64,000 nt of DNA, taken from the NCBI RefSeq assembly GCF_000300515.1, contig NZ_AMSI01000014.1:62001-126000 (forward strand). The letters run 5' to 3'. This DNA comes from Nitratireductor indicus C115 (lineage in GTDB: Bacteria; Pseudomonadota; Alphaproteobacteria; Rhizobiales; Rhizobiaceae). The translations under genes and the position numbers were made by a program. Below the pieces are notes generated by a model, which did not search any database, was not told where the DNA came from, and worked only from the letters and a program-made list of their open reading frames with translations. Shown in pieces: positions 1 to 64,000 of this stretch; the first letter of the stretch is position 1, and each line of letters starts with the position of its first letter.

Positions 1-316
1 TGCCGGTATCCCGCGATTCCAGAGCGGCCAGCTCCTCGCCGTTCTTTTCAACCAGCTGGAACAGCCTGGTCAGGCAGCGACCGCGCTCGACAGCCGGCAT
101 GCGCCCCCACGGCCCCTCATCGAAAGCATGGCGTGCAGCCTTCACGGCACGGTCCACATCGGCCTCGCCAGATGCGGGAATCGACGCAAACACCTTGCCA
201 TCCGATGGGGATGCGACGTCAATGCGCTCGCCCGACAACGCGTCGACCGGACGCCCGTCGATGATCTGCATGAAAGCGCGGCCCTCGGCGACGCTGCGCG
301 AAAAATGGGTGCCCAT
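1..316 (-). CDS. Aldehyde dehydrogenase family protein, N-terminal part (runs off window)
   Basis: Only the first 105 codons are present; the gene continues beyond base 1. The translated N-terminus shows features typical of NAD(P)-dependent aldehyde dehydrogenases of the PuuC/BetB group: an early IIDGRPVDA segment, then VASPSDGKVFASIPA and a helix with DVDRAVKAARHAF followed by GPWGRM. The start is the ATG ending at 316: an in-frame stop lies five codons upstream and a GGAG element precedes it. The catalytic Cys and Glu lie outside the window, so substrate and activity cannot be judged. It is divergent from zwf across a 267-bp gap. Confidence 0.8.
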   Translation of the reverse strand, partial: MGTHFSRSVAEGRAFMQIIDGRPVDALSGERIDVASPSDGKVFASIPASGEADVDRAVKAARHAFDEGPWGRMPAVERGRCLTRLFQLVEKNGEELAALESRDTG

Positions 317-508
317 CCCTGAAGCTCCGGTTTAAAATTCTTTCGGTTCGAGCCATGCTCGCGATTTGGCCCATGGGAAACCCGCCATGCGAGACTATGT
401 CAAGGCACAATGCACCATGCATGTTGGCGCAGCCATGCCTGAAAGCAATCGTGAACCGCGGCCGGGGCCCGCCGCGACATCACGCCGGGCATTTCAGCGC
501 CCTGCGGC

Positions 509-538
509 GTTAAATCGAGTCTGGCGTTATTAAATCGA
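509..538. repeat. Direct repeat upstream of zwf (possible regulator site)
   Basis: The 9-mer TTAAATCGA occurs at 510-518 and again at 530-538, exactly 20 bp apart, that is two helical turns on the same DNA face. The second copy ends 45 bp before the zwf ATG. The spacing suggests tandem binding of a transcription factor controlling zwf-pgl-edd. No regulator gene lies beside it, and I do not recognise the site as a known operator. Confidence 0.4.
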
Positions 539-583
539 TTAGATTATAGCAACTGCAAAAAGGCAAAGGTCAGCGGAGCAAGA

Positions 584-2056
<1,473 letters not shown>

Positions 2057-2058
2057 AC

Positions 2059-2772
2059 ATGGTTCCAACACCAACCTGGCACCGGTTTGCCTCATCCGAA
2101 GAGCTGGCCGACGCTCTTGCGCAAAGCGTCGCCAAGACGCTGGCAAAAGGCGTGGAAGAACGGGGGCAAGCGGTTCTGGCCGTTTCAGGAGGACGCACGC
2201 CCGCACATTTCTTCGACCGGCTTTCGCGCAGCGACATTGCCTGGAACAAGGTTACGGTGACACTGGTCGACGAGCGTTTCGTGCCGGGAGATTCGCCACG
2301 CTCCAACGCCCGGCTTGTGACGCGCCATCTTCTGCAGAACAAGGCGGCGCGAGCCGGGTTCATCGGGCTTTACAGCCCCTGCCACAATGCCGAAGCTGCA
2401 GCGGCAGAGGCAAACGAAGCGATTGGCAGCCTGCCTTCTCCTTTCGATGTCGTGGTGCTCGGCATGGGTGCGGACCGGCACACCGCATCCTTCTTTCCCG
2501 ATGCAGCCGATATCGGCGACATGCTTTCAGCACGGGAAGGCGGTCCGTCGGTACTCGCCGTGAGCGCGCGCAGCGCCGGCGAGCCACGGCTTACCCTGTC
2601 CCTCGACAAGCTTTCGACCGCTCGCATGCTGGTCGTGCATATCGAGGGCGACGACAAGAAAGAGACGCTGGAGGAAGCGCTTGCCATGCCGGCAGGTCCA
2701 GCCTCACCCATCGGGGCCGTGCTTACCGCCGCGCAGAACCCCGCGCATGTCTATTGGGCGCCGCTGCGCTGA
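2059..2772 (+). CDS. pgl: 6-phosphogluconolactonase
   Basis: Hydrolyses 6-phosphogluconolactone to 6-phosphogluconate, between Zwf and Edd. The 237-residue protein has the family marks of bacterial Pgl (SugarP isomerase-like fold): SGGRTP at 43-48, the DERFVP segment at 71-76 and [13 protein letters not shown] from about 135. The start ATG is two bases after the zwf stop, with no room for a separate promoter. The next gene, edd, begins 62 bases downstream. Position, length and motifs agree, so the assignment is firm. Confidence 0.95.
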
Positions 2773-2834
2773 AAAGCTTTTCTTTTCCGATGCCAGCGCC
2801 CGCCTCGCGAGTGCACAGCAAGCAAGGAAGCCAC

Positions 2835-4649
2835 ATGACCGCAAGAGCAGAAATCGAAGCCGTCACAGCCCGCATTCGCGAACGCTCGCGCGCAAGCCGT
2901 GAACTCTATCTCGAACAGGTAATGGCCGCCGCCGGCCAGGCCGTACACCGCTCCGTGCTGTCCTGCGGCAATCTCGCTCACGGCTTTGCCGCCTGTGGGC
3001 CTGCCGACAAGACAGCGCTTTCCGGCGACCGTGTGCCGAATATCGGCATCATCACTGCCTATAATGACATGCTGTCTGCGCATCAGCCCTTCGAACCGTT
3101 TCCCGCATTGATCAAGGACGCGGCCCGCGAGGCCGGCGGTGTTGCGCAGGTGGCCGGTGGCGTACCCGCCATGTGCGATGGCGTTACGCAGGGCCAGCCG
3201 GGCATGGAGCTGTCGCTCTTTTCACGCGACGTCATCGCCATGGCGGCGGCCATCGGCCTTTCGCACAACATGTTCGATGCGGCCGTCTATCTCGGCGTCT
3301 GCGACAAGATCGTACCGGGCCTGGTGATCGGGGCGCTCACCTTCGGCCATCTGCCCGCCGTGTTCATTCCGGCCGGCCCCATGACCTCGGGCCTGCCCAA
3401 TGATGAGAAGGCGCGCGTGCGCCAGCTCTTTGCGGAAGGCAAGGTGGATCGTGCTGCGCTTCTGGAGGCCGAATCCAAGTCCTATCACGGGCCGGGAACC
3501 TGCACCTTCTACGGCACGGCCAATTCCAACCAGATGCTGATGGAGATCATGGGCCTGCATACGCCCGGCTCGTCCTTCGTCAATCCCAACACGCCGTTGC
3601 GAGAGGCCCTGACAAAGGAAGCCGCCAGACGGGCGCTTGCCATCACCGCGCTCGGCAATGAGTTCACTCCGGTGGGGCGGATGATCGACGAACGCTCCAT
3701 CGTCAATGGCGTTGTGGGCCTCAACGCCACGGGCGGCTCCACCAACCACACGATGCATCTCATCGCCATGGCGGCGGCGGCCGGTATCAAACTCACCTGG
3801 GACGACATTGCCGAAATTTCGGAGCATGTGCCGCTTCTCGCCCGCGTCTATCCCAACGGGCTTGCCGATGTGAACCACTTCCACGCGGCAGGCGGAATGG
3901 GCTTTCTGATCCGCGAACTTCTCGACGACGGGTATCTGCATGAGGATGTGCGCACCATCTGGGGCGAAGGATTGCGGCCTTACGCCGTGGAAGCCAAGCT
4001 CGCAGGCAACGGGATGGTGACCCGCACACCGGCACCGCGAGAAAGCGGTAGCGACAAGGTTCTGGCGCCTGCCGCAAAGCCATTTCAACCGACCGGCGGC
4101 ATTCGCGTGCTTTCGGGCAATCTAGGCAAATCGATCATCAAGGTCTCCGCCGTAAAACCCGAGCACCGGGTGATCGAAGCGCCTGCCCTCGTCTTTCATT
4201 CGCAGGAAGAGATGCAGGCCGCGTTCAAGGCTGGCGAGCTCGACCGCGATTTCATCGCGGTCATTCGTTTTCAGGGGCCGAAGGCCAACGGGATGCCGGA
4301 GCTGCACAAGCTGACGCCCGCACTCGGCGTCCTGCAGGACCGTGGACGCCGGATCGCACTCGTTACCGACGGTCGCATGTCGGGCGCGTCCGGCAAGGTG
4401 CCGGCAGCAATCCATGTGACGCCCGAAGCGCTGGACGGCGGAATGATCGCACGTATACGCGACGGCGACCCGATGCGCCTCGATGCAGAAGCGGGAACGC
4501 TGGAGCTTCTCATCAGTGCGGCGGAACTGGCGTCCCGCGACAATGCCGAGGCCGATCTATCGGGCAACCAGTTCGGCATGGGGCGCGAACTCTTCGCGGG
4601 CTTCCGGCAACTGGCCGGACGGGCAGACCAGGGCGCATCCGTTTTCTGA
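2835..4649 (+). CDS. edd: Phosphogluconate dehydratase
   Basis: Dehydrates 6-phosphogluconate to 2-keto-3-deoxy-6-phosphogluconate in the Entner-Doudoroff pathway. The 604-residue protein belongs to the IlvD/Edd family of iron-sulfur dehydratases: [14 protein letters not shown] near residue 115, [11 protein letters not shown] from residue 223 and a C-terminal [15 protein letters not shown] segment that carries the family's substrate loop. The frame stays open upstream into pgl, but the ATG at 2835 follows an AAGGAAG ribosome site and begins the conserved protein. Third gene of the zwf operon. The KDPG aldolase gene eda, often adjacent, is not in this window. Confidence 0.96.
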
Positions 4650-4661
4650 AACGCATGTGAG

Positions 4662-4707
4662 AAGAAAGAACCGGGGGGTGATAATCGCTTCCCCCGGCCG
4701 CTTTCTT
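4662..4707. terminator. Bidirectional terminator between edd and folD
   Basis: A two-part stem: AAGAAAG (4662-4668) pairs with CTTTCTT (4701-4707), and inside it CCGGGGG (4671-4677) pairs with CCCCCGG (4691-4697). The A/G-rich and T/C-rich flanks give a pyrimidine run after the stem in either direction. It sits between the convergent edd and folD genes, which fits a shared terminator. Confidence 0.7.
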
Positions 4708-4711
4708 TCGC

Positions 4712-5608
4712 TCAGAGAACCGGTGGCTCGATGCCGGCGCTGCGACAGGCCGAAGTCAGCGTGTTGGCCATCAGCATGGCAATCGTCATAGGGCCAACGC
4801 CGCCGGGGACGGGTGTGATGGCGCCAGCTTTCTCGCTCGCTTCGGCAAAGGCCACATCACCAACAAGCCGCGTCTTGCCCTCTCCCTTTTCGGGAGCGGG
4901 GATACGATTGATGCCGACATCGATGACCGTCGCACCCGGTTTGACCCAGTCCCCGCGAACCATCTCCGGACGACCTACCGCCGCAACGAGAATATCCGCC
5001 GTGCGCGCGATGGCCGGCAGGTCGCTGGTGCGGCTATGCGCAATCGTCACCGTGGCATTGGCCGCCAGAAGCAGATTGGCCATCGGTTTGCCGACAATGT
5101 TCGAACGACCGATCACGACGGCATTCAGGCCGGAGAGATCCTTGCCGCGAACGCGCTCGAGCATCAGCATGGCGCCGGCAGGCGTGCAGGGCACGAACGC
5201 CGTGCCAAGCTCGCCCGTGCCCAGCTTGCCGACATTGATGAAATGGAAGCCGTCCACATCCTTGTCGGGGGAAATCGTCTGGATGATGCGGCCCGCATCG
5301 ATATGGGCCGGCAAGGGCAATTGCACGAGAATACCGTGGATCGCCTTGTCGACGTTCAGCTCCTCGATCAGTTTCACCAGCGTGTCTTCGTCCGTATCAA
5401 CGGGCAATGTGTGCTGAACGGAATGAAAACCGCATTCCTTGGCCCGCCGCGACTTGAAAGCCACATAGACCTGACTGGCCGGGTCTTCGCCGACCAGCAC
5501 CACGGCAAGCCCCGGCACCACGCCGGTCTGCGAGAGCGCGGCAGCACCCTGCTTGACTTTGGCGACCACATCTTCCGCGATGGATTTTCCGTCGATTATC
5601 TCGGCCAT
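4712..5608 (-). CDS. folD: Bifunctional methylenetetrahydrofolate dehydrogenase / methenyltetrahydrofolate cyclohydrolase
   Basis: Interconverts 5,10-methylene-, methenyl- and 10-formyl-tetrahydrofolate, supplying one-carbon units; cytosolic. The 298-residue length is normal. Visible marks are the N-terminal [14 protein letters not shown], the [13 protein letters not shown] stretch holding the catalytic Lys/Tyr region, [14 protein letters not shown], the Rossmann segment [16 protein letters not shown] and the C-terminal [16 protein letters not shown]. It is convergent with edd and appears to be transcribed alone. The 252-bp region upstream, before the next gene, shows no convincing coding sequence. 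Confidence 0.96.
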
Positions 5609-5860
5609 GCTTTTCTCCGGTAAACGCCGGAGGGTGTTTCAGACAGCGAACGCTCCAGCGCATGGACCGGGCCTGCCCCGGCTTCTTCGAGCTTCGGACG
5701 CATAAAGGCAATCACCCCAAACCGCAATCGGCGATTGGGTCACAAGGCAGCAAATATACACTTCTGGAAATTCCCGAGCGCTGTGCGCCCTTCCGGGCGC
5801 ATGGCGCTTGATCCTTTTGTCTTTCATGACGTCAGGTGAAGCCACCTGGCTGCAAAGAGT

Positions 5861-8128
5861 TCAGTAGCGCCCGCCAGCCGCGCGATGTCCGGCAAGCCGT
5901 TCAACGCGTTCACGCACCTCTCTCAACCGATGATGGAGCTCATCGAGCGGCATATCCGCTGCGTCCTCTTCATTTTCCATATGCCGGCGGGCATCCCTCA
6001 AGGCGGCGAGATTGGCATCGGGCTGCATCAGATCGCGATCGCGATTCCGGCTACGCGCATAAGCACCCGGCCCCTCATCGGAATGACGCTCGTCATCATA
6101 AGCGTAACGCTCGTCATAATCCGGCTCGCGGCGCTTCGGTTCAGGCTGGCGCCGTCCGCCTCTATCTCCGGGCGGAATATGTCCGCCGCCGTTGCCGGGC
6201 GGGATACGTCCGCCGCGCCGATCATTCATGGTCTCGCGCAGGCTCTGCATCGCCCCTCGCGCCGCGCCAAGACCAATGCCAGCCATGAAACCGAGCAACA
6301 TGCCGGCAATGGCAATGGAAGACCGTGACGGCCCGACAGGATCGAGCGGAGGCGAAGCCTTCGAGATGATGTTGACATTGGCCGTGTTCAGCCCTTCCTG
6401 CTGGCCTGTCTCGCGGGCGCGCAGAAGCAATGCCTCATAGACCGAACGTTTGGCTGCCGCCTCACGCTCCAGTTCGCGCAAGGTCACCCGTTCGCCTTCC
6501 ATATCGCCCTTTTGAACCTTGAGGCGCGCAAGCTGTGCGGCAAGGTCCTGCTCGACCTGTACGGCGCGCTGCAGCTCCACCTGGTTGGAGGCGATCACCC
6601 GACGGAGTTCGCGGGCGATCTCGTCACGCGCCCCGGAGACTTCCGCTTCCACGGACTGGCGGTCAGGATGACGTGGTCCAAGCCGAACGCCAAGGCGGCT
6701 TGCCTGCTGCTTGAGGCTCGCATACTGCGCCAGAAGTTCCGTCATGACCGGCGAAGCCACCTGCTCGGGAAGAGCCCCGCCCAGGACCTGATCGAGGTCC
6801 AGATTGCGGGCAGCGGCAGCGCGTGCATTAAGCTCGGAAGTGCGGGCACGGGCCGTGGAAAGCTGCTCGTTGAGGCGAACGATCTCATCGTCGGCGATCA
6901 GGCGGCCCTGCGCGTCAACAATGTCGTTCTTGGTCTTGAATTCGGCAATGGCGCGCTCGGCCTGTTCCACTTCGCTGCGCAATGAAACCAGGCGCTCGTT
7001 GATCTCGCGATTGGCCCGGCCTGCCGTGGCTGACTGAAGATCGCCATAGGTCTCCAGAAAAACATCGGTAACCGTGGAGGCGACAAGTGCGGACTTATCG
7101 GGCTCCTGCGTCGTCACTCCAACCGTAATGATGAAGGTTTTCGAGTTACGGCTTACATTCAGCGCTTCAGCAAGATTGTTGACCGCAATCGAATGGCGCG
7201 CTGCCGCATCCTCCTCGCCATTGCCGTTGATCAAAGCCGATATCAAGGCACGCGGGCTTGCCAGCGTGCCAAGCATGCTGCCGCCCTTGCCGTTGAATTC
7301 TGGATCGTCGGCAAGCTCGAGCCTGTCGACCACCTTCGTCAATACCGTGCCGGAGGTGATGATGCTGACCTGGTTTTCGATCAGCGCAAGCGTGGCATCG
7401 GACGGCAGACCCCCGCGCGTAAGATCGCGCTCGACGATCTGAAGGTCGCGCGGATCGAAGAGGAGATCCGTCGCGGCGTAATATCTCTTGGGCGTGGAAA
7501 GCGCCACCATCACCCCAAGGATCGCTCCCACTATCGTGGTGAAGAGGATCAGCCATTTGGCGCGAAATATCCCCGAAATGACCCGCGCCGGATCGATCAG
7601 GGGACGCCAGTGGCCATTGTCGGCACGCCGCTCGCGCGCTTGTGGCGGCAACTCGTTCCACATGCTTTTGGACGGACGGAGCGCCTCTTCCTGAGAGCTC
7701 GGACGGTCCATTACAGGCCGTGCTTCCGGCTCGGGACGAATCGTTTCGCGCCGGCGCGGGGTTGCTGAAGGTTCCGGCAATGGAAAGAGACGGTCAAGGA
7801 CACGGTTTCTGAGAGACGGCTTTGCCGGTTCCTCGAAATCACGATCGGACTGTGCCACCTGCCGAGGCCGCGATCCGGCCGCACGGCGATCTGCAAGCTC
7901 CTGCTCTTCCTCGTGACGCCGCCGCTGCTCCATCCTGCGGAAGTGCGCTTCTGCCGCCTCGGCGCTTTCGCGCAGCCTGTCGTGCTCTTCTTCGGCGGAG
8001 AGCGCCAGAAGAGCCGAATCGGAGCGTCGTTGACGCGGTATTTCCCGCGCACCGCCCAATGAAAGCAGCGAGCGATTGCGCGCGCTGCGGCGTGGCCCGT
8101 TCTTTCCTGGATCTTCGGCGTCGAACAT
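5861..8128 (-). CDS. GumC/Wzz-type polysaccharide co-polymerase without kinase domain
   Basis: Inner-membrane protein of the Wzz/GumC/ExoP type, which sets chain length during Wzy-dependent polysaccharide export. About 190 N-terminal cytoplasmic residues are charged and low in complexity (REE/RR/PEP-rich). A membrane segment (WLILFTTIVGAILGVMVAL) follows near residue 195, then a periplasmic part with coiled-coil helices (RSEVEQAERAIAEFKTKNDIV and later), and a second membrane segment near 600 (AGMLLGFMAGIGLG). The C-terminal tail is Gly/Pro/Arg/Asp-rich. There is no Walker A motif, so the tyrosine autokinase domain of ExoP is absent. I chose the ATG at 8128; a GTG at 8146 is possible. Divergent from the flippase gene. 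Confidence 0.82.
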   Translation of the reverse strand: MFDAEDPGKNGPRRSARNRSLLSLGGAREIPRQRRSDSALLALSAEEEHDRLRESAEAAEAHFRRMEQRRRHEEEQELADRRAAGSRPRQVAQSDRDFEEPAKPSLRNRVLDRLFPLPEPSATPRRRETIRPEPEARPVMDRPSSQEEALRPSKSMWNELPPQARERRADNGHWRPLIDPARVISGIFRAKWLILFTTIVGAILGVMVALSTPKRYYAATDLLFDPRDLQIVERDLTRGGLPSDATLALIENQVSIITSGTVLTKVVDRLELADDPEFNGKGGSMLGTLASPRALISALINGNGEEDAAARHSIAVNNLAEALNVSRNSKTFIITVGVTTQEPDKSALVASTVTDVFLETYGDLQSATAGRANREINERLVSLRSEVEQAERAIAEFKTKNDIVDAQGRLIADDEIVRLNEQLSTARARTSELNARAAAARNLDLDQVLGGALPEQVASPVMTELLAQYASLKQQASRLGVRLGPRHPDRQSVEAEVSGARDEIARELRRVIASNQVELQRAVQVEQDLAAQLARLKVQKGDMEGERVTLRELEREAAAKRSVYEALLLRARETGQQEGLNTANVNIISKASPPLDPVGPSRSSIAIAGMLLGFMAGIGLGAARGAMQSLRETMNDRRGGRIPPGNGGGHIPPGDRGGRRQPEPKRREPDYDERYAYDDERHSDEGPGAYARSRNRDRDLMQPDANLAALRDARRHMENEEDAADMPLDELHHRLREVRERVERLAGHRAAGGRY

Positions 8129-8360
8129 GGCGCTGGCGGCTTCCACTGATGAGCGTGAAGCGGGCGCATAAGCCCGCAGTTATGTTAATCCAAACTAAAT
8201 AGGCACGGGTAACAAAAGGTTAACAAGGCTTCTGCCGAATAGATAGTCGGCGCATATATCGGAAAGACTTCCCCGGCCGGAACGGCGCATTAAACTTTGC
8301 AGTGTATGGCTCGCACGAATACGCTTTTTTGGGGGTCATGCCATTTCCATCGCCGGCTTC

Positions 8361-9599
8361 GTGAAAAACCAGCAAAAAGTGCTCAAGGACTATTTTGCTG
8401 CCATCAGCGGCTCCGCGGGGCGGTTGGTGTTTTCGCTTGCCTATTTCGTGTTGCTGGCGAACACGCTTTCAATTGCGGAATTCGGGCTTTTTGCGACCGC
8501 CTCGGCCGCAGGCGTCATGCTGTCGCGCATCCTCGCTCTCGGCTTTACGGCTACGCTTTACCGCATCGCCACCGTCAAGCCGCGCCTGCTTGGTACCTAT
8601 GCGGCTGGTTTCATCCTGCTTGCGTTCATATCCCTGCCGCTTCTGGCGCTCGCCAGCGCCGCTATGTATCTCGTCTTCTTCGCAGCGGACATGCCATGGC
8701 TGCCTTTCGCGCTGATCGTTGCCGCCGAAGCCCTGATCTGGCGCCTCGCGGAAACAATCATCGTCGTCAACAATGGCCTCAACCGGTTCGGCCGCGCCGC
8801 AACGCTCGTCATCATCGCGACGGCCATGCGCGCGCTTGCCGCCGTGTTCTTCGCATTCGTTGCGGTGCCCAACCTCTTCAACTGGAGCCTGTTTTATCTC
8901 ACCGCAAACGCCGCCTCGCTGTTGATCGCGCTCGCCTTCTTCTGCCCGCGACAGAGGTTGCGGCTGAGACCCACCCTTTACTGGCGCAGGCTTTCGGATG
9001 CGCTTTATGTCGCCGGGGCCGAAATCCTTTTCTACATACAGATGGAGCTCGACAAGCTTCTGGTGCTCGCTATCGGCGGCGCGCAGATGGCCGGCATCTA
9101 CGCCATCATCATGCGTCTGGTGGATCTGACGGCGATCCCGATTCGCTCCTTCTCCATGCTGCTTGTGCAGCGGATGATGCGAGCGCCCGAAATGCTCAGC
9201 CGGATGAAGCTGCGCCTCGGTATCGAGGGCGGTGTGTTTGCCGTATCGACACTGGCGTTGCTGAGCCTTGCTCTGGTCCTGACGATCTACCCGACCTTGC
9301 TTGGACGCAATGTGGCGGAGGCCGCCCCGCTCGTAATGTTGGCGCTCGCCGTTCCCGGCTTCCGCAACCTGACGGAATACCAGGCCGAACTTCTGTTCGC
9401 ACGTGGGCAAACCTTCCTGCGCGCGATCAATCTTGCACTTTTGGCAGGGGCCAAGGCGGCGCTGTTGTCATTTGCGCTTACGGCCTTCCTGGACGTGAAA
9501 TCGCTCGTGCTTTCGCTGAACCTGGTCTTTGCCCTTCTCTATCTGGTATCGACCGCTCTCACCTATTGGGCATTGCGGCGACCTGCCAAGCGGGTCTGA
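8361..9599 (+). CDS. Wzx-like polysaccharide flippase / oligosaccharide transporter
   Basis: A 412-residue integral membrane protein with about a dozen hydrophobic segments spread over its length (for example LVFSLAYFVLLANTL and LAVLALALVLTI-type stretches), typical of the MOP/Wzx family that flips undecaprenyl-linked repeat units across the inner membrane. The reading frame opens with GTG at 8361 (MKNQQKVLKDYF); no ATG in frame lies upstream before a weakly initiating region, so the start is less certain than the gene. It is divergent from the GumC-like gene and converges on the DUF6492-type gene. With the ligase at 13.8 kb it completes the Wzx/Wzy pair. Confidence 0.8.
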   Translation: MKNQQKVLKDYFAAISGSAGRLVFSLAYFVLLANTLSIAEFGLFATASAAGVMLSRILALGFTATLYRIATVKPRLLGTYAAGFILLAFISLPLLALASAAMYLVFFAADMPWLPFALIVAAEALIWRLAETIIVVNNGLNRFGRAATLVIIATAMRALAAVFFAFVAVPNLFNWSLFYLTANAASLLIALAFFCPRQRLRLRPTLYWRRLSDALYVAGAEILFYIQMELDKLLVLAIGGAQMAGIYAIIMRLVDLTAIPIRSFSMLLVQRMMRAPEMLSRMKLRLGIEGGVFAVSTLALLSLALVLTIYPTLLGRNVAEAAPLVMLALAVPGFRNLTEYQAELLFARGQTFLRAINLALLAGAKAALLSFALTAFLDVKSLVLSLNLVFALLYLVSTALTYWALRRPAKRV

Positions 9600-9727
9600 G
9601 CGAACCCAAAGGACCAAGTCGCGATTTGGAGCGGTTCACCACTCTACGGGAACGCTGCCTCGCTGCATTCCCTTGTTTTTCCGCCTGTGTGTGGACGTCA
9701 GATCTCTCCACCGGGCCGCAAGAAGCC

Positions 9728-10585
9728 TCAGCCGATGAGCTTCCTGAGCGCATCCAGATTGCTGCCCGTGAAGGACTGGATGCCGATGGCCACCTGATAG
9801 GGTTCCATGCCGTCAACGAAATCATGCAGGCCGGTTTCGTCCAATCCCGGCCCCGACCAATAGACCCGGCACAGCTCACGGTCGTCATGGAAGTGGCCGA
9901 CGCCATCCAGAACTTCATCGACATAACGTCCGTAAAGGATGCACTCGGAAAATTTGCGGGTAATCGCGACGGCTTCGATCCAATGCCGGTTATGAGCCGC
10001 CTCGATATGCGCGATCATCCCAAGCACAGCAGTGCGCCGCCAGGCGATCAGGGTCGTGATGTAATCATGCAGAGAAACCCGTTCAGGGGGCAGACCCAAT
10101 GCAAACCCGGCATTGATGGTCCATTCCCGGTGATCGGTGCCGCTGAGACTGGCCAGCGCATTGTCGCGGCGATAAAGCCGCAACCTGTCATCGCGCCAGA
10201 ACGATGCGCAATCGAACGGCTTCAGGAAGACCACGTCGGAATCGCAATAAACGAGGGCGGTTTCTTCCAGCTTTTGCGCAATTGCGATCCGACGCAGCTG
10301 CTGCACGTGCCAGCCCCGCAGCGGCGCAAGCCTTGTGCTCAACCACATATGGCGCCGAAACATGCTTGTGGGATCACGCACGGCATGAAGCCATGACGGC
10401 AGGAGATCACGCTCGTCAATGATTATCCGGTGCGGCGCTTCGAACGCACGAAAACGGGCAACGTCATGGCCGGCAACCAGAATGTAGTGCCGTGGGTTCC
10501 CTGCAACGAACCTGTCCATGGAACGGCAAAGGAGCTGACACCGCTCGAAATCGCCAGCATAGCTTGGGGTGACGATTGCAACCAT
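9728..10585 (-). CDS. Putative glycosyltransferase, DUF6492-type
   Basis: A 285-residue protein that begins MVAIVTPSYAGDFERC, the usual opening of GT-A fold enzymes. The central YCDSDVVFLKPFD segment, near residue 108, contains a DSD triad like the metal- and nucleotide-sugar-binding DxD motif. No membrane segments are evident. The start ATG overlaps the stop of the preceding wecG-like gene by one base (TGATG), so the two are translationally coupled; the frame open further upstream only shadows that gene. Last of three leftward genes. The family match is from memory; donor and acceptor are unknown. Confidence 0.7.
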   Translation of the reverse strand: MVAIVTPSYAGDFERCQLLCRSMDRFVAGNPRHYILVAGHDVARFRAFEAPHRIIIDERDLLPSWLHAVRDPTSMFRRHMWLSTRLAPLRGWHVQQLRRIAIAQKLEETALVYCDSDVVFLKPFDCASFWRDDRLRLYRRDNALASLSGTDHREWTINAGFALGLPPERVSLHDYITTLIAWRRTAVLGMIAHIEAAHNRHWIEAVAITRKFSECILYGRYVDEVLDGVGHFHDDRELCRVYWSGPGLDETGLHDFVDGMEPYQVAIGIQSFTGSNLDALRKLIG

Positions 10586-11364
10586 CAGCGACCACGCCCG
10601 CCACGCAGACGCTGAAGCGCGACGCGCGCCAGGAACAGGGGATTGCCGACGACATAACGGCGCCACAACCGCCCCGGCTCGAGTCCGAGGCGAAAAAGCC
10701 ATTCCAGCCGAAGTCGGCGCATCCAAACCGGAGCGCGCGGGACCGCACCACTCAGAAAATCGAAAAGCGCGCCCACGGCCATGGAAACAGTCGCATGGCC
10801 GGGAGCAACCGCCCGATGAATCCACATTTCCTGACGCGGCACGCCCATGGCGACCAGAAGCAAGTCCGGATGAAAAGCGGCCACTTGTTCCAAAACAGCA
10901 GATTCATCCGCAGCGCTGAAGAACCCGTCATGCAGAAAAACAACCTCATGCTGGGGAGCGAGCACCGCCAGCCTTGCCGCTGCCGCACGCCCATGTTCGG
11001 CACGCGCGCCGATGAGGCCGACCTTCAACCGCTCGCGATGGCGCACCAGGAATTGCGGCACAAAATCGGTGCCATTCAGATTGTCAGGAAACGCCTCGCC
11101 GTAGAGGAGCTTGGAAGCAATATCGACGCCCACACCATCGGCCAGCACGATAAAGTCCCTGAGGGCCAAGCGAAAATCCGGGTCGGCAGCAGCCACATTG
11201 GCATTATGCGCGTTGAGAAACGTAACCCGCGTGAATTGCCGTTCAGCAATGCGACCGGTGAGCAAGGCAATGGCCTCGTCGCGGCTGATTGCGGTGACGG
11301 CTGTTCCAAGAATGTCGCGTTCGGGAAATTCGGCAGAGGCCGCATTCTGCGGCATCGACGTCAT
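10585..11364 (-). CDS. WecG/TagA/CpsF family glycosyltransferase
   Basis: A 259-residue enzyme of glycosyltransferase family 26, which adds a sugar (often N-acetyl-mannosamine or its uronate) to a lipid-linked intermediate on the cytoplasmic face. Diagnostic elements are TFLNAHNANVAAADPDF near residue 50, DGVGVDIASKLL near 75 and the strongly conserved PDLLLVAMGVPRQEMWI near 170. The ATG at 11364 overlaps the stop of the upstream glycosyltransferase by four bases (ATGA), and its own stop overlaps the next start, so the three leftward genes form one tight operon. Confidence 0.85.
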   Translation of the reverse strand: MTSMPQNAASAEFPERDILGTAVTAISRDEAIALLTGRIAERQFTRVTFLNAHNANVAAADPDFRLALRDFIVLADGVGVDIASKLLYGEAFPDNLNGTDFVPQFLVRHRERLKVGLIGARAEHGRAAAARLAVLAPQHEVVFLHDGFFSAADESAVLEQVAAFHPDLLLVAMGVPRQEMWIHRAVAPGHATVSMAVGALFDFLSGAVPRAPVWMRRLRLEWLFRLGLEPGRLWRRYVVGNPLFLARVALQRLRGGRGR

Positions 11365-12533
11365 GCGGCTTTCCTCTGGGGAGCAAAACCGGCCTTTACA
11401 AGTCCGCGCAACACAGCCTTGTCCAATGCGGCGCGCTGCGCTGCGTGGAAGGCGCTGCCGTCGGCATCGCGAGGCGCTCCAGCGGCTGACTTGACCAGGG
11501 CTTCGGCAAAGTCCTGCGGGTCATCGGCCAATATGCAATTCTCCGGCTTGTATGAAATGCCACGCAAGGCGCTGCTGGTGGCAACGGAAGGCAGCCCCTG
11601 TTCGAACGTCTCGATGGTCTTGAGCTGCACGCCGGTTCCAGCCCGGCTGATCAGCGGCACCACGCGACCGGAGCGTACAAAGGAAATGGCGTCCGGCACG
11701 CGACCGACAAACGAGACATGCGGATAGGCAGCCTGCAGCGAAGGAGGCGCATCGCCTGCTATCGCTATGGCGAAATCTTCGGGCAGGTGCGGCACCACTT
11801 CCTGCAGGAACCAGTCGAGACCGATGCGGTTTGGCGCCCAGCTCCACGTGCCGATCAAGGTCGCATCATAAACGGTATCGCGAGTAGCAGAGGCGCCGGA
11901 AGGGCCATGCGAGACCAGCGGCAGAACCGCTGAGCGTTCATCGTCGGATATGTTGAGGAGAAGACGATCCTCCTGCGACAGCGTGTAGACGAACCGGGCT
12001 TTCGAACACATGTCGTTTTCAAGCTGACGCAACAAACGTGCCTCACGGCGAAACAGGAAGCGTTCGACCGGGCTTCTGGCCGCGTTGGCGCTTTGCGCTG
12101 CCGAGAGGTGCTCGACATTGTGAGCAACATAGAGGCTCGGCTGCCCGTCGAAGACATGACGGAATGCCCCGGCAAACTGCACGGAGTTGAAGATCACACC
12201 GTCATAGGGTCCGAGCTTTTCAATGGCGGACTGAACCTCGCGCTGCGAAACCAGGCGCATCTTGGCGGAAGAGAACGTCAATCCACTTGCAAATGCAGTG
12301 GCAAGCCAGCGGAATTTCTCTGAAAGACCAGCCCCTTGCGTGCGCGGATCGAGCGCGCCCAGCACCACCGCGTTTTCCGGCAAGGCTGATTTGCGTCCTT
12401 CCCATGCGAAGCCGACAATGCTTATGCGGCATCCGGCGCGCGCAAACGCGCCAAGTATGGCCGCATTGGCAATCTCGTAGCCGCTCTTGGGCTCGCCGTC
12501 CGGCACCATGGATGTCGCAAAGATCAAATGCAT
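11361..12533 (-). CDS. Glycosyltransferase, GT-B fold (family 1/4-like)
   Basis: A 390-residue protein beginning MHLIFATSMVPDGEPKSG, with a Gly-containing N-terminal loop. The C-terminal half has the pattern of GT4 enzymes: LIGTWSWAPNRIGLDWF near 225, SFVGRVPD near 275, VVPLISRAGTGVQLKTIE near 295 and GLPSVATSSALRGI near 315. These correspond to the donor-binding domain seen in sugar transferases that act after other sugars are in place. GGAAG lies eight bases before the ATG. First gene of the leftward three-gene operon; the intergenic region to the divergent GT2 gene (204 bp) must hold both promoters. Confidence 0.82.
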   Translation of the reverse strand: MHLIFATSMVPDGEPKSGYEIANAAILGAFARAGCRISIVGFAWEGRKSALPENAVVLGALDPRTQGAGLSEKFRWLATAFASGLTFSSAKMRLVSQREVQSAIEKLGPYDGVIFNSVQFAGAFRHVFDGQPSLYVAHNVEHLSAAQSANAARSPVERFLFRREARLLRQLENDMCSKARFVYTLSQEDRLLLNISDDERSAVLPLVSHGPSGASATRDTVYDATLIGTWSWAPNRIGLDWFLQEVVPHLPEDFAIAIAGDAPPSLQAAYPHVSFVGRVPDAISFVRSGRVVPLISRAGTGVQLKTIETFEQGLPSVATSSALRGISYKPENCILADDPQDFAEALVKSAAGAPRDADGSAFHAAQRAALDKAVLRGLVKAGFAPQRKAA

Positions 12534-12737
12534 GATTCACTTCCTGTGCGAACTGTTCTCGCAAAGAGCAATGAACTCTTGATTAAGCGTACGTGCATGG
12601 AAAGCACTTCGAAGCAATTAAAGCCGGCTTCCCAACGTAACGATGAAAGGTATTTAACGCGACCTTAATCGACATCGCGCCTTATGGGCGGGCTTGCAAC
12701 GTCATGCGTCCTCTTGGCGCGCAATTGACACTGCAGG

Positions 12738-13814
12738 TTGTTGAATTTGCGCATTGTGCTTTCTGAAAAGCGATACTGGTTTTCAGACGGATGCGCTAAC
12801 GAGTGTAACGCCGCCTTGACCGATCTTGCTGTGAAAAAGACCGTTTCCATCGTTGCCCGCACGCCCGACCTGAGGGCGGACACGGTGGAATGCGTCATTA
12901 CGGTGCCCACCTTCAGGCGACCGCAACAGCTTCTCGATACGCTCAATTCGCTCGCTGCCCAGAAAACCCGTCGCCGCTTTGCCATCATCGTCATGGAAAA
13001 TGAAGCGGAGAAGCGCGAGGGTGCGCTGACGGTCGGACCATTGTTTGCCAATGGCACCTATAACGGTCTCGTGCTCATCGCGCATCAGCGCGGCAATTGC
13101 TGCGCCTATAATGCCGGTTGGGAAACAGCGCTCGAGGAATTCCCGGGATTTCGCTATCTTGCGGTGATCGACGATGACGAGATCGCCTCGCCCGACTGGC
13201 TGGAACAGCTTTGCGCAACGGCGGAAAAACTTCAGGCAGACATCGTTGGCGGGCCTCAGGCACCCGTCTTCTCAGCGCCGCAACATGCGCGCTGGGCGAC
13301 GCATCCGGTCTTCGCCCCTCCCTATGATGAAACGAAACGGGTCGGCGCGCTCTATTCGTCGGGCAATCTGATGATTTCCCGGCAGGTGCTGGAGGCGATG
13401 CCGCACCCCTTTCTCGACCTGAAATTCAATTTCATGGGCGGGGGCGATTCCGACTTCCTGAGCCGGGCCGCGCAAGACGGCTTCACCCTGGCGTGGAGCG
13501 CAGAGGCCGTGTCCCAGGAGATCGTTCCGGCACGCAGGGTCGAGCCAGACTGGATCCGAGCCAGGGCGCTTCGCAATGGCGTGATTTCCACGCTCGTTGA
13601 AAAGCGCAAACGCGCGGACGACACGCTCGGCCCGGCAAAGGTGTTTGCCAAAAGCCTCGCTCTTCTCGGTCTGTCACCCATCAGGGGGCTGCGGCGGCTC
13701 CTTGCAACGGGGTCGCTCTCCACGGCCATGTATCCGGTCTATGTCGGGCTCGGACGCGTGCTCGCCGAATTCGGCTATGCCAATGAACAGTATCGCGAAC
13801 CCGAGAAGAATTGA
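12738..13814 (+). CDS. Glycosyltransferase family 2
   Basis: A GT-A fold glycosyltransferase. After a variable N-terminus come CVITVPTFRRPQQLLDTLNS, then VIDDDEIASPDWLEQL with the acidic DDD metal site, and NFMGGGDSDFLSRA, the usual catalytic ED/DSD region. The frame can start at TTG 12738 (358 residues) or at GTG 12831 (327 residues, beginning VKKTVSIVARTP). Neither has a strong ribosome site and I cannot decide between them; the conserved domain starts only after the second. Its stop lies inside the start of the next gene, so the pair is coupled. No membrane segment is obvious. Confidence 0.82.
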   Translation: MLNLRIVLSEKRYWFSDGCANECNAALTDLAVKKTVSIVARTPDLRADTVECVITVPTFRRPQQLLDTLNSLAAQKTRRRFAIIVMENEAEKREGALTVGPLFANGTYNGLVLIAHQRGNCCAYNAGWETALEEFPGFRYLAVIDDDEIASPDWLEQLCATAEKLQADIVGGPQAPVFSAPQHARWATHPVFAPPYDETKRVGALYSSGNLMISRQVLEAMPHPFLDLKFNFMGGGDSDFLSRAAQDGFTLAWSAEAVSQEIVPARRVEPDWIRARALRNGVISTLVEKRKRADDTLGPAKVFAKSLALLGLSPIRGLRRLLATGSLSTAMYPVYVGLGRVLAEFGYANEQYREPEKN

Positions 13815-15102
13815 GGCGCCGCTCGTCACGCGTCTCGTGGCGACCGGACAACCGGCTACCGTTATTGCGACGGTGATCCTCAGCGTGCTCATCATCTCAT
13901 TCCGCCCCTTCCAGCCCGCCGGCGCACAGCTGCTCGGCCAGGGCGGCGACATCGTCAACCAGCTCGGCTTCGGAACGCTTGGCGCGCTTTCGCTCGCCTC
14001 GCTGTTCACGCTGACCGACCGGCGGGTGCTTTCCGCACTTCTCAGCCCCTGGTGGCTGCTGCTCTTCGGCTTCCTGTTCCTGTCGATCCTCAACACACCC
14101 GCGCCATCCGCCACCATGCGCAGTGCGGCCTTCTCCATCATCGGCATCATTTCCATGGCGGCGGTGCTGACATTGCCCCGCGATGCCGACGCATTCTCCC
14201 GCGTACTGATGGTCTCAGCCTGTGCCATCCTGGGCCTCTCCTACGCAGGGCTTGTGCTCTTTCCGAACGAGGCGATCCACCAGGGCGGCGAGGTCGAGTT
14301 TCAGCATGCCGGCCTCTGGCGTGGCGTCTTCACCCACAAGAACATCGCCGGCCCGGTGATGGCCTCCCTGTCTTTTGTCGGCATCTATCTCTGGCGGCGC
14401 GGCTGGCGCGTCAGCGGAGGAACAATCTTCATCCTCGCCATGATCTTCGTTGCGCATACCGGCTCCAAGACAACTGCAGGAACGGTTCCGCTTGCCGGAC
14501 TTCTGGTGATCCTGCCCGGCATGTTCGGTCTGCGGGCCCTGGTGCCGATTGCCGTCGCCATCGCCTTCGTCGGAACGGGGGTGGCGACCCTTGGCATCGT
14601 GTTCATCGAGCCGGTGAAGGCGCTTGCGAACCATATGATGCCCGACCTGACCTATACGGGCCGTACGGCGCTCTGGGAATTCATGGGGGAGATGATCGCC
14701 CAGCACCCCTGGCGCGGCTACGGGTTCGAAAGTTTCTGGCTGACGGATGTCGTCCTGACGTCAGACCAGCCATTCGACCGCTCATGGGACATTCGCGGCA
14801 TCGTTCACGGGCACAATTCCTATCTCGATCTCGCCATCGCCATGGGATTGCCGGCACTTGCCATCGCCCTGGTGACATTCGTCGTCACCCCTTTGCGCGA
14901 CTATTGGCGCACACCGCTTTACCGCGAAAACGTGTTCATGGCCGATCTTTTCATGATGATCGTCACCTTCACCCTTCTGAACGGCTTTCTGGAAAGCTTC
15001 TTCTTCAGACGAGCCGATCCCGTCTGGATGTTTTTCGTGATGGCTGTCCTTGGCCTGAGGCTCACAGGGCGTTTCCGCGTGCCGAGCCGTGTCGCCCGCT
15101 GA
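13783..15102 (+). CDS. O-antigen ligase / Wzy-like polymerase membrane protein
   Basis: A 439-residue protein with about ten to twelve hydrophobic segments and a large extracytoplasmic loop in the C-terminal half. That loop carries the Wzy_C family signature (HGHNSYLDLAIAMGLPAL), preceded by TGRTALWEFMGEMIAQHPWRGYGFESFW. Such proteins polymerise repeat units (Wzy) or ligate glycans (WaaL); sequence alone cannot tell which. The chosen ATG (13783) overlaps the GT2 gene by 32 bases; an ATG two codons earlier is also possible. It fits the Wzx and GumC-like genes of the same locus, making polymerase the more likely role. Confidence 0.8.
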   Translation: MNSIANPRRIEAPLVTRLVATGQPATVIATVILSVLIISFRPFQPAGAQLLGQGGDIVNQLGFGTLGALSLASLFTLTDRRVLSALLSPWWLLLFGFLFLSILNTPAPSATMRSAAFSIIGIISMAAVLTLPRDADAFSRVLMVSACAILGLSYAGLVLFPNEAIHQGGEVEFQHAGLWRGVFTHKNIAGPVMASLSFVGIYLWRRGWRVSGGTIFILAMIFVAHTGSKTTAGTVPLAGLLVILPGMFGLRALVPIAVAIAFVGTGVATLGIVFIEPVKALANHMMPDLTYTGRTALWEFMGEMIAQHPWRGYGFESFWLTDVVLTSDQPFDRSWDIRGIVHGHNSYLDLAIAMGLPALAIALVTFVVTPLRDYWRTPLYRENVFMADLFMMIVTFTLLNGFLESFFFRRADPVWMFFVMAVLGLRLTGRFRVPSRVAR

Positions 15103-15209
15103 GAGACGGCTCGGCCCTATTTCCAGGAAACATGTCCGAAATGCATGCGGCCTGTTGCAATACGTTTTCATGCGCGGCAATCCTGCGCGATCAGCAAGGG
15201 AGATTTAAA

Positions 15210-16016
15210 ATGGGCAAGTCGGTCGTTCTCGTAGGTTGCGGCAATATGGGGTATGCGATGCTCAAAGGCTGGATCGCCTCGGGCAAGCTCGCCGCGTCCG
15301 ACACCACCGTGGTGGAACCGAATGATGGGCTGCGCGAGCGGGCTGCCGCTCTCGGCGTGAACACCGCCACCAAGGCAGACGAAGTTTCTCCCAGCGCCGG
15401 CTTCATCGTTTTCGCGGTGAAGCCGCAGATCATCCGTGACATTGCGCCAGCCTATGCGAGCCACACGGGCAAGGCGACATTCATCAGCGTGGTCGCGGGC
15501 CTCGGGACTGCCGGTTTCGAGGAGATGCTGGGACGCCACGCCAGCGTGATGCGCTGCATGCCGAACACGCCGGCAGCCATCGGCAAGGGCATGATGGTGC
15601 TCTTTTCCAACCGCAACGTGACCGAAGAGGCAAAGCAATTCGCCAGCGAATTGCTTGCAACGAGCGGCGCCATCGCGACCATCGAAAACGAGGAACTGAT
15701 GGATGCGGTGACTGCGGTCTCCGGCTCCGGCCCCGCCTATGTATTTCACTTCATCGAATGCCTTACGGCAGCGGGTGAGAAAGCGGGCCTCCCCAAGGAT
15801 ACAGCGAAGCTTCTCGCCATGCAGACGGTCTATGGTGCGGCGAACCTTGCCAAGGAAAGCGACGAGGAACCGGGCAGGCTGCGCGAACAGGTGACCAGCC
15901 CGAACGGAACAACGGCTGCCGCCCTCAACATCCTGATGGGCGATAACCGCCTGCTCGACCTCGTCACCGAAGCTGTGGAGGCGGCGCGCAGGCGCTCCAT
16001 CGAACTCGGAAAATAA
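15210..16016 (+). CDS. proC: Pyrroline-5-carboxylate reductase
   Basis: Reduces 1-pyrroline-5-carboxylate to proline with NAD(P)H, last step of proline synthesis; cytosolic. The 268-residue protein begins MGKSVVLVGCGNMGYAML, the Rossmann GxGxxG motif, continues with FAVKPQ and the RCMPNTPA segment, and ends with the family's C-terminal dimer domain including the signature SGSGPAYVF, LAMQTVYGA and TSPNGTTAAAL. AAGGGAG precedes the ATG at 15210. The frame is open further upstream, but that part only overlaps the ligase gene in another frame. Convergent with the fructose-bisphosphatase gene. Confidence 0.95.
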   Translation: MGKSVVLVGCGNMGYAMLKGWIASGKLAASDTTVVEPNDGLRERAAALGVNTATKADEVSPSAGFIVFAVKPQIIRDIAPAYASHTGKATFISVVAGLGTAGFEEMLGRHASVMRCMPNTPAAIGKGMMVLFSNRNVTEEAKQFASELLATSGAIATIENEELMDAVTAVSGSGPAYVFHFIECLTAAGEKAGLPKDTAKLLAMQTVYGAANLAKESDEEPGRLREQVTSPNGTTAAALNILMGDNRLLDLVTEAVEAARRRSIELGK

Positions 16017-16034
16017 GGCGCGCTATGCCGGCCC

Positions 16035-17027
16035 CTACAGTTGTGCGGGGTCGGCAGCCAGATAGGCGCAAAGCGTTTCGATTTCCTCGGCGGCACCGAA
16101 AAGAAGCGGCGTCTTCGCGTGCAATTCATCCGGCACAAGGTCCAGTATCGGCGTCCGACCATTCGTGGCGAGCCCACCGGCCTGTTCCATGAGGAAGGCG
16201 ACGGGGACCGCCTCATAGACGAGCCGCAGATGCCCTCTGGCATAGCCCGGCCGGCCGTCGGCGGGATACATGAACGCCCCGCCCTTCAGCAGAATACGAT
16301 GCAGATCGCCCACGGCGGCGGCCAGCCAGCGCATGTTGAAATCCTTGCCTCGCGGCCCTTCCCTGCCCGCAAGAAGATCGCGCACATAGCGCTGCAGCCC
16401 CTCAGGCCAATGGCGTTCGTTGGAGGCATTGTAAGCCACAGAGCGCGTGGAGGGAGAAAGCCGCAGACGCTCACGCGTCACCCGGAAATCGCCGACGGAA
16501 CGGTCAAAGACGGCAATGGTAACGCCCTCGCCCAGGCTGAAACCGATATCCGTCGAGTGTCCGAACGAAGCATATCCGGCCGCAACGACCGCCCGCCCGC
16601 AACGCAGGAAGCCGCCCTCCGCGGCAGGAAGAATCGAGAAGAGCATGCCAAGCGGTGCGCCGACGCCGATATTCCCCGATCCGTCTATGGGGTCGATCGC
16701 CACGTCGAAACGCCCTTCGGCGTTGAGATGAATAACCTCTTCCGCCTCCTCGGACAGTACCTGACGGACACCAGCCCTGCGCAAAACATCGATCATGAGA
16801 TCGTGGGCTTCCGCATCGAGAGCCTTTTGTTCGTCGCCGCTCTTGTTGATACCGACAACCGCTCCGGGCTCGCCTCGCAACGCCTCGGCGGACACCCTGT
16901 CGGCAAGCGGGGGCAGCGCCCGTGCCAATGCAAGCACGATGGCGGCCGCGCCATCGGCATCCTTCTGGCGCGCGAGGTAGGCCGGGAGCGGCTCATTGCC
17001 GCCCATGGGGGAGATGGTTTCAAGCAT
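16035..17027 (-). CDS. fbp: Class I fructose-1,6-bisphosphatase
   Basis: Hydrolyses fructose 1,6-bisphosphate to fructose 6-phosphate for gluconeogenesis. Metal-binding motifs of the class I family are visible: SEEAEE at 92-97 and DPIDGSGN at 112-119, the latter a slight variant of the usual DPLDGSSN. FMYPADGRPGYARGHLRLVYEAVP and MEQAGG appear near the C-terminus and are typical for the substrate site. Length 330 is normal. A role on sedoheptulose bisphosphate cannot be excluded, but no Calvin cycle genes are nearby. Stops 18 bases from the proC stop (convergent). Confidence 0.92.
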   Translation of the reverse strand: MLETISPMGGNEPLPAYLARQKDADGAAAIVLALARALPPLADRVSAEALRGEPGAVVGINKSGDEQKALDAEAHDLMIDVLRRAGVRQVLSEEAEEVIHLNAEGRFDVAIDPIDGSGNIGVGAPLGMLFSILPAAEGGFLRCGRAVVAAGYASFGHSTDIGFSLGEGVTIAVFDRSVGDFRVTRERLRLSPSTRSVAYNASNERHWPEGLQRYVRDLLAGREGPRGKDFNMRWLAAAVGDLHRILLKGGAFMYPADGRPGYARGHLRLVYEAVPVAFLMEQAGGLATNGRTPILDLVPDELHAKTPLLFGAAEEIETLCAYLAADPAQL

Positions 17028-17327
17028 TGAAGCGTCCCGATGGAGATATCGCGCCGGCTTTAAAGCATTTCACCGTCTCGCGAAAACGACCGCAGGGAAG
17101 GATGGGGCTGTTTTCACCTGATTTATGCGGCTCAGGATCGCGCGTTCCTGCTATCCGCGCGCTTTCGCAACGCTGTGCTCATTTGCCCGCTCAATGATGC
17201 TGGACCAGCCAGCAAGGCCACTGCTACTCATTCAAGGTAAGGTGCCTGTCCTGACGGAGTGGGCGCCTTGCCGGCGGATGGGAGTCCGGCTCCGCTTCGC
17301 TGCGGAAAATCAACAGGATGGAGCGCC
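17028..17327. other. Intergenic region between fbp and the metal ATPase gene
   Basis: About 300 bp between divergent genes, holding both promoters by position. I see no coding sequence with plausible composition, no tRNA, and no clear FNR-type box or long hairpin here. A GGATGGAG ribosome site lies at its right edge in front of the ATPase ATG. Confidence 0.5.
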
Positions 17328-19190
17328 ATGGATCGACAAGCCCGCGACTGGTTCAAAACCGCGCTTCTTGGCCTCGCACTTTGCGGCCTCCTCGCGGGAC
17401 TCATACTGCATTTTTCCGGTTTCGAGCGCGCAGCCCGGCTTTGCTGGACCTTCGGGGTCGTACCTGTGCTTGCGGCGCTCATCGTGGAGATCGTCGCCAG
17501 CCTGCGGCGTGGCGAAGTGGGACTTGACATCATCGCCGCCCTGTCGATGTCCGCAGCGCTGCTTTTCGGCGAGGCCTTGGCCGCTTCGGTGGTGGCGCTG
17601 ATGTATTCAGGCGGCACGTTTCTCGAGGGTTTTGCCGAAGGGCGGGCGCGGCGCGAAATGCGCGGACTTCTCGAACGCGTCCCGCGTACAGCAACGCGCT
17701 ATCGGGAAGGCAAGCTTGAGGATGTGCCGCTCGACGCGCTTGCACCGGGCGACCGGCTCTTGATCCGCCAGGGTGATATCGCTCCCGTCGACGGGATCGT
17801 CGAAAGCCGGCGGGCGCTTCTCGACCAGTCCGCCCTGACCGGGGAATCCATGCCTGTGAGCCTTGCTGCCGGCAATGAGATCATGAGCGGCTCGACCAAT
17901 GCCGGCGAAGCGTTCGACATGCGCGCCACGCGCCGGGCGCAGGAAAGCACCTATGCCGGCATCGTGCGGCTGGTGGAGGAGGCGCAACGCTCCAAGGCGC
18001 CCATGTCGCGTCTCGCGGACCGTTATTCGCTGCTGTTTCTCTTTATCACGGTTGTGCTTGCAAGCGGCGCATGGTGGTTCACCGGCGATCCGATCCGCGC
18101 GGTGGCCGTGCTTGTGGTGGCAACCCCTTGCCCTCTCATTCTCGCCGTACCCGTAGCGCTTGTTGCAGGCCTCTCGCGTGCAGCCCATTACGGCGTCCTC
18201 ATCAAGGGCGCCAAGCCGCTCGAAACGATGGCGCAGATCAAAACCATCATCCTCGACAAGACCGGCACACTGACCAACGGCCGTCCGCAGATCGTATCGG
18301 TGGATGTGCGCAACGGCTTCAAGGAAGACGAGGTGCGCTACTTCGCGGCGGCACTGGATCAGGCTTCGAAACATCCCATGGCGCAGGCAATCGTCGCCGA
18401 TGCACGCGACCGGGGAACCATCTTGCCGCCTCCGCAGGAAACGAACGAAGCGGCGGGCGAAGGCGTGATCGGCCTGGTCGACGGACGGCGGATCGTGGTT
18501 GGTGGCCCCGCCTTCGTGATGAACTCCATTGCGGCCGATCCTGTCACGGACCGGCCTATGCGCACGCCAGGTGCCGCTGTGGTGGCGGTGGCGGTGGACG
18601 GCGTTCTTGCAGGCCATCTGGTGATGGCAGACACGCTGCGCCCCGGCATGCGCACCTTTCTCGACGGTCTGCGACGCACGGGCGTCGAACGGATACTTCT
18701 TGCGACCGGAGACCGGCGCGATGTCGCCGAAACCGTTGCCCACGGACTGGGGCTCGACGCCATTCGCTCCGAGCTTACGCCCGACCAGAAGGTTCTACTG
18801 GTGCTCACCGAGCACAAGAACGGCCCGGTGATGATGGCGGGCGACGGCGTCAACGACGCGCCGGCGCTCGCAGCCGCAGATATCGGCGTCGCGATGGGGG
18901 CACGCGGGGCGGCGGCCTCCGCGGAAGCCGCCGATGTCGTTCTCCTCGTTGACGACCTCGACCGGCTGCTTCCCGGCCTTGAGGTGGCGCATGGCGCGCG
19001 GCGCATTGCATTGGAAAGCGTCGCCGCGGGCATCGGTCTCTCGGTTGCCGGCATGGTGGCTGCCGCAGTCGGCTATCTCACCCCCGTGCAAGGCGCCGTG
19101 CTTCAGGAAGTGATCGATGTCGCGGTCATTCTGAATGCCTTGCGCGCCTTGCGCATCCGCCCATCCGGCAGCCTGCAAGCGCCCCACTGA
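17328..19190 (+). CDS. P1B-like heavy-metal P-type ATPase with TPC metal-site motif
   Basis: A 620-residue inner-membrane pump. Visible P-type ATPase elements: TGES (171-174) in the actuator, DKTGTLT with the phosphorylated Asp at about 310, the P1B hallmark His-Pro (HP at about 349) and GDGVNDAP (505-512). The membrane metal motif is TPC (266-268) rather than CPC. There is no N-terminal HMA domain or His-rich tail, and the first membrane segments begin at residue 10, making it a compact pump. TPC-type P1B pumps have been linked to nickel or iron, but the metal here is not known. A GGATGGAG site precedes the ATG at 17328. The stress-protein gene follows 176 bp later. Confidence 0.9.
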   Translation: MDRQARDWFKTALLGLALCGLLAGLILHFSGFERAARLCWTFGVVPVLAALIVEIVASLRRGEVGLDIIAALSMSAALLFGEALAASVVALMYSGGTFLEGFAEGRARREMRGLLERVPRTATRYREGKLEDVPLDALAPGDRLLIRQGDIAPVDGIVESRRALLDQSALTGESMPVSLAAGNEIMSGSTNAGEAFDMRATRRAQESTYAGIVRLVEEAQRSKAPMSRLADRYSLLFLFITVVLASGAWWFTGDPIRAVAVLVVATPCPLILAVPVALVAGLSRAAHYGVLIKGAKPLETMAQIKTIILDKTGTLTNGRPQIVSVDVRNGFKEDEVRYFAAALDQASKHPMAQAIVADARDRGTILPPPQETNEAAGEGVIGLVDGRRIVVGGPAFVMNSIAADPVTDRPMRTPGAAVVAVAVDGVLAGHLVMADTLRPGMRTFLDGLRRTGVERILLATGDRRDVAETVAHGLGLDAIRSELTPDQKVLLVLTEHKNGPVMMAGDGVNDAPALAAADIGVAMGARGAAASAEAADVVLLVDDLDRLLPGLEVAHGARRIALESVAAGIGLSVAGMVAAAVGYLTPVQGAVLQEVIDVAVILNALRALRIRPSGSLQAPH

Positions 19191-19191
19191 C

Positions 19192-19205
19192 TTGATCCAG
19201 CGCAA
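19192..19205. promoter_or_regulatory. FNR/FixK-type box upstream of the universal stress protein gene
   Basis: TTGATCCAGCGCAA matches the FNR/FixK/FnrN consensus TTGAT-N4-ATCAA at 8 of 10 defined positions, with both outer TTG and CAA triplets intact. It starts directly after the ATPase stop, 162 bp before the stress-protein ATG. It suggests activation under low oxygen. Confidence 0.6.
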
Positions 19206-19256
19206 GGCGGAGAGCTCGCAGCGCCCTAAACTGGATGTGTCTTTGCCCGACATGGA

Positions 19257-19290
19257 GCAATTCCGGCAGGCTTCGTTTTGCCTGAATTGC
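19257..19290 (+). terminator. Hairpin with T-run in the leader of the stress protein gene
   Basis: GCAATTC (19257-19263) pairs with GAATTGC (19284-19290); after a four-base bulge AGGC (19268-19271) pairs with GCCT (19280-19283). A T5 run follows at 19297-19301. It could terminate the ATPase transcript or act within the leader of a transcript started near the FNR-like box. The bulge and the six-base gap before the T-run make it imperfect. Confidence 0.45.
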
Positions 19291-19366
19291 ACGAGATTTT
19301 TATATGGCGGCATCATTCAGAGATGGAGCAACAGCGCTCCGGCTGAAAATGCGCGAGGAGATCAAA

Positions 19367-20203
19367 ATGAGCTTCAAGACCATTCTGAGTGTGGTCGGTG
19401 TCGAACAGTCCGATTCCGATATCAAACAGGCTATGGAACTCTGCCGCGAAAACAGCGCGCACCTAGCCGTTATGGTTCTCGCGCTCGCCGCGCCGCCGCC
19501 TATCGGCGAATATGGCGCTGCCGTTTCCGACATCTGGGCGGAGGAGCGCGAGCGGGACATGGGGATCCTTTCCGAAAGAGCGACCGCCATACGCCAGCTG
19601 GTTGCCAAGGAAGGAATATCCGCAGAGGTCAATCCCGTTTACTGCGAACAGGCATCCGCCGACGATGTGGTGGGGCTGCGTGCGCGCTATGCGGACCTTG
19701 CCCTCATCGGCCCGGAACTCGGTGCCACCCATACATTGAAGAAACTCGTTCTCGACGGATTGTTCTTCGCTGCGCAGAAGCCAGCTCTCATCGTGCCCGA
19801 AGGAGCCACGCCAAGCCTTGCGCCAAAGACGGTGGTAATTGCGTGGGATTCGGGCCTCGAAGCTTCTCGAGCCGTGAGCGAGGCACTGCCCCTTATCGGC
19901 GTGGCGGAGGATGTGCATATCGTCATGGTCGATCCGCAAGCAGGCGATGAAGGGAACGGGGCGGAACCGGGTGCTGATCTGGCTGCCTATCTCGCTCACC
20001 ACGGCGCCAAGGTCACCATCGACCGGCTCCCCTCCTCCGGACATACCATTGCGGAGGTGATCGCAAGGCATGCGCGCGACAATGACGCCGATCTGCTTGT
20101 CATGGGAGCCTTCGGGCATTCGCGCCTGCGCGAGCGCATCTTCGGTGGTGTCACGCATTCGCTGACTTCGGAGCCCAGCCTGCCCACCTTCGTCGCACGC
20201 TGA
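19367..20203 (+). CDS. Universal stress protein, tandem UspA type
   Basis: A 278-residue cytosolic protein, about twice the size of a single Usp domain. The N-terminal half starts MSFKTILSVVGVEQSD; the second half (from about residue 145, TVVIAWDSGLEASRAV) ends with the ATP-binding pattern GAFGHSRLRERIFGGVTHS, matching G-x2-G-x9-G-(S/T). Only the second half keeps that motif clearly. The ATG at 19367 has GAGGAG eight bases upstream; the longer open frame lacks support. An FNR/FixK-like box lies upstream, consistent with Usp genes in low-oxygen regulons of rhizobia. Exact role unknown. Confidence 0.88.
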   Translation: MSFKTILSVVGVEQSDSDIKQAMELCRENSAHLAVMVLALAAPPPIGEYGAAVSDIWAEERERDMGILSERATAIRQLVAKEGISAEVNPVYCEQASADDVVGLRARYADLALIGPELGATHTLKKLVLDGLFFAAQKPALIVPEGATPSLAPKTVVIAWDSGLEASRAVSEALPLIGVAEDVHIVMVDPQAGDEGNGAEPGADLAAYLAHHGAKVTIDRLPSSGHTIAEVIARHARDNDADLLVMGAFGHSRLRERIFGGVTHSLTSEPSLPTFVAR

Positions 20204-20228
20204 GGCAGTCTGAACGCTCGATACAAGC

Positions 20229-20267
20229 GCACTTTGCAGTCAGGTAAACCGCCTGACTGCAAAGTGC
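20229..20267. terminator. Perfect 16-bp inverted repeat between convergent genes
   Basis: GCACTTTGCAGTCAGG (20229-20244) and its exact reverse complement (20252-20267) are separated by seven bases. It lies between the stops of the stress protein gene and the leftward small gene, so a transcription end or mRNA 3' stabiliser is the likely role, although no T-run follows. Confidence 0.55.
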
Positions 20268-20291
20268 ATCGCGGGCGGCAAACTTCACCCA

Positions 20292-20510
20292 TCACCTTTG
20301 TGAGCTTGTCTCCCAGACCCGCCAATGGGTGGGGTGAATCTCGACGGCTTCGCCGGTGACTGCATTCACCCAGCCGTCCGGCATACGCCGGCAAGGAAAG
20401 GCGAGCATCGCCTCGCCGTCCTCATTGATCACGGCAAGCTCGATATCCGCATCGAAGGGAGCGCTGGCTATCCGCTCCCATCCCGGTTCAGCACCTGCTC
20501 CATCAGGCAT
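20292..20510 (-). CDS. Small conserved-type hypothetical protein (72 aa)
   Basis: A 72-residue acidic protein. The sequence WERIASAPFDADIELAV, followed by a Phe-Pro-Cys-Arg segment and a HPTHWR ending, has the composition and pattern of a real small domain rather than a shadow frame; I recall similar small proteins in other rhizobia but cannot name the family. It follows the HlyD-like gene by 15 bases on the same strand and could be the last gene of that operon. No signal peptide or membrane segment. Function unknown. Confidence 0.6.
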   Translation of the reverse strand: MPDGAGAEPGWERIASAPFDADIELAVINEDGEAMLAFPCRRMPDGWVNAVTGEAVEIHPTHWRVWETSSQR

Positions 20511-20525
20511 CGCCGATCACCTTTC

Positions 20526-21731
20526 TCAACCTTCCTGCCCACGCGGCGCGACCAGCGAGCCTTCCGCCAGCGTGTCGCCGGGATGCACAACCACCGTCTC
20601 CCCTTCCCCCAGCCCGGAGAGGAGTTCGGCTATCTCGTCGTTCATGTGACCGAGCGTGACCGACACTTCCCTCAACCGGTTGTCCTTCACCGCGAATACG
20701 CGCCATTCCCGGCCTGCACGGAAAAGAGCGCTGATCGGCACGCGCAGACTATCGCCGCTTTCCCAGACGACCAGCTCCGCAAACACGCGATATCCATGGC
20801 CAAGGCGAGCATCCCTGTCCTCCAGTTCGAGCACCGCATTGACGCGCTGCTCCTCGATGCCAAGCGCGGAGACCTTCGTGAAGGCTGCGGGATCGATGCG
20901 CTTGACCCGCGCGGCCAGCACCGCGCTTCCACCCCAATCGGAGACCTGAGCTCTTGCCCCCGGCGCGATCTGCACGGCATCGGAGGACAGGAGATCGACA
21001 ACGACTTCCAGATCCTGCGGATCGCCGATCTCAGCGATCCGCGATCCGCTTGCCACCGCCTGCTCACTCTTGGCCAGCATCTGCAAGACGACGCCATCGA
21101 CAGGAGCGTGGAGATTGACGCAACAGCCTTCCGTGCCGCGTTCGGCGGAAGTCGGTTGCATCATGCTTGCCTCGGCGCTTGCCAGCTGCGCCTTGCGCAG
21201 GTTGATTGTCGCGGTGGCCGCATCCACTTGCGCTTCCAGAAGATCGACCTCGTTCTCGGCCTTCTGCATGGAGCTTTCCGAAATGATGCCGGGACCATGC
21301 AGCTTCAGCGCACGTTCCAGCTCATCGCGGGCAAGGCGCAATGCCGTCTCCACACGGACACGTTCGATATCGGCAATGCGCACAGCCGCCTCGGCCGCAT
21401 CGCGCGCTGCCAGAAGCTCGGCCTTGGTGCGCTCGTCAATCAGCGGCGGGTCGAGCGGATGAATGGAAGCAACGACCGTCCGGCCAGCCTCCACACGGTC
21501 TCCCTCCTCAAGAAGGGTGCGCGCCAGATGACCCGCAATGGGAGTGGAGATGGTGTAGACCTCGCGCACCCGCGTCACGCCTTCCTCGCGGACGCTTACC
21601 TGCATCGGGCCTCGGGAAACCTGAGCAGTGTCGACCAAAGCGGGCTCTTCGCGCAGCGCATAGACGAAGCCGCCCACGATGGCGATGGCGACGGCCGCGA
21701 GGCCCGCAGGTTTGATCCAGTTGCGGTTCAT
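20526..21731 (-). CDS. HlyD-family periplasmic adaptor of an ABC exporter
   Basis: A 401-residue membrane fusion protein. One N-terminal membrane anchor (AGLAAVAIAIVGGFVYAL) is followed by the first half of a lipoyl/barrel-sandwich domain (ISTPIAGHLARTLLEEGDRVEAG), a helical hairpin (residues about 105-190), the second lipoyl half (HAPVDGVVLQMLAKSEQAV) and beta-barrel domains. It probably links the FtsX-type permease encoded just upstream to an outer-membrane channel, which is not in this window. The ATG at 21731 lies four bases after the permease stop; the frame open beyond it only shadows that gene. Confidence 0.88.
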   Translation of the reverse strand: MNRNWIKPAGLAAVAIAIVGGFVYALREEPALVDTAQVSRGPMQVSVREEGVTRVREVYTISTPIAGHLARTLLEEGDRVEAGRTVVASIHPLDPPLIDERTKAELLAARDAAEAAVRIADIERVRVETALRLARDELERALKLHGPGIISESSMQKAENEVDLLEAQVDAATATINLRKAQLASAEASMMQPTSAERGTEGCCVNLHAPVDGVVLQMLAKSEQAVASGSRIAEIGDPQDLEVVVDLLSSDAVQIAPGARAQVSDWGGSAVLAARVKRIDPAAFTKVSALGIEEQRVNAVLELEDRDARLGHGYRVFAELVVWESGDSLRVPISALFRAGREWRVFAVKDNRLREVSVTLGHMNDEIAELLSGLGEGETVVVHPGDTLAEGSLVAPRGQEG

Positions 21732-21735
21732 TCTG

Positions 21736-24117
21736 TCACTCCCGCGTCTTGAGGACCCGCACCATGTCGAGCCGGTTGACACGCTGTTGCACGAAAAGCA
21801 CCGAGATCGCGGCAACGCCAAGGACCACAAGGCTTGCAACCGCGAAGGTGGATGTTTCGATGATGAAGGGAATGCGGAAGAGATCGCTCTGCGATCCCTC
21901 CACAACGAGCCAGGCAAATCCATATCCCAGCAGCCAGCCGAGCGGCTGGGCAGCCAATACGATCAGGGCGAGCTCGATCACCAGGACCGCCGATACCTCG
22001 GCGCGTGTGAAACCCAGTACACGCAGGCTCGCAAATTCGCGCGCGCGCTCGGAAAACTGGATGCGCGCCGAATTGTAGACCACCCCGAAGGTGATGATGG
22101 CCGCAAGTCCGACATAGACCGACATCATGATGGAGATGTTCTCGCCGATGGTTTCGCGAAAGCGGCTGCGGGAAATCTCCTTCAAGGCGATGCCCGCAAT
22201 CGCCGGTGTCTGCTTCACTGCGCGATAAAGTGTTTCCAGCTTGCTGGAATCGGCCAAAATGTAAGCGCCTGAAATGCGCCGCCCGTCGCCAATGAGGCGG
22301 TCGAGCGCGCCAATGTCCATCACCGCGGTCAATCCGACATAGCTTTGCACGATACTGGTGACGGGCACGAAAACACTGCGACCGCCATGTTCAAGAAGAC
22401 CGACTTCCACGCGATCGCCGAGCCCCAGCTTGAGAACGTCTGCAACGCGCTCGGAAACGAGCAGGCCGCGCTCCGGCAGGCGAACGGGTTGCAGATCGAG
22501 ATCCAGAATCCGTTGCAGGTCGGTCTGCGCCGGCAATCCGAGGATCGACATGCGCCTTTCGTGGTTCTTGTTGCGCAGCTTGACTGCCGTTGCCCGGAAG
22601 GGTTCTGCGCGAAGGACGCCCGGCAATTTTTCCACCGACTGCAAGGCGCGCGGCGAGCGATCGTTGCCGAAGGTCAGCGTGGCATGCTGCCGCTCGGTGC
22701 GCGAAAAGACGGTATCGACCATGAAGTCGACGGAATCGAAAGAGAACAGAGCCGTCACCAGGAGTGCGACGGACAGCGAGGTGCCCAGCGTGGTGAGCGC
22801 CGAACGCGCGGGCCAGCGGAACAGGTGGCGCAATGCCATGACCGTCAGTTGCGAAAACAACAGATGCAGCAAGCGCCCACCCGCCAGAACCGAGCGATAA
22901 CGGGTTGGGGCGGGCGCGCGCATGGCCACTGCGGCAGGCAAGGCGACCACACCCCAGATTGCGCGCGTTGCGCCGGCCAATGCCGCCGCAACCGTGATGC
23001 CCGCCGAAATGAGATAAAGATCCGCGTTCTGCGGGAAGATGAGAAACGGAAACGAGAAGAAACGCGCATAAAGCCGGGTCAGACCGAACCCCAGCCAGTT
23101 TCCGGCGGCAAAGCCGAGCATAACACCGCACAGGCAGATGAGCACCACGAGTTTTGCATAATGGCCGGCAATGGCCGCGCGGCCGTAACCCAGCGCCTTT
23201 AAAAGCCCGATCTGTTCGCGCTCCAGGGCGATCATCCGCGACAGGATCATGTTCACCAGGAAAGCGGAGACGAACAGGAAGATCGGCGGCACGACAATGG
23301 CCGAGGCGCGCAACTGGACCAACTCGTTGTCCAGGAACGCGTGCGACATCTGATCGGCGCGCTCATAAGCGCCTCTGCCGCCATAGGGACGGAGAAGATC
23401 GTCCAGCGCATCGATGATCTGGGCCGGTTTTGCATCGCGCCGTACGCGGAGAGCCACATCGTTGAAGGCGCCGTCCATTTCCGCGATGCCCGCAAGCACG
23501 GTCCGTGGCATGAAGAAAACACCGAAGCGGCGCTGATCGGGAACCATGTCGCCCGGTGCAAGCGCATAGATGTATTCGGGCGACAGCACGATACCCGTGA
23601 CGGTCAGGGTCTGCTTGCGGCCGTCGATCAGGGCGCTGAACGTGCTGCCGGGCTCCATGCGGTGGGCTGTCGCGAAACTCTCGCTGACGGCAACCTCACC
23701 ACGGCGGACAGCCGAGGGAAGACGCCCGGAGCGGATATAGAGCCGGTTGACGGCGGGTTCCCCCACATCGGGAATGGAAACGACAACGCCCGTGGCCGGC
23801 TCCGCCATGCCCTGCATGTCGAGCACGGCGGGACGCACGATGCGCAACTCGACGCCGCTCACGCCGTCCAACCCCGCAATTGCCGCGCGCAGGTTCAATG
23901 GCGCGCGCGTGACACTCGCAAAGACATGAGCGAAGCGGTAACGATCGTAAAAGGCGGATCGCGTTTCCTCCAGGGCGCGATAGGCACCGAGCGCTATGAT
24001 CAGCGTGGCCACGCCGCAGGCCATGACCAGGGCAATCGCCAGCGACTGGCTCCAGATGCGTGCGAGATCGCGCAGCAGCTTGCGGTCGAGCGTGCCGAGA
24101 AAGCTACCAGGTGACAT
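21736..24117 (-). CDS. ABC exporter permease with two FtsX domains
   Basis: A 793-residue inner-membrane protein of the MacB/LolCE-like FtsX superfamily. It has an N-terminal membrane segment ([18 protein letters not shown]), a long periplasmic domain, membrane segments around residues 275-390 (including [25 protein letters not shown], the FtsX signature), then a second copy of the same arrangement ending with [30 protein letters not shown] near residue 690. Such duplicated permeases pair with a LolD-like ATPase and HlyD adaptor to export lipids, peptides or drugs. Its ATG overlaps the ATPase stop by 14 bases. Substrate unknown. Confidence 0.88.
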
Positions 24118-24826
24118 CGGCCGGCTCTATGCGGGTTTCGTTGACGCGCGTTTCGGCGATGCGCCCATCGAGGAAGGAAAACACCCGGTGGGCGATGCGC
24201 TGAATGCCCGCATTGTGCGTGATCAGGGCCGTGGTGGTTCCCAGCTCGCGATTGATGCGCGACAGCGCTTCGAGCACGAAAATGCCGGTCTTGGAATCGA
24301 GGGCGCCGGTGGGTTCGTCGCACAGGAGCACTTCGGGCTTCTTGGCGATGGCGCGGGCAATCGCGACCCGTTGCTGCTCTCCGCCCGAGAGCTGGGCGGG
24401 GAAATGCTGCATCCGCTCCTTCAAACCGACCAGCTCCAGCGCCTCACCAGGATCCATCGGATCGCGGGCGATCTCGGTGACAAGCGACACATTTTCCCAG
24501 GCGGTGAGGCTGGGGATCAGATTGTAGAACTGGAAAACGAAACCGACGTGATTGCGACGGTATCGGGTGAGCTGGCTTTCGGAGCAGGCCGTCAGCTCGA
24601 GATCGCGGAAGCGAACCGTCCCGCGCGTTGCCTGATCCAGCCCGCCCATGATGTTCAGAAATGTGGATTTACCGCTGCCGGACGGACCGAGCAGAACCGC
24701 CATCTCGCCTTCGAAAAGCTCAAGGCTGACCCCGCGCAGCGCATGCACTTCCACATCGCCGCTGCGGTAGACCTTGGTAACGTCCTGCGCTGAAAATACC
24801 GGCTTGGTCATATCCTGCTTGTTCAT
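24104..24826 (-). CDS. LolD/MacB-type ABC transporter ATP-binding protein
   Basis: A 240-residue ATPase. Walker A is GPSGSGKST, the signature is [14 protein letters not shown] and Walker B ends [11 protein letters not shown], the usual wording in the LolD/MacB group. It energises the FtsX-type permease whose start overlaps its stop. Of several in-frame starts, the ATG at 24826 has GGAG two bases upstream, and an ATG five codons later (24811) has AGGA at better spacing; either is plausible. It heads the ATPase-permease-adaptor operon. No regulator gene is adjacent, so control is unknown. Confidence 0.9.
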
Positions 24827-24921
24827 CGCTCCGGCTGGAATTGCTCCCGATGCGGCAGGATGAAGCAGCGATGAAGACCTCGCCTTGATACGGGTCAAAT
24901 GTCGAAAGAAGCCAAGCCCGG

Positions 24922-25887
24922 TTACGGGATGGCCGAAAGCGCATCCTGCATCGCCACCTTGCCAAGCAGCTCGAACACATCGTCACGGCGGCACAATTCG
25001 GTGCCCGGCGTCATTACGGCGGCAGCACCCGCTGCAATGCCCAGACGAAAGGCCGCTTCCACCGCATCGCCGCGGGCAAGGGCGGTCACCATGCCGGCGA
25101 CAAAGCTGTCGCCCGCCCCGACGGCGGAACGCACACGCACATGAACGGCAGGCGCGCGCAGCACACCCTTATCGCTGACGAGCAAGCCGCCATCGGCCCC
25201 CATCGTCACGGCAACGAATTCAGCGGCGCCACGCTCGACGATCTCGAGCGCCGCGTGCTTCAGCCCTTCTTCATCGAGCTTTTCGCCAACATATTGCTCC
25301 AGTTCCTCGCGGCTCGGCTTGACCATGAAGACACGCGCCTTCTCCAGCGTGGCGCGCAGCGCAGCGCCCGAAGTATCAAGGACGAACCGCGCGCCGCGCC
25401 GCGCCGCGCGCTCGGCCATCAAGGCATAGGTGTCGTCCGGCACGCCTGCGGGCAGGCTTCCGCTCGCCACCACATAGGCGGCTTCGTGGTTCTCGATGGC
25501 TTCAAGACAAGCCGCCATCTCGGCCTCATCAACGACCGGCCCTTCCGGCACGAAGCGGTATTCCAGGCCCGTGCTTTCCTCGTAAACGGTGAAACCGATG
25601 CGCGTCTGCCCCGAGATTTGAAGGGTCTGGCAGGCAATGCCCTCCTCGCGGACGAGCCGTTCCAGAAGCGCGCCGATCTCGCCACCGGCCATCAGAAGCG
25701 TTTCCGCATTGCCGCCCAGACGCCCCACCACCCTTGCCACATTGATGCCGCCACCGCCCGGATCGCGGCGCGTATGCGAGACACGCACCTTGCGCGTGGG
25801 CCGCACGACCTCCGTGCGGCTTGAATAGTCGACAGCCGGGTTGAGGACGATGGTCAGAATCCGAGCGCCGCGAACATCTTCCTGCAT
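24922..25887 (-). CDS. PfkB-family sugar (phosphate) kinase
   Basis: A 321-residue ribokinase-fold kinase of the 1-phosphofructokinase/6-phosphofructokinase-2/tagatose kinase subgroup. LNPAVDYSS at 14-22 and [16 protein letters not shown] (about 49-64) are the substrate motifs, and [13 protein letters not shown] near residue 255 holds the catalytic Asp of the family. GGAGG precedes the ATG at 25887. It stands alone between the ABC exporter and a divergent acetyltransferase gene, so neighbours do not reveal its substrate. It could give a glycolytic phosphofructokinase to an Entner-Doudoroff organism, or serve an imported sugar. Confidence 0.85.
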
Positions 25888-26031
25888 CCAGTCCTCCCCA
25901 TGGCAATCAAATCACACATATCTTGATTACGACGCCCCCATCGCCAGCGGCAAGTCCGGACTCCGGTTTGCGGTGGCAGAGCACATGCTTATCTGCGATA
26001 TGCGAGTTGGCTCACCAATGGATATCACCGC

Positions 26032-26466
26032 ATGGCTTTCACCCTGGAAAAAACCGCTGCGCCCATGGCGCGGGATCTCGACTTCCTGCAACGCAGCCTT
26101 TCCGATTTCAACGACAGCGATGTCGGGGCTTCAGGCAAGATGCCGCTGGCGATCTTCGTGCGTGACGACGAGGGCACGGTGCTTGCCGGCCTTTCCGGCT
26201 ACACCGCCTGGGGCTGGCTTTATGTCCAGTGGCTCTTCGTGTCGCAGGCGCTGCGTGGGGAAGGCATGGCGGGCCGTATGCTCGAGGAAGCCGAGGCGGA
26301 GGCGATCACCCGCGGCTGCCACGGCGCCTTCATCGACACGTTCAACCCGCAGGCGCTGAAAGCCTATATGCGGCAGGGCTACGAACCCTTCGGAGCACTT
26401 GCCGATTTTCCCGAGGGCCGCAGCCGGACTTTCCTCCAGAAAAAGCTTGCAGGGCGCGCGGAATAA
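26032..26466 (+). CDS. GNAT-family N-acetyltransferase
   Basis: A 144-residue acetyl-CoA-dependent acetyltransferase. The central strand-turn-helix LYVQWLFVSQALRGEGMAGRMLEEAE (residues about 63-88) includes the acetyl-CoA pyrophosphate loop (R-G-E-G-M-A-G, variant of Q/RxxGxG/A), and DTFNPQALKAYMRQGYEPFG near the C-terminus is the typical substrate/CoA end. Substrate unknown. The gene ends next to the anmK stop and may be convergent with that operon by chance. The ATG at 26032 is the first of the conserved part. Confidence 0.82.
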   Translation: MAFTLEKTAAPMARDLDFLQRSLSDFNDSDVGASGKMPLAIFVRDDEGTVLAGLSGYTAWGWLYVQWLFVSQALRGEGMAGRMLEEAEAEAITRGCHGAFIDTFNPQALKAYMRQGYEPFGALADFPEGRSRTFLQKKLAGRAE

Positions 26467-27594
26467 TCAGTCCGCAACCCTGCCGCCGCGCAAAGCCTCG
26501 GGTGCCCCCGTCGTGGTGGGAAAGCTGATCGGCATGCCGCGCAGCACGCGAACCGCGAGAAAGGCGAAACATTCCGCCTCGATCGCATCGCCGCGCCAGC
26601 CAACGGTTTCCGCCGGCACTGCCTCGACACCGGCGCGCTTCCCCAGCATCTTCATGATCGCCGGATTATGGCGACCGCCGCCGCAGACGATGAGGCGGCG
26701 CGGACGGTGTGGCAGAAGATCCAGCGCCTTGCCCACGGCGGAAGCCGTAAACGCCGTCAGCGTGGCGGCACCGGTCAATGCGTCCAACCCATCGGCCATG
26801 GAGGCGCCAAAATCAAAACGGTCGAGCGATTTCGGATAGGGTGCGGAAAGATAGGGATGCTTCAGGAGTTCAACGAGGCGGGCCTCGTCGACGCTGCCGG
26901 CAAGCGCCATCGCGCCGTCGCGATCCATCTCGCCGAGCCCGAGGCTTTTCACGAAATCGTTGATCGGCGCATTGGCGGGGCCGGTATCGAAGGCAATGAC
27001 GCCGTCCGCGCCATCCCACCAGGTGATGTTGGCGACACCGCCGAGATTGAGCACTGCCGTCTCGCCGCTGCGATCCACGTCACGCAGAAGGGCGGCGTGA
27101 TAGGCCGCTGAAAGCGGCGCGCCCTGACCGCCAGCCCGCATGTCCGCGGAGCGGAAATCATAGGCAATTTTGCAGCCCAAAAGCGCATGCATCAACGCTC
27201 CATCGCCGAGCTGGCGGGTCTCGCCGATGCGCCCCTTCTGCGGGGCGCGGTGAAGCACCGTCTGACCGTGGAAACCGACGATGCCGATATCCTGCATGTT
27301 CAGGCCCGCGCTCTCCACCAGATCGCGGACGGCCTGCGACTGGGCGCGCGTGAGAACCTCTTCGGCCTCACGAAATATAGCCGGCTCATCTCCCTCGAAA
27401 TTCCATTCGCGCGCCTCCTGCAATGTCTCTTCCAGGAGATCCCGGGTGGAGCGAGGATAAGGTGCCAGCGTGTACTTGCCGAAGCTTTCGATGCGTTCGC
27501 CGTCGGTTTTCAGGAGCGCCACATCGATATTGCCGTCGAGGACGGTTCCGGTCATCAGGCCAACGGCCCAGATCGGTTCGAAAGTCTGTCCCAT
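26467..27594 (-). CDS. anmK: Anhydro-N-acetylmuramic acid kinase
   Basis: Opens the 1,6-anhydro ring of anhydro-MurNAc and phosphorylates it to MurNAc 6-phosphate with ATP, a key peptidoglycan-recycling step. The 375-residue protein carries [10 protein letters not shown] near residue 12 (family GLMSGTSLDG), [30 protein letters not shown] and [12 protein letters not shown], all typical of AnmK within the ASKHA fold. AGGAGAA precedes the ATG. It ends the leftward array and lies nine bases after the serine hydrolase gene. Its product is the substrate of MurQ encoded at 34.1-35.1 kb, which ties the operon together. Confidence 0.94.
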
Positions 27595-27603
27595 GATGTT
27601 CTC

Positions 27604-28629
27604 CTAGGCTTGGCTGATGCGGTCTCCGACCATCTGGCGGAGAGTGGCGATGCCGCTGTCGAAATGGCGTGTGGGATGAATGCGGTTGGTCAGAAGCGTC
27701 CAGGCACGGCCATGCTCGAAATCGATCCAGAGCCCGGTCCCCGTGAAACCGGTATGGCCGATCGTACCGGCGCTGCACAACGCGCCGCCCGACCATCCTT
27801 CGTAAGGACGTTCCCAGCCATGGGTACGCTTTTCAGAAAGCGGGGTGCGCATGAGCGAGACTGCCACGTCGCCTTCCGCGTCACCGCGCATGAGGTCGTG
27901 CGCGAAACCGAGAATCGCGTCCGCCAGGCCGAACAGGCCGGCATGGCCAGCACCTTCCAGCGCCGAACAATTGTCGTCATGCACCTCGCCGCAGAGGATG
28001 CGGTGGCGCCAGGTGCAATCCTCCGTCGCCGCGCAATTTTCCGGCGGGGCGGAAAAGGCAAAGCCCGGACCGGCGTCGAACATGCGCAAACGCCTGCCCT
28101 CCAGCCGTTCCATGGCAAACCCCAGAAGGATGAAATTGATATCGGAATAGACAGGTTTTTCGAGCCTGCGCCATTCCCTCTGGAGAATGAAGGCCTGCAG
28201 AAGCTCGGGATCGCGGCCGTAGGTGTAGATCGGCTCCACGGAGGGGAATGGCGTCTGGTGACCCAGGCATTCGCGGAAGGTGACGCGCCGTTCCCAGGCG
28301 CCTGCATCATACTGACGCAGATCCGGCAGAACCGAGATCAGTGGTGCATCGAGATCGATGCGCCCGGCTTGAGCATAGGCGAGAATGCGCGGCGTGGTGA
28401 AGATGACCTTGGTGAGCGAAGCAAGATCGAACCAGCTGTCGACCGCCATGGCGCGCTTCATGGGAACCGTCTGGGCGTGGCCTACGGCCCGTAGCATCCT
28501 CGTTCCGGCAGCATCCACCAGCCCAAGCACCGCACCCGGAATGCGGCCTGCCTCAACGGCCTCTGCCACCGGCTCGAAGGCTCTTTCAAAGCGCTCTTCG
28601 AGATGATCAGACGCGTCTGCTCCGCCCAT
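27604..28629 (-). CDS. Beta-lactamase-fold serine hydrolase, possible muropeptide amidase (AmiE-like)
   Basis: A 341-residue class C beta-lactamase-fold protein with all three catalytic motifs: SLTK (71-74), Y-S-D (161-163) and H-T-G (292-294). No signal peptide is visible (MGGADASDHLEERF), so it should be cytosolic, which argues against an antibiotic lactamase or periplasmic penicillin-binding role. In Bacillus subtilis the MurNAc operon encodes a related-fold enzyme, AmiE, that removes peptides from MurNAc; a similar step on imported anhydro-muropeptides would fit here, but this is inference. ATG 28629 lies five bases after the ATPase gene stop. Confidence 0.75.
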   Translation of the reverse strand: MGGADASDHLEERFERAFEPVAEAVEAGRIPGAVLGLVDAAGTRMLRAVGHAQTVPMKRAMAVDSWFDLASLTKVIFTTPRILAYAQAGRIDLDAPLISVLPDLRQYDAGAWERRVTFRECLGHQTPFPSVEPIYTYGRDPELLQAFILQREWRRLEKPVYSDINFILLGFAMERLEGRRLRMFDAGPGFAFSAPPENCAATEDCTWRHRILCGEVHDDNCSALEGAGHAGLFGLADAILGFAHDLMRGDAEGDVAVSLMRTPLSEKRTHGWERPYEGWSGGALCSAGTIGHTGFTGTGLWIDFEHGRAWTLLTNRIHPTRHFDSGIATLRQMVGDRISQA

Positions 28630-28634
28630 CCCGC

Positions 28635-30377
28635 TCAAGCCTCCAGCCGCGCCCTGTGATCGGCACCGATGTCGCGCCACTCAGCGGGTGGCGGTTCGAA
28701 GCCGAGCGGACGCACCAGAGATGGCACCTGGCGCGTATCGAGCGTAAAATGCTCGCGCCGCCGGTCGATACTGGGTACTGCCGCGATAAGACTCTTCGTA
28801 TAGGAGTGTCGCGGGTCCGAGAGGATCGCCGCTGCATCACCTATTTCCACGATCTGGCCTGCATAAACCACCGCGATGCGATGCGCGATGCGCTCCACCA
28901 CCGCCATGTCATGCGAGACGAAGAGATAGGCGAGGCCGAAATCGTGTTGCAGATCGACCAACAACTCCAGCACCTTGGCCTGAACGGAGACATCGAGTGC
29001 TGAAACCGCCTCGTCCAGCACCAGAACGGACGGGTTGAGCATCAGGGCGCGTGCAATACACAGACGCTGGCGCTGCCCGCCGGAAAACTCGTGCGGATAG
29101 CGCTCCAGCGCATTCCTGGGCAGACCAACCCGATCCAGAAGCATTTCCATGCGTTGCTTGATTTCCGCATCCACCTTCCGGCCCGACGCGACGACAGGTT
29201 CGGCCAAAATGCTGTCGACGCGCAGGCGCGGGTTCAGCGAGGCGTAAGGGTTTTGGAACACCATCTGCACGGCATTGCGCTCCGGCTTTGCCGGGTCGTT
29301 CGAGCTGGCGGTGAAATCGCCGCGGATCGGCTGCACGAGGCCGAGAATGGCACGCGCGGTGGTGGACTTTCCCGAACCGCTCTCGCCGACAATGCCAAGC
29401 GTCTCACCCGGCATCAGGTCGAAATCCACTCCATCGACCGCATGCACTGCACCCGTCTGGCGACGCAGTAGGCCACCCGTCACGGGGAAGCGCACGGTCA
29501 GTCCCTCCACCTTCAGCGCCGGTGTGGCAGGCGTCTTCGGACGGCTGTAATCCCTGCGCGCTGCACGCCCCGCCTCGAAATGCGGCACAGCGCTCAGGAG
29601 ATGCTTCGTATAGGGATGTCTGGGCGTGTCGAGGATTTCATCGAGGCTGCCCTGTTCCACCGCCTCGCCGGCCTGCATGACCATGACCTTGTCGGCGATG
29701 CCCGCGACAAGACCGATATCGTGGGTGATGAAGATCATGCCCATATCGGTCTCGCGCTTCAATTCGGCAAGCAACGCCATGATCTGCGCCTGCACGGTGA
29801 CATCGAGCGCCGTGGTGGGCTCGTCGGCGATCAGTAAGCGCGGATTGCACGAGAGCGCGGTGGCGATCATCACGCGCTGGAGCATGCCGCCGGAGAGCTG
29901 ATGCGGACAGTATTTCAACCGGCGGGCAGCGTCCGGTATGCGCACGCGCTCAAGCGCGTCCCGGGCAGCAGCCTTCGCCTGACGACCCGTCAGGCCGCGA
30001 TGCAGGCGGAAGGATTCCTCAATCTGCTCGCCAATCGTCAGAACCGGGTTCAGCGACGTCATCGGCTCCTGAAAGATCATGCCGATTTCACCGCCACGGA
30101 TCTTCGTCAGTTCCCGCTCGCTTGCCCCCGCAAGATCTATCGCGGTTCCGTCGGCGCGCGTGAAATCGATGCGACCTCCGGTGATGCGGCCGCCGCCGAA
30201 ATCCACGAGACGGTTGATGGAAAGGGCGGTGACCGACTTGCCGGACCCGCTCTCGCCAACGATGGCGAGCGTTTCTCCCGCTGCGAGATCGAAGCTCACC
30301 CCATGGACGATTTCATTTGCTCTCGGATCGCGGCCAAAACCGACATGCAGGCCAGAGACGGAAAGAAGCGGCTTCAT
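28635..30377 (-). CDS. Peptide-type ABC transporter, fused double ATP-binding protein
   Basis: A 580-residue fusion of the two ATPases (DppD- and DppF-like) of a peptide/nickel-type ABC importer, as in YejF or GsiA. The first GESGSGKS Walker A is at 41-48 with LSGGMLQRVMIATAL and LLIADEPTTALD; the second Walker A lies near residue 335, followed by FSGGQRQRLCIARAL and LVLDEAVSALD. Each half ends with the oligopeptide-transporter C-terminal zone (DTPRHPYTKHLL and DPRHSYTKSLI). It powers the two permeases encoded just upstream; its start overlaps the stop of the second permease by four bases. Likely cargo is muropeptides, judged from neighbours. Confidence 0.92.
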   Translation of the reverse strand: MKPLLSVSGLHVGFGRDPRANEIVHGVSFDLAAGETLAIVGESGSGKSVTALSINRLVDFGGGRITGGRIDFTRADGTAIDLAGASERELTKIRGGEIGMIFQEPMTSLNPVLTIGEQIEESFRLHRGLTGRQAKAAARDALERVRIPDAARRLKYCPHQLSGGMLQRVMIATALSCNPRLLIADEPTTALDVTVQAQIMALLAELKRETDMGMIFITHDIGLVAGIADKVMVMQAGEAVEQGSLDEILDTPRHPYTKHLLSAVPHFEAGRAARRDYSRPKTPATPALKVEGLTVRFPVTGGLLRRQTGAVHAVDGVDFDLMPGETLGIVGESGSGKSTTARAILGLVQPIRGDFTASSNDPAKPERNAVQMVFQNPYASLNPRLRVDSILAEPVVASGRKVDAEIKQRMEMLLDRVGLPRNALERYPHEFSGGQRQRLCIARALMLNPSVLVLDEAVSALDVSVQAKVLELLVDLQHDFGLAYLFVSHDMAVVERIAHRIAVVYAGQIVEIGDAAAILSDPRHSYTKSLIAAVPSIDRRREHFTLDTRQVPSLVRPLGFEPPPAEWRDIGADHRARLEA

Positions 30378-31213
30378 GCGACGGCCCTCCGCGTCTTGGG
30401 ATCGAGAATGTCGCGCAAAGCATCACCCAGAAGGTTGAAGCCCAGAATGCCGATCATGATGGCGAGGCCGGGGAAGACCAGAAGCCAGGGCGCGGTCTCC
30501 ATCAGGTTGCGGCTGTCGCTCAACATGAGGCCGAGGGACGAGGCGGGAGGCTGGGTGCCCAGACCGAGGAAGCTCAGCCCCGCTTCCGTGAGCAGGCCCC
30601 AGGCGAGCGCCAGCGTTACCTGAACGGTCAACGGCGCGACGAGGTTGAGCATGAGATGACGCGTGAGGATATAGTGCCGGCTGGACCCGAAGGTGCGGGC
30701 GGCATCCACGAAATCCCGTGTCTTGAGCGACAGGGCCGGACCGCGCACGACCCGGGTGAAGATGGGTGTGTAGACGATGGCGATGGCCATCACGCTGGTC
30801 CAGGTTCCAGGCCCCACGACCGCAATGATAAGCAATGCCAGGAGAATGGCCGGGAACGCCAGCAACACGTCCATCACCCGCATGATGAGCCCGTCCCACC
30901 CTTTGCCGAACCACGCAGCAGCAAGACCGAGAACCGTACCGGCTGTGGCGGCCAGCGCGACGGAGGCAAAGGCGACCACGAAGGACTGGCCGATGCCGAC
31001 CATGAGACGGCTCGCCACGTCGCGGCCAAAGAGATCGGTCCCCATCCAGTAGGCGGCATTTGGCGCATGCAGCCGGTCTACGCGAAACTGCATCAGCGGA
31101 TCGTGCGGCGTGATGCCGGCCATGCCGAGAAAGGCGATCAGGATATAGAGCCCGACGATGGTGCCGCCGATGCGGCCGCTCGGATGGGCGAAGATGGCTT
31201 TCACGATACCCAT
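30374..31213 (-). CDS. Peptide-type ABC transporter permease, DppC/OppC-like
   Basis: A 279-residue inner-membrane permease with about six hydrophobic segments. DppC-type marks are HDPLMQ...GTDLFGRDVASRLMVGIGQSF in the N-terminal part and the EAA loop DAARTFGSSRHYILTRHLMLN near residue 175. The ATG (31213) overlaps the previous permease stop by one base (TGATG), and its stop overlaps the ATPase start, so the three are tightly coupled. The open frame upstream only shadows the partner gene. Confidence 0.92.
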   Translation of the reverse strand: MGIVKAIFAHPSGRIGGTIVGLYILIAFLGMAGITPHDPLMQFRVDRLHAPNAAYWMGTDLFGRDVASRLMVGIGQSFVVAFASVALAATAGTVLGLAAAWFGKGWDGLIMRVMDVLLAFPAILLALLIIAVVGPGTWTSVMAIAIVYTPIFTRVVRGPALSLKTRDFVDAARTFGSSRHYILTRHLMLNLVAPLTVQVTLALAWGLLTEAGLSFLGLGTQPPASSLGLMLSDSRNLMETAPWLLVFPGLAIMIGILGFNLLGDALRDILDPKTRRAVA

Positions 31214-32172
31214 CAGCGGTCTCCCAGCCGGATGCGCGGATCGAGCACCGCATAGGCGAGATCGACGAGCAGGTTGACGATCATGAAGTTCAACGCGATG
31301 AAGAGCACGCTGCCCTGAACCAAGGCATAATCGCGCTGCAGAATGGCATCGAGCACCATGCGGCCAAGCCCCGGCAGGGCGAAAATCTGTTCCACGATCA
31401 CCGCACCGCCAAGAAGATAACCGAACTCGACGCCACTCAACGTGACGACCGGTATCAGCGCATTGGGCAGGGCATGACGCCATATGACGCTCAATGCGGG
31501 GACGCCCTTGCTGCGGGCGGTGCGCACGTAGTCCTCGCTCAACACATCGAGCATGGAGGAGCGAGAAATGCGTGTTACGGATGCGGCGAAGGCGAAGCCC
31601 AGCGTGAGCGCGGGCAGGATGAGCTGCCCCAGATTCTCCAGCGGGTTCTCGAAAAACGGCGTGAAGGTGCCCATCACCGGCAGCACACCGAAGCCCACGG
31701 ACAGAATGTAGATGATCAGAAGACCGACGACGAAATTCGGCGTCGACTGTCCGATCATGGCTAGGATTCGTACGCCCAGATCGGAGGGTTTTTCGTTGCG
31801 CGTGGCGGCGAAGATGCCGGCGGGCAGGCCGATGGCCAGCGCGATCAGCATCGACAGCAGAGCAAGTTCCAGCGTCAGCGGAAAGCGCTCGAGAATGACA
31901 TCCAGAACCGGCTTGCCGTAGGTGACGGAAATGCCAAGGTCACCCCGCAGAACACCCATCAGCCAATGGCCGTATTGCACGGGCCAGCTCTTGTCGAGAC
32001 CGAAATAGGCTTCCAGCGCCGCACGCTGCTGGGGCGTCAGGAGCCCCGCTTCCGTGCCCAGCATCGCCGTGATGGCGTTACCCGGCACAAGGCGGATCGA
32101 AACGAATACGAGAATGGATACACCCAGCATGACCAGGGGAAAGGTCAGAAGCCTTCGGGTCAGATAATTCAT
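31213..32172 (-). CDS. Peptide-type ABC transporter permease, DppB/OppB-like
   Basis: A 319-residue permease beginning MNYLTRRLLTFPLVMLGVSILVF, the standard first helix of the DppB/OppB family, with an RLVPGNAITAMLG loop, and the EAA loop DYVRTARSKGVPALSVIWRHALPN near residue 200. About six membrane helices. It is separated from the upstream binding-protein gene by 223 bp that hold a long inverted repeat, a layout often used to make more binding protein than permease. Substrate inferred from context as muropeptides. Confidence 0.92.
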   Translation of the reverse strand: MNYLTRRLLTFPLVMLGVSILVFVSIRLVPGNAITAMLGTEAGLLTPQQRAALEAYFGLDKSWPVQYGHWLMGVLRGDLGISVTYGKPVLDVILERFPLTLELALLSMLIALAIGLPAGIFAATRNEKPSDLGVRILAMIGQSTPNFVVGLLIIYILSVGFGVLPVMGTFTPFFENPLENLGQLILPALTLGFAFAASVTRISRSSMLDVLSEDYVRTARSKGVPALSVIWRHALPNALIPVVTLSGVEFGYLLGGAVIVEQIFALPGLGRMVLDAILQRDYALVQGSVLFIALNFMIVNLLVDLAYAVLDPRIRLGDR

Positions 32173-32253
32173 GAAGGTTTCACCCCGTGTCCTTCAATTC
32201 GCAATCGTCTCGTGCTCCGGTACCCGGTTACGAGCATGGTCCCGTCTCCGCCA

Positions 32254-32372
32254 AGCGCCCTCGTGGTTCGACAAGCTCACCAAGAGGGCGACTGGAAGAC
32301 TGGCGCGTGAACGTCACAAAGCGCGACGTTTCAACGGCCCTCATGGTGAGCTTGTCGAACCACGAGGGCGCT
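32254..32372. repeat. REP-like inverted repeat, 36-bp arms
   Basis: The arm at 32254-32289 is the reverse complement of 32337-32372 except for one base, with a 47-bp spacer. Each arm contains TGGTTCGACAAGCTCACC, a core I recognise as a repeated palindromic element in alphaproteobacterial genomes. It lies between the binding-protein gene and the first permease gene, so a transcript would fold into a long stem protecting or ending the upstream mRNA. Confidence 0.75.
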
Positions 32373-32395
32373 CGGCACGAAAAGATGGCCGGCGA

Positions 32396-33919
32396 TCACT
32401 CGCCAACCGTCACCGTCGTCAGGCCGAACAGCGACCCGGTCGGCGATGGCACGAAGCCCGTCACGTTCTTCTGCTGGGCGGTGTAGCTGTAAGCGGTGTA
32501 GAGCCAGATCCAGGGCGAGACTTCCGCGAGATGCTTTTCGAATGCCGCGAAGATTTCCTTGCGCTTTTCAGGATCGGTTTCAACGCGCCCCTTCTGCATC
32601 AGATCGTCCAGCGTGTCGTCGATATAGTTGGCGACCTTCTGGAGGTTGCCGGCCTTGGTCCAGTAGCGATTGTACATGGAGTAGGGATCGGCGCGGCCGC
32701 CATTAAGCGCCACGGCCATGTCGAAATCGCCCTTCAGCCAGGTGTCGACATAGACGTTGAGCTCCATCATCTTGATGTCGAGCTTGATTCCGATCTCGGC
32801 AAGTTGCGACTGGATGACCTGAGCTTCGGCGGCAGCCGTGGGCGGCTCGCCGGTGGCGGCGATCACGGTCGCGGAAAAGCCGTCGGCATAGCCGGCATCG
32901 GCCATAAGCTTCTTGGCTTTTTCCACATCGCGCTCGTAGCAGAACAGCTGCGAGGGATCGCTCGCATAGGCCGGCATGGTGAGCGGGCCGGAGACCTTGC
33001 CCTCGCCGAGCAATGCGGTGTCGAGCACATCCTGCCTGTCCACGGCGCAGGAGATTGCCTGACGCACACCAAGCTCCGTCATGGGCTTGCGCGATGGATT
33101 GAGCTGGAGAACGTGATAGTTGAGCACCGGCGTGCGATCGAGCGTCAGGCTGGCCTCGTTCGGGACCAGCGTGGCCACCAGCGGATCGTTCAGCAGAGCA
33201 AAGTCGATCTGCTTGGTGCGCAGGGCAGCGAGAATCGCCGTCTCGTCGGGCAGGACGCTGACATTGATGCCATCGACCTTCACCTCGCCGCCGGCCCATT
33301 CCTTGTTGGCCGTCAGCACTTCCTTCGAATTCGGCTCCCACTGGTCAAGCTTGAAAGGACCCGAGCCGATTGCCTTGGTGCCGATGGTGCCGGCCTCGAT
33401 CTCGCTGGCGGGAACGACCGCAGCGTTGATGCTGGTCATGGCCGTCAGCAGCGGGACATCCGGCTGCGAGAGATTGAAGACGACAGTCGTATCGTCCGGC
33501 GTATCGATCGTTTCGATGGACAGGAAGTTGGCGCGGGCCGCTGCACCCGTCTCCTCAGCCATCAGGCGCTCGAATGAGGCCTTCACATCGGCAGCCGCGA
33601 CCTTGTTGCCGTTCTGGAACTTCGCTTCGGGATCGAGCTTGAAGCTCAGCGTCTTGCCATCCTCGGAAAATTCCCAGGAATCGGCAAGTGCCGGGATGAT
33701 CTTCAGGTCCTTGTCGAGACGCACAAGCGGCTCATAAACGAGTTCGAGAAGACGCAGCGACGAGAAAGCCGTCTGCTTGTGTGGATCGAGACCCGTCGCA
33801 TCCTGCGACCATGCCATGCGCAGTGTGGCCGCCGATGCGGTTGCGGAAAAGCCCGCAGCGCCCAGCGCCACCGCAAACGCCACCGTCGAAACCAGCGTTT
33901 TCGTGAAAGACTTACCCAT
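32396..33919 (-). CDS. Peptide-type ABC transporter substrate-binding protein (SBP family 5)
   Basis: A 507-residue periplasmic protein with a clear signal peptide: basic MGKSFTKTL, hydrophobic VSTVAFAVALGAAGF and cleavage after ASA near residue 30. The mature part follows the DppA/OppA pattern: LRMAWSQDATGLDPHKQT, LLELVYEPLVRLDKDLKIIPALADSWEFSEDGKTLSFKL and later REAISCAVDR-like VRQAISCAVDRQDVL. GGAG lies before the ATG. It supplies ligand to the DppB/DppC-like permeases and fused ATPase downstream. Peptide-type binding proteins can bind murein peptides (MppA is one), so muropeptide is a reasonable but unproven ligand. Confidence 0.92.
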   Translation of the reverse strand: MGKSFTKTLVSTVAFAVALGAAGFSATASAATLRMAWSQDATGLDPHKQTAFSSLRLLELVYEPLVRLDKDLKIIPALADSWEFSEDGKTLSFKLDPEAKFQNGNKVAAADVKASFERLMAEETGAAARANFLSIETIDTPDDTTVVFNLSQPDVPLLTAMTSINAAVVPASEIEAGTIGTKAIGSGPFKLDQWEPNSKEVLTANKEWAGGEVKVDGINVSVLPDETAILAALRTKQIDFALLNDPLVATLVPNEASLTLDRTPVLNYHVLQLNPSRKPMTELGVRQAISCAVDRQDVLDTALLGEGKVSGPLTMPAYASDPSQLFCYERDVEKAKKLMADAGYADGFSATVIAATGEPPTAAAEAQVIQSQLAEIGIKLDIKMMELNVYVDTWLKGDFDMAVALNGGRADPYSMYNRYWTKAGNLQKVANYIDDTLDDLMQKGRVETDPEKRKEIFAAFEKHLAEVSPWIWLYTAYSYTAQQKNVTGFVPSPTGSLFGLTTVTVGE

Positions 33920-34115
33920 GTTTTGCTCCCTCTAGAGAAGATTGGATGCCCTGCAGTCTCAAACCTTCCGTCATCCGATATCTGCTTATCTTTAGACCCG
34001 CTTGCCAATCCGGGAAACGGCGAACTGCCTGACGCCATCAGGCGAATGCGCCGAAACCCTTGTCTTCAGTGAAGTCCTGCGCGACCGGGCAGTTTCGGCC
34101 CGACCGCTGAATGCT

Positions 34116-35054
34116 CTAATTCCCTGCGGCCTGGTGCTGTCTCTCGTTGATGGCCTTTCGCAGAAAACCGCCGGCCCCAGCCAGCGCCTCGCGGGCCTCC
34201 TGCGCTTCAAGCCCGGTGATTGCCATCATGATCGCCAGCTTCACATCGCTGCCGGATGCCATGAGATGGTTCTTCGCCTCCTCGGCATCGCAGCCCGTCG
34301 CTTCCATAACAATGCGCTGGGCGCGCACGAAGAGTTTCTGATTGCTGATGGCGACATCGACCATCAGGTTCTCGTAAATCTTGCCCATGCGGATCATGCT
34401 GGCCGTGGACAACATGTTGAGAACGAGTTTCTGCGCCGTGCCCGATTTGAGCCGTGTCGAGCCGGTCAGAATCTCAGGGCCGACCACTGGGGCAATCGCG
34501 ATGTCCGCAATCTTCCCGATGACAGAGCCGGGATTGCAGGACAGCGCAATGGTGCCGGCTCCCACTTCCTTCGCGTATTTCAAGGCGCCGATCACGTAAG
34601 GCGTGCGGCCGCTGACGGCGATGCCGACCACCACGTCACGCGCCCCGAGCTTTACGTCCATGAGCGCCTGACGCCCTTCGTCGGGATCATCTTCCGAGCC
34701 TTCGGTGGCATGGGTCAGCGCATATTCGCCGCCGGCGATCAGTCCGAACACCATCTCTTCCGGCACGCTGAATGTGGGCGGGCATTCGGAAGCATCCAGA
34801 ACGCCGAGCCGGCCACTGGTGCCAGCACCGATGTAAATGAGGCGGCCGCCCTTGTGAAACGTCTCGACGATCCTGTCTACAGCAGCAGCGACTTCCGGCA
34901 GCACCTTTTCGACGGCGTGTGCGACGCCCTTGTCCTCATCGTTGATGAGCTTGAGGATTTCGGGAGTGCTTTGCAGGTCGATCTGCATCGTCCGGGGATT
35001 GCGCCCCTCCGACACCAGACTTCCCAGTTCGGACATCAACGCTTCTTCACTCAT
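34116..35054 (-). CDS. murQ: N-acetylmuramic acid 6-phosphate etherase
   Basis: Cleaves the lactyl ether of MurNAc 6-phosphate, giving GlcNAc 6-phosphate and D-lactate; cytosolic. The 312-residue protein has the SIS-domain motif [15 protein letters not shown] (76-90), where the last Glu aligns with the catalytic Glu83 of the E. coli enzyme, followed by PPTFSVP and [12 protein letters not shown]. The C-terminal helical part ([15 protein letters not shown]) is the usual MurQ tail. It lies 259 bp from the amino-sugar kinase gene, with a strong palindrome and a possible promoter in between, and 196 bp from the binding-protein gene. Confidence 0.96.
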
Positions 35055-35263
35055 GTCTGCTCTCGAAACTCTCTTACGAAACCTGGTCGATGGAAATGAA
35101 GCCGCAACGCCGGAACGAGCGGCCTCACCGGGATCATCAAGGGACGATGGCGCCGGAACGCCTCACGGCGCTCCGGACGCATCCGAAACAGCCCGCATCG
35201 AGCGGGGCCACGTCTGGCGCCGATTGTTGTTTTGACGCCTTCCCTGTTGTCCTGACTGAAAGG

Positions 35264-35290
35264 GGTATAATCGAAAATTCCAAGAGTCAA
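35264..35290 (-). promoter_or_regulatory. Possible promoter of murQ and the transporter operon
   Basis: On the minus strand TTGACT (35290-35285) and TATACC (35269-35264) resemble -35 and -10 elements. The spacer is 15 bp, shorter than the ideal 17, so this is tentative. The -35 element overlaps the edge of the palindrome at 35289-35325, which would suit repression. A matching TTGAGT-N15-TATATC pair occurs in front of murA. Confidence 0.4.
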
Positions 35291-35325
35291 TTCAGATTAG
35301 GAATAATGTATTCCTAATCTGAATT
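35289..35325. promoter_or_regulatory. 17-bp-arm palindrome with GGAATA-N3-TATTCC core (probable operator)
   Basis: Perfect inverted repeat: arms 35289-35305 and 35309-35325 around ATG. The core GGAATA-ATG-TATTCC (35300-35314) is repeated with a different spacer at 37536-37550 next to the RpiR-like gene. It overlaps the last codons of the kinase gene and lies just upstream of the putative murQ promoter. An RpiR/MurR operator is the best reading; the structure could also end the kinase transcript. Confidence 0.6.
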
Positions 35326-36219
35326 CCGCTCCTTGCGTTTCATGCCCTGCCGGGCAAGGATTATCGCTCCGGAAACGGCATCGCCATCCGCTGGCTTGAG
35401 GCGGCGGCGCACATCGGGAGAGAGCCAGGGTTCGAGCGGGCCGGACAGACCACCCAGAAGGGTGACCCGGGGCGCGCCCTGATCGAAAAGGCCGCGCACC
35501 AGCATATCGATCTGGGATGCCGCCATCTGCACGATGCGCCTGCCCGCAGCATCGCCCTGGTCGGCATGGCGCAGCACCATGGGCGCAAAGGTGGCGTAGT
35601 CGGTGGCGGTGGCGCGGTCCATCCAGTGAACCACCTCCGCCGGATCATTGTTGAAGCGGCGCAGCACCTCTCCCAGCAAGGGGCCACATTCGATGCGGCC
35701 ATCATACGCCTGCAATGCAAACCGCAATGTCATCAATCCGATATCGGCGCCGCTGCCCTCATCCGAGATCGGGAAGCCGTAGCCGCCCATGCGCAATTGC
35801 CGGCCGTTCACAATGCCGAGGCCCACGGAGCCCGTTCCGGCGATCACGATGGCGCCGTCGAGACCGGAATGCGCCCCGAGACAGGCACCAATGCCATCGC
35901 TGACGAAATCGATACTCGCGAAGGGATGCGGAATCTCCCGCAGCGCCTCGAGCGACCCCTTGCGCGTCATTCCGGCCAGACCGATGCCAGCACGCATATG
36001 TGATACAGCGTCTTGCGAAAGCCCCGCCTCGGCAATCGCCGCCTCGAAAGCCCGCGCAACCGAAGCCCAGGCTTCGGCGATGCCAAGCCGCGTGGTGGCC
36101 GGGCCGGACAGCCCCTGTCCCAACACCTCGCCGGCCTCGTTTTCAATGCGCGCGCGGCAGCCCGTACCGCCGCCATCGACACCGAGATAGTAATGTTCGT
36201 TTGCGGTCGCTTCGCTCAT
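35314..36219 (-). CDS. BadF/BadG-type amino-sugar kinase (GlcNAc/MurNAc kinase-like)
   Basis: A 301-residue ASKHA-fold kinase. GVDGGGT (13-19) is the phosphate-1 loop, IVIAGTGSVGLGI near 125 the phosphate-2 element and SDEGSGADIGL near 152 the family signature. Related enzymes include human NAGK and the bacterial MurK, which phosphorylate GlcNAc or MurNAc. Lying between murA and murQ, it would phosphorylate free amino sugars released from imported muropeptides; which one is unknown. The ATG follows the murA stop by three bases. The 3' end overlaps the operator-like palindrome. Confidence 0.85.
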   Translation of the reverse strand: MSEATANEHYYLGVDGGGTGCRARIENEAGEVLGQGLSGPATTRLGIAEAWASVARAFEAAIAEAGLSQDAVSHMRAGIGLAGMTRKGSLEALREIPHPFASIDFVSDGIGACLGAHSGLDGAIVIAGTGSVGLGIVNGRQLRMGGYGFPISDEGSGADIGLMTLRFALQAYDGRIECGPLLGEVLRRFNNDPAEVVHWMDRATATDYATFAPMVLRHADQGDAAGRRIVQMAASQIDMLVRGLFDQGAPRVTLLGGLSGPLEPWLSPDVRRRLKPADGDAVSGAIILARQGMKRKERNSD

Positions 36220-36222
36220 GAT

Positions 36223-37479
36223 CTAGTCGCGCAGCCTTTCGATATGGGCGCCGCACTGGGCGAGCTTGCGGTCGAGCTGCTCATACCCACGGTCGAGATG
36301 ATAGACCCGGTTGATGACGGTCTCTCCCTCGGCAGCAAGAGCTGCGAGCACCAGCGAAACCGATGCCCGCAAATCGGTGGCCATGACCTGAGCCCCCTTG
36401 AGAGGCTTGCCGCCGTGAATGACTGCGGTGGTACCCTGAAGCCTTATCTCAGCGCCAAGGCGTATCAGCTCGGGCACATGCATGAAGCGATTTTCGAAGA
36501 TGGTTTCCCGGATGAGCGACGTACCCTCCGCAATGCAGGCAAGCGCCATGAACTGCGCCTGAAGGTCGGTCGGGAAACCGGGATAAGGTTCGGTCGTTAT
36601 ATCGGCGGTTTGGAGCGGGCCGTTGCGTGACACGACGAGACCGCGGCTGCTTGGCCAGACATTCGTTCCCATCGCCTCAAGCAGCTGGATCACTGCCGCA
36701 AGGTTTTCAATCCGCGCATTGGTAAGTTCAAGCGTGCCGCCGGTGATGGCCGCGGCAACCGCGTAGGTGCCGGCCTCGATGCGGTCCGGAATGCCATGAT
36801 GCTTTGCCGGTTTCCATTCGGTTCCACCGGCGATCAGAATCCGGTGCGTGCCTGCACCTTCAATATGTGCGCCCATGGCGGCGAGACAGGCGGCAAGGTC
36901 CGCCACTTCCGGCTCACGTGCGGCGTTCAGGATTTCCGTTTCCCCGCTTGCCATGGTCGCGGCCATCATCGCGGTCTCGGTGGCGCCCACGGATGGCGAG
37001 GCGAGAACCACGCGCGCGCCCTTCAGGCCAGCCGATGCGCTGGCTACAATCAGGCCGTTTTCGATGTCGATGGAAGCGCCCAGCGCTTCGAGTGCCCTGA
37101 TATGCATGTCCACCGGACGCGCGCCGATGGCGCAGCCGCCCGGCAACGACACCCGCGCAGAACCGAAACGAGCAAGAAGCGGCGCCAAAAACAGCACCGT
37201 GGCCCGCATGCGCCGCACCGTGTCGTAAGATACTTCGCACGAACGAATAGAGCCCGCATCAATCGTTGTTGCATGCGCGCCGCGCTCCACCTCCGCTCCG
37301 TAGAGAGCCGCAACCTGGAGCATGTTGTCCACGTCCGAAACCTGCGGAAGGTTGGTGAGCTCCAGCGGATGGGGGCTGAGAAACGCCGCCGCGATCTGTG
37401 GCAAGGCGGCGTTTTTTGCGCCCGACACGGTGACCGTGCCCTGCAGTTTTTGCCCGCCCGTAATGCGCAATCTGTCCAT
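36223..37479 (-). CDS. murA: UDP-N-acetylglucosamine 1-carboxyvinyltransferase (MurA family)
   Basis: Transfers enolpyruvate from PEP to UDP-GlcNAc, first committed step of peptidoglycan synthesis. With the ATG at 37479 the protein has 418 residues and matches E. coli MurA numbering exactly: Lys22 and Asn23 in SGAKNAALP, and the fosfomycin-target Cys115 in [16 protein letters not shown] lies eight bases upstream of this ATG. A longer frame from GTG 37530 would run through the probable operator and is less likely. Placed at the head of a recycling operon under the RpiR-like regulator, which is unusual; whether it is the only murA of the genome cannot be seen. Confidence 0.93.
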
Positions 37480-37507
37480 GCCGCTCGCCTCCATCTTCGG
37501 AACTATT

Positions 37508-37550
37508 GATATATTCCGTTGCTCACTCACTCAACGGAATATATTATTCC
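37508..37550. promoter_or_regulatory. Operator region between murA and the RpiR-like regulator
   Basis: Two elements overlap. GGAATA-TAT-TATTCC (37536-37550) has the same six-base arms as the palindrome before murQ. A 12-bp inverted repeat, ATATATTCCGTT (37509-37520) with its complement at 37533-37544, extends the site. A TTGAGT (37534-37529) and TATATC (37513-37508) pair on the minus strand, spaced 15 bp, could be the murA promoter. Likely bound by the divergent RpiR protein. Confidence 0.6.
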
Positions 37551-37652
37551 TACATGAGGATCGGCGTTGCGGGCGGCTTCCCGATGCCCAGGCTGCAAGG
37601 CCAGTCACCGCCAGATTAAAACTGCCTCTCGCCACAGACCCGGAAGAGACTC

Positions 37653-38501
37653 ATGTCCATTCTCAAGATCATCAGCGCGAAACTGGACAGCATGGCGCCT
37701 GCCGACCGGCAGATCGGGCAGTTCATCCTCGACAATCCCGACGACATGTTGCGGCTCTCCTCGGCCGCTCTTGCCGCCGAAACGGGACGCAGCCAGTCCA
37801 GCGTGGTCAAGTTCAGCCAGAAGCTCGGCTATGACGGCTATCAGGATCTCAAGCTTGCCGTGAGCCAGGCCAATGCGCGGGAATGGTCCGTTCCCGCCGG
37901 CATGATCCACAGCACCATCGAGATGGACGACAGCTTTGGCGTGGTGCTGCAAAAGCTCATTGGCAGCAAGCTGCTCTCCATTCAGGAGACCATCGCAGCC
38001 AACAACGAGGCAGGCATAGGCAAAGCCCTCGACGCGCTGAACGCGGCTCCGCGCGTGCATATGGCAGGCGTGGGCGCTTCCTCTCTGGTGGCGCGGGATT
38101 TCAGCTACAAGCTCCAGAAGCTTGGGCGCTACGCCTTTCACGACAGCGACAGCCATGTGCAGATGGGCAGCGTCTCGGCACTGGGGACCGGCGACGTGCT
38201 GTTCGCCCTCTCCTATTCAGGCACAAGCATCGAGACGCTGCGGATCGCCGAACTTGCGGCGAAACGCGGCGCGACTGTGATTTCGGTAACGCGGCTTCAG
38301 GAAAACCCGCTGATGAATGTCGCCGATATACGGCTCTACACCGTGGCGGACGAGGAACGGGCGCGCTCTTCCGCCATCACCGCGCGCGACGCGCAGCTGG
38401 CGCTGACGGACCTTCTGTTCCTGCTGCTTGTTCAACGCCAGCCGGACGCCAACGACTATGTGCACAACAGCGAGGCATCGGTTGCCGTCCTGAAGCTGTG
38501 A
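37653..38501 (+). CDS. RpiR/MurR-family transcriptional regulator
   Basis: A 282-residue regulator with the two-domain RpiR plan: an N-terminal helix-turn-helix (residues about 1-75, including LAAETGRSQSSVVKFSQKLGYDGYQDLKL) and a C-terminal SIS phosphosugar-binding domain (about 120-260, with VGASSLVARDFSYKLQKLGR and ALSYSGTSIETLRIAELAAKRGATVISVT). MurR of E. coli, same family, controls murQP and responds to MurNAc 6-phosphate; here the same ligand would be made by AnmK and consumed by MurQ. It is divergent from murA across an intergenic region with palindromes repeated before murQ. Confidence 0.9.
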   Translation: MSILKIISAKLDSMAPADRQIGQFILDNPDDMLRLSSAALAAETGRSQSSVVKFSQKLGYDGYQDLKLAVSQANAREWSVPAGMIHSTIEMDDSFGVVLQKLIGSKLLSIQETIAANNEAGIGKALDALNAAPRVHMAGVGASSLVARDFSYKLQKLGRYAFHDSDSHVQMGSVSALGTGDVLFALSYSGTSIETLRIAELAAKRGATVISVTRLQENPLMNVADIRLYTVADEERARSSAITARDAQLALTDLLFLLLVQRQPDANDYVHNSEASVAVLKL

Positions 38502-38521
38502 GGCGCGCCCAAGCGCCCCTA

Positions 38522-39385
38522 TCAGGCAGCCGGATAATCAAGCCCGATATCGAGGATCGGTGCGCTGTGCGTAAGCCAGCCAATGGAAATGAGATCGACG
38601 CCCGAGGCGGCGATTGCGGGCGCCGTCTGAGGCAAGACACGGCCGGATGCTTCCGTTACGGCCCGGCCACCCACCATGGCGACGGCCTCGGCCAACGTTG
38701 CCGGCGTCATATTGTCCAGCAATACTGCATCGGCCTTCATGACGAGCGCTTCTTCAAGCTGCGCGAGCGTATCGACCTCCACTTCGATCTTGACCATATG
38801 GCCGCAATGGGCGCGCGCCCGCTCCATCGCCGGAACGATACCGCCCGCCACGGCGATGTGATTGTCCTTGATCAGAACCGCATCATCGAGACCGAAGCGA
38901 TGATTGGACCCGCCGCCGAGGCGTATGGCGTGCTTTTCAAGCGCCCGCAGACCCGGTGTCGTTTTTCGCGTGCACACAATATGGGCGCGGGTTCCCTGCA
39001 CCGCATCGACAACGGTACGGGTGGCCGAGGCAATGCCGCTCAAATGACATAGAAAGTTGAGCGCGGTGCGCTCTCCCGTCAGAAGCCCACGGGCGGGACC
39101 GGACACGGTTGCGATGGCCTGACCGGCAACAACCCTGCCGCCATCGCCGACATGCTTGTGTACGGAAATCGCGGGGTCGAGCAGCCGGAAGGCCAGCACG
39201 GCGAGATCGAGCCCCGCCACCACGCCCGCCTCGCGCGCATTCAAGACCATGGTCTGGTGCATGTCCGCCGGGACGATAGCATCCGTCGTTACGTCGCCGG
39301 CACGCCCGAGATCCTCAAGCAGAGCAGTGCGCACCAAGGGTTCGAGCATGATCGCGGGAAGTGGAGGTATAGTCATCTTCATCAT
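38522..39385 (-). CDS. nadC: Nicotinate-nucleotide pyrophosphorylase (carboxylating)
   Basis: Quinolinate phosphoribosyltransferase: converts quinolinate and PRPP to nicotinate mononucleotide, third step of de novo NAD synthesis. The 287-residue protein shows LLEDLGRAGDVTTDAI near the N-terminus, the active-site segments TRKTTPGLRALEKHAIRLGGGSNHRFGL and LIKDNH, and EVEVDTLAQLEEAL with LLDNMTPATL. Three ATGs (39385, 39382, 39376) lie close together; the first overlaps the nadB stop as ATGA and is taken here. Last gene of the nadA-nadB-nadC operon. Confidence 0.95.
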   Translation of the reverse strand: MMKMTIPPLPAIMLEPLVRTALLEDLGRAGDVTTDAIVPADMHQTMVLNAREAGVVAGLDLAVLAFRLLDPAISVHKHVGDGGRVVAGQAIATVSGPARGLLTGERTALNFLCHLSGIASATRTVVDAVQGTRAHIVCTRKTTPGLRALEKHAIRLGGGSNHRFGLDDAVLIKDNHIAVAGGIVPAMERARAHCGHMVKIEVEVDTLAQLEEALVMKADAVLLDNMTPATLAEAVAMVGGRAVTEASGRVLPQTAPAIAASGVDLISIGWLTHSAPILDIGLDYPAA

Positions 39386-40908
39386 GCGCTCTGCGCGAGC
39401 GCTCCTGTTCTGGAACCGAGTTCCCGCGCCCTCAGAAAAGCCTCGGAGCAGGTCATCATGGCGCGTGTTGCGTGCTTGTTCGTTTGCGGAAAATCCCTGC
39501 GGCAATGCGCGCCCCGGCTCTCCTCTCGGTCATGGGCCGCAACAGCCATCATGAGACCGACAAGCGCCGCATCATCCTCCGCAGCCAATCCTGACAAGCG
39601 CGATATCGCGTGAGAGAGCGTGTCACGATCGCGGATAAGACCAAGCGCCTGTGAGACAATCGGACGAACAACAGCCGGATCGGCCCGGCGCTGCGGCTCG
39701 ATGCGTTCCGGCGAGACAAGCGGCTGCGCCGGCAGGGAACGGATGCTTTCGGCAACGGCCGCCGCCATCACCGCTGCCTCGATCAGCGAGTTGCTGGCAA
39801 GCCGGTTTGCGCCGTGCAATCCGGTGCAGGCGGCTTCGCCGCAAGCCCACAGGCCCTGAACGCTGGAACGCCCCTGTTCATCCACCGCTATGCCGCCCAT
39901 GTGGTAATGGGCAGCCGGGCGAACAGGGATCGGGTCGTGCAAGGGGTCGATGCCCGCCACGTGACAGAAGCTTGCGATTGCGGGAAACATTTCCGGGAAG
40001 GCTGCCCCTGGTCTTTCCCGCACGTCCAGAAAGACACTGTGCCCTTCCGCCAAATGCCTTGCGACCGCGCGGCTGACCTGGTCGCGAGGAGCCAGCTCCG
40101 CTCCCGGCAGGGCTTCTGCAAAACGATAACCGGTTTCATCGACCAGCACCGCGCCTTCGCCGCGTACAGCCTCGCTGACCAGACGCATCGGGCGGCTTTC
40201 GGTGGCAAGGGCCGTCGGATGGAATTGCATGAACTCCATATCGGCGAGTACAGCGCCGGCACGCGCCGCAAGCGCGAGACCTTTGCCCCAGCACTCCACG
40301 GGATTGGTGGTGTCCTCGAAAAGACCGCCGATACCGCCTGTGGCGACAACCACGCTGCGGCCGGACAAAACGAACCGCCCCGCACGCCCGCTTGCCAGAA
40401 CGCCGCAGATCGCGCGCCCTCGCAGGAGAAGCTGTTCGGCGGAAGTGTGTTCGAGAACCATGATGGAGGGCGTGGCGCGAACAGCCTCGGTCAGTGCCCG
40501 CACGATCTCGCGGCCCGTTCCGTCTCCGGCCGCGTGGACGATGCGCCGCCGGCTATGGGCGGCCTCCAGACCGAGGGCAAACGAACCGTCATCGCCCTTG
40601 TCGAAGACGACGCCGAAACGGGACAGCATCGCAACAGCAGCCGGCGCGGCATCGGCCACGAGGCCGGCAGCCCCCGGATCACAGAGCCCCGCTCCAGCGC
40701 AAAGCGTATCGTCGCGATGAAGCGCCGGCGTATCGTCATCTCCCATGGCTGCGGCGAGGCCGCCTTGCGCCAGCGCACTCGATGACTGGTCGCCCAAAGC
40801 GCCTTGCGTGACCAGAAGGACCGGCGCCGGCGCAAGGCAAAGTGCCGTCAGCAAACCGGCAATGCCGCTGCCGATGACGATGGGGCGGCCTGCTGTGGCG
40901 CCGGTCAT
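39382..40908 (-). CDS. nadB: L-aspartate oxidase
   Basis: FAD enzyme that oxidises L-aspartate to iminoaspartate for quinolinate synthase. The 508-residue protein has the dinucleotide motif VIGSGIAGL near residue 12, an [14 protein letters not shown] segment near 42, [42 protein letters not shown] and [42 protein letters not shown] near the C-terminus, all family hallmarks. Its start overlaps the nadA stop by four bases and its stop overlaps nadC, so the operon is translationally coupled. Confidence 0.96.
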
Positions 40909-41882
40909 CGAACCGCCAGCATGCGCTCGACCGCCCGGCGGGCCCGGACGGCAAGCTCAGGCGCGACCGTCACCTCGTACCGGTTTTCCTCAAGCGCCTT
41001 GCGGATGCCCGCCAGAGTGATGCGCTTCATGTGCGGACACAGATTGCAGGGACGGACGAATTCCACATCGGGATGATCGACAGCAACGTTGTCGCTCATC
41101 GAGCACTCGGTGATGAGCGCGACGCGGGCCGGTTTTCTTTCGGACACATAAGCCGACATGGCGGCGGTTGAGCCGGCAAAATCCGAAACCTCCACCACCT
41201 CCGGCGGGCATTCGGGATGTGCCAGAACAGTGACACCGGGATAAGCCTCGCGCAATTCGGCGATGTCGGCGCGGTCGAAAAGCTCATGCACCTCGCAATG
41301 CCCTTTCCAGGTGATGATCTCGACGCCTGTCTCACGCGCCACATTCTGGGCAAGGAATTCATCGGGAATCATGATGACGCGGGGCACACCGAGAGATTCG
41401 ATGACCGCGCGCGCATTGCCGGATGTGCAGCAGATATCGGATTCAGCTTTCACCGCCGCCGAAGTGTTCACATAGGTCACCACCGGCACGCCGGGATAGC
41501 GTTCGCGCAAAGCACGCACATCGTTTGCTGTGATCGACTCGGCCAGGGAGCAACCAGCTCTTTCGTCTGGAATGAGCACCGTCTTCCCCGGATTCAGGAG
41601 CTTTGCCGTCTCCGCCATGAAATGCACGCCGGCAAGGACAATCGTGTCCGCCTCGACCTCCATGGCCTCGCGCGCCAGCGACAGACTGTCGCCGACGATA
41701 TCCGAAACGCAGTGGAAGATTTCAGGCGTCTGATAGTTGTGCGCGAGGATTACCGCGTTGCGCGCGCGCTTCAGCTCCAGAATGGCTTCGATGTCATCCG
41801 CGAAAGCCGGCCATTCCAGCGGCGGAATAACTGTTCGAACCCGCTCGTAAAGCGCCTCGGCGCGTGTTTGCTCCACCAGCAT
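40905..41882 (-). CDS. nadA: Quinolinate synthase A
   Basis: 4Fe-4S enzyme condensing iminoaspartate with dihydroxyacetone phosphate to quinolinate. The 325-residue protein shows [46 protein letters not shown] (cluster Cys), CCTSGNA and the C-terminal [14 protein letters not shown] with the last cluster Cys. Translation starts at 41882, about 30 bp downstream of the first of three AGCATAA half-sites that are probably the NadQ operator. Head of nadABC. Confidence 0.96.
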
Positions 41883-41911
41883 AAGCGCGATCTCCTCTTA
41901 AACTCATTTCG

Positions 41912-41944
41912 AGCATAAGATGCTTATGCTTAAATTGAGCATAA
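41912..41944. promoter_or_regulatory. Probable NadQ operator: three AGCATAA half-sites
   Basis: AGCATAA at 41912-41918, its inverse TTATGCT at 41924-41930 and AGCATAA again at 41938-41944. Any neighbouring pair forms an inverted repeat (spacers 5 and 7 bp). The array fills most of the 63-bp gap between the regulator gene and nadA, so binding here would control nadABC. Confidence 0.7.
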
Positions 41945-41945
41945 A

Positions 41946-42890
41946 TCAAGAGCGCGTTATCGGCAGGCGTGTTCCCAGAAATGTCCTTTCCAGATGAACG
42001 GCAGCGCGGAAGCGGAAAAGCTTCGCCGGACGGCCTCCCGTGTCGGCGGCAACCTCTCCGGTTTCCTCCACCAGTTCCTGTTGCTCGATGAGCCGGCGGA
42101 AATTCTGCTTATGCACCGGCCTGCCAGAAAGCGCCTCGACGGCCCGCTGCAATTGCAACAGCGTGAAGATGGGCGGCATCAGCTCAAACACCACGGGCCG
42201 ATACTTGATCTTGGTGCGAAGCCGGGCAATGGCCGTCGCGAGAATACGACGGTGGTCGGCAAACATCGGGATGCCCGGCACCAGATTCTCGACCGGAGGC
42301 GCCTCGCCATAGGCTTCCTGCACAAGACCCGCCTCATGAAGAAGTTCATAGCGCTGAAGCGCCAGTTCCTCATTCCAGGCGTGGTCCTCGAAACCGAAAA
42401 CGCTAGCCGCGCGCTGCCAGCGCTCGGCGCGCGGCCCGGTGCCTGACGCAGACTGCGCCCAACCACGCAGACGGGGCTCGATGATGTCGCTTTCCACTGC
42501 CGGCACACCATTGCGCCGGTCTTCCCAGGGAAAATAATCGTACCAGCCGCCCCAACCGGAAGACGGCTGCGCTTTCAGTTCATCGGCCCGCGTCAGGCCG
42601 AGATAGCTGATGGAGATCGCACGCCGTGCGCGGTCGTCCGTGATGCGGTCGCGGTCGGCAAAGGTATAAAGCTGTTCGATATAGCCCACGGAATGGCCGG
42701 TCTGCCGCTCCACCCAGGCGCGCAGGCTCGATTGCAACGAACGGTGCTCCAGCTCGAACGGGCCGGAAGGCAGCATGTGGCCGCCGCGAATCGTCAACAC
42801 GCAGGGCGCACCGGCCACCACGGAGACCAGGACCGCGATCAGGTCTACCTGCACGTCCTGCCCCTTATGGGTTTCGCTGGAACCCGTCAT
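41946..42890 (-). CDS. nadQ: NadQ-like NAD biosynthesis regulator (Nudix-like domain plus winged helix)
   Basis: A 314-residue protein with an N-terminal Nudix-fold-like region (AVLVSVVAGAPCVLTIRGG, then LRAWVERQTGHSVGYIEQLYTFADRDR) in which the classic Nudix catalytic box is not intact, and a C-terminal DNA-binding part (TLLQLQRAVEALSGRPVHKQNFRRLI). I recall this architecture (COG4111) as NadQ, the predicted repressor of nadABC in many alphaproteobacteria. GGAGAGG precedes the ATG at 42890; the frame is open further upstream without good start signals. It sits directly upstream of nadA with the repeated AGCATAA sites between. Confidence 0.8.
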   Translation of the reverse strand: MTGSSETHKGQDVQVDLIAVLVSVVAGAPCVLTIRGGHMLPSGPFELEHRSLQSSLRAWVERQTGHSVGYIEQLYTFADRDRITDDRARRAISISYLGLTRADELKAQPSSGWGGWYDYFPWEDRRNGVPAVESDIIEPRLRGWAQSASGTGPRAERWQRAASVFGFEDHAWNEELALQRYELLHEAGLVQEAYGEAPPVENLVPGIPMFADHRRILATAIARLRTKIKYRPVVFELMPPIFTLLQLQRAVEALSGRPVHKQNFRRLIEQQELVEETGEVAADTGGRPAKLFRFRAAVHLERTFLGTRLPITRS

Positions 42891-42980
42891 CCTCTCCAAA
42901 CCGTCGCCTCTTGCCTCATCCTTTCCGCTTATGCACAAAAACGGCGCGATTGCCATTGCGCGAGCGTGGATAGAAACTGA

Positions 42981-43005
42981 AAGCACGACCGTTCTGGCCG
43001 TGCTT
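42981..43005 (-). terminator. Rho-independent-like terminator after the GMC oxidoreductase gene
   Basis: AAGCACG (42981-42987) pairs with CGTGCTT (42999-43005), and CC with GG inside after one mismatch, around a five-base loop. On the minus strand the stem is followed by TTTCAGTTTCT. It starts eight bases after the end of the GMC oxidoreductase gene and would end the liv operon transcript. Confidence 0.65.
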
Positions 43006-43012
43006 CAAGGGA

Positions 43013-44602
43013 TCATGAGAGGATCATGCTGGCCGCCTTCTCGGCGATCATCAGCGTCGGAGAATTGGTGTTGCCGGACGTTATGGTGGGCATGATGGAG
43101 GCATCGGCAATGCGCAGCCCGGAAAGGCCGCGCAATCGCAATTGCGGATCAACCACCGAGCCGGCATCCGTGCCCATGCGGCAAGTGCCTACGGGGTGGA
43201 AGATCGTCGTTCCCACATTGCCTGCGGCCTCCACCAGCTCCTCCTCGCTCTGGTAGGCGGGGCCAGGCTTGAACTCTTCGGGACGATAGCGCTGGAGCGC
43301 GGGCTGGTCGACGATCCTGCGGGTAAGGCGAATCGAGTCGGCCGCCACCTGCCGGTCGCTCTCCGTTGAAAGATAATTGGGACGGATCGCTGGCTGGGCC
43401 CGGAAATCCCCCGAGACGGCATGCACCGAGCCCCGGCTGTCGGGCCGCAGGTTGCAGACGCTTGCGGTGAAGGCCGGGAAGGGGTGAACGGGATCCCCGA
43501 ATTTGTCGAGCGACAGGGGTTGGACATGATATTGAAGGTTCGGCGTCTCGCGCGTGTCGTCAGAGCGCGTGAACAGGCCAAGCTGGCTGGGCGCCATGGA
43601 CATCGGGCCGGAGCGGCGCAGCAGATATTCAAGCGCTATCGCCGCCTTTCCGGAGAGCTTGCTTGCCTGTTCGTTAAGCGTGCGAATGCCTGAGACCTTG
43701 TAGGCACAACGCAGTTGCAGGTGGTCCTGCAGGTTTTCGCCGACGGAGGGCATTTCGTGAACGACCGGAAGGCCGGCTTTCTGCAAAACCTCTCCCCTGC
43801 CGATGCCGGACAGTTCGAGAATGTGCGGAGAGCCTATGGCTCCCGCCGACAGAACCACTTCACGGCGACAAGCGGCTTCCCGCTCCATGCCGTTTTGCGT
43901 GTAGGCGACACCGCTGACCCTGCCGTCACGAACAACCAGCCTGCGCACATGCGCGCCCGTTTCGATCCGCAGGTTGCGACGGTGACGAATGGGTTTCAGA
44001 AAGGCCTTGGAAGCATTCCAGCGAACGCCGCCACGCTGGTTCACACGGAAATAGGACGAGCCCTCATTGCTGCCGCGGTTGAAATCATCGACGCGGGGAA
44101 TGCCAAGACTTTCGGCCGCCTCCTGGAACGCGTCGAGAATATCCCAGCGCACCCGTGCCTCCTCGACCCGCCATTCGCCGCCCGCGCCATGCATATCATC
44201 GGCACCGAGATAATAATCCTCGGATTTGCGGAACACCGGCAGGACGTCGTCCCAACCCCAGCCGGCACAACCCATCTGGCGCCATTGATCATAGTCGCGG
44301 GCCTGGCCGCGCATATAGATCATGCCATTGATGGAAGAACAGCCGCCCAGAACCTTACCGCGCGGATAGGCGAGCGCCCTGCCGTTCAGCCCCGGTTCGG
44401 TTTCTGTCTTGAAGCACCAGTCCGTGCGCGGATTGGAGATGCAATAGAGATAGCCGACCGGGATATGGATCCAGACGTAATTGTCCTTGCCGCCGGCTTC
44501 CAGAAGAAGGACCGAAACGTTCGGGTCCGCCGAAAGCCGGTTGGCGAGCAGACAGCCGGCCGTTCCCGCGCCGACGATGATGTAGTCATAGGTCTCGGTC
44601 AT
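43013..44602 (-). CDS. GMC-family FAD alcohol/choline dehydrogenase-like oxidoreductase
   Basis: A 529-residue flavoenzyme of the glucose-methanol-choline family. The N-terminal dinucleotide motif is VGAGTAGCLLANRLS (11-25); PRGKVLGGCSSINGMIYMRG near 85 and GAIGSPHILELSGIG near 255 are the two family signatures, and HPVGTCRMG near 470 carries the catalytic His, with an Asn in SGNTNSPTLMIAEKAA. No signal peptide. It lies five bases after the last gene of a complete branched-chain-type ABC importer, so the imported compound is probably an alcohol, polyol or amino alcohol oxidised by this enzyme. Not necessarily choline. Confidence 0.9.
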   Translation of the reverse strand: MTETYDYIIVGAGTAGCLLANRLSADPNVSVLLLEAGGKDNYVWIHIPVGYLYCISNPRTDWCFKTETEPGLNGRALAYPRGKVLGGCSSINGMIYMRGQARDYDQWRQMGCAGWGWDDVLPVFRKSEDYYLGADDMHGAGGEWRVEEARVRWDILDAFQEAAESLGIPRVDDFNRGSNEGSSYFRVNQRGGVRWNASKAFLKPIRHRRNLRIETGAHVRRLVVRDGRVSGVAYTQNGMEREAACRREVVLSAGAIGSPHILELSGIGRGEVLQKAGLPVVHEMPSVGENLQDHLQLRCAYKVSGIRTLNEQASKLSGKAAIALEYLLRRSGPMSMAPSQLGLFTRSDDTRETPNLQYHVQPLSLDKFGDPVHPFPAFTASVCNLRPDSRGSVHAVSGDFRAQPAIRPNYLSTESDRQVAADSIRLTRRIVDQPALQRYRPEEFKPGPAYQSEEELVEAAGNVGTTIFHPVGTCRMGTDAGSVVDPQLRLRGLSGLRIADASIMPTITSGNTNSPTLMIAEKAASMILS

Positions 44603-44607
44603 GTCGG

Positions 44608-45585
44608 TCAGGACGCCTTGCCGGAGTTCCCGCGTGCGAGCCGCGCATAGACCTCGCCCACAATGCCCCGGCGGAACAGGAGCACGCAGATCATGAAGAT
44701 CGCACCAGTGATGATGGTGACGGGAAACTCCGAGGTGGCGAGGTAATTTTGCAACGCCACCACAAGCCCGGCCCCCACGATCGGTCCAAGCATGGTGCCG
44801 ATGCCGCCCAGGAGCGTCATGAGGATCACCTCACCCGACATCTGCCAGGTCACGTCGGTCAATGTCGCGAACTGGAAGACGAGAGCCTTCATGGCGCCCG
44901 CCAGCCCCGCAAGGGCCGCTGACATGACGAAGGCGGCAAGCTTGTAACGAGCGACGCTGTAGCCCAGCGACGTCGCCCTGTTCTCGTTCTCACGAATCGA
45001 CTTCAGGATCATGCCGAAAGGAGAATTGACGATGCGCCACACGGCAAAGACGCCAATCAGGAACCCGCCAAGCACGAAATAATACATCGCATGGGGAGAC
45101 GATAGATCGATAATGCCGAACAGATGACCGCGCGGCACTCCCTGGATGCCGTCCTCGCCCTTGGTGAAAGGCGCCTGCAGGCAGAAGAAATAGAACATCT
45201 GGGCAAGTGCAAGGGTGATCATCGCGAAGTAGATGCCCTGCCTGCGGATGGCGAAGAAGCCGATCACCAGCCCCAGTGCCGCCGCCCCCACGACGCCCAG
45301 GAGAACGCCGGCTTCCGGCGTCCAGCCCCATTCCTTCACCGCATGCGCGGTGAAATAGGCTGCCCCGCCGAAGAAGGCGGCATGGCCGAAGGACAACAGA
45401 CCCGTGAAGCCGAGCAGGAGGTTGAAAGCGCAGGCAAAGAGCGCGAAGCACAGCATCTTCATGATGAAGATGGGATAGAGGAAGAAGGGCGCGGCGATGA
45501 GCGCCAGAATGGCGATAGCCGTCAGCAGCCATTCCACGCGGGCGCGCGTCCTGCCTTCGATTGCGGTTGTGGTCAGGTCGGCCAT
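44608..45585 (-). CDS. Branched-chain-type ABC transporter permease, LivM-like
   Basis: A 325-residue inner-membrane permease with about nine hydrophobic segments. LivM marks are FALFACAFNLLLGFTGLLSFGHAAFFG near residue 45 and SIRENENRATSLGYSVARYKLAAFV near 195, then GGIGTMLGPIVGAGLV. The ATG at 45585 has GAAGGG nine bases upstream and lies just behind the LivH-like stop; an ATG three codons earlier would lack ribosome-site spacing. Fourth transporter gene of the operon. Confidence 0.9.
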   Translation of the reverse strand: MADLTTTAIEGRTRARVEWLLTAIAILALIAAPFFLYPIFIMKMLCFALFACAFNLLLGFTGLLSFGHAAFFGGAAYFTAHAVKEWGWTPEAGVLLGVVGAAALGLVIGFFAIRRQGIYFAMITLALAQMFYFFCLQAPFTKGEDGIQGVPRGHLFGIIDLSSPHAMYYFVLGGFLIGVFAVWRIVNSPFGMILKSIRENENRATSLGYSVARYKLAAFVMSAALAGLAGAMKALVFQFATLTDVTWQMSGEVILMTLLGGIGTMLGPIVGAGLVVALQNYLATSEFPVTIITGAIFMICVLLFRRGIVGEVYARLARGNSGKAS

Positions 45586-45586
45586 G

Positions 45587-46474
45587 TCACGCATCCCTTC
45601 CGAACAATCCGGCGGGCCGGACAAGAAGCACAATCGCCATGATCACGAAGATCACGATATTGGAGGCTTCCGGGTAGAAGACCTTGGTCAGGCCCTCGGC
45701 AAGGCCAAGCATATAGCCCGTGATGATGGCGCCGAGGATCGACCCCATGCCGCCGACCACGACCACCGCGAAGACCACGATGATCAGGTTGGAGCCCATC
45801 AGCGGGCTGACCTGATAAACCGGTGCGGCCATGATGCCGGCGAGACCGGCGAGCGCCGAGCCGATGCCATAGGTCAGGGTGAGAAGAAGAGGCACATTGA
45901 CGCCGAAGGCCTGCACCAGAATGGGATTTTCCGTAGCGGCGCGCAGATAGGCGCCAAGCCGCGTCTTCTCGATCAGAAGCCAGGTGCCAAGGCAGATGAA
46001 AAGGGAGGCGATCACGACCCAGCCGCGATAATTCGGCAGGAACATGAAGCCCAGATTCGTGCCGCCGGAGAGCTGCGGCGGCGGTGTATAAATCTGCCCG
46101 GAAACACCGAAATAATAACGGAAAGCGCCCTCGATCACGAGCGCGAGGCCGAATGTGAACAACAGCCCGTAGAGGGGATCCACATCATAAAGGCGAGACA
46201 GGGCAAGGCGTTCAATCACCATGCCCGAAACCCCAACGATCAGCGGCACAAGGATGAGCGCCGGCCAATAACCGATGCCGAGATAGGACAGAAGAAGGAA
46301 GCCTACAAAAGCACCGAGCATATATTGGGCGCCATGGGCGAAATTGATGACCCGCAAAAGGCCGAAGATGATCGCAAGCCCGAGGCTCAGCATGGCATAG
46401 AAGGAGCCATTGATGAGACCTACGAGAAGCTGCCCCAGGAAGGCCTGGATCGGAATGCCGAAAATCATGGTCAT
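45587..46474 (-). CDS. Branched-chain-type ABC transporter permease, LivH-like
   Basis: A 295-residue permease. LIVH features are LLVGLINGSFYAMLSLGLAIIFGLLRVINFAHGAQYMLGAF near the N-terminus and NPILVQAFGVNVPLLLTLTYGIGSALAGLAGIM, GGMGSILGAIITGYMLGLAEGL near the C-terminus. The ATG at 46474 has GGAG about nine bases upstream; it overlaps the end of the LivF-like gene. Partner of the LivM-like permease. Confidence 0.9.
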   Translation of the reverse strand: MTMIFGIPIQAFLGQLLVGLINGSFYAMLSLGLAIIFGLLRVINFAHGAQYMLGAFVGFLLLSYLGIGYWPALILVPLIVGVSGMVIERLALSRLYDVDPLYGLLFTFGLALVIEGAFRYYFGVSGQIYTPPPQLSGGTNLGFMFLPNYRGWVVIASLFICLGTWLLIEKTRLGAYLRAATENPILVQAFGVNVPLLLTLTYGIGSALAGLAGIMAAPVYQVSPLMGSNLIIVVFAVVVVGGMGSILGAIITGYMLGLAEGLTKVFYPEASNIVIFVIMAIVLLVRPAGLFGRDA

Positions 46475-46478
46475 GTCG

Positions 46479-47213
46479 TCAAACTCCAATCACCTCATGC
46501 AGCACAGCCATCCGCTGATCCAGTTCGGCCACCGGGAAATCGGCGGTGATACGGCCATGTTCCATGAGATAGAAGCGGTCTGCGATGCGGCTGGCGAAGC
46601 GGAAGTTCTGCTCGACCAGCAAAATGGTCATGCCGCGCTTCTTCAGCGTGGAAAGCACTTCGCCAATGCGTTCGACGATCACCGGAGCAAGGCCCTCGGT
46701 CGGTTCGTCGAGCAAAAGCAGTTTTACCCCGGTGCGCAGCATGCGCGCGATGGCCAGCATCTGCTGCTCGCCGCCAGAAAGCTTTGTGCCGGGACTGTTG
46801 CGCCTTTCCTTGAGGTTCGGGAAGAGCTCGAAAATCTCCTCGACCTCCATGCCGCCCTTCGAGACGACCGGCGGCAACAGGAGATTTTCGTCCACAGTTA
46901 GGGTGGAGAAGATGCCGCGTTCCTCCGGAACGAAGCCAAGCCCCATATGCGCCGTGCGGTGCAGCGGCATCTGCATCAGGTCGCGGCCGGCGAATTCGAT
47001 CTGGCCGGTGCGCTTGCGCAGGATACCCATGATGGCGCGCAGCGTCGTGGTCTTGCCCACGCCGTTGCGGCCAAGAAGGGTGATGGTCTCCCCTTCTCCC
47101 ACATCGAGGCTCACACCGTGAAGCGCATGGCTCTCGCCATACCAGGCGTTCAGGTCCCGGACTTTCAGGAGAGGATTTGCCAGAGCCGGGCTGGCATGGC
47201 GGTCAGTCGTCAT
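46479..47213 (-). CDS. Branched-chain-type ABC transporter ATPase, LivF-like
   Basis: A 244-residue ATPase. Walker A GRNGVGKTTTLRAIMG, the LivF-specific FVPEERGIFSTLTVDENL, signature KLSGGEQQMLAIARML and Walker B LLLLDEPTEGLAPVIVERI. The ATG overlaps the LivG-like gene end by eleven bases, and its stop is four bases beyond the LivH-like start, so translation is coupled. Confidence 0.92.
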   Translation of the reverse strand: MTTDRHASPALANPLLKVRDLNAWYGESHALHGVSLDVGEGETITLLGRNGVGKTTTLRAIMGILRKRTGQIEFAGRDLMQMPLHRTAHMGLGFVPEERGIFSTLTVDENLLLPPVVSKGGMEVEEIFELFPNLKERRNSPGTKLSGGEQQMLAIARMLRTGVKLLLLDEPTEGLAPVIVERIGEVLSTLKKRGMTILLVEQNFRFASRIADRFYLMEHGRITADFPVAELDQRMAVLHEVIGV

Positions 47214-48018
47214 AAGCCGTCCCCATATAGGCAACCTTCACCTGCTCGTCCTGGCTGACGGTCGCATAATCGCCGGCGGCAATGATCTCGCCGCGCTGCA
47301 AGACCGTGATCCAATCGCAAAGGTCTGCAACGACCTTGAGATTGTGTTCGACCATGAGAACCGCACGATCCTTCGCGACATCGCGGATGATCTCGGCGAC
47401 GATGCCCACATCCTCGTGCCCCATGCCCGCCATCGGCTCATCGAGCAGAAGGACCTTCGGATCGAGCGCCAGGGTGGTCGCGATCTCCAAAACCCGCTTT
47501 CTGCCATAGGACAGGTCGGCGGCCAGCTTGTTGCGCTCGTTCTGCAGTCCCACCGTCTCCAGCAGCTGCTCGGCGCGCGGCGTCAGCGCATCCAATGCGT
47601 CGAGCGAGCGCCAGAACTGATAGCCCAGGCCACCTGGCCGCTGCAGGGCGACACGCACATTGTCGAGCACCGTCAGATGCGGAAAGATCGCCGAAATCTG
47701 GAACGAGCGCACCAGCCCGAGCCGCGCCACCTTGGCGGGCGATGTGCTGGTGATGTCGCGCCCCATGAACTCGATGCGACCCGCCGTTGGAGCGAGAAAC
47801 TTCGTCAAAAGGTTGAAAACCGTTGTCTTGCCGGCCCCGTTGGGGCCGATAAGCGCATGTATCTTCGCGTGGTGAACATCGAGATCGACATTCCGCACAG
47901 CGATAAAACCGGCAAAGTCGCGCCGCAGGCCGCGGGCGGAAAGGACCACCCGCGGCTCTTCAAGCGTGGTTGCGCCGCCGGCCATGGCCTGCGCCTCCAT
48001 ACCGTTTGCTATCGTCAC
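47203..48018 (-). CDS. Branched-chain-type ABC transporter ATPase, LivG-like
   Basis: A 271-residue ATPase. Walker A GPNGAGKTTVFNLLT, LVRSFQISAIFPHLTVLDNVRVALQ, signature-like DLSYGRKRVLEIATTLAL and LLLDEPMAGMGHEDVGIVAEII fit LivG of the HAAT family. The GTG at 48018 overlaps the binding-protein stop as GTGA; an ATG at 48000 is an alternative. It forms the ATPase pair with the LivF-like protein. Confidence 0.92.
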   Translation of the reverse strand: MTIANGMEAQAMAGGATTLEEPRVVLSARGLRRDFAGFIAVRNVDLDVHHAKIHALIGPNGAGKTTVFNLLTKFLAPTAGRIEFMGRDITSTSPAKVARLGLVRSFQISAIFPHLTVLDNVRVALQRPGGLGYQFWRSLDALDALTPRAEQLLETVGLQNERNKLAADLSYGRKRVLEIATTLALDPKVLLLDEPMAGMGHEDVGIVAEIIRDVAKDRAVLMVEHNLKVVADLCDWITVLQRGEIIAAGDYATVSQDEQVKVAYMGTAYDD

Positions 48019-49220
48019 TGGCTGACCAGAGGGCAGCCGCTTTCGGACGGTTTGATATAGGCTTCATCGCCCGGAATGGTCGCCAGGACATTGTAATAGT
48101 CCCAGGGCTCCTTGCTGTCGGCGGGCTTCTTCACTTCCATCAGATACATGTCATAGATCATGCGGCCGTTGGCCCCAACCTTGCCGTTCTTGGCGAAGAG
48201 GTCATTGACGGGCATCTCGTGAAGTTCCTTGGCGACAGCTTCCGTCTCGTCGGTGCCGGCTTTCTCGATAGCCTTCAGATACTGCATCACCGCCGAATAG
48301 GTGCCTGCCTGGATCATGTTGGGCATACGTTGGGTGCGCTCATAGAAACGGCGGGCGAACTCGCGCGATTCATCGTTGCGATCCCAGTAGAAGCCTTCAG
48401 TGAGCGTCAGGCCCTGCGCAGCCTCAAGGCCAAGGCCATGCACTTCCGCGAGAGTGAAGAGCAGTGCGGCAAGGCGCTGGCCGCCCGCCACGATGCCGAA
48501 TTCGGCGGCCTGCTTGATGGCATTGGCCGTATCGAGACCGGCATTGGCCAAGCCGATGACCTTGGCACCGGAAGACTGGGCCTGCAGCAGGAAGGAGGAG
48601 AAATCCGTGGTGGCGAGGGGATGACGCACAGCGCCGAGCACCTTGCCTCCCTTGGACTTGGCGAAATTCCCCGTTTGCTCCTCAAGCGAATAACCGAAGG
48701 CATAGTCAGCCGTCAGGAAGAACCAGGTGTCACCGCCCTGCTCCACCAGCGCGCCGCCCGTACCAACCGCAAGCGCATGCGTATCATATGCCCAATGGAA
48801 ACCGTAGGGCGAGCACTGCGGCCCGGTTAGTTCCGTCGTCGCGGCGCCCGTGACGATATCGATCTTCTTCTTTTCCTTGGAAATGCCCTGGACGGCGAGC
48901 GCCACCGAAGAGGTGGTCAGTTCCATGATCGCGTCGACCTGCTCGGTATCATACCATTGGCGCGCGATGTTCGAGGCGATGTCCGGTTTGTTCTGGTGAT
49001 CGGCAGTGATGACCTCGATCGGCTTGTCCAGAACCTTGCCGCCGAAATCCTCCGCAGCCATCTTGGCTGCTTCGTAGGACCACTTTCCGCCAAAATCCGC
49101 ATAGACGCCGGACTGATCGTTCAAGATACCGATCTTGACCTTCTCATCCGAGACCTGAGCCATGGCCGGCAGGGCCGTGGCAGTCATCAGGGCTGCGGAT
49201 ACAAGAGCGAGTAGTTTCAT
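48015..49220 (-). CDS. Branched-chain-type ABC transporter substrate-binding protein (LivK/periplasmic binding protein type 1)
   Basis: A 401-residue periplasmic protein. Signal peptide MKLLALVSAALMTATALPAMAQ with cleavage near AMA-Q; then VKIGILNDQSGVYADFGGKWSYEAAKMAAEDFGG, the usual opening of HAAT-family binding proteins. GGGAGG lies before the ATG at 49220. It heads the operon SBP-LivG-LivF-LivH-LivM-GMC oxidoreductase. HAAT systems carry amino acids but also urea, amides and aromatic acids; the coupled flavoenzyme suggests an alcohol-bearing substrate. Divergent from the LysR gene, which probably controls it. Confidence 0.92.
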   Translation of the reverse strand: MKLLALVSAALMTATALPAMAQVSDEKVKIGILNDQSGVYADFGGKWSYEAAKMAAEDFGGKVLDKPIEVITADHQNKPDIASNIARQWYDTEQVDAIMELTTSSVALAVQGISKEKKKIDIVTGAATTELTGPQCSPYGFHWAYDTHALAVGTGGALVEQGGDTWFFLTADYAFGYSLEEQTGNFAKSKGGKVLGAVRHPLATTDFSSFLLQAQSSGAKVIGLANAGLDTANAIKQAAEFGIVAGGQRLAALLFTLAEVHGLGLEAAQGLTLTEGFYWDRNDESREFARRFYERTQRMPNMIQAGTYSAVMQYLKAIEKAGTDETEAVAKELHEMPVNDLFAKNGKVGANGRMIYDMYLMEVKKPADSKEPWDYYNVLATIPGDEAYIKPSESGCPLVSQ

Positions 49221-49469
49221 TACTGTCCTCCCAATAGGTGATCGCGGATTGCGCAACGGCGCATGAAATCGACGTTCCCGACCCGTGGAGCAGACAACTT
49301 CTCCTCATGCCCACCCCACAGGCAAATCGGCGCATGTTTTCAATGCGACGAGACCGGCGCAGATTGCGGGTCTCCCTTCCCATGCGCGATCATAACCCGA
49401 GTCATAGCATTGACCTTTCCGCACACAACCAATTATTTTCGCACAAACTCGGTACAAAAACGTACAGAC

Positions 49470-50381
49470 ATGCGCTCATTCTCCTGGGACGATCTTCAGT
49501 TTTTCCTCGCTGTGGCAAGAACCGGGCAGCTTTCCGCCGCCGCCCGGAAGCTGCGTACGAACCATGTCACGGTCTCCCGCCGGATCGACCGGCTGGAGCA
49601 ATCGCTGGCTGCCCGACTCTTTGAGCGCAACCCGCGCGGCTATGTCCTGACTGCAGCCGGCGAAAAGCTCGTGGAGAGGGCCGAAGCCATCGAGCGGGAG
49701 GCGGCAGGGGTGGAGAGCGAGGTGGCCGGCGGCACCGCTCCCGTGAGCGGTGTCGTGCGCATTAGCACCTTGGAAGGATTCGGGAATTTCTTCCTGGCAG
49801 ATCGATTACCGAATCTTGCCCAATCGTTGCCCGCCCTGTCGATCGAGCTGCTCATCATCCAGCAGATCGTCTCCCTGTCACGGCGCGAAGCGGACATGTC
49901 GGTAACCCTTTCGACCGCCCGGACGAACTCCCACCACTATGAAAAGATTTCGCTTTACCGGCTGTTCCTCTACGCCTCACGCGACTATCTGGAGCGGCAT
50001 CCGCCGGTGCGCAGGAAGGCCGATCTCGCCAATCACCGGATCATCGGATATATCGAGGACATGATCTTCACGCCGGGCCTGGACTACCACCGGGAAATCC
50101 TGCCCGGGGCCCGTGCATTCTACCAAAGTTCTAGTATCCATGCCCAGCTCGCGGCAACGCGAAAGGGGCTCGGCCTGTGCGTGATGCCGCACTTCATGGC
50201 ACGCCACTATCCCGATCTCGTGCCGGTCATTCCAAAGGAGATTCATCTGGAGCGCTATTACTGGTGCATCGCGCATCAGGACATGGCGACAGCACCGCGC
50301 ATCCGGATGCTGACCGACTTCATAAAGACCGAGGCCAAGAAGGCCGAAGCCGATTTCCACGGCCAGGCCCTCCTGGATTGA
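49470..50381 (+). CDS. LysR-family transcriptional regulator
   Basis: A 303-residue regulator. Winged helix at the N-terminus (MRSFSWDDLQFFLAVARTGQLSAAARKLRTNHVTVSRRIDRLEQSL) followed by the effector-binding domain. The variant linker and domain resemble LysR proteins in the GcvA/ArgP-like wide group but the effector is not apparent. The ATG at 49470 starts the conserved part; the upstream open frame is not supported. Divergent, 249 bp, from the liv-type operon, the standard layout for a LysR regulator and its target. Confidence 0.88.
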   Translation: MRSFSWDDLQFFLAVARTGQLSAAARKLRTNHVTVSRRIDRLEQSLAARLFERNPRGYVLTAAGEKLVERAEAIEREAAGVESEVAGGTAPVSGVVRISTLEGFGNFFLADRLPNLAQSLPALSIELLIIQQIVSLSRREADMSVTLSTARTNSHHYEKISLYRLFLYASRDYLERHPPVRRKADLANHRIIGYIEDMIFTPGLDYHREILPGARAFYQSSSIHAQLAATRKGLGLCVMPHFMARHYPDLVPVIPKEIHLERYYWCIAHQDMATAPRIRMLTDFIKTEAKKAEADFHGQALLD

Positions 50382-50427
50382 GTGCTTCATCGCAGGCCGG
50401 GCATATCTTCCCGACCCGTCATGGGTT

Positions 50428-51678
50428 TCAGCTTCTGCCCAGTGCCAGGGCGGAAGGATCGATATCCGGTTTGCGCCCATCCAAGATGTCCGCGAGAACG
50501 CGGCCCGAACCGCAAGCCATGGTCCAGCCCAGCGTGCCATGACCGGTGTTGAGGAACAGGCCTTTCACCGGAGAAGCGCCGATATAGGGCGGGCCATCGG
50601 GGGTCATCGGGCGCAGGCCGCACCAGAAGCTCGCTTCACGAACATCGCCACCTTCGGGGAACATGTCCGTGAACGAGTGTTCGAGAGCCAGGCGGCGCGG
50701 ATGGCGCGGCGTGAGATCGTAGCCAGCAAGTTCCGCTGTCCCACCGACGCGAATACGGTCGCCAAGGCGGGTAATCGCGGTTTTGTAGGTCTCGTCCATG
50801 ACCGTGGAAACCGGCGCGGCATCCGCGTTACGCACCGGCAGGGTGAGCGAATAGCCCTTGACCGGGAAGACCGGGATGCGGATGCCAAGCGGCTTGAGAA
50901 GCAGAGGCGAATAACTGCCAAGCGCCACCACCACCGCGTCGGCTTCCATCAAGCCGCTGGAGGTCCGGACGCCAAGGACGCGACCGCCTTCGGTGACGAT
51001 TCCGCCGATCTCCGTGCTCCAGTGAAAACGCACGCCAAGGCCTTCGGCGATTGCCGCCAGACCTTCGGTGAAGAGACGGCAATCGCCGGTCTCATCGCCG
51101 GGCAGACGCAATCCGCCCACGAAGCCCGCTTTTGCAGACGCCAGACCCGGCTCACGAGCAATGCAACCGGCCCGATCGAGCACTTCATGCGCCACGCCGA
51201 ACTCGTTCAGGACCTCGACATCCTTGCCGATGCCATCAAGCTGGTCCTGCGTGCGAAACAGCTGAAGAGTTCCCTGGCTGCGCTCATCATAGCCCAGCCC
51301 TTCCTCCGCACGAAGCGCGCGCAGGCAGTCGCGGCTGTATTCGGCGATCGGCACCATGCGCGCCTTGTTGCGGGCATAGCGGACTGAGGTGCAGTTTCGC
51401 AGCATCTTCAGCATCCACAGCCACATGGCCGGGTCGAGATGCGGACGCACGACCAGAGGACCGTGGCGCATCAACATCCATTTGACCGCCTTGAGCGGGA
51501 TGCCGGGGCCGGCCCAAGGTGCAGAATAACCGGGCGAAACCTGCCCGGCATTGGCAAAACTCGTTTCCAGCGCGGGACCAGGCTGCCGGTCGACGAGCAC
51601 GACTTCATGGCCGGCCTTGGCCAGATAATATGCGGTCGTCACGCCAATGACGCCGCCCCCGAGAATGAGCGTTTTCAA
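50428..51678 (-). CDS. dadA: D-amino acid dehydrogenase
   Basis: FAD enzyme that oxidises D-amino acids, mainly D-alanine, passing electrons to the membrane. The 416-residue protein starts with [29 protein letters not shown] and has [31 protein letters not shown], the DadA signature, then GTLQLFRTQ and the C-terminal [18 protein letters not shown] and [17 protein letters not shown]. Translation begins at a TTG (51678) behind an AAGGACACAGAG stretch. No alanine racemase gene is adjacent. Convergent with the LysR gene. Confidence 0.92.
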
Positions 51679-52054
51679 CTCTGTGTCCTTGCGATCGAAA
51701 AGCCATGCGGCATGCCGCGGCGAGCGGGCATGTCCGGGCTTCTTCCCAAAATGTCGAATGCGGTTCAGGTGCCGACACTTTCACTGCGCGCGCGGGCGCC
51801 GGCTGCTTGGGAGTGTGGCCCCCTGGTAGCGAAACCGCTTGGCCTCACGCCAGGGGCTGTAGGGATGCCATCAGGCCACCCGCATGATTGAAAAAGCGGC
51901 GGCGGCGAGCATCAATCGCAAGGATGATCGACATGTCTGCAATCGCGCGGTTGCGTTGAAGCCGCTCTGTACCTCAAGTTCGGAAAGGTTTCCAGCCCCC
52001 TGGCATATTCAAATTAGGCCAGCAACGATGTCCGGGATGTCCACTGCCCACCGC
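51679..52054. other. 376-bp intergenic region between dadA and the TSUP permease gene
   Basis: No coding sequence convinces me here. A nested structure is visible: CCCCTGG (51820-51826) pairs with CCAGGGG (51850-51856) and encloses AGCG-AAAC-CGCT (51828-51839). It might be an upstream leader RNA element of dadA, though it matches no riboswitch family I know. The rest is unremarkable GC-rich sequence holding the dadA promoter. Confidence 0.35.
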
Positions 52055-52798
52055 TTACAGAAGGCGCAGGAAGAAGACGAGGCTCATCACCGCGCCCACG
52101 AGAATGACGATCCCGCGCACCACGGAAGCGGGCAAGGCGCGGGCGAGCGGCGCGCCCGCATAGCCGCCGATGGTGGCCGCCGCCATCATGACGACCGCCT
52201 GCGGCCAGGCAACGATGCCCGCAAGCGCAAAAGTGGCGACCGAAATTGCGGAAAGAATGAAGGAAAGCCCGTTCTTGAGGCCGTTCATCGCGTTCAAATC
52301 CCGCATTCCCCAGAAGGAGAAAAGCGCCAGAAGAACGATCCCCAGCCCGCCATTGAAATATCCGCCATAGACGGCGACGGCCAGGGTGCCGAGCCAGCCT
52401 TCCCTTTGCTCGCCGCCCTGCCCGCGCGCCCATGCCTGCATCCTTGAACCGAAAGCAAAGATCAGCGTGGCGGCGGCAAGCAGGAACGGCACGACGATGG
52501 AAAATGCCTCATTGGACGAAACGAGCAGAAGCAGCGAACCGACCAGACCACCCGCGGCCGTCAACAAACCGATGCGCAAAAGCCGCTTGCGATCGAAAGC
52601 CGCCAGTTCCTTGCGAAAACCGACAGCTCCCCCGAGATAGCCGGGGAACACGGCAACGGCGCTCGTTGCATTGGCCGCGACAACCGGAACACCCGTATAG
52701 ACAAGGGCCGGAAAGGTGAGGAAGGTGCCCCCTCCCGCGACCGTGTTCAGGGTTCCCGCGAAGAAGGCCGCGAGCGCGAGGATGACATAGTTCGTCAT
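52055..52798 (-). CDS. TSUP (TauE/SafE) family membrane transporter
   Basis: A 247-residue integral membrane protein with about eight hydrophobic helices arranged in two halves. LAAFFAGTLNTVAGGGTFLTFPALV near the N-terminus and GGYFNGGLGIVLLALFSFWGM in the second half are the repeated TSUP signatures. The family exports sulfite, sulfoacetate or other small anions; the substrate is unclear here. The ATG at 52798 starts the first helix. It stands alone between dadA and the AraC regulator gene on the same strand. Confidence 0.85.
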   Translation of the reverse strand: MTNYVILALAAFFAGTLNTVAGGGTFLTFPALVYTGVPVVAANATSAVAVFPGYLGGAVGFRKELAAFDRKRLLRIGLLTAAGGLVGSLLLLVSSNEAFSIVVPFLLAAATLIFAFGSRMQAWARGQGGEQREGWLGTLAVAVYGGYFNGGLGIVLLALFSFWGMRDLNAMNGLKNGLSFILSAISVATFALAGIVAWPQAVVMMAAATIGGYAGAPLARALPASVVRGIVILVGAVMSLVFFLRLL

Positions 52799-52917
52799 GA
52801 AGGGCTTCCCGAATAGCGTGACACGCAAGGTCTAGACCGGTTCACCGTTTCATGGAAACGCTGTCCCTCTCCATCCCCTTGTTTTGCCACTGCATCGGGC
52901 GGCACGCGGTCCGAATT

Positions 52918-53871
52918 TCAGGAAAGCATCATCTGCCGGCGATACTCGCCGGGGGAGCAACCGACCTGCTGCTTGAACAGACGGGAGAAGTGGGCGACGT
53001 CGCCGAAACCGCGTCTGAAGCAGATCTCGGCAATGGACATCTTCGTTCCCGGTGCGCGCAGGTCCGCCTTCACCGCCTCGATACGCAGGTCGCGCACCCA
53101 TTGGCCGAGCGTGCGCTCGGTATCGCGGAAGAGCTCATGCAGATAACGCACGGAGATGCCGCAGCAGCGCGCGATCAGATCGGGATCGAGTTCTCGCCGG
53201 TGAAGGTTGGCGCGCACGAAATGTTCCACACGGCTCAGATGCGCCGCGCGCACGGAGGACCCGCCCGAGGTGAGCGTGCGTTCGTCCGCATGGATCGACA
53301 GCGCCAGAAGATCGACCAGTTGCAACCCCACCGCAGCACGGGCTTCCTCGTTCATCGCCTCGAAACGCTGGGGGATGTGGTGAAGCATATCCACGAACAG
53401 GCCGGAGATACCGCCACGTGCCGTGAACTGCATACCGCAGAAGCGGTCGGGCGAGCGGATGCGGCCGCCAAGCGCGGAAGCCTCGACCTTCATCACCCAA
53501 AGGTCGGCGCGCTCGCCATAGCTGAACTCATAGGGTTCATGGCTGCGCTCGATGATGTAACCGCCCGGCTTGCAATAAACCTCGCGACCCGACTGGGAGA
53601 AAAAGACCTCGGTCTTCATCGGTATGGTGATGAGGAGGTGCTCCTGCTCGTCGCAGGTGAGATGTCGGGGATGGCGGTGATAGGAAAGCGCCTCGGAGCG
53701 CAAGCGTGACAATGACACGCCGCCCAGCGACCACTCCTCCAGCCGGCCACCGAAGCGATCCGGCTCCCGGAAGTGCAGGTCGAGAGGGAAATAGGCCTGC
53801 GCTATCGCGCTGTGCCAGTGCACACTGCGATTTGCAGGATCAACTCCGCTTGTCGATATCAGCGTCCTCAT
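52918..53871 (-). CDS. AraC-family transcriptional regulator
   Basis: A 317-residue regulator. The N-terminal half is a sensor resembling the AraC-binding-like domain of FeaR-type proteins (WSLGGVSLSRLRSEALSYHR, HLLITIPMKTEVFFSQSGREVYCKPGGYIIERSHEPYEF). The C-terminal half has the two helix-turn-helix units (IARCCGISVRYLHELFRDTERTLGQWV and IAEICFRRGFGDVAHFSRLFKQQVGCSPGEYRR). It is divergent from hyuB across 212 bp with a perfect 16-bp palindrome, so it probably activates hyuBA. Confidence 0.9.
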   Translation of the reverse strand: MRTLISTSGVDPANRSVHWHSAIAQAYFPLDLHFREPDRFGGRLEEWSLGGVSLSRLRSEALSYHRHPRHLTCDEQEHLLITIPMKTEVFFSQSGREVYCKPGGYIIERSHEPYEFSYGERADLWVMKVEASALGGRIRSPDRFCGMQFTARGGISGLFVDMLHHIPQRFEAMNEEARAAVGLQLVDLLALSIHADERTLTSGGSSVRAAHLSRVEHFVRANLHRRELDPDLIARCCGISVRYLHELFRDTERTLGQWVRDLRIEAVKADLRAPGTKMSIAEICFRRGFGDVAHFSRLFKQQVGCSPGEYRRQMMLS

Positions 53872-53930
53872 CCGGCAATCTCCTCATTGCAGGATAGGAT
53901 AGAAACAGCCGGCGCACAAACGCGGTGCAG

Positions 53931-53946
53931 GCCCAGTGCACTGGGC
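53931..53946. promoter_or_regulatory. Perfect 16-bp palindrome in the AraC-hyuB intergenic region
   Basis: GCCCAGTGCACTGGGC reads the same on both strands. It lies 60 bp from the AraC-type start and 138 bp from the hyuB start. It may be an operator for hyuBA, although AraC proteins more often use direct repeats. Confidence 0.45.
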
Positions 53947-54083
53947 GACAATATATCCCGCACTGACGCGCAAAGACATGCGCGGCTTCCCGTTCCTACT
54001 GTTGCCGAGGAACAAAAAACAAACAGGAACGACATGGAGGAGGCTCGTGCCTGCACGGCGGATTCCATGCGTCCGCGAAAGGC

Positions 54084-55868
54084 ATGAGGATGGAACAGAT
54101 CGTCAAGAAACAGGAGCAGGCATCGGGGAGCGGCGTGGACCCGATCACGCTTTCCGTGGTGCGCGGAATTCTCGAAACCACACAGCGCGAAATGACGCTT
54201 TCGCTTGAGAAAACGGCACGCTCGAGCGTCTTCAACCTGGCGCATGACTATTCGACGGCGCTCTTCAACGCGACGCCCGAAATGATCCTGCAGGGGCAGG
54301 ATATCCCGATCCATCTGGGATCGCTCATTCCGGCGATGAAAGTCGTGTCGGCCTATTTCGGCGACGACATCCACGAGGGCGACCTGATCCTGCACAACGA
54401 CCCCGCCTATGGCGGCAGCCACGCCATCGACACCTGCATGTACAAGCCCGTCTTCTACAAGGGCGAGCTTGTCTACTGGACGGTCTGCAAAGGGCATTTG
54501 ACGGATATCGGCGGACCGGTGCCCGCTGGCTACAATCCCGATGCCAAGGAAATCTACGCCGAATGCCTGCGCATCCCCCCGGTCAAGATCTGGGACAGGG
54601 GCAAGCCGCGCAACGACGTGCTCAACCTGCTGCTGACCAACATGCGCGCGCGCCGCGACCAGGAAGGTGATTTCAACGCGCTGATCGGCGCCTGCCAGGT
54701 GGGCGAACGCAACCTCATCCGAATGCTCGACAAATACGGCAAGGAGCAGGTGGACGCCTGCATCGAGGAGCTTCTGGTGATGGCGGAGCGGCAGATGCGC
54801 ACGCTGATCCGCTCCGTGCCCGACGGCACCTATGAAGGCACGGCCGTTCTGGAGGATGCCGGGCATGGTTTCGGCGATTTCGACATCACGGCCAAAGTCA
54901 CCATCAAGGACGACAATTGCCATATCGAGATTTCGAGCCCGCCGCAGGTGCCCTATTTCATCAATTCCTACGAGGGCAATTCCTATTCGGGCGTCTATCT
55001 CGGCCTGATGATGTTCGCCCAGCTTCCGCCGCCCTACAATGAAGGGCTCTATCGCTGCGTGAGCGTGAACATGGGACCGAAGGGCACGCTGTGCAACGCC
55101 AAGGAACCGGCGCCGCACATGAACTGCACGACAACGCCCATGGAAACCTTGACCGACGCGGTGCGGCTGGCCTTCGAAAAAGCCATGCCCTCGAAGGTCG
55201 CGGCCTCATGGGGGCATGCCAACGGCCTCAACATCGCCGGCTGGGACAGGCGTCACGACGAGGAATATGTGACGATGGTGCTCGCCACCATCATCTCGGG
55301 CGCCGGCGCGACACCACAACAGGACGGCTGGCACGCCTGCGGGCCCGAATGCTGTTTCGGCGCGCTGACGTCCGGCGACGTGGAACTGCTCGAACATTCC
55401 TACCCGATCGTCATCCATCGCTATTCGCTGATGATCGACAGCGGCGGTGCGGGGCTCTACCGCGGCGGCTCCGGCACAGCCTGGGAGGTGGAGCCGCTCG
55501 ACAGCGACATGACCTTCATCATGTTCGGTGAAGGACGCCGTATTCCAGCACTTGGGGCAGCCGGCGCGGAATCGGAAATGACCGAAACCAAGGTCGGGCG
55601 TCTCGAACTCAAGCGCGACGGCAAGGTTGAGACCATCCGCAACAACACGATTGGCGTCATCAAGCCGGGCGAGACCGTGACCAATATGAATCCCGGCGGC
55701 GGCGGTTATGGCGATCCCAGAAAACGCCCTGTCGAGAAGGTGATAGCCGATATCAAGCTGGGGCTCGTCTCGCTGGAAGGCGCCAAGCGCGACTACGGTG
55801 TCGTTATCGCGGACGAAAAGACCCTGAAGGTCGATCTGGAGGCGACGCGCAAGCTGCGCGCGGCCTGA
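54084..55868 (+). CDS. hyuB: Hydantoinase B / oxoprolinase family protein
   Basis: A 594-residue subunit of the HyuA/HyuB (N-methylhydantoinase, 5-oxoprolinase, acetone carboxylase) superfamily, which cleaves cyclic amides or carboxylates ketones using ATP. Family features: DPITLSVVRGILETTQREM at the N-terminus, HLGSLIPAMKVV, GDLILHNDPAYGGSHAIDTCM with the metal-binding acidic/His cluster, KGHLTDIGGPVPAG, and the C-terminal NMNPGGGGYGDP. Starts at ATG 54084 (or 54090). Follows the AraC gene divergently; hyuA comes 27 bp later. Substrate unknown: hydantoin, 5-oxoproline or another cyclic amide. Confidence 0.9.
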   Translation: MRMEQIVKKQEQASGSGVDPITLSVVRGILETTQREMTLSLEKTARSSVFNLAHDYSTALFNATPEMILQGQDIPIHLGSLIPAMKVVSAYFGDDIHEGDLILHNDPAYGGSHAIDTCMYKPVFYKGELVYWTVCKGHLTDIGGPVPAGYNPDAKEIYAECLRIPPVKIWDRGKPRNDVLNLLLTNMRARRDQEGDFNALIGACQVGERNLIRMLDKYGKEQVDACIEELLVMAERQMRTLIRSVPDGTYEGTAVLEDAGHGFGDFDITAKVTIKDDNCHIEISSPPQVPYFINSYEGNSYSGVYLGLMMFAQLPPPYNEGLYRCVSVNMGPKGTLCNAKEPAPHMNCTTTPMETLTDAVRLAFEKAMPSKVAASWGHANGLNIAGWDRRHDEEYVTMVLATIISGAGATPQQDGWHACGPECCFGALTSGDVELLEHSYPIVIHRYSLMIDSGGAGLYRGGSGTAWEVEPLDSDMTFIMFGEGRRIPALGAAGAESEMTETKVGRLELKRDGKVETIRNNTIGVIKPGETVTNMNPGGGGYGDPRKRPVEKVIADIKLGLVSLEGAKRDYGVVIADEKTLKVDLEATRKLRAA

Positions 55869-55895
55869 TCCCTTCCCCATTTCAAGGACAAGACC

Positions 55896-57974
55896 ATGAA
55901 CAGCAAATACAGGCTCGGCATCGATGCCGGCGGCACCTTCACAGATTTCGTTCTGGCGGAACAGACCGGCGGAAGCCGACTCTACAAGACGCTTTCCACG
56001 CCAGCAGACCCGACGCTTGCCATCCGCAACGGGCTGGCGCTGATCGCCGAGGATCTGGGTGTGGCGCTGGAGGAGATCATCCCGAATTGCGACCTGTGCA
56101 TCAATGGCACGACAGTCGGTCTCAACGCGCTGATACAGCACAAGGGCGCGCGCACCGGACTGATCTGCACGGCGGGGCACGAGGATTCCATCGAGATCCG
56201 CAACGGCCACAAGGAAGACGGCTATCGCTATGACGCGGAATATCCGCCGGCGGTGATGCTGGTGCCGCGCAATCTGCGCAAGGGCGTGCGCGAACGCGTC
56301 CTGTCAAACGGTACGGTGCGCACGCCCATGGAAGAAGAGGATGTGCGGGCGGCCTGCCGGGCCTTCATTGAAGAGGGCATCGAGACGGTCGCGATCTCCT
56401 TCGTCTGGTCGGTGCTCCATCCCGATCATGAAAAGCGGGCAGCGGAGATCGTGCGCGAGATGATGCCCGATGCACTCGTCACCATCGGTTCGGAACTCTA
56501 TCCGCAGGTGCGCGAATACACCCGTACCTCCACCGCCATCACCAATGCCTATCTGGCGCCGATCCTGAAAAACTACGTGACTGCGGTCGACGCCTATTTC
56601 CGTTCGCTCGGCGCCAGGGCGCCGGTGCGCTATTTCCAGTCCAACGGAGGGCTCGCCACGGGCAATGTGGTGGCCGACCGCTCGGTCTATGCCATCAATT
56701 CGGGTCCGGCCTCCGCGCCGCGTGCCGGCCTGCATGTGACAGAGCCGTTCGACGAGAAGAACGTCATTACCGTCGACATGGGGGGAACCTCGTTCGACAT
56801 CACACTGACCTATGAGGGCGTTACCAACCTCAACAAGAATATCGACTTCCTGCGCTACCGGATCGGGGTTCCGATGATTCAGGTGGAAACGCTGGGAGCC
56901 GGCGGCGGCTCCATCGGCTGGATCGACGACATGGGTCTCCTGCAAATGGGGCCGCAGAGCGCCGGTTCCGACCCGGGACCTGCCTGCTACGGACGAGGCG
57001 GGGTGGAGCCCACCACGACGGATGTGAACCTGGTGCTCGGCTATCTCAACCCGGACGGGCTGGTCGGCGGGCGGCTGCCGCTCGACAAGGCCAAGGCAGA
57101 GGACGCCATACGCAGCAGGATCGCCGAACCTCTCGGGCTCAGCCTGGAGAAGGCCGCCTATGGCATGTTCACCATCGTCAACGCCAACATGGTCAACGGC
57201 ATCCGTCGTGTCTCCATCGAGCGTGGCTATGATCCGCGCGACTTCGTGCTGGTTTGCGCCGGTGGGGCGACCGGCGCCCATATCACGGCCATTGCACGCG
57301 AGATGGGCATTGACCGCATCATCGTGCCGAAGCTCGCCTCGGGCCTGTGCGCCTTCGGGCAGATCATCTCCGATGTGAAATACAATCACATGGCAACCTG
57401 CCCCGTGCGCCTCGACAATGAGGAAGCCTATGAGCGGGTGAACGCCCTCTTCCGCCAGATCGAGCAGGAAGGCCGCGAGCATCTCCACAAGGACGGTTTT
57501 GCCGATGACCGCATCCGCATCACGCGCAGCCTCGAAATGCGCTACGTGGGACAGGTGCATGAATGCACGGTGGATGTGGAAACATTCGACATCGACGCGC
57601 AGACCGTAGAACGGTTGAAGGACGCCTTCCATCGCCGGCACGAGCAGCTCTACACCTACAGCGAACCGAAGAATACGGTCGAGGTGGTGAACATCGAAAG
57701 CACGCTCTACGGCATCGTCGACAAGCCCAGCGACGCCCGCCTTTCCTCAGGCGGCGGAGCGGACAGCGCACTCAAGGGCACCCGCATGGCAATCTTCTCA
57801 CGCGAGGGCGAGCATACCCGCACCCCGGTTTATGACGGGCGCAAGCTCGGCGCCGGGGATCGTATCGAGGGACCGGCCATCATCGAGGAAGTCACGACCA
57901 CCATCGTGGTGGAACCCGGCTGGACGGCCGTGCTGCACGAAGGCGGCTCCTACGTGATCTCGGCAAAACGGTAG
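55896..57974 (+). CDS. hyuA: Hydantoinase A / oxoprolinase family protein
   Basis: A 692-residue ATP-binding partner of HyuB. ASKHA-fold elements: LGIDAGGTFTDFVLAEQ (8-24), NGTTVGLNALIQHKGARTGLICTAGHED, then the adenine-side VDMGGTSFDITLTYEG and GAGGGSIGWIDDMGLLQMGPQSAGSDPGPACYGRGG. This phosphorylates the cyclic amide before HyuB opens it. AAGGACAAG precedes the ATG. No hydantoin transporter or racemase follows directly; the operon ends before a RIME-like repeat block. Confidence 0.92.
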   Translation: MNSKYRLGIDAGGTFTDFVLAEQTGGSRLYKTLSTPADPTLAIRNGLALIAEDLGVALEEIIPNCDLCINGTTVGLNALIQHKGARTGLICTAGHEDSIEIRNGHKEDGYRYDAEYPPAVMLVPRNLRKGVRERVLSNGTVRTPMEEEDVRAACRAFIEEGIETVAISFVWSVLHPDHEKRAAEIVREMMPDALVTIGSELYPQVREYTRTSTAITNAYLAPILKNYVTAVDAYFRSLGARAPVRYFQSNGGLATGNVVADRSVYAINSGPASAPRAGLHVTEPFDEKNVITVDMGGTSFDITLTYEGVTNLNKNIDFLRYRIGVPMIQVETLGAGGGSIGWIDDMGLLQMGPQSAGSDPGPACYGRGGVEPTTTDVNLVLGYLNPDGLVGGRLPLDKAKAEDAIRSRIAEPLGLSLEKAAYGMFTIVNANMVNGIRRVSIERGYDPRDFVLVCAGGATGAHITAIAREMGIDRIIVPKLASGLCAFGQIISDVKYNHMATCPVRLDNEEAYERVNALFRQIEQEGREHLHKDGFADDRIRITRSLEMRYVGQVHECTVDVETFDIDAQTVERLKDAFHRRHEQLYTYSEPKNTVEVVNIESTLYGIVDKPSDARLSSGGGADSALKGTRMAIFSREGEHTRTPVYDGRKLGAGDRIEGPAIIEEVTTTIVVEPGWTAVLHEGGSYVISAKR

Positions 57975-58009
57975 AGCCGACGGATGTTCGTGAAACGATG
58001 AACAGGTTC

Positions 58010-58069
58010 GAGGGGCGGCTCGCGCCCCTCATCCCCATATCGGGGCTTTCTCCCCGCAGGTGGGGAGAA
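58010..58069. repeat. RIME/REP-like block of three adjacent hairpins
   Basis: GAGGGGCG-gctcg-CGCCCCTC (58010-58030), CCCC-atatc-GGGG (58033-58045) and TTCTCCCC-gcaggt-GGGGAGAA (58048-58069) follow each other between the convergent hyuA and ansA genes. CTCATCCCC and TTCTCCCCGC resemble rhizobial RIME-type mosaic repeats. Could also end both transcripts. Confidence 0.65.
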
Positions 58070-58103
58070 GGATTGGGGCGTTGCCCGGCTATCCCCTACC
58101 GGC

Positions 58104-59099
58104 TCAGCCCGAATGCGTACCGGCGGCCTTCTCGAACTCGCGGCGGAAATCCTCGATATCCGCACCGCGCCCAAGAAGCACCGACGCAAGGATGCGAGCC
58201 TTCAGGCTGCTTAGATCACCGGAGAATATGACGCCCGCATCCGCGAGGTCCTTGCCGCCGCTGCCGCCTCCATAAATGGGGCGGGTGCGGCCCTCGTGAC
58301 AACGAGAAGCGATGATGACGGGAATGCCGCGCTCGACGATGGGAGCGATTGCCTCGGCAAAACCGTTCGGCGCATTGCCGCGCCCGAACGCCTCGATGAC
58401 GATGGCGCGCGCGCCCTGTTCGACGGCAAAATTCAGAAAAGCCGGCGAGGCGCCCATGGCGAGCTTCATCAGCTCCACCTCGGGCACGATGCGTTCCACC
58501 TTCGCGTTGAAACGTTGCGCGGGGCGGCGGTAGATGAAGACCTTCTCGCCATCCACCTCGCCCAGCTTGCCATAGGAATTGGAGCGGAAGGTATCGACCC
58601 TCGACGTGTGCGCCTTGGTCACATCGCGGCCGGCATGAATGTCCTGCTCGAAGACGATCATGGCGCCGAGCCCGCGCGCCGCAGAAAAGGCTGCAACGCG
58701 CACGGCTTCGGCAATGTTGCGCGGCCCGTCCGTATCGGGATCGCCCGCATGGCGCTGTGCGCCGGTGAAGACCACCGGCTTGTCGCTGCCAACGATGAGG
58801 TCGGCCATGTAGCAGCTTTCCTCCATCGTGTCGGTACCGTGTGTGACGACCACACCATCGCAATCGTCCGAGGCCAGCGCCTCGTCGATGTGTTTCGCCA
58901 GCGCAAACGCCAGCGGCAGATCGAAGGCGAAACTGCCGACCGAGCAGAAATCGTCGACGGTGATGTCGATACCTTCGAGGGGATCGTGCAGGCGCGACTT
59001 CAGTTCCGCGCCGCTGACATTGGCTACGACCCGGTCTGAGCCTTCCTTGCGGCTGGAGGCGATGGTGCCTCCCGTGGTGATCAATCTGATGTTGCTCAT
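58104..59099 (-). CDS. Asparaginase/glutaminase family amidohydrolase
   Basis: A 331-residue type of L-asparaginase. TTGGTIASSRKEGS with the catalytic Thr of TTGGTIAS (8-15) and VVTHGTDTMEESCYM near residue 86 with the second catalytic Thr-Asp pair and Lys further on. No signal peptide, so cytoplasmic. It lies one base after the PotD-like gene, last in the leftward operon. Besides asparagine it could act on half-amides such as those released by cyclic imide hydrolysis. Confidence 0.9.
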   Translation of the reverse strand: MSNIRLITTGGTIASSRKEGSDRVVANVSGAELKSRLHDPLEGIDITVDDFCSVGSFAFDLPLAFALAKHIDEALASDDCDGVVVTHGTDTMEESCYMADLIVGSDKPVVFTGAQRHAGDPDTDGPRNIAEAVRVAAFSAARGLGAMIVFEQDIHAGRDVTKAHTSRVDTFRSNSYGKLGEVDGEKVFIYRRPAQRFNAKVERIVPEVELMKLAMGASPAFLNFAVEQGARAIVIEAFGRGNAPNGFAEAIAPIVERGIPVIIASRCHEGRTRPIYGGGSGGKDLADAGVIFSGDLSSLKARILASVLLGRGADIEDFRREFEKAAGTHSG

Positions 59100-59100
59100 G

Positions 59101-60342
59101 TCAGGACGCGTTCCGCAAAAATCCGTTTCTCTCGGTCGGTTCTTTTACCAGCTCGGCCCAGCGGCGAACCAGATAATTGTGTTCGTCCATGGTGGTGTTC
59201 CAGAGCGCGATATGCGAAGCGCGGTTCCAATAGGAGCCGCCGGAGCGAGAAGCGCCGGGCAGGATGGCCGTGTTGCCGTCCGGACCGCACAGGGAGCTGC
59301 GCGCCTCCTTGCCGTCATACCAATAATCCCACTCATCGGGCTTCAGATGCTCGCGTACCCGCTCGGGCACAGGCATATAATAGCCCTGCCGGGCAACCAC
59401 CGCGCCTGCCCAGCCGGAAATGAACCAGTTGAGATAGGCATACCCCTGGTCGAGCCGGTGGCCTTCCAGGTGGCGCGCGAGACAAAGGCCGCCGTGCCAG
59501 GCGCGATAGCCCTCGACCGGCACCGCCTGACGGGTGCGCAAGTGCCGGCTCTTGAGCTGCACCGCGCTCGGCGACCACATGCTTGCGATCCAGACATCAC
59601 CCCGCTCCATCATCAAGGTGGCTTCCTGCGTGGTGCGCCAGAAAGAGGTGAAATGCCCCTTGCGCTTCAGCGACAAGGCAAGATCGATGAGCTGATCGAT
59701 CTCATCGACGCTCATATTGCCCAGATCCTTGAAGCTCATGCGGTTGGCCGCGCGCGCGGCAAGCGCGATATCGAAGATGCCGATTGCCGGCTCGTCGACG
59801 ATGGCGACATGGCCCTTCCAACGCGGATGCAGGAGCTCGGCCCAAGAGCGCACCTCCGAATCCACATCGACGCCGGTGGCGGTCTCGTTGACACCGAAGG
59901 AATCGAAATTGTGCACCGTCGGCAGCATGGAGATGTGTGGCGAAGGAACGGAAGAAAGCGAATTGTCCTGCTGCACGTAAAGCCGCGTGACGGGCGCATC
60001 GCCGAAGCCCAACGGGGCCGACGCATTGATGCAGCCCTTCTTGGTAAGATCGTTGACCTCGCTCCAGAGCTCGATGCGTTCGAGATCGATCTTCTGAACG
60101 GCGCGCCAGTGCCAGACGATATCGAGATTGTGGAAACACTGATCGTAGACATCGTAGCGGTCCGGTTCAGTCGCGGCAATGCGCTGCGCGGTCACGAAAT
60201 CATGCTGCTCGAAGATCAGTTCGAACCCGAGATCGCGCTCGGCGCGCTCCTGAAGCTGGCGATAGGGAGTGATCTCCGTGCACAGGACGCGGAGCGGCGG
60301 GGGCTTTCGCACATGCGCCGAGGGAGCAGCCGGCCTCGTCAC
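59101..60342 (-). CDS. PotD-like substrate-binding-protein homologue without signal peptide
   Basis: A 413-residue protein of the bacterial extracellular solute-binding family 1 (polyamine/PotD-like) by pattern: LRVLCTEITPY at the start, YDVYDQCFHNLDIVWHW, VTRLYVQQDNSL, DEPAIGIFDIALAARAANRMSF, ERGDVWIASMWS and GAVVARQGYYMPVPERVREHL. Oddly, the N-terminus (MTRPAAPSAHVRKPPPL) is Pro-rich with no hydrophobic export segment, so it is probably cytosolic or its true start is not visible. Translation starts at a GTG (60342) ten bases after the cobW stop. Not the usual binding protein of the adjacent importer, which is the partial gene at the right edge. Confidence 0.75.
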   Translation of the reverse strand: MTRPAAPSAHVRKPPPLRVLCTEITPYRQLQERAERDLGFELIFEQHDFVTAQRIAATEPDRYDVYDQCFHNLDIVWHWRAVQKIDLERIELWSEVNDLTKKGCINASAPLGFGDAPVTRLYVQQDNSLSSVPSPHISMLPTVHNFDSFGVNETATGVDVDSEVRSWAELLHPRWKGHVAIVDEPAIGIFDIALAARAANRMSFKDLGNMSVDEIDQLIDLALSLKRKGHFTSFWRTTQEATLMMERGDVWIASMWSPSAVQLKSRHLRTRQAVPVEGYRAWHGGLCLARHLEGHRLDQGYAYLNWFISGWAGAVVARQGYYMPVPERVREHLKPDEWDYWYDGKEARSSLCGPDGNTAILPGASRSGGSYWNRASHIALWNTTMDEHNYLVRRWAELVKEPTERNGFLRNAS

Positions 60343-60351
60343 GCCCGGCCC

Positions 60352-61434
60352 CTAGCTCGCCCTGCGAAGGGGCGGTGTGCCACCCTGGGTAAGCACCTTT
60401 TCCGACAGGCGATTGAACACATGAAACGACTCTTCGATGCGCGCCGGGTCCAGCCCGTCGACGATGAACACGATGCGTGACTGGCGGCGACGATCCGGCC
60501 AGGCGGACATATGAACCGGCGGGTGGACCAGACGCTGCACGCCGTGAATCGCAACCGGACGCTCCTCCCCCTCGATATCAAGGATGCCCTTCACGCGGAA
60601 GACCCGGTCGCCATGGCGATTGAGCAGCATGGTCAGCCACATGCCGAAGCCCGTCCAGTCGATCCGCTCCTCGATCACCATGGAAAAGGAGCGCACGGAG
60701 GAATGCGCGTGGCCATGATGCCCCTCTTCATCATGATGGTGATGAACGGGTGCTGCGAATTCCTCGGAGAGAGAAAGCGCCTCGCTCAGCCATTCCTCGC
60801 TGCGTTCGGTTGAAGCATCGACGAGAAAATCGTCGGCACTTGCTTCCTGCGCGATCACCCGGCGCGCGGATGGATTGAGCCGGCTCAGTTTTTCCAGCAA
60901 CGCATCGGTATCGGTCGCCTCGTCCATATCGGTCTTGGTGATGACGACCACATCCGCTGCTCCCACCTGCCGCACGGCCTCCAGCCGTTCGTCGAGCTGG
61001 CGGGAACCGTTCACCGCATCCACCGTGACCACGACATTTGCGATTGCGAAATGGCTGCGCAGAACCGGGTGTGACTGGATGGTGGAGAGCGCGGGAAAAG
61101 GATCGGCCAGCCCCGTCGTCTCAATGACCACGCGGTCGAACCAGGGGATTTCATCCCGGCTGCGCTGGGAATCGAGCTTTTGCAGCGCATCGGCGACTTC
61201 GCCACGCACCGTGCAGCACAGGCAACCCGACTTGAGCAGAACGACATTGTCATCGATGCGGTCAAGCAGGTGATGATCGAGGCCCACTTCACCGAACTCA
61301 TTGATCAGCACGGCGGCATTCGCCATGGCGGGATCGGCAAGGAGGCGCTGGAGCAGCGTTGTCTTGCCCGATCCCAGAAAGCCCGTGAGAAAGTTGACGG
61401 GTGTCAGATTGGCCGGGCGCGGCTCAGCAGTCAT
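60352..61434 (-). CDS. CobW/COG0523-family GTPase (metal chaperone)
   Basis: A 360-residue P-loop GTPase. Walker A GFLGSGKTT (18-26), the metal motif GCLCCT (70-75, CxCC), ETTGLADPFP near 125 and NKTD-like TKTDMDEATD near 168. A His-rich stretch (HHHHDEEGHHGHAH) near residue 238 is typical of the zinc-handling ones. Such proteins insert metal into partner enzymes, for example nitrile hydratase or zinc hydrolases. In this operon a partner could be the deacetylase-fold hydrolase or the hydantoinase. Overlaps the upstream small gene by four bases. Confidence 0.92.
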   Translation of the reverse strand: MTAEPRPANLTPVNFLTGFLGSGKTTLLQRLLADPAMANAAVLINEFGEVGLDHHLLDRIDDNVVLLKSGCLCCTVRGEVADALQKLDSQRSRDEIPWFDRVVIETTGLADPFPALSTIQSHPVLRSHFAIANVVVTVDAVNGSRQLDERLEAVRQVGAADVVVITKTDMDEATDTDALLEKLSRLNPSARRVIAQEASADDFLVDASTERSEEWLSEALSLSEEFAAPVHHHHDEEGHHGHAHSSVRSFSMVIEERIDWTGFGMWLTMLLNRHGDRVFRVKGILDIEGEERPVAIHGVQRLVHPPVHMSAWPDRRRQSRIVFIVDGLDPARIEESFHVFNRLSEKVLTQGGTPPLRRAS

Positions 61435-61769
61435 GACGCAGCCTCGATGCGCTGTTTCAGCCGTTCCAGGAAATCAGGGTCGAGCGGATCGAGCGCGCGC
61501 CCTGTCATGGCCTCGGCCTCCGGCCACAGATGGGCGAGGCTCTCGAAAACCTGGGTCCGGCCTGTCGGGCTCGACAGCACATAGGAGGCGCCTTGCCATT
61601 CGGCGATCTTCAGCCGTCTGGGCTCGAGCAGCACATTGGCAAGCTTGATGCGGTTGGCAGCTTCACGCCGGCGGTTCAGCCGGTCGGTATTGCGCGTATA
61701 GACACCGGGCCGCGCTATGGCGCTGGTCCAGTGATCGTCGCATCCAAGAACACCGCACAGAGAACACAT
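61431..61769 (-). CDS. Small Cys-rich conserved-type protein (112 aa)
   Basis: A 112-residue protein whose N-terminus, MCSLCGVLGCDDHW, holds three Cys and one His (C2, C5, C10, H13) and could bind zinc or iron. The rest is charged, with ALDPLDPDFLERLKQRIE at the end. Its stop overlaps the cobW start (ATGA), suggesting it works with the metal chaperone. I do not recognise the family and it has no export signal. Function unknown. Confidence 0.7.
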   Translation of the reverse strand: MCSLCGVLGCDDHWTSAIARPGVYTRNTDRLNRRREAANRIKLANVLLEPRRLKIAEWQGASYVLSSPTGRTQVFESLAHLWPEAEAMTGRALDPLDPDFLERLKQRIEAAS

Positions 61770-61816
61770 GGGGTTTCCTCCCGCAAGGAACGGGGCGGCG
61801 AACCGCCCCGGCCCGC

Positions 61817-62698
61817 CTATTTTCTGCGCGGATTGCGCTTGGCGAAATCATCCGCCATCTCGTCCATCGTCACGAAGCGGACGCCCTCATGCGACTTCAT
61901 GTGCTCATAGAGGCGTTCCAGCATCAGGAGCACCTGCGGGCGGCCCGAAACATCCGGATGGATGGTGATTGGGAAGACCGCGTAATCCATCTCGCGGTAT
62001 ACCCAATCAAACTGATCGCGCCACATCTCCTCCAGATGACGAGGATTGACGAAGCCGTGGCTGTTCGGCGATTTCTTGATGAACATCATGGGCGGAAGGT
62101 CATCGAGATACCAGTTGGCCGGAATCTCGATCAGGTCCGTTTCCGCGCCACGTTCGAGCGGCTTCATCCAGTCCGAGGGCCTGGCGGAATAGTCGATCTT
62201 CGTCCACTTGTCGCCGACCCGCACATAATAGGGCGTGAAATCATTGTGCATCAGCGAGTGGTCGTATTTGATGCCCTTCTTCAAGAGCAGTTCGTTGGTG
62301 ACGTTGGAGAACTCCCACCAAGGTGCCACGTAGCCGGTCGGGCGCCTGCCCGAGAGGCTGGTGATGAGGTCGATCGCCTTGTCGAGCACCTCTTCTTCCT
62401 GCTCCGGGGTCATGGCGATCGGATTTTCATGGCTATAGCCATGGATGCCGATCTCGTGGCCCGCATCGGCCACAGCCTTCATCTGATCGGGGAAGGTTTC
62501 CACCGAGTGACCGGGGATGAACCAGGTGGTGCGCAGGCCCAGACGGTCGAACAGTTTCAGCAGGCGTGGCGAACCAACTTCGCCGGCAAACATTCCGCGC
62601 GAAATATCGTCGGGAGAATCCTCGCCGCCATAGGAACCGAGCCAACCCGCGACGGCGTCGACATCGATGCCGAAGCCGACCAAAATCTCTTTTGCCAT
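61817..62698 (-). CDS. Polysaccharide-deacetylase-fold hydrolase, PuuE allantoinase / cyclic imide hydrolase-like
   Basis: A 293-residue cytosolic enzyme. [21 protein letters not shown] at the N-terminus and [13 protein letters not shown] (His86 and His90) form the metal site region; [19 protein letters not shown] and [13 protein letters not shown] complete the pattern. This is the PuuE subfamily, which hydrolyses allantoin. I also recall a 293-residue zinc imidase from Pseudomonas of this fold with much the same wording, which opens cyclic imides. Next to a CobW chaperone, an amide-cleaving asparaginase and hydantoinases, an imide or other cyclic amide is the likely substrate. AAGGGAG precedes the ATG. 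Confidence 0.85.
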
Positions 62699-62751
62699 TT
62701 TCAAATCTCCCTTGTTGCGGTTTCTGCGGGGCCGGACGACCCCTTCGGTTT

Positions 62752-63840
62752 TCAGCCCCGGGCGACCAGCGTGACGCGGTCGGAGGGACAATCGACGATG
62801 ACGGCGTCGCCTATGGCGAGCCGCATGAGAGCCTCATTGTCGGTGCCGGTCTGCACGTCGACGCTCTGCCGGCCATCGAGATCGACCTTGAAATGGCCGA
62901 CACTACCGACGGCATGCTTCATGGAGACCGTGCCGCGCAGCCTGTTTTCACCATCTGCAGCAGAAGAATTAGCCGGCTGTATTCGCATCGCCTCGGCCGG
63001 GATCGCCACCAGTGCGGCAGCGCCGGGTGCAAGCGATTGCGAACGGCGGCCATGCATGCGCCCGAAAGCGGTGTCGACAAAGGCTGCATCTCCATCGAAC
63101 GACAGGTTCGATCCTTCGATGATGGCATTGGAGCCGATGAAGCGGGCGACGAATTCGGTGGCGGGCGAGGCGTAGACCTCATGCGGCGTGCCGATCTGCT
63201 CAACGCGTCCCCTGTTCATGACGACAATGCGGTCCGACAGGCCGAGGGCTTCGGATTGCGCATGCGTGACGAAGACAAATGTGATGCCGAGTTCGCGCTG
63301 CAATAGCTTCAATTCGTTCTGGATGACGCGGCGCAGATTGGCGTCCAGTGCGCCCAGCGGCTCGTCGAGCAGCAGGATGTCCGGCTCGACCACGAGGCCG
63401 CGGGCAAGCGCGATGCGCTGGCGCTGGCCACCCGAGAGCCTGTCGGCCTTGCGGTCAGCGAATTCACTCAGGCCGAACATCTCCATGATGCGGTCGACCT
63501 TGGCCTTCTTCTCGCCCGAAGAGAGCCCTTTCACATCCAGCCCGAAACCGATGTTCTGGCGCACCGTCATATGCGGGAAGAGCGCGTAGTTCTGGAAGAT
63601 CATCGAGGTGGGGCGCTTTTCCGGCGGTACAGCCGAAACATTCTTTCCCTTGATGAGGATGTCGCCATTCGAAATATCCTCAAAGCCGGCGATCATGCGC
63701 AGCGTCGTGGACTTGCCGCAGCCCGAGGGGCCAAGAAAGGCGACGAATTCGCCCGGCTTCACCGCCAGGTCGAAATCCGACACGGCAACGGTGCCGTCCG
63801 GATAGGTCTTGCCGACGCCTATGAGTTCAAGATCGTTCAT
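62752..63840 (-). CDS. Polyamine/iron-type ABC transporter ATP-binding protein (PotA-like)
   Basis: A 362-residue importer ATPase. Walker [10 protein letters not shown] (37-45), [22 protein letters not shown] (Q-loop), signature [15 protein letters not shown] and [17 protein letters not shown]; the C-terminal third is a TOBE-type domain (residues about 270-355), as in PotA/FbpC/MalK. It should energise the importer whose binding protein is encoded just upstream; permease genes are not seen between here and asparaginase and may lie beyond the window. The deacetylase-fold gene follows 53 bp later. Confidence 0.92.
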
Positions 63841-63914
63841 GCCTCAGTCCGATGCTCTTGCCGGAGGGAGCCGCGCCGGAACAGCCAGGGGCGTTCCGAC
63901 GCGGCGGGTTCACG

Positions 63915-64000
63915 TCAGGCGTTCAGGAATTCGTCCCAGCGCTGGATCAGGTGGTCGTATTCGTCCGGCCACTGGTGCCAGTAAGCCACATTGGCCGCAC
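63915..64000 (-). CDS. C-terminus of an extracellular solute-binding protein (runs off window)
   Basis: Only 27 codons and a TGA remain. The translation ends NVAYWHQWPDEYDHLIQRWDEFLNA-type, the aromatic, acidic tail seen in PotD-like polyamine-type binding proteins (AYWHMWP-like). It would be the binding protein or first gene of the ABC importer whose ATPase follows 75 bp later. Too short to identify the ligand. Confidence 0.55.
   Translation of the reverse strand, partial: AANVAYWHQWPDEYDHLIQRWDEFLNA

What the first reader, a model, noticed from the sequence alone, without database searches (positions are those of the whole stretch)
26467..38501. Dedicated muropeptide import and recycling regulon (anmK, amidase-like hydrolase, peptide ABC importer, murQ, BadF kinase, murA, RpiR regulator)
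Ten neighbouring genes link a peptide-type ABC transporter with all the cytosolic steps from anhydro-MurNAc to GlcNAc 6-phosphate. Order and overlaps suggest two leftward transcripts (murA-kinase; murQ to anmK) and a divergent MurR-like gene. Individual families are known; what is unusual is an importer, an AmiE-like hydrolase and a MurA enzyme in one regulon. NagZ, NagA/NagB and AmpD are not here.
Basis: partly seen in the sequence, partly recalled or inferred. Interest (0 to 1): 0.8.

Follow-up and report, generated by a model that had tools for sequence, protein, structure and literature searches.

The report
MurR-controlled cell-wall-fragment import operon
A soil-bacterium gene cluster that very probably imports broken-down cell-wall pieces and turns their muramic acid back into building blocks under one switch, with an importer type that keeps the same gene partners in two distantly related actinomycetes.

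Summary
An exact palindrome, GGAATA-N3-TATTCC, occurs twice in the whole 4.99-Mb genome, once before murA and once before murQ. The divergent regulator is 40% identical to E. coli MurR. The unit SBP-permease-permease-dual ATPase-serine hydrolase-AnmK is contiguous in 75 of 80 named Hyphomicrobiales loci; four of the other five stop at contig ends. Relatives of about 41% identity in two actinomycetes keep importer, MurQ, AnmK, hydrolase and RpiR together in shuffled order. A peptidoglycan-fragment substrate, most likely anhydroMurNAc-peptide, is by far the best reading. No binding or growth test exists. The genome also carries YejBEF with a YepA-like protein, NagZ, NagA, an AmpD candidate and AmgK/MurU-like proteins, and no AmpG hit. 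So this is a second importer, probably inducible, not the only one. The murA is a second, deeply divergent paralogue with its catalytic residues kept. New variant of the known MurNAc divergon: an ABC importer, AnmK, a kinase and MurA2 in place of the PTS permease.

The parts
26467..27594 (-). anmK, anhydro-MurNAc kinase; the only AnmK hit in the genome
   Evidence: NCBIfam NF007141 476.8 bits, cut-off 352; one hit in own genome
27604..28629 (-). serine hydrolase of class-C beta-lactamase family, PBP4B/YfeW-like; probable cytosolic MurNAc-L-Ala amidase (activity inferred)
   Evidence: PF00144 93 bits; invariant SxxK, YSDxN, HTGFTG in 18 aligned rows, no signal peptide by eye; 26% identical to E. 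coli YfeW
28635..30377 (-). dual-domain ABC ATPase of the importer
   Evidence: two ABC_tran stretches; GsiA 666 bits and YejF 554 bits, both under cut-off
30374..31213 (-). importer permease C
   Evidence: BPD_transp_1; start overlaps the permB stop by one base, end overlaps the ATPase start by four
31213..32172 (-). importer permease B
   Evidence: BPD_transp_1
32396..33919 (-). periplasmic substrate-binding protein, SBP_bac_5, with Sec-type signal peptide (read by eye)
   Evidence: 292 bits; 77-88% identical orthologues in named Hyphomicrobiales
34116..35054 (-). murQ, MurNAc-6P etherase
   Evidence: TIGR00274 431.7 bits, cut-off 302; 55% identical to E. coli MurQ
35300..35314 (.). operator GGAATA-N3-TATTCC upstream of murQ
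   Evidence: exact; one of two exact sites in the genome; 0-1 mismatch in 87 of 87 scanned upstream regions
35314..36219 (-). BadF-type amino-sugar kinase, probable MurNAc/GlcNAc kinase
   Evidence: PF01869 137 bits; NagK model 257.7 bits under cut-off 370; 148 bits to 1zc6 and 74 bits to MurNAc/GlcNAc kinase 8zo3
36223..37479 (-). murA2, second UDP-GlcNAc enolpyruvyl transferase
   Evidence: 541 bits, cut-off 392.7; housekeeping copy on the same contig outside the window; separate clade
37536..37550 (.). operator GGAATA-N3-TATTCC between the regulator and murA2
   Evidence: exact; 0-1 mismatch in 78 of 78 scanned regions
37653..38501 (+). MurR-like RpiR/SIS regulator, presumed repressor
   Evidence: HTH_6 and SIS; 40% identical to E. 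coli MurR

Best explanation
This is a MurR-type regulon for taking in and using peptidoglycan turnover products. The binding protein and ABC importer bring MurNAc-bearing fragments, most likely anhydroMurNAc-peptides, from the periplasm into the cell. A cytosolic serine hydrolase removes the peptide. AnmK turns anhydroMurNAc into MurNAc-6P. The BadF kinase phosphorylates free MurNAc and/or GlcNAc. MurQ removes lactate to give GlcNAc-6P, which the genome's NagA can pass on. MurNAc-6P lifts the MurR-like repressor from two palindromic operators, so the importer, the enzymes and a second MurA rise together when wall fragments arrive. It is a second, inducible route beside YejBEF-YepA. Shown here: gene content, operator-like sites, linkage, paralogy. 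Inferred: substrate, amidase activity, kinase substrate, effector, inducibility, and the role of MurA2.
For: Families and cut-offs. Regulator 40% identical to MurR and MurQ 55% to E. coli MurQ; E. [quoted passage not shown] Operators: two exact sites in the own genome, both here; 0-1 mismatch in 78 of 78 and 87 of 87 promoter regions, against a best of 2 in base shuffles; exact site in 10 of 12 genomes with MurQ over cut-off against 25 of 285 others, the reversed control pattern being in 13 of the 297 (my count). Importer, hydrolase and anmK contiguous in 75 of 80 named loci. Actinomycete relatives keep the set: Nonomuraea SBP 40%, permeases 49%, ATPase 49%, MurQ 51%, AnmK 35%, hydrolase 27%, RpiR 35%; Embleya SBP 41%, MurQ 45%, AnmK 33%, hydrolase 28%, RpiR 33%, plus an epimerase-like protein. 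In 3 of the 89 loci (L038, L039, L041) a DgcA / L-Ala-D/L-Glu epimerase-type gene lies beside the core (the L041 one is over the DgcA cut-off).
Against: No binding, transport or growth data. The binding-protein model was poor (pLDDT 54.7), so the pocket could not be read. SBP_bac_5 also holds chitin-oligosaccharide, opine and nickel binders, so the family does not say peptide. L068 keeps importer and murQ without hydrolase and anmK in the 6.3 kb held downstream. L036 (G202) has the importer core with no operator-like site in its 19.9 kb and no MurQ over cut-off in the genome. In G154 the core and murQ lie 2.2 Mb apart and there is no exact operator; G151 has none either. The hydrolase is far under the PBP4B cut-off (48.1 against 385). 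The 80 loci are the best 80 of 160, mostly Mesorhizobium and Rhizobium by title, so they are not independent, and a few gene matches in them are partial (L045, L070).
Confidence: 0.74

Rival explanations
1. The importer takes peptide-free sugars (MurNAc, anhydroMurNAc or GlcNAc-MurNAc), and the hydrolase does something else, such as ester or lactam cleavage.
For: Binding proteins of this family include a chitin-oligosaccharide binder. In Chelatococcus a 35% relative sits with NagA, a NagB-II-like protein, a MurQ-like protein and the kinase, with no AnmK or hydrolase match in 19 kb. In G151 what looks by eye like a sugar-type ABC importer takes the place beside murQ, hydrolase and kinase homologues.
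Against: At 40% identity and above the importer stays with the hydrolase and AnmK in all but one uncut locus examined. Epimerase-type genes for D-Glu peptides or N-acetyl-D-Glu lie beside it in 3 of 9 unnamed loci and in Embleya, though in 0 of 80 named loci.
Confidence: 0.18
2. Same machinery, but its job is to eat foreign wall debris as carbon and nitrogen rather than to recycle the cell's own wall.
For: Own-wall import could be done by the YejBEF/YepA-like set present. The regulon looks inducible. It is patchy, 10 of 297 genomes, and sits on a 2.08-Mb plasmid in R. tropici.
Against: AnmK acts on anhydro sugars made by lytic transglycosylases (recalled). MurA2 points to rebuilding rather than eating. 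Neither is decisive.
Confidence: 0.45
3. An ordinary oligopeptide or glutathione importer that lies in the operon by chance.
For: Best whole-length ATPase model is GsiA, and the permeases score below cut-off on peptide and nickel models. A 28-31% relative in Deinococcus sits by peptide-type genes with no MurNAc gene in the stretch.
Against: Co-linkage over two phyla with changed order and the operators at the murQ promoter, upstream of the importer genes.
Confidence: 0.05

Closest known systems
E. coli MurNAc divergon murR | murQ-murP-yfeW (PMC5061867, passages)
   Same: Divergent MurR, MurQ, a transporter and a YfeW-type serine hydrolase; a two-mismatch copy of the palindrome in the intergenic region
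   Different: ABC importer in place of the PTS permease; AnmK, a kinase and a second MurA added; hydrolase without visible signal peptide
B. subtilis murQ-murR-murP-amiE-nagZ-ybbC (PMC5061867, passages)
   Same: MurQ, MurR, transporter and MurNAc-L-Ala amidase in one cluster
   Different: PTS importer, extracellular AmiE and NagZ; that AmiE has the beta-lactamase fold is recalled and its sequence was not compared here
YejBEF-YepA of Agrobacterium tumefaciens (PMC9790009, outline, passages, sections 10 and 11)
   Same: ABC importer with a YejF-type ATPase and a YejA-like binding protein for muropeptides in Hyphomicrobiales
   Different: Another subfamily: binding protein only 20-25% identical, in partial alignments, to the three Yej-type proteins of this genome; the published binding protein is encoded apart, and the paper has no occurrence of 'murQ'; here all is in one regulon
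AnmK-MupP-AmgK-MurU route of Pseudomonas, A. tumefaciens and Caulobacter (PMC9790009, PMC11980594, passages)
   Same: AnmK feeds MurNAc-6P; AmgK- and MurU-like proteins are also in this genome
   Different: MurQ branch; no MurQ was found in Caulobacter (PMC11980594) and the A. tumefaciens passages read name the AmgK/MurU route

Membership tests
MurR/MurQ MurNAc divergon | MurQ etherase | tested here: met
   431.7 bits, cut-off 302
MurR/MurQ MurNAc divergon | divergent MurR-type regulator with palindromic site in the shared intergenic region | tested here: met
   40% to MurR, sites; but under the MurR equivalog cut-off, 180 against 408, and the neighbour across the intergenic region is murA2, not murQ
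MurR/MurQ MurNAc divergon | PTS permease MurP in the operon | tested here: not met
   ABC importer genes occupy the place; the rest of the genome was not searched for MurP
MurR/MurQ MurNAc divergon | MurNAc-6P as inducer | not testable with these tools
   published for E. coli (PMC5061867, passages)
YejBEF-YepA importer | YejB/YejE/YejF and YejA/YepA-type binding protein | tested here: not met
   YejB model 125 against 445, YejF 554 against 834, the other permease 77 against 439; SBP 20-25% identity
AmpG | MFS permease | tested here: not met
   cluster has an ABC importer; no TIGR00901 hit in own genome
YfeW/AmiE-type serine hydrolase | SxxK, YSDxx, GHAGLF, GHTGxxG motifs | tested here: met
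   the motif set was chosen by eye, and the G151 homologue shows only two of them
YfeW/AmiE-type serine hydrolase | score over the PBP4B equivalog cut-off; exported | tested here: not met
   48.1 against 385; no signal peptide by eye in sampled orthologues
AmpD amidase | Amidase_2 domain | tested here: not met
   PF00144 only; one Amidase_2 protein elsewhere in the genome
MurNAc kinase MurK | phosphorylates MurNAc | tested here: inconclusive
   sequence only: 74 bits to 8zo3, 148 bits to probable NagK 1zc6; a separate BadF-type kinase, 37% identical, lies by nagA
MurA | family score and catalytic residues (numbers recalled) | tested here: met
   541 bits; K22, N23, C115, R120, D305, R331, R371, R397 kept in 20 of 20 rows, four of them duplicates

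The most novel reading that the evidence does not exclude
A cross-phylum family of dedicated muropeptide ABC importers, co-inherited with AnmK, MurQ and a cytosolic amidase. In Hyphomicrobiales it is wired through MurR to a second MurA, so that the wall-breakdown product MurNAc-6P directly raises the first committed step of new wall synthesis: a feed-forward damage-to-repair circuit. In actinomycetes the same family could fill the missing-importer gap.
Probability: 0.33. Interest if true: 0.82.

Novelty: new variant of a known kind. Interest (0 to 1): 0.64.

Why it matters
How MurNAc fragments cross the inner membrane is open in several groups: S. coelicolor has MurQ but no MurP (PMC5061867, passages), and a mycobacterial study speaks of an unknown transporter (PMC13041923, passages). 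Here an importer family is tied by operon and operator to the MurNAc pathway in Alphaproteobacteria, and by linkage in two actinomycetes. The operator also seems to put a MurA enzyme under a wall-turnover regulator, which would let a cell answer wall breakdown with new synthesis. Both claims can be tested with gene deletions in a harmless rhizobium.

Tried and rejected
AlphaFold2 of the binding protein (pLDDT 54.7) and of the hydrolase (pLDDT 53.8): both poor, probably because the 26- and 18-row alignments hold close relatives only; no fold search was run on them. Sequence comparison with solved structures placed the binding protein in its superfamily without fixing the ligand. Inserted genes between kinase and murQ in some Rhizobium loci looked incidental by eye. 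The murQ-to-binding-protein region has no operator, 0 of 88 at two mismatches or fewer, so a third regulated promoter there was dropped. The hypothesis that the importer is YejBEF was rejected on scores and because the genome has a separate YejBEF. AmpG was rejected. The E. coli MurR paper PMC2566201 is not held, so the published E. coli operator could not be compared. MupP, MurP, NagB and LD-carboxypeptidase were not searched. The YepA assignment rests on gene position: Atu1774 itself was not available, and RgsG was not looked for.
Full report
What is there. The ten genes and their coordinates check out. On the minus strand run murA2, a BadF-type kinase, murQ, a binding protein, two permeases, a dual ATPase, a serine hydrolase and anmK; an RpiR-family regulator lies divergently. 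The two permease genes overlap by one base, the second permease and the ATPase by four. Better starts are ATG 28629 for the hydrolase and ATG 37479 for MurA. The window lies in a 4.99-Mb genome. The best named hits of the binding protein are Nitratireductor (83-88% identical), so the host is probably that genus or near it.

One regulon. A palindrome search in the promoter regions found GGAATA-N3-TATTCC. The own genome has exactly two exact copies, both here: before murQ and between the regulator and murA2. In 78 regulator-murA (or regulator-kinase) regions and 87 upstream-of-murQ regions the best site has 0 or 1 mismatch (40 exact + 38 one-off; 79 + 8). Of 20 base shuffles of each region, none did better than 2 mismatches. 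The murQ-SBP region has none at two mismatches or fewer, 0 of 88. These counts include the window, and 89 loci (L033-L121) were available; loci without the needed genes, and L038 for the murQ region, were left out. Some unnamed and named loci look like the same genome (equal contig lengths), so the rows are not independent. In 297 genomes of the order the exact palindrome is in 35, and its reversed control in 13 (my count). It is in 10 of 12 genomes with MurQ over cut-off, where all 13 sites lie at the murQ or murA2 promoter by position, and in 25 of 285 others. E. coli murR-murQ holds a two-mismatch copy; so do 33 of 5,060 shuffled regions of our own loci, and the E. coli region is richer in A+T, so that likeness is only suggestive. 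The regulator is 40% identical to MurR. Against: in L036 no such site lies within 19.9 kb around the core, and G154 has none exact in the genome.

The importer belongs with the muropeptide enzymes. In 80 named loci (the best 80 of 160 candidates, so biased to close relatives) all six genes from the binding protein to anmK are contiguous, in order and on one strand in 75; in L045 and L070 some of these matches are partial. Four more loci are cut by contig ends. L068 lacks the hydrolase and anmK in the 6.3 kb held after the ATPase. murQ is in 80 of 80, the regulator in 74, the kinase in 73 and murA2 in 73, of which three are partial matches (L089, L108, L115); some absences are contig ends. The nine unnamed loci keep the six-gene core in 9 of 9. 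In genomes of the unnamed family f6 (my guess: Devosiaceae) the core is kept while the rest changes: a DgcA / L-Ala-D/L-Glu epimerase-type gene beside it (L038, L039, L041; none in the 80 named loci), or a NagZ-like gene plus another peptide-type importer beside murQ (L172, L174, L185; the L172 one scores 197.3 against cut-off 207). In G154 the core and murQ are 2.2 Mb apart. In G202 the only exact operator lies between the NagZ-like gene and the regulator. In G151 what looks by eye like a sugar-type ABC importer (no family search run) sits with murQ, a hydrolase homologue, a kinase homologue and a MurR-like gene.

Across phyla. A search of the plasmid collection with the binding protein gave 17 records, 15 Rhizobium or Allorhizobium and 2 actinomycetes of about 41% identity. 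I opened three of the 17. R. tropici CIAT 899 has the full cluster with both operators, one exact and one a one-mismatch form. Nonomuraea gerenzanensis has RpiR | SBP-permease-permease-MurQ-AnmK-hydrolase-dual ATPase. Embleya sp. has an epimerase-like protein, AnmK and hydrolase opposite SBP-permease-permease-ATPase-ATPase-RpiR-MurQ. The palindrome is in neither. AnmK in both is over an equivalog cut-off. MurQ of Nonomuraea is over TIGR00274; that of Embleya is under it (287 against 302) but over the subfamily model. A second search with the Embleya protein gave 19 records, adding two weaker ones: Deinococcus (28-31%) with no MurNAc genes nearby, and Chelatococcus (33-35%) with NagA, a NagB-II-like protein, a MurQ-like protein, a 61% identical kinase and a murA2-like match in two frames. 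So, on these few records, linkage to AnmK and hydrolase holds at about 40% identity and fades below.

The rest of the genome. One AnmK; NagZ over cut-off; NagA next to a BadF-type kinase 37% identical to the cluster kinase; one Amidase_2 protein; TsaE-AmgK fusion and MurU-like protein, both under the AmgK and MurU equivalog cut-offs but best matched there; YejB and YejE over cut-off and YejF just under (787 against 834), next to two YejA-type proteins; a third one beside a DsbA-like gene, the position described for YepA (PMC9790009, section 11). No AmpG hit. The cluster importer is therefore probably an extra route.

MurA2. The genome has two MurA over cut-off. Of 18 genomes compared, the 5 with murA in the cluster have two, the other 13 one. 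In a tree of 39 rows (35 different) the cluster copies form one clade (100/99) apart from the housekeeping clade (99/97); the window's copy is 50-55% identical to the housekeeping copies. Catalytic residues are kept; K160 is S or A and V161 is P in the cluster clade. Residue numbers are recalled. What that changes is unknown.

Mechanism. I read it as an inducible salvage route: import, peptide removal, AnmK or kinase, MurQ, then NagA outside the cluster, with MurA2 raised at the same time. The strongest inference is the substrate class; the weakest is the purpose of MurA2 and whether the wall eaten is the cell's own.

Prior work. Searches in the held PMC library found YejBEF-YepA and E. coli, Gram-positive, mycobacterial and Caulobacter work, but no description of this cluster in the listings and passages I saw. 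Passages were read in PMC5061867, PMC11980594, PMC13041923, PMC11547076 and PMC6593405, and outline, passages and two sections of PMC9790009. Subscription papers and databases such as RegPrecise were not searched, so prior mention there is possible.

Noticed in passing
window 32263-32363: Near-perfect long hairpin between the binding-protein and permease genes (stretch folds at -125 kcal/mol, z -9.2). In the window only its two arms match; whether it recurs in the genome was not tested. It could set a high binding-protein to permease ratio.
   Followed up: partly
window 26032-26466 (+): GNAT acetyltransferase convergent with anmK, present in 38 of 80 named loci. GNATs also lie in related clusters: L172 beside the NagZ-like gene, Chelatococcus L201 and in one frame with an epimerase-like domain in Embleya L198:3607-6168. 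Might act on D-Glu or muramyl compounds.
   Followed up: partly
L201:3654-5787: Chelatococcus plasmid pCO-6: murA2-like match (60-64%, falls in two frames) next to a 61% identical kinase, by nagA, a nagB-II-like and a murQ-like gene. The murA2-kinase pair may travel as a unit.
   Followed up: partly
L171, L172, L174, L185: Family-f6 genomes have a NagZ-like gene with a different peptide-type ABC importer (L172 binding protein about 23-24% identical to ours) near the MurR-like gene; in L172, L174 and L185 what looks by eye like a sugar-type ABC importer is on the other side. Possible disaccharide-peptide importer.
   Followed up: partly
L187:3508-11505: G151: MurR-like gene, murQ, an importer that looks sugar-type by eye, hydrolase and BadF kinase homologues in one cluster; a candidate MurNAc importer of another type.
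   Followed up: no
own genome L195:4319-7172: BadF-type kinase, a GntR-like regulator (by eye) and NagA in a row, near what looks by eye like a sugar-type ABC importer; probable GlcNAc pathway.
   Followed up: partly
L068:15169-21515: Mesorhizobium sp. LNHC252B00 keeps importer, murQ and murA2 but has no hydrolase or anmK match in the stretch held.
   Followed up: partly
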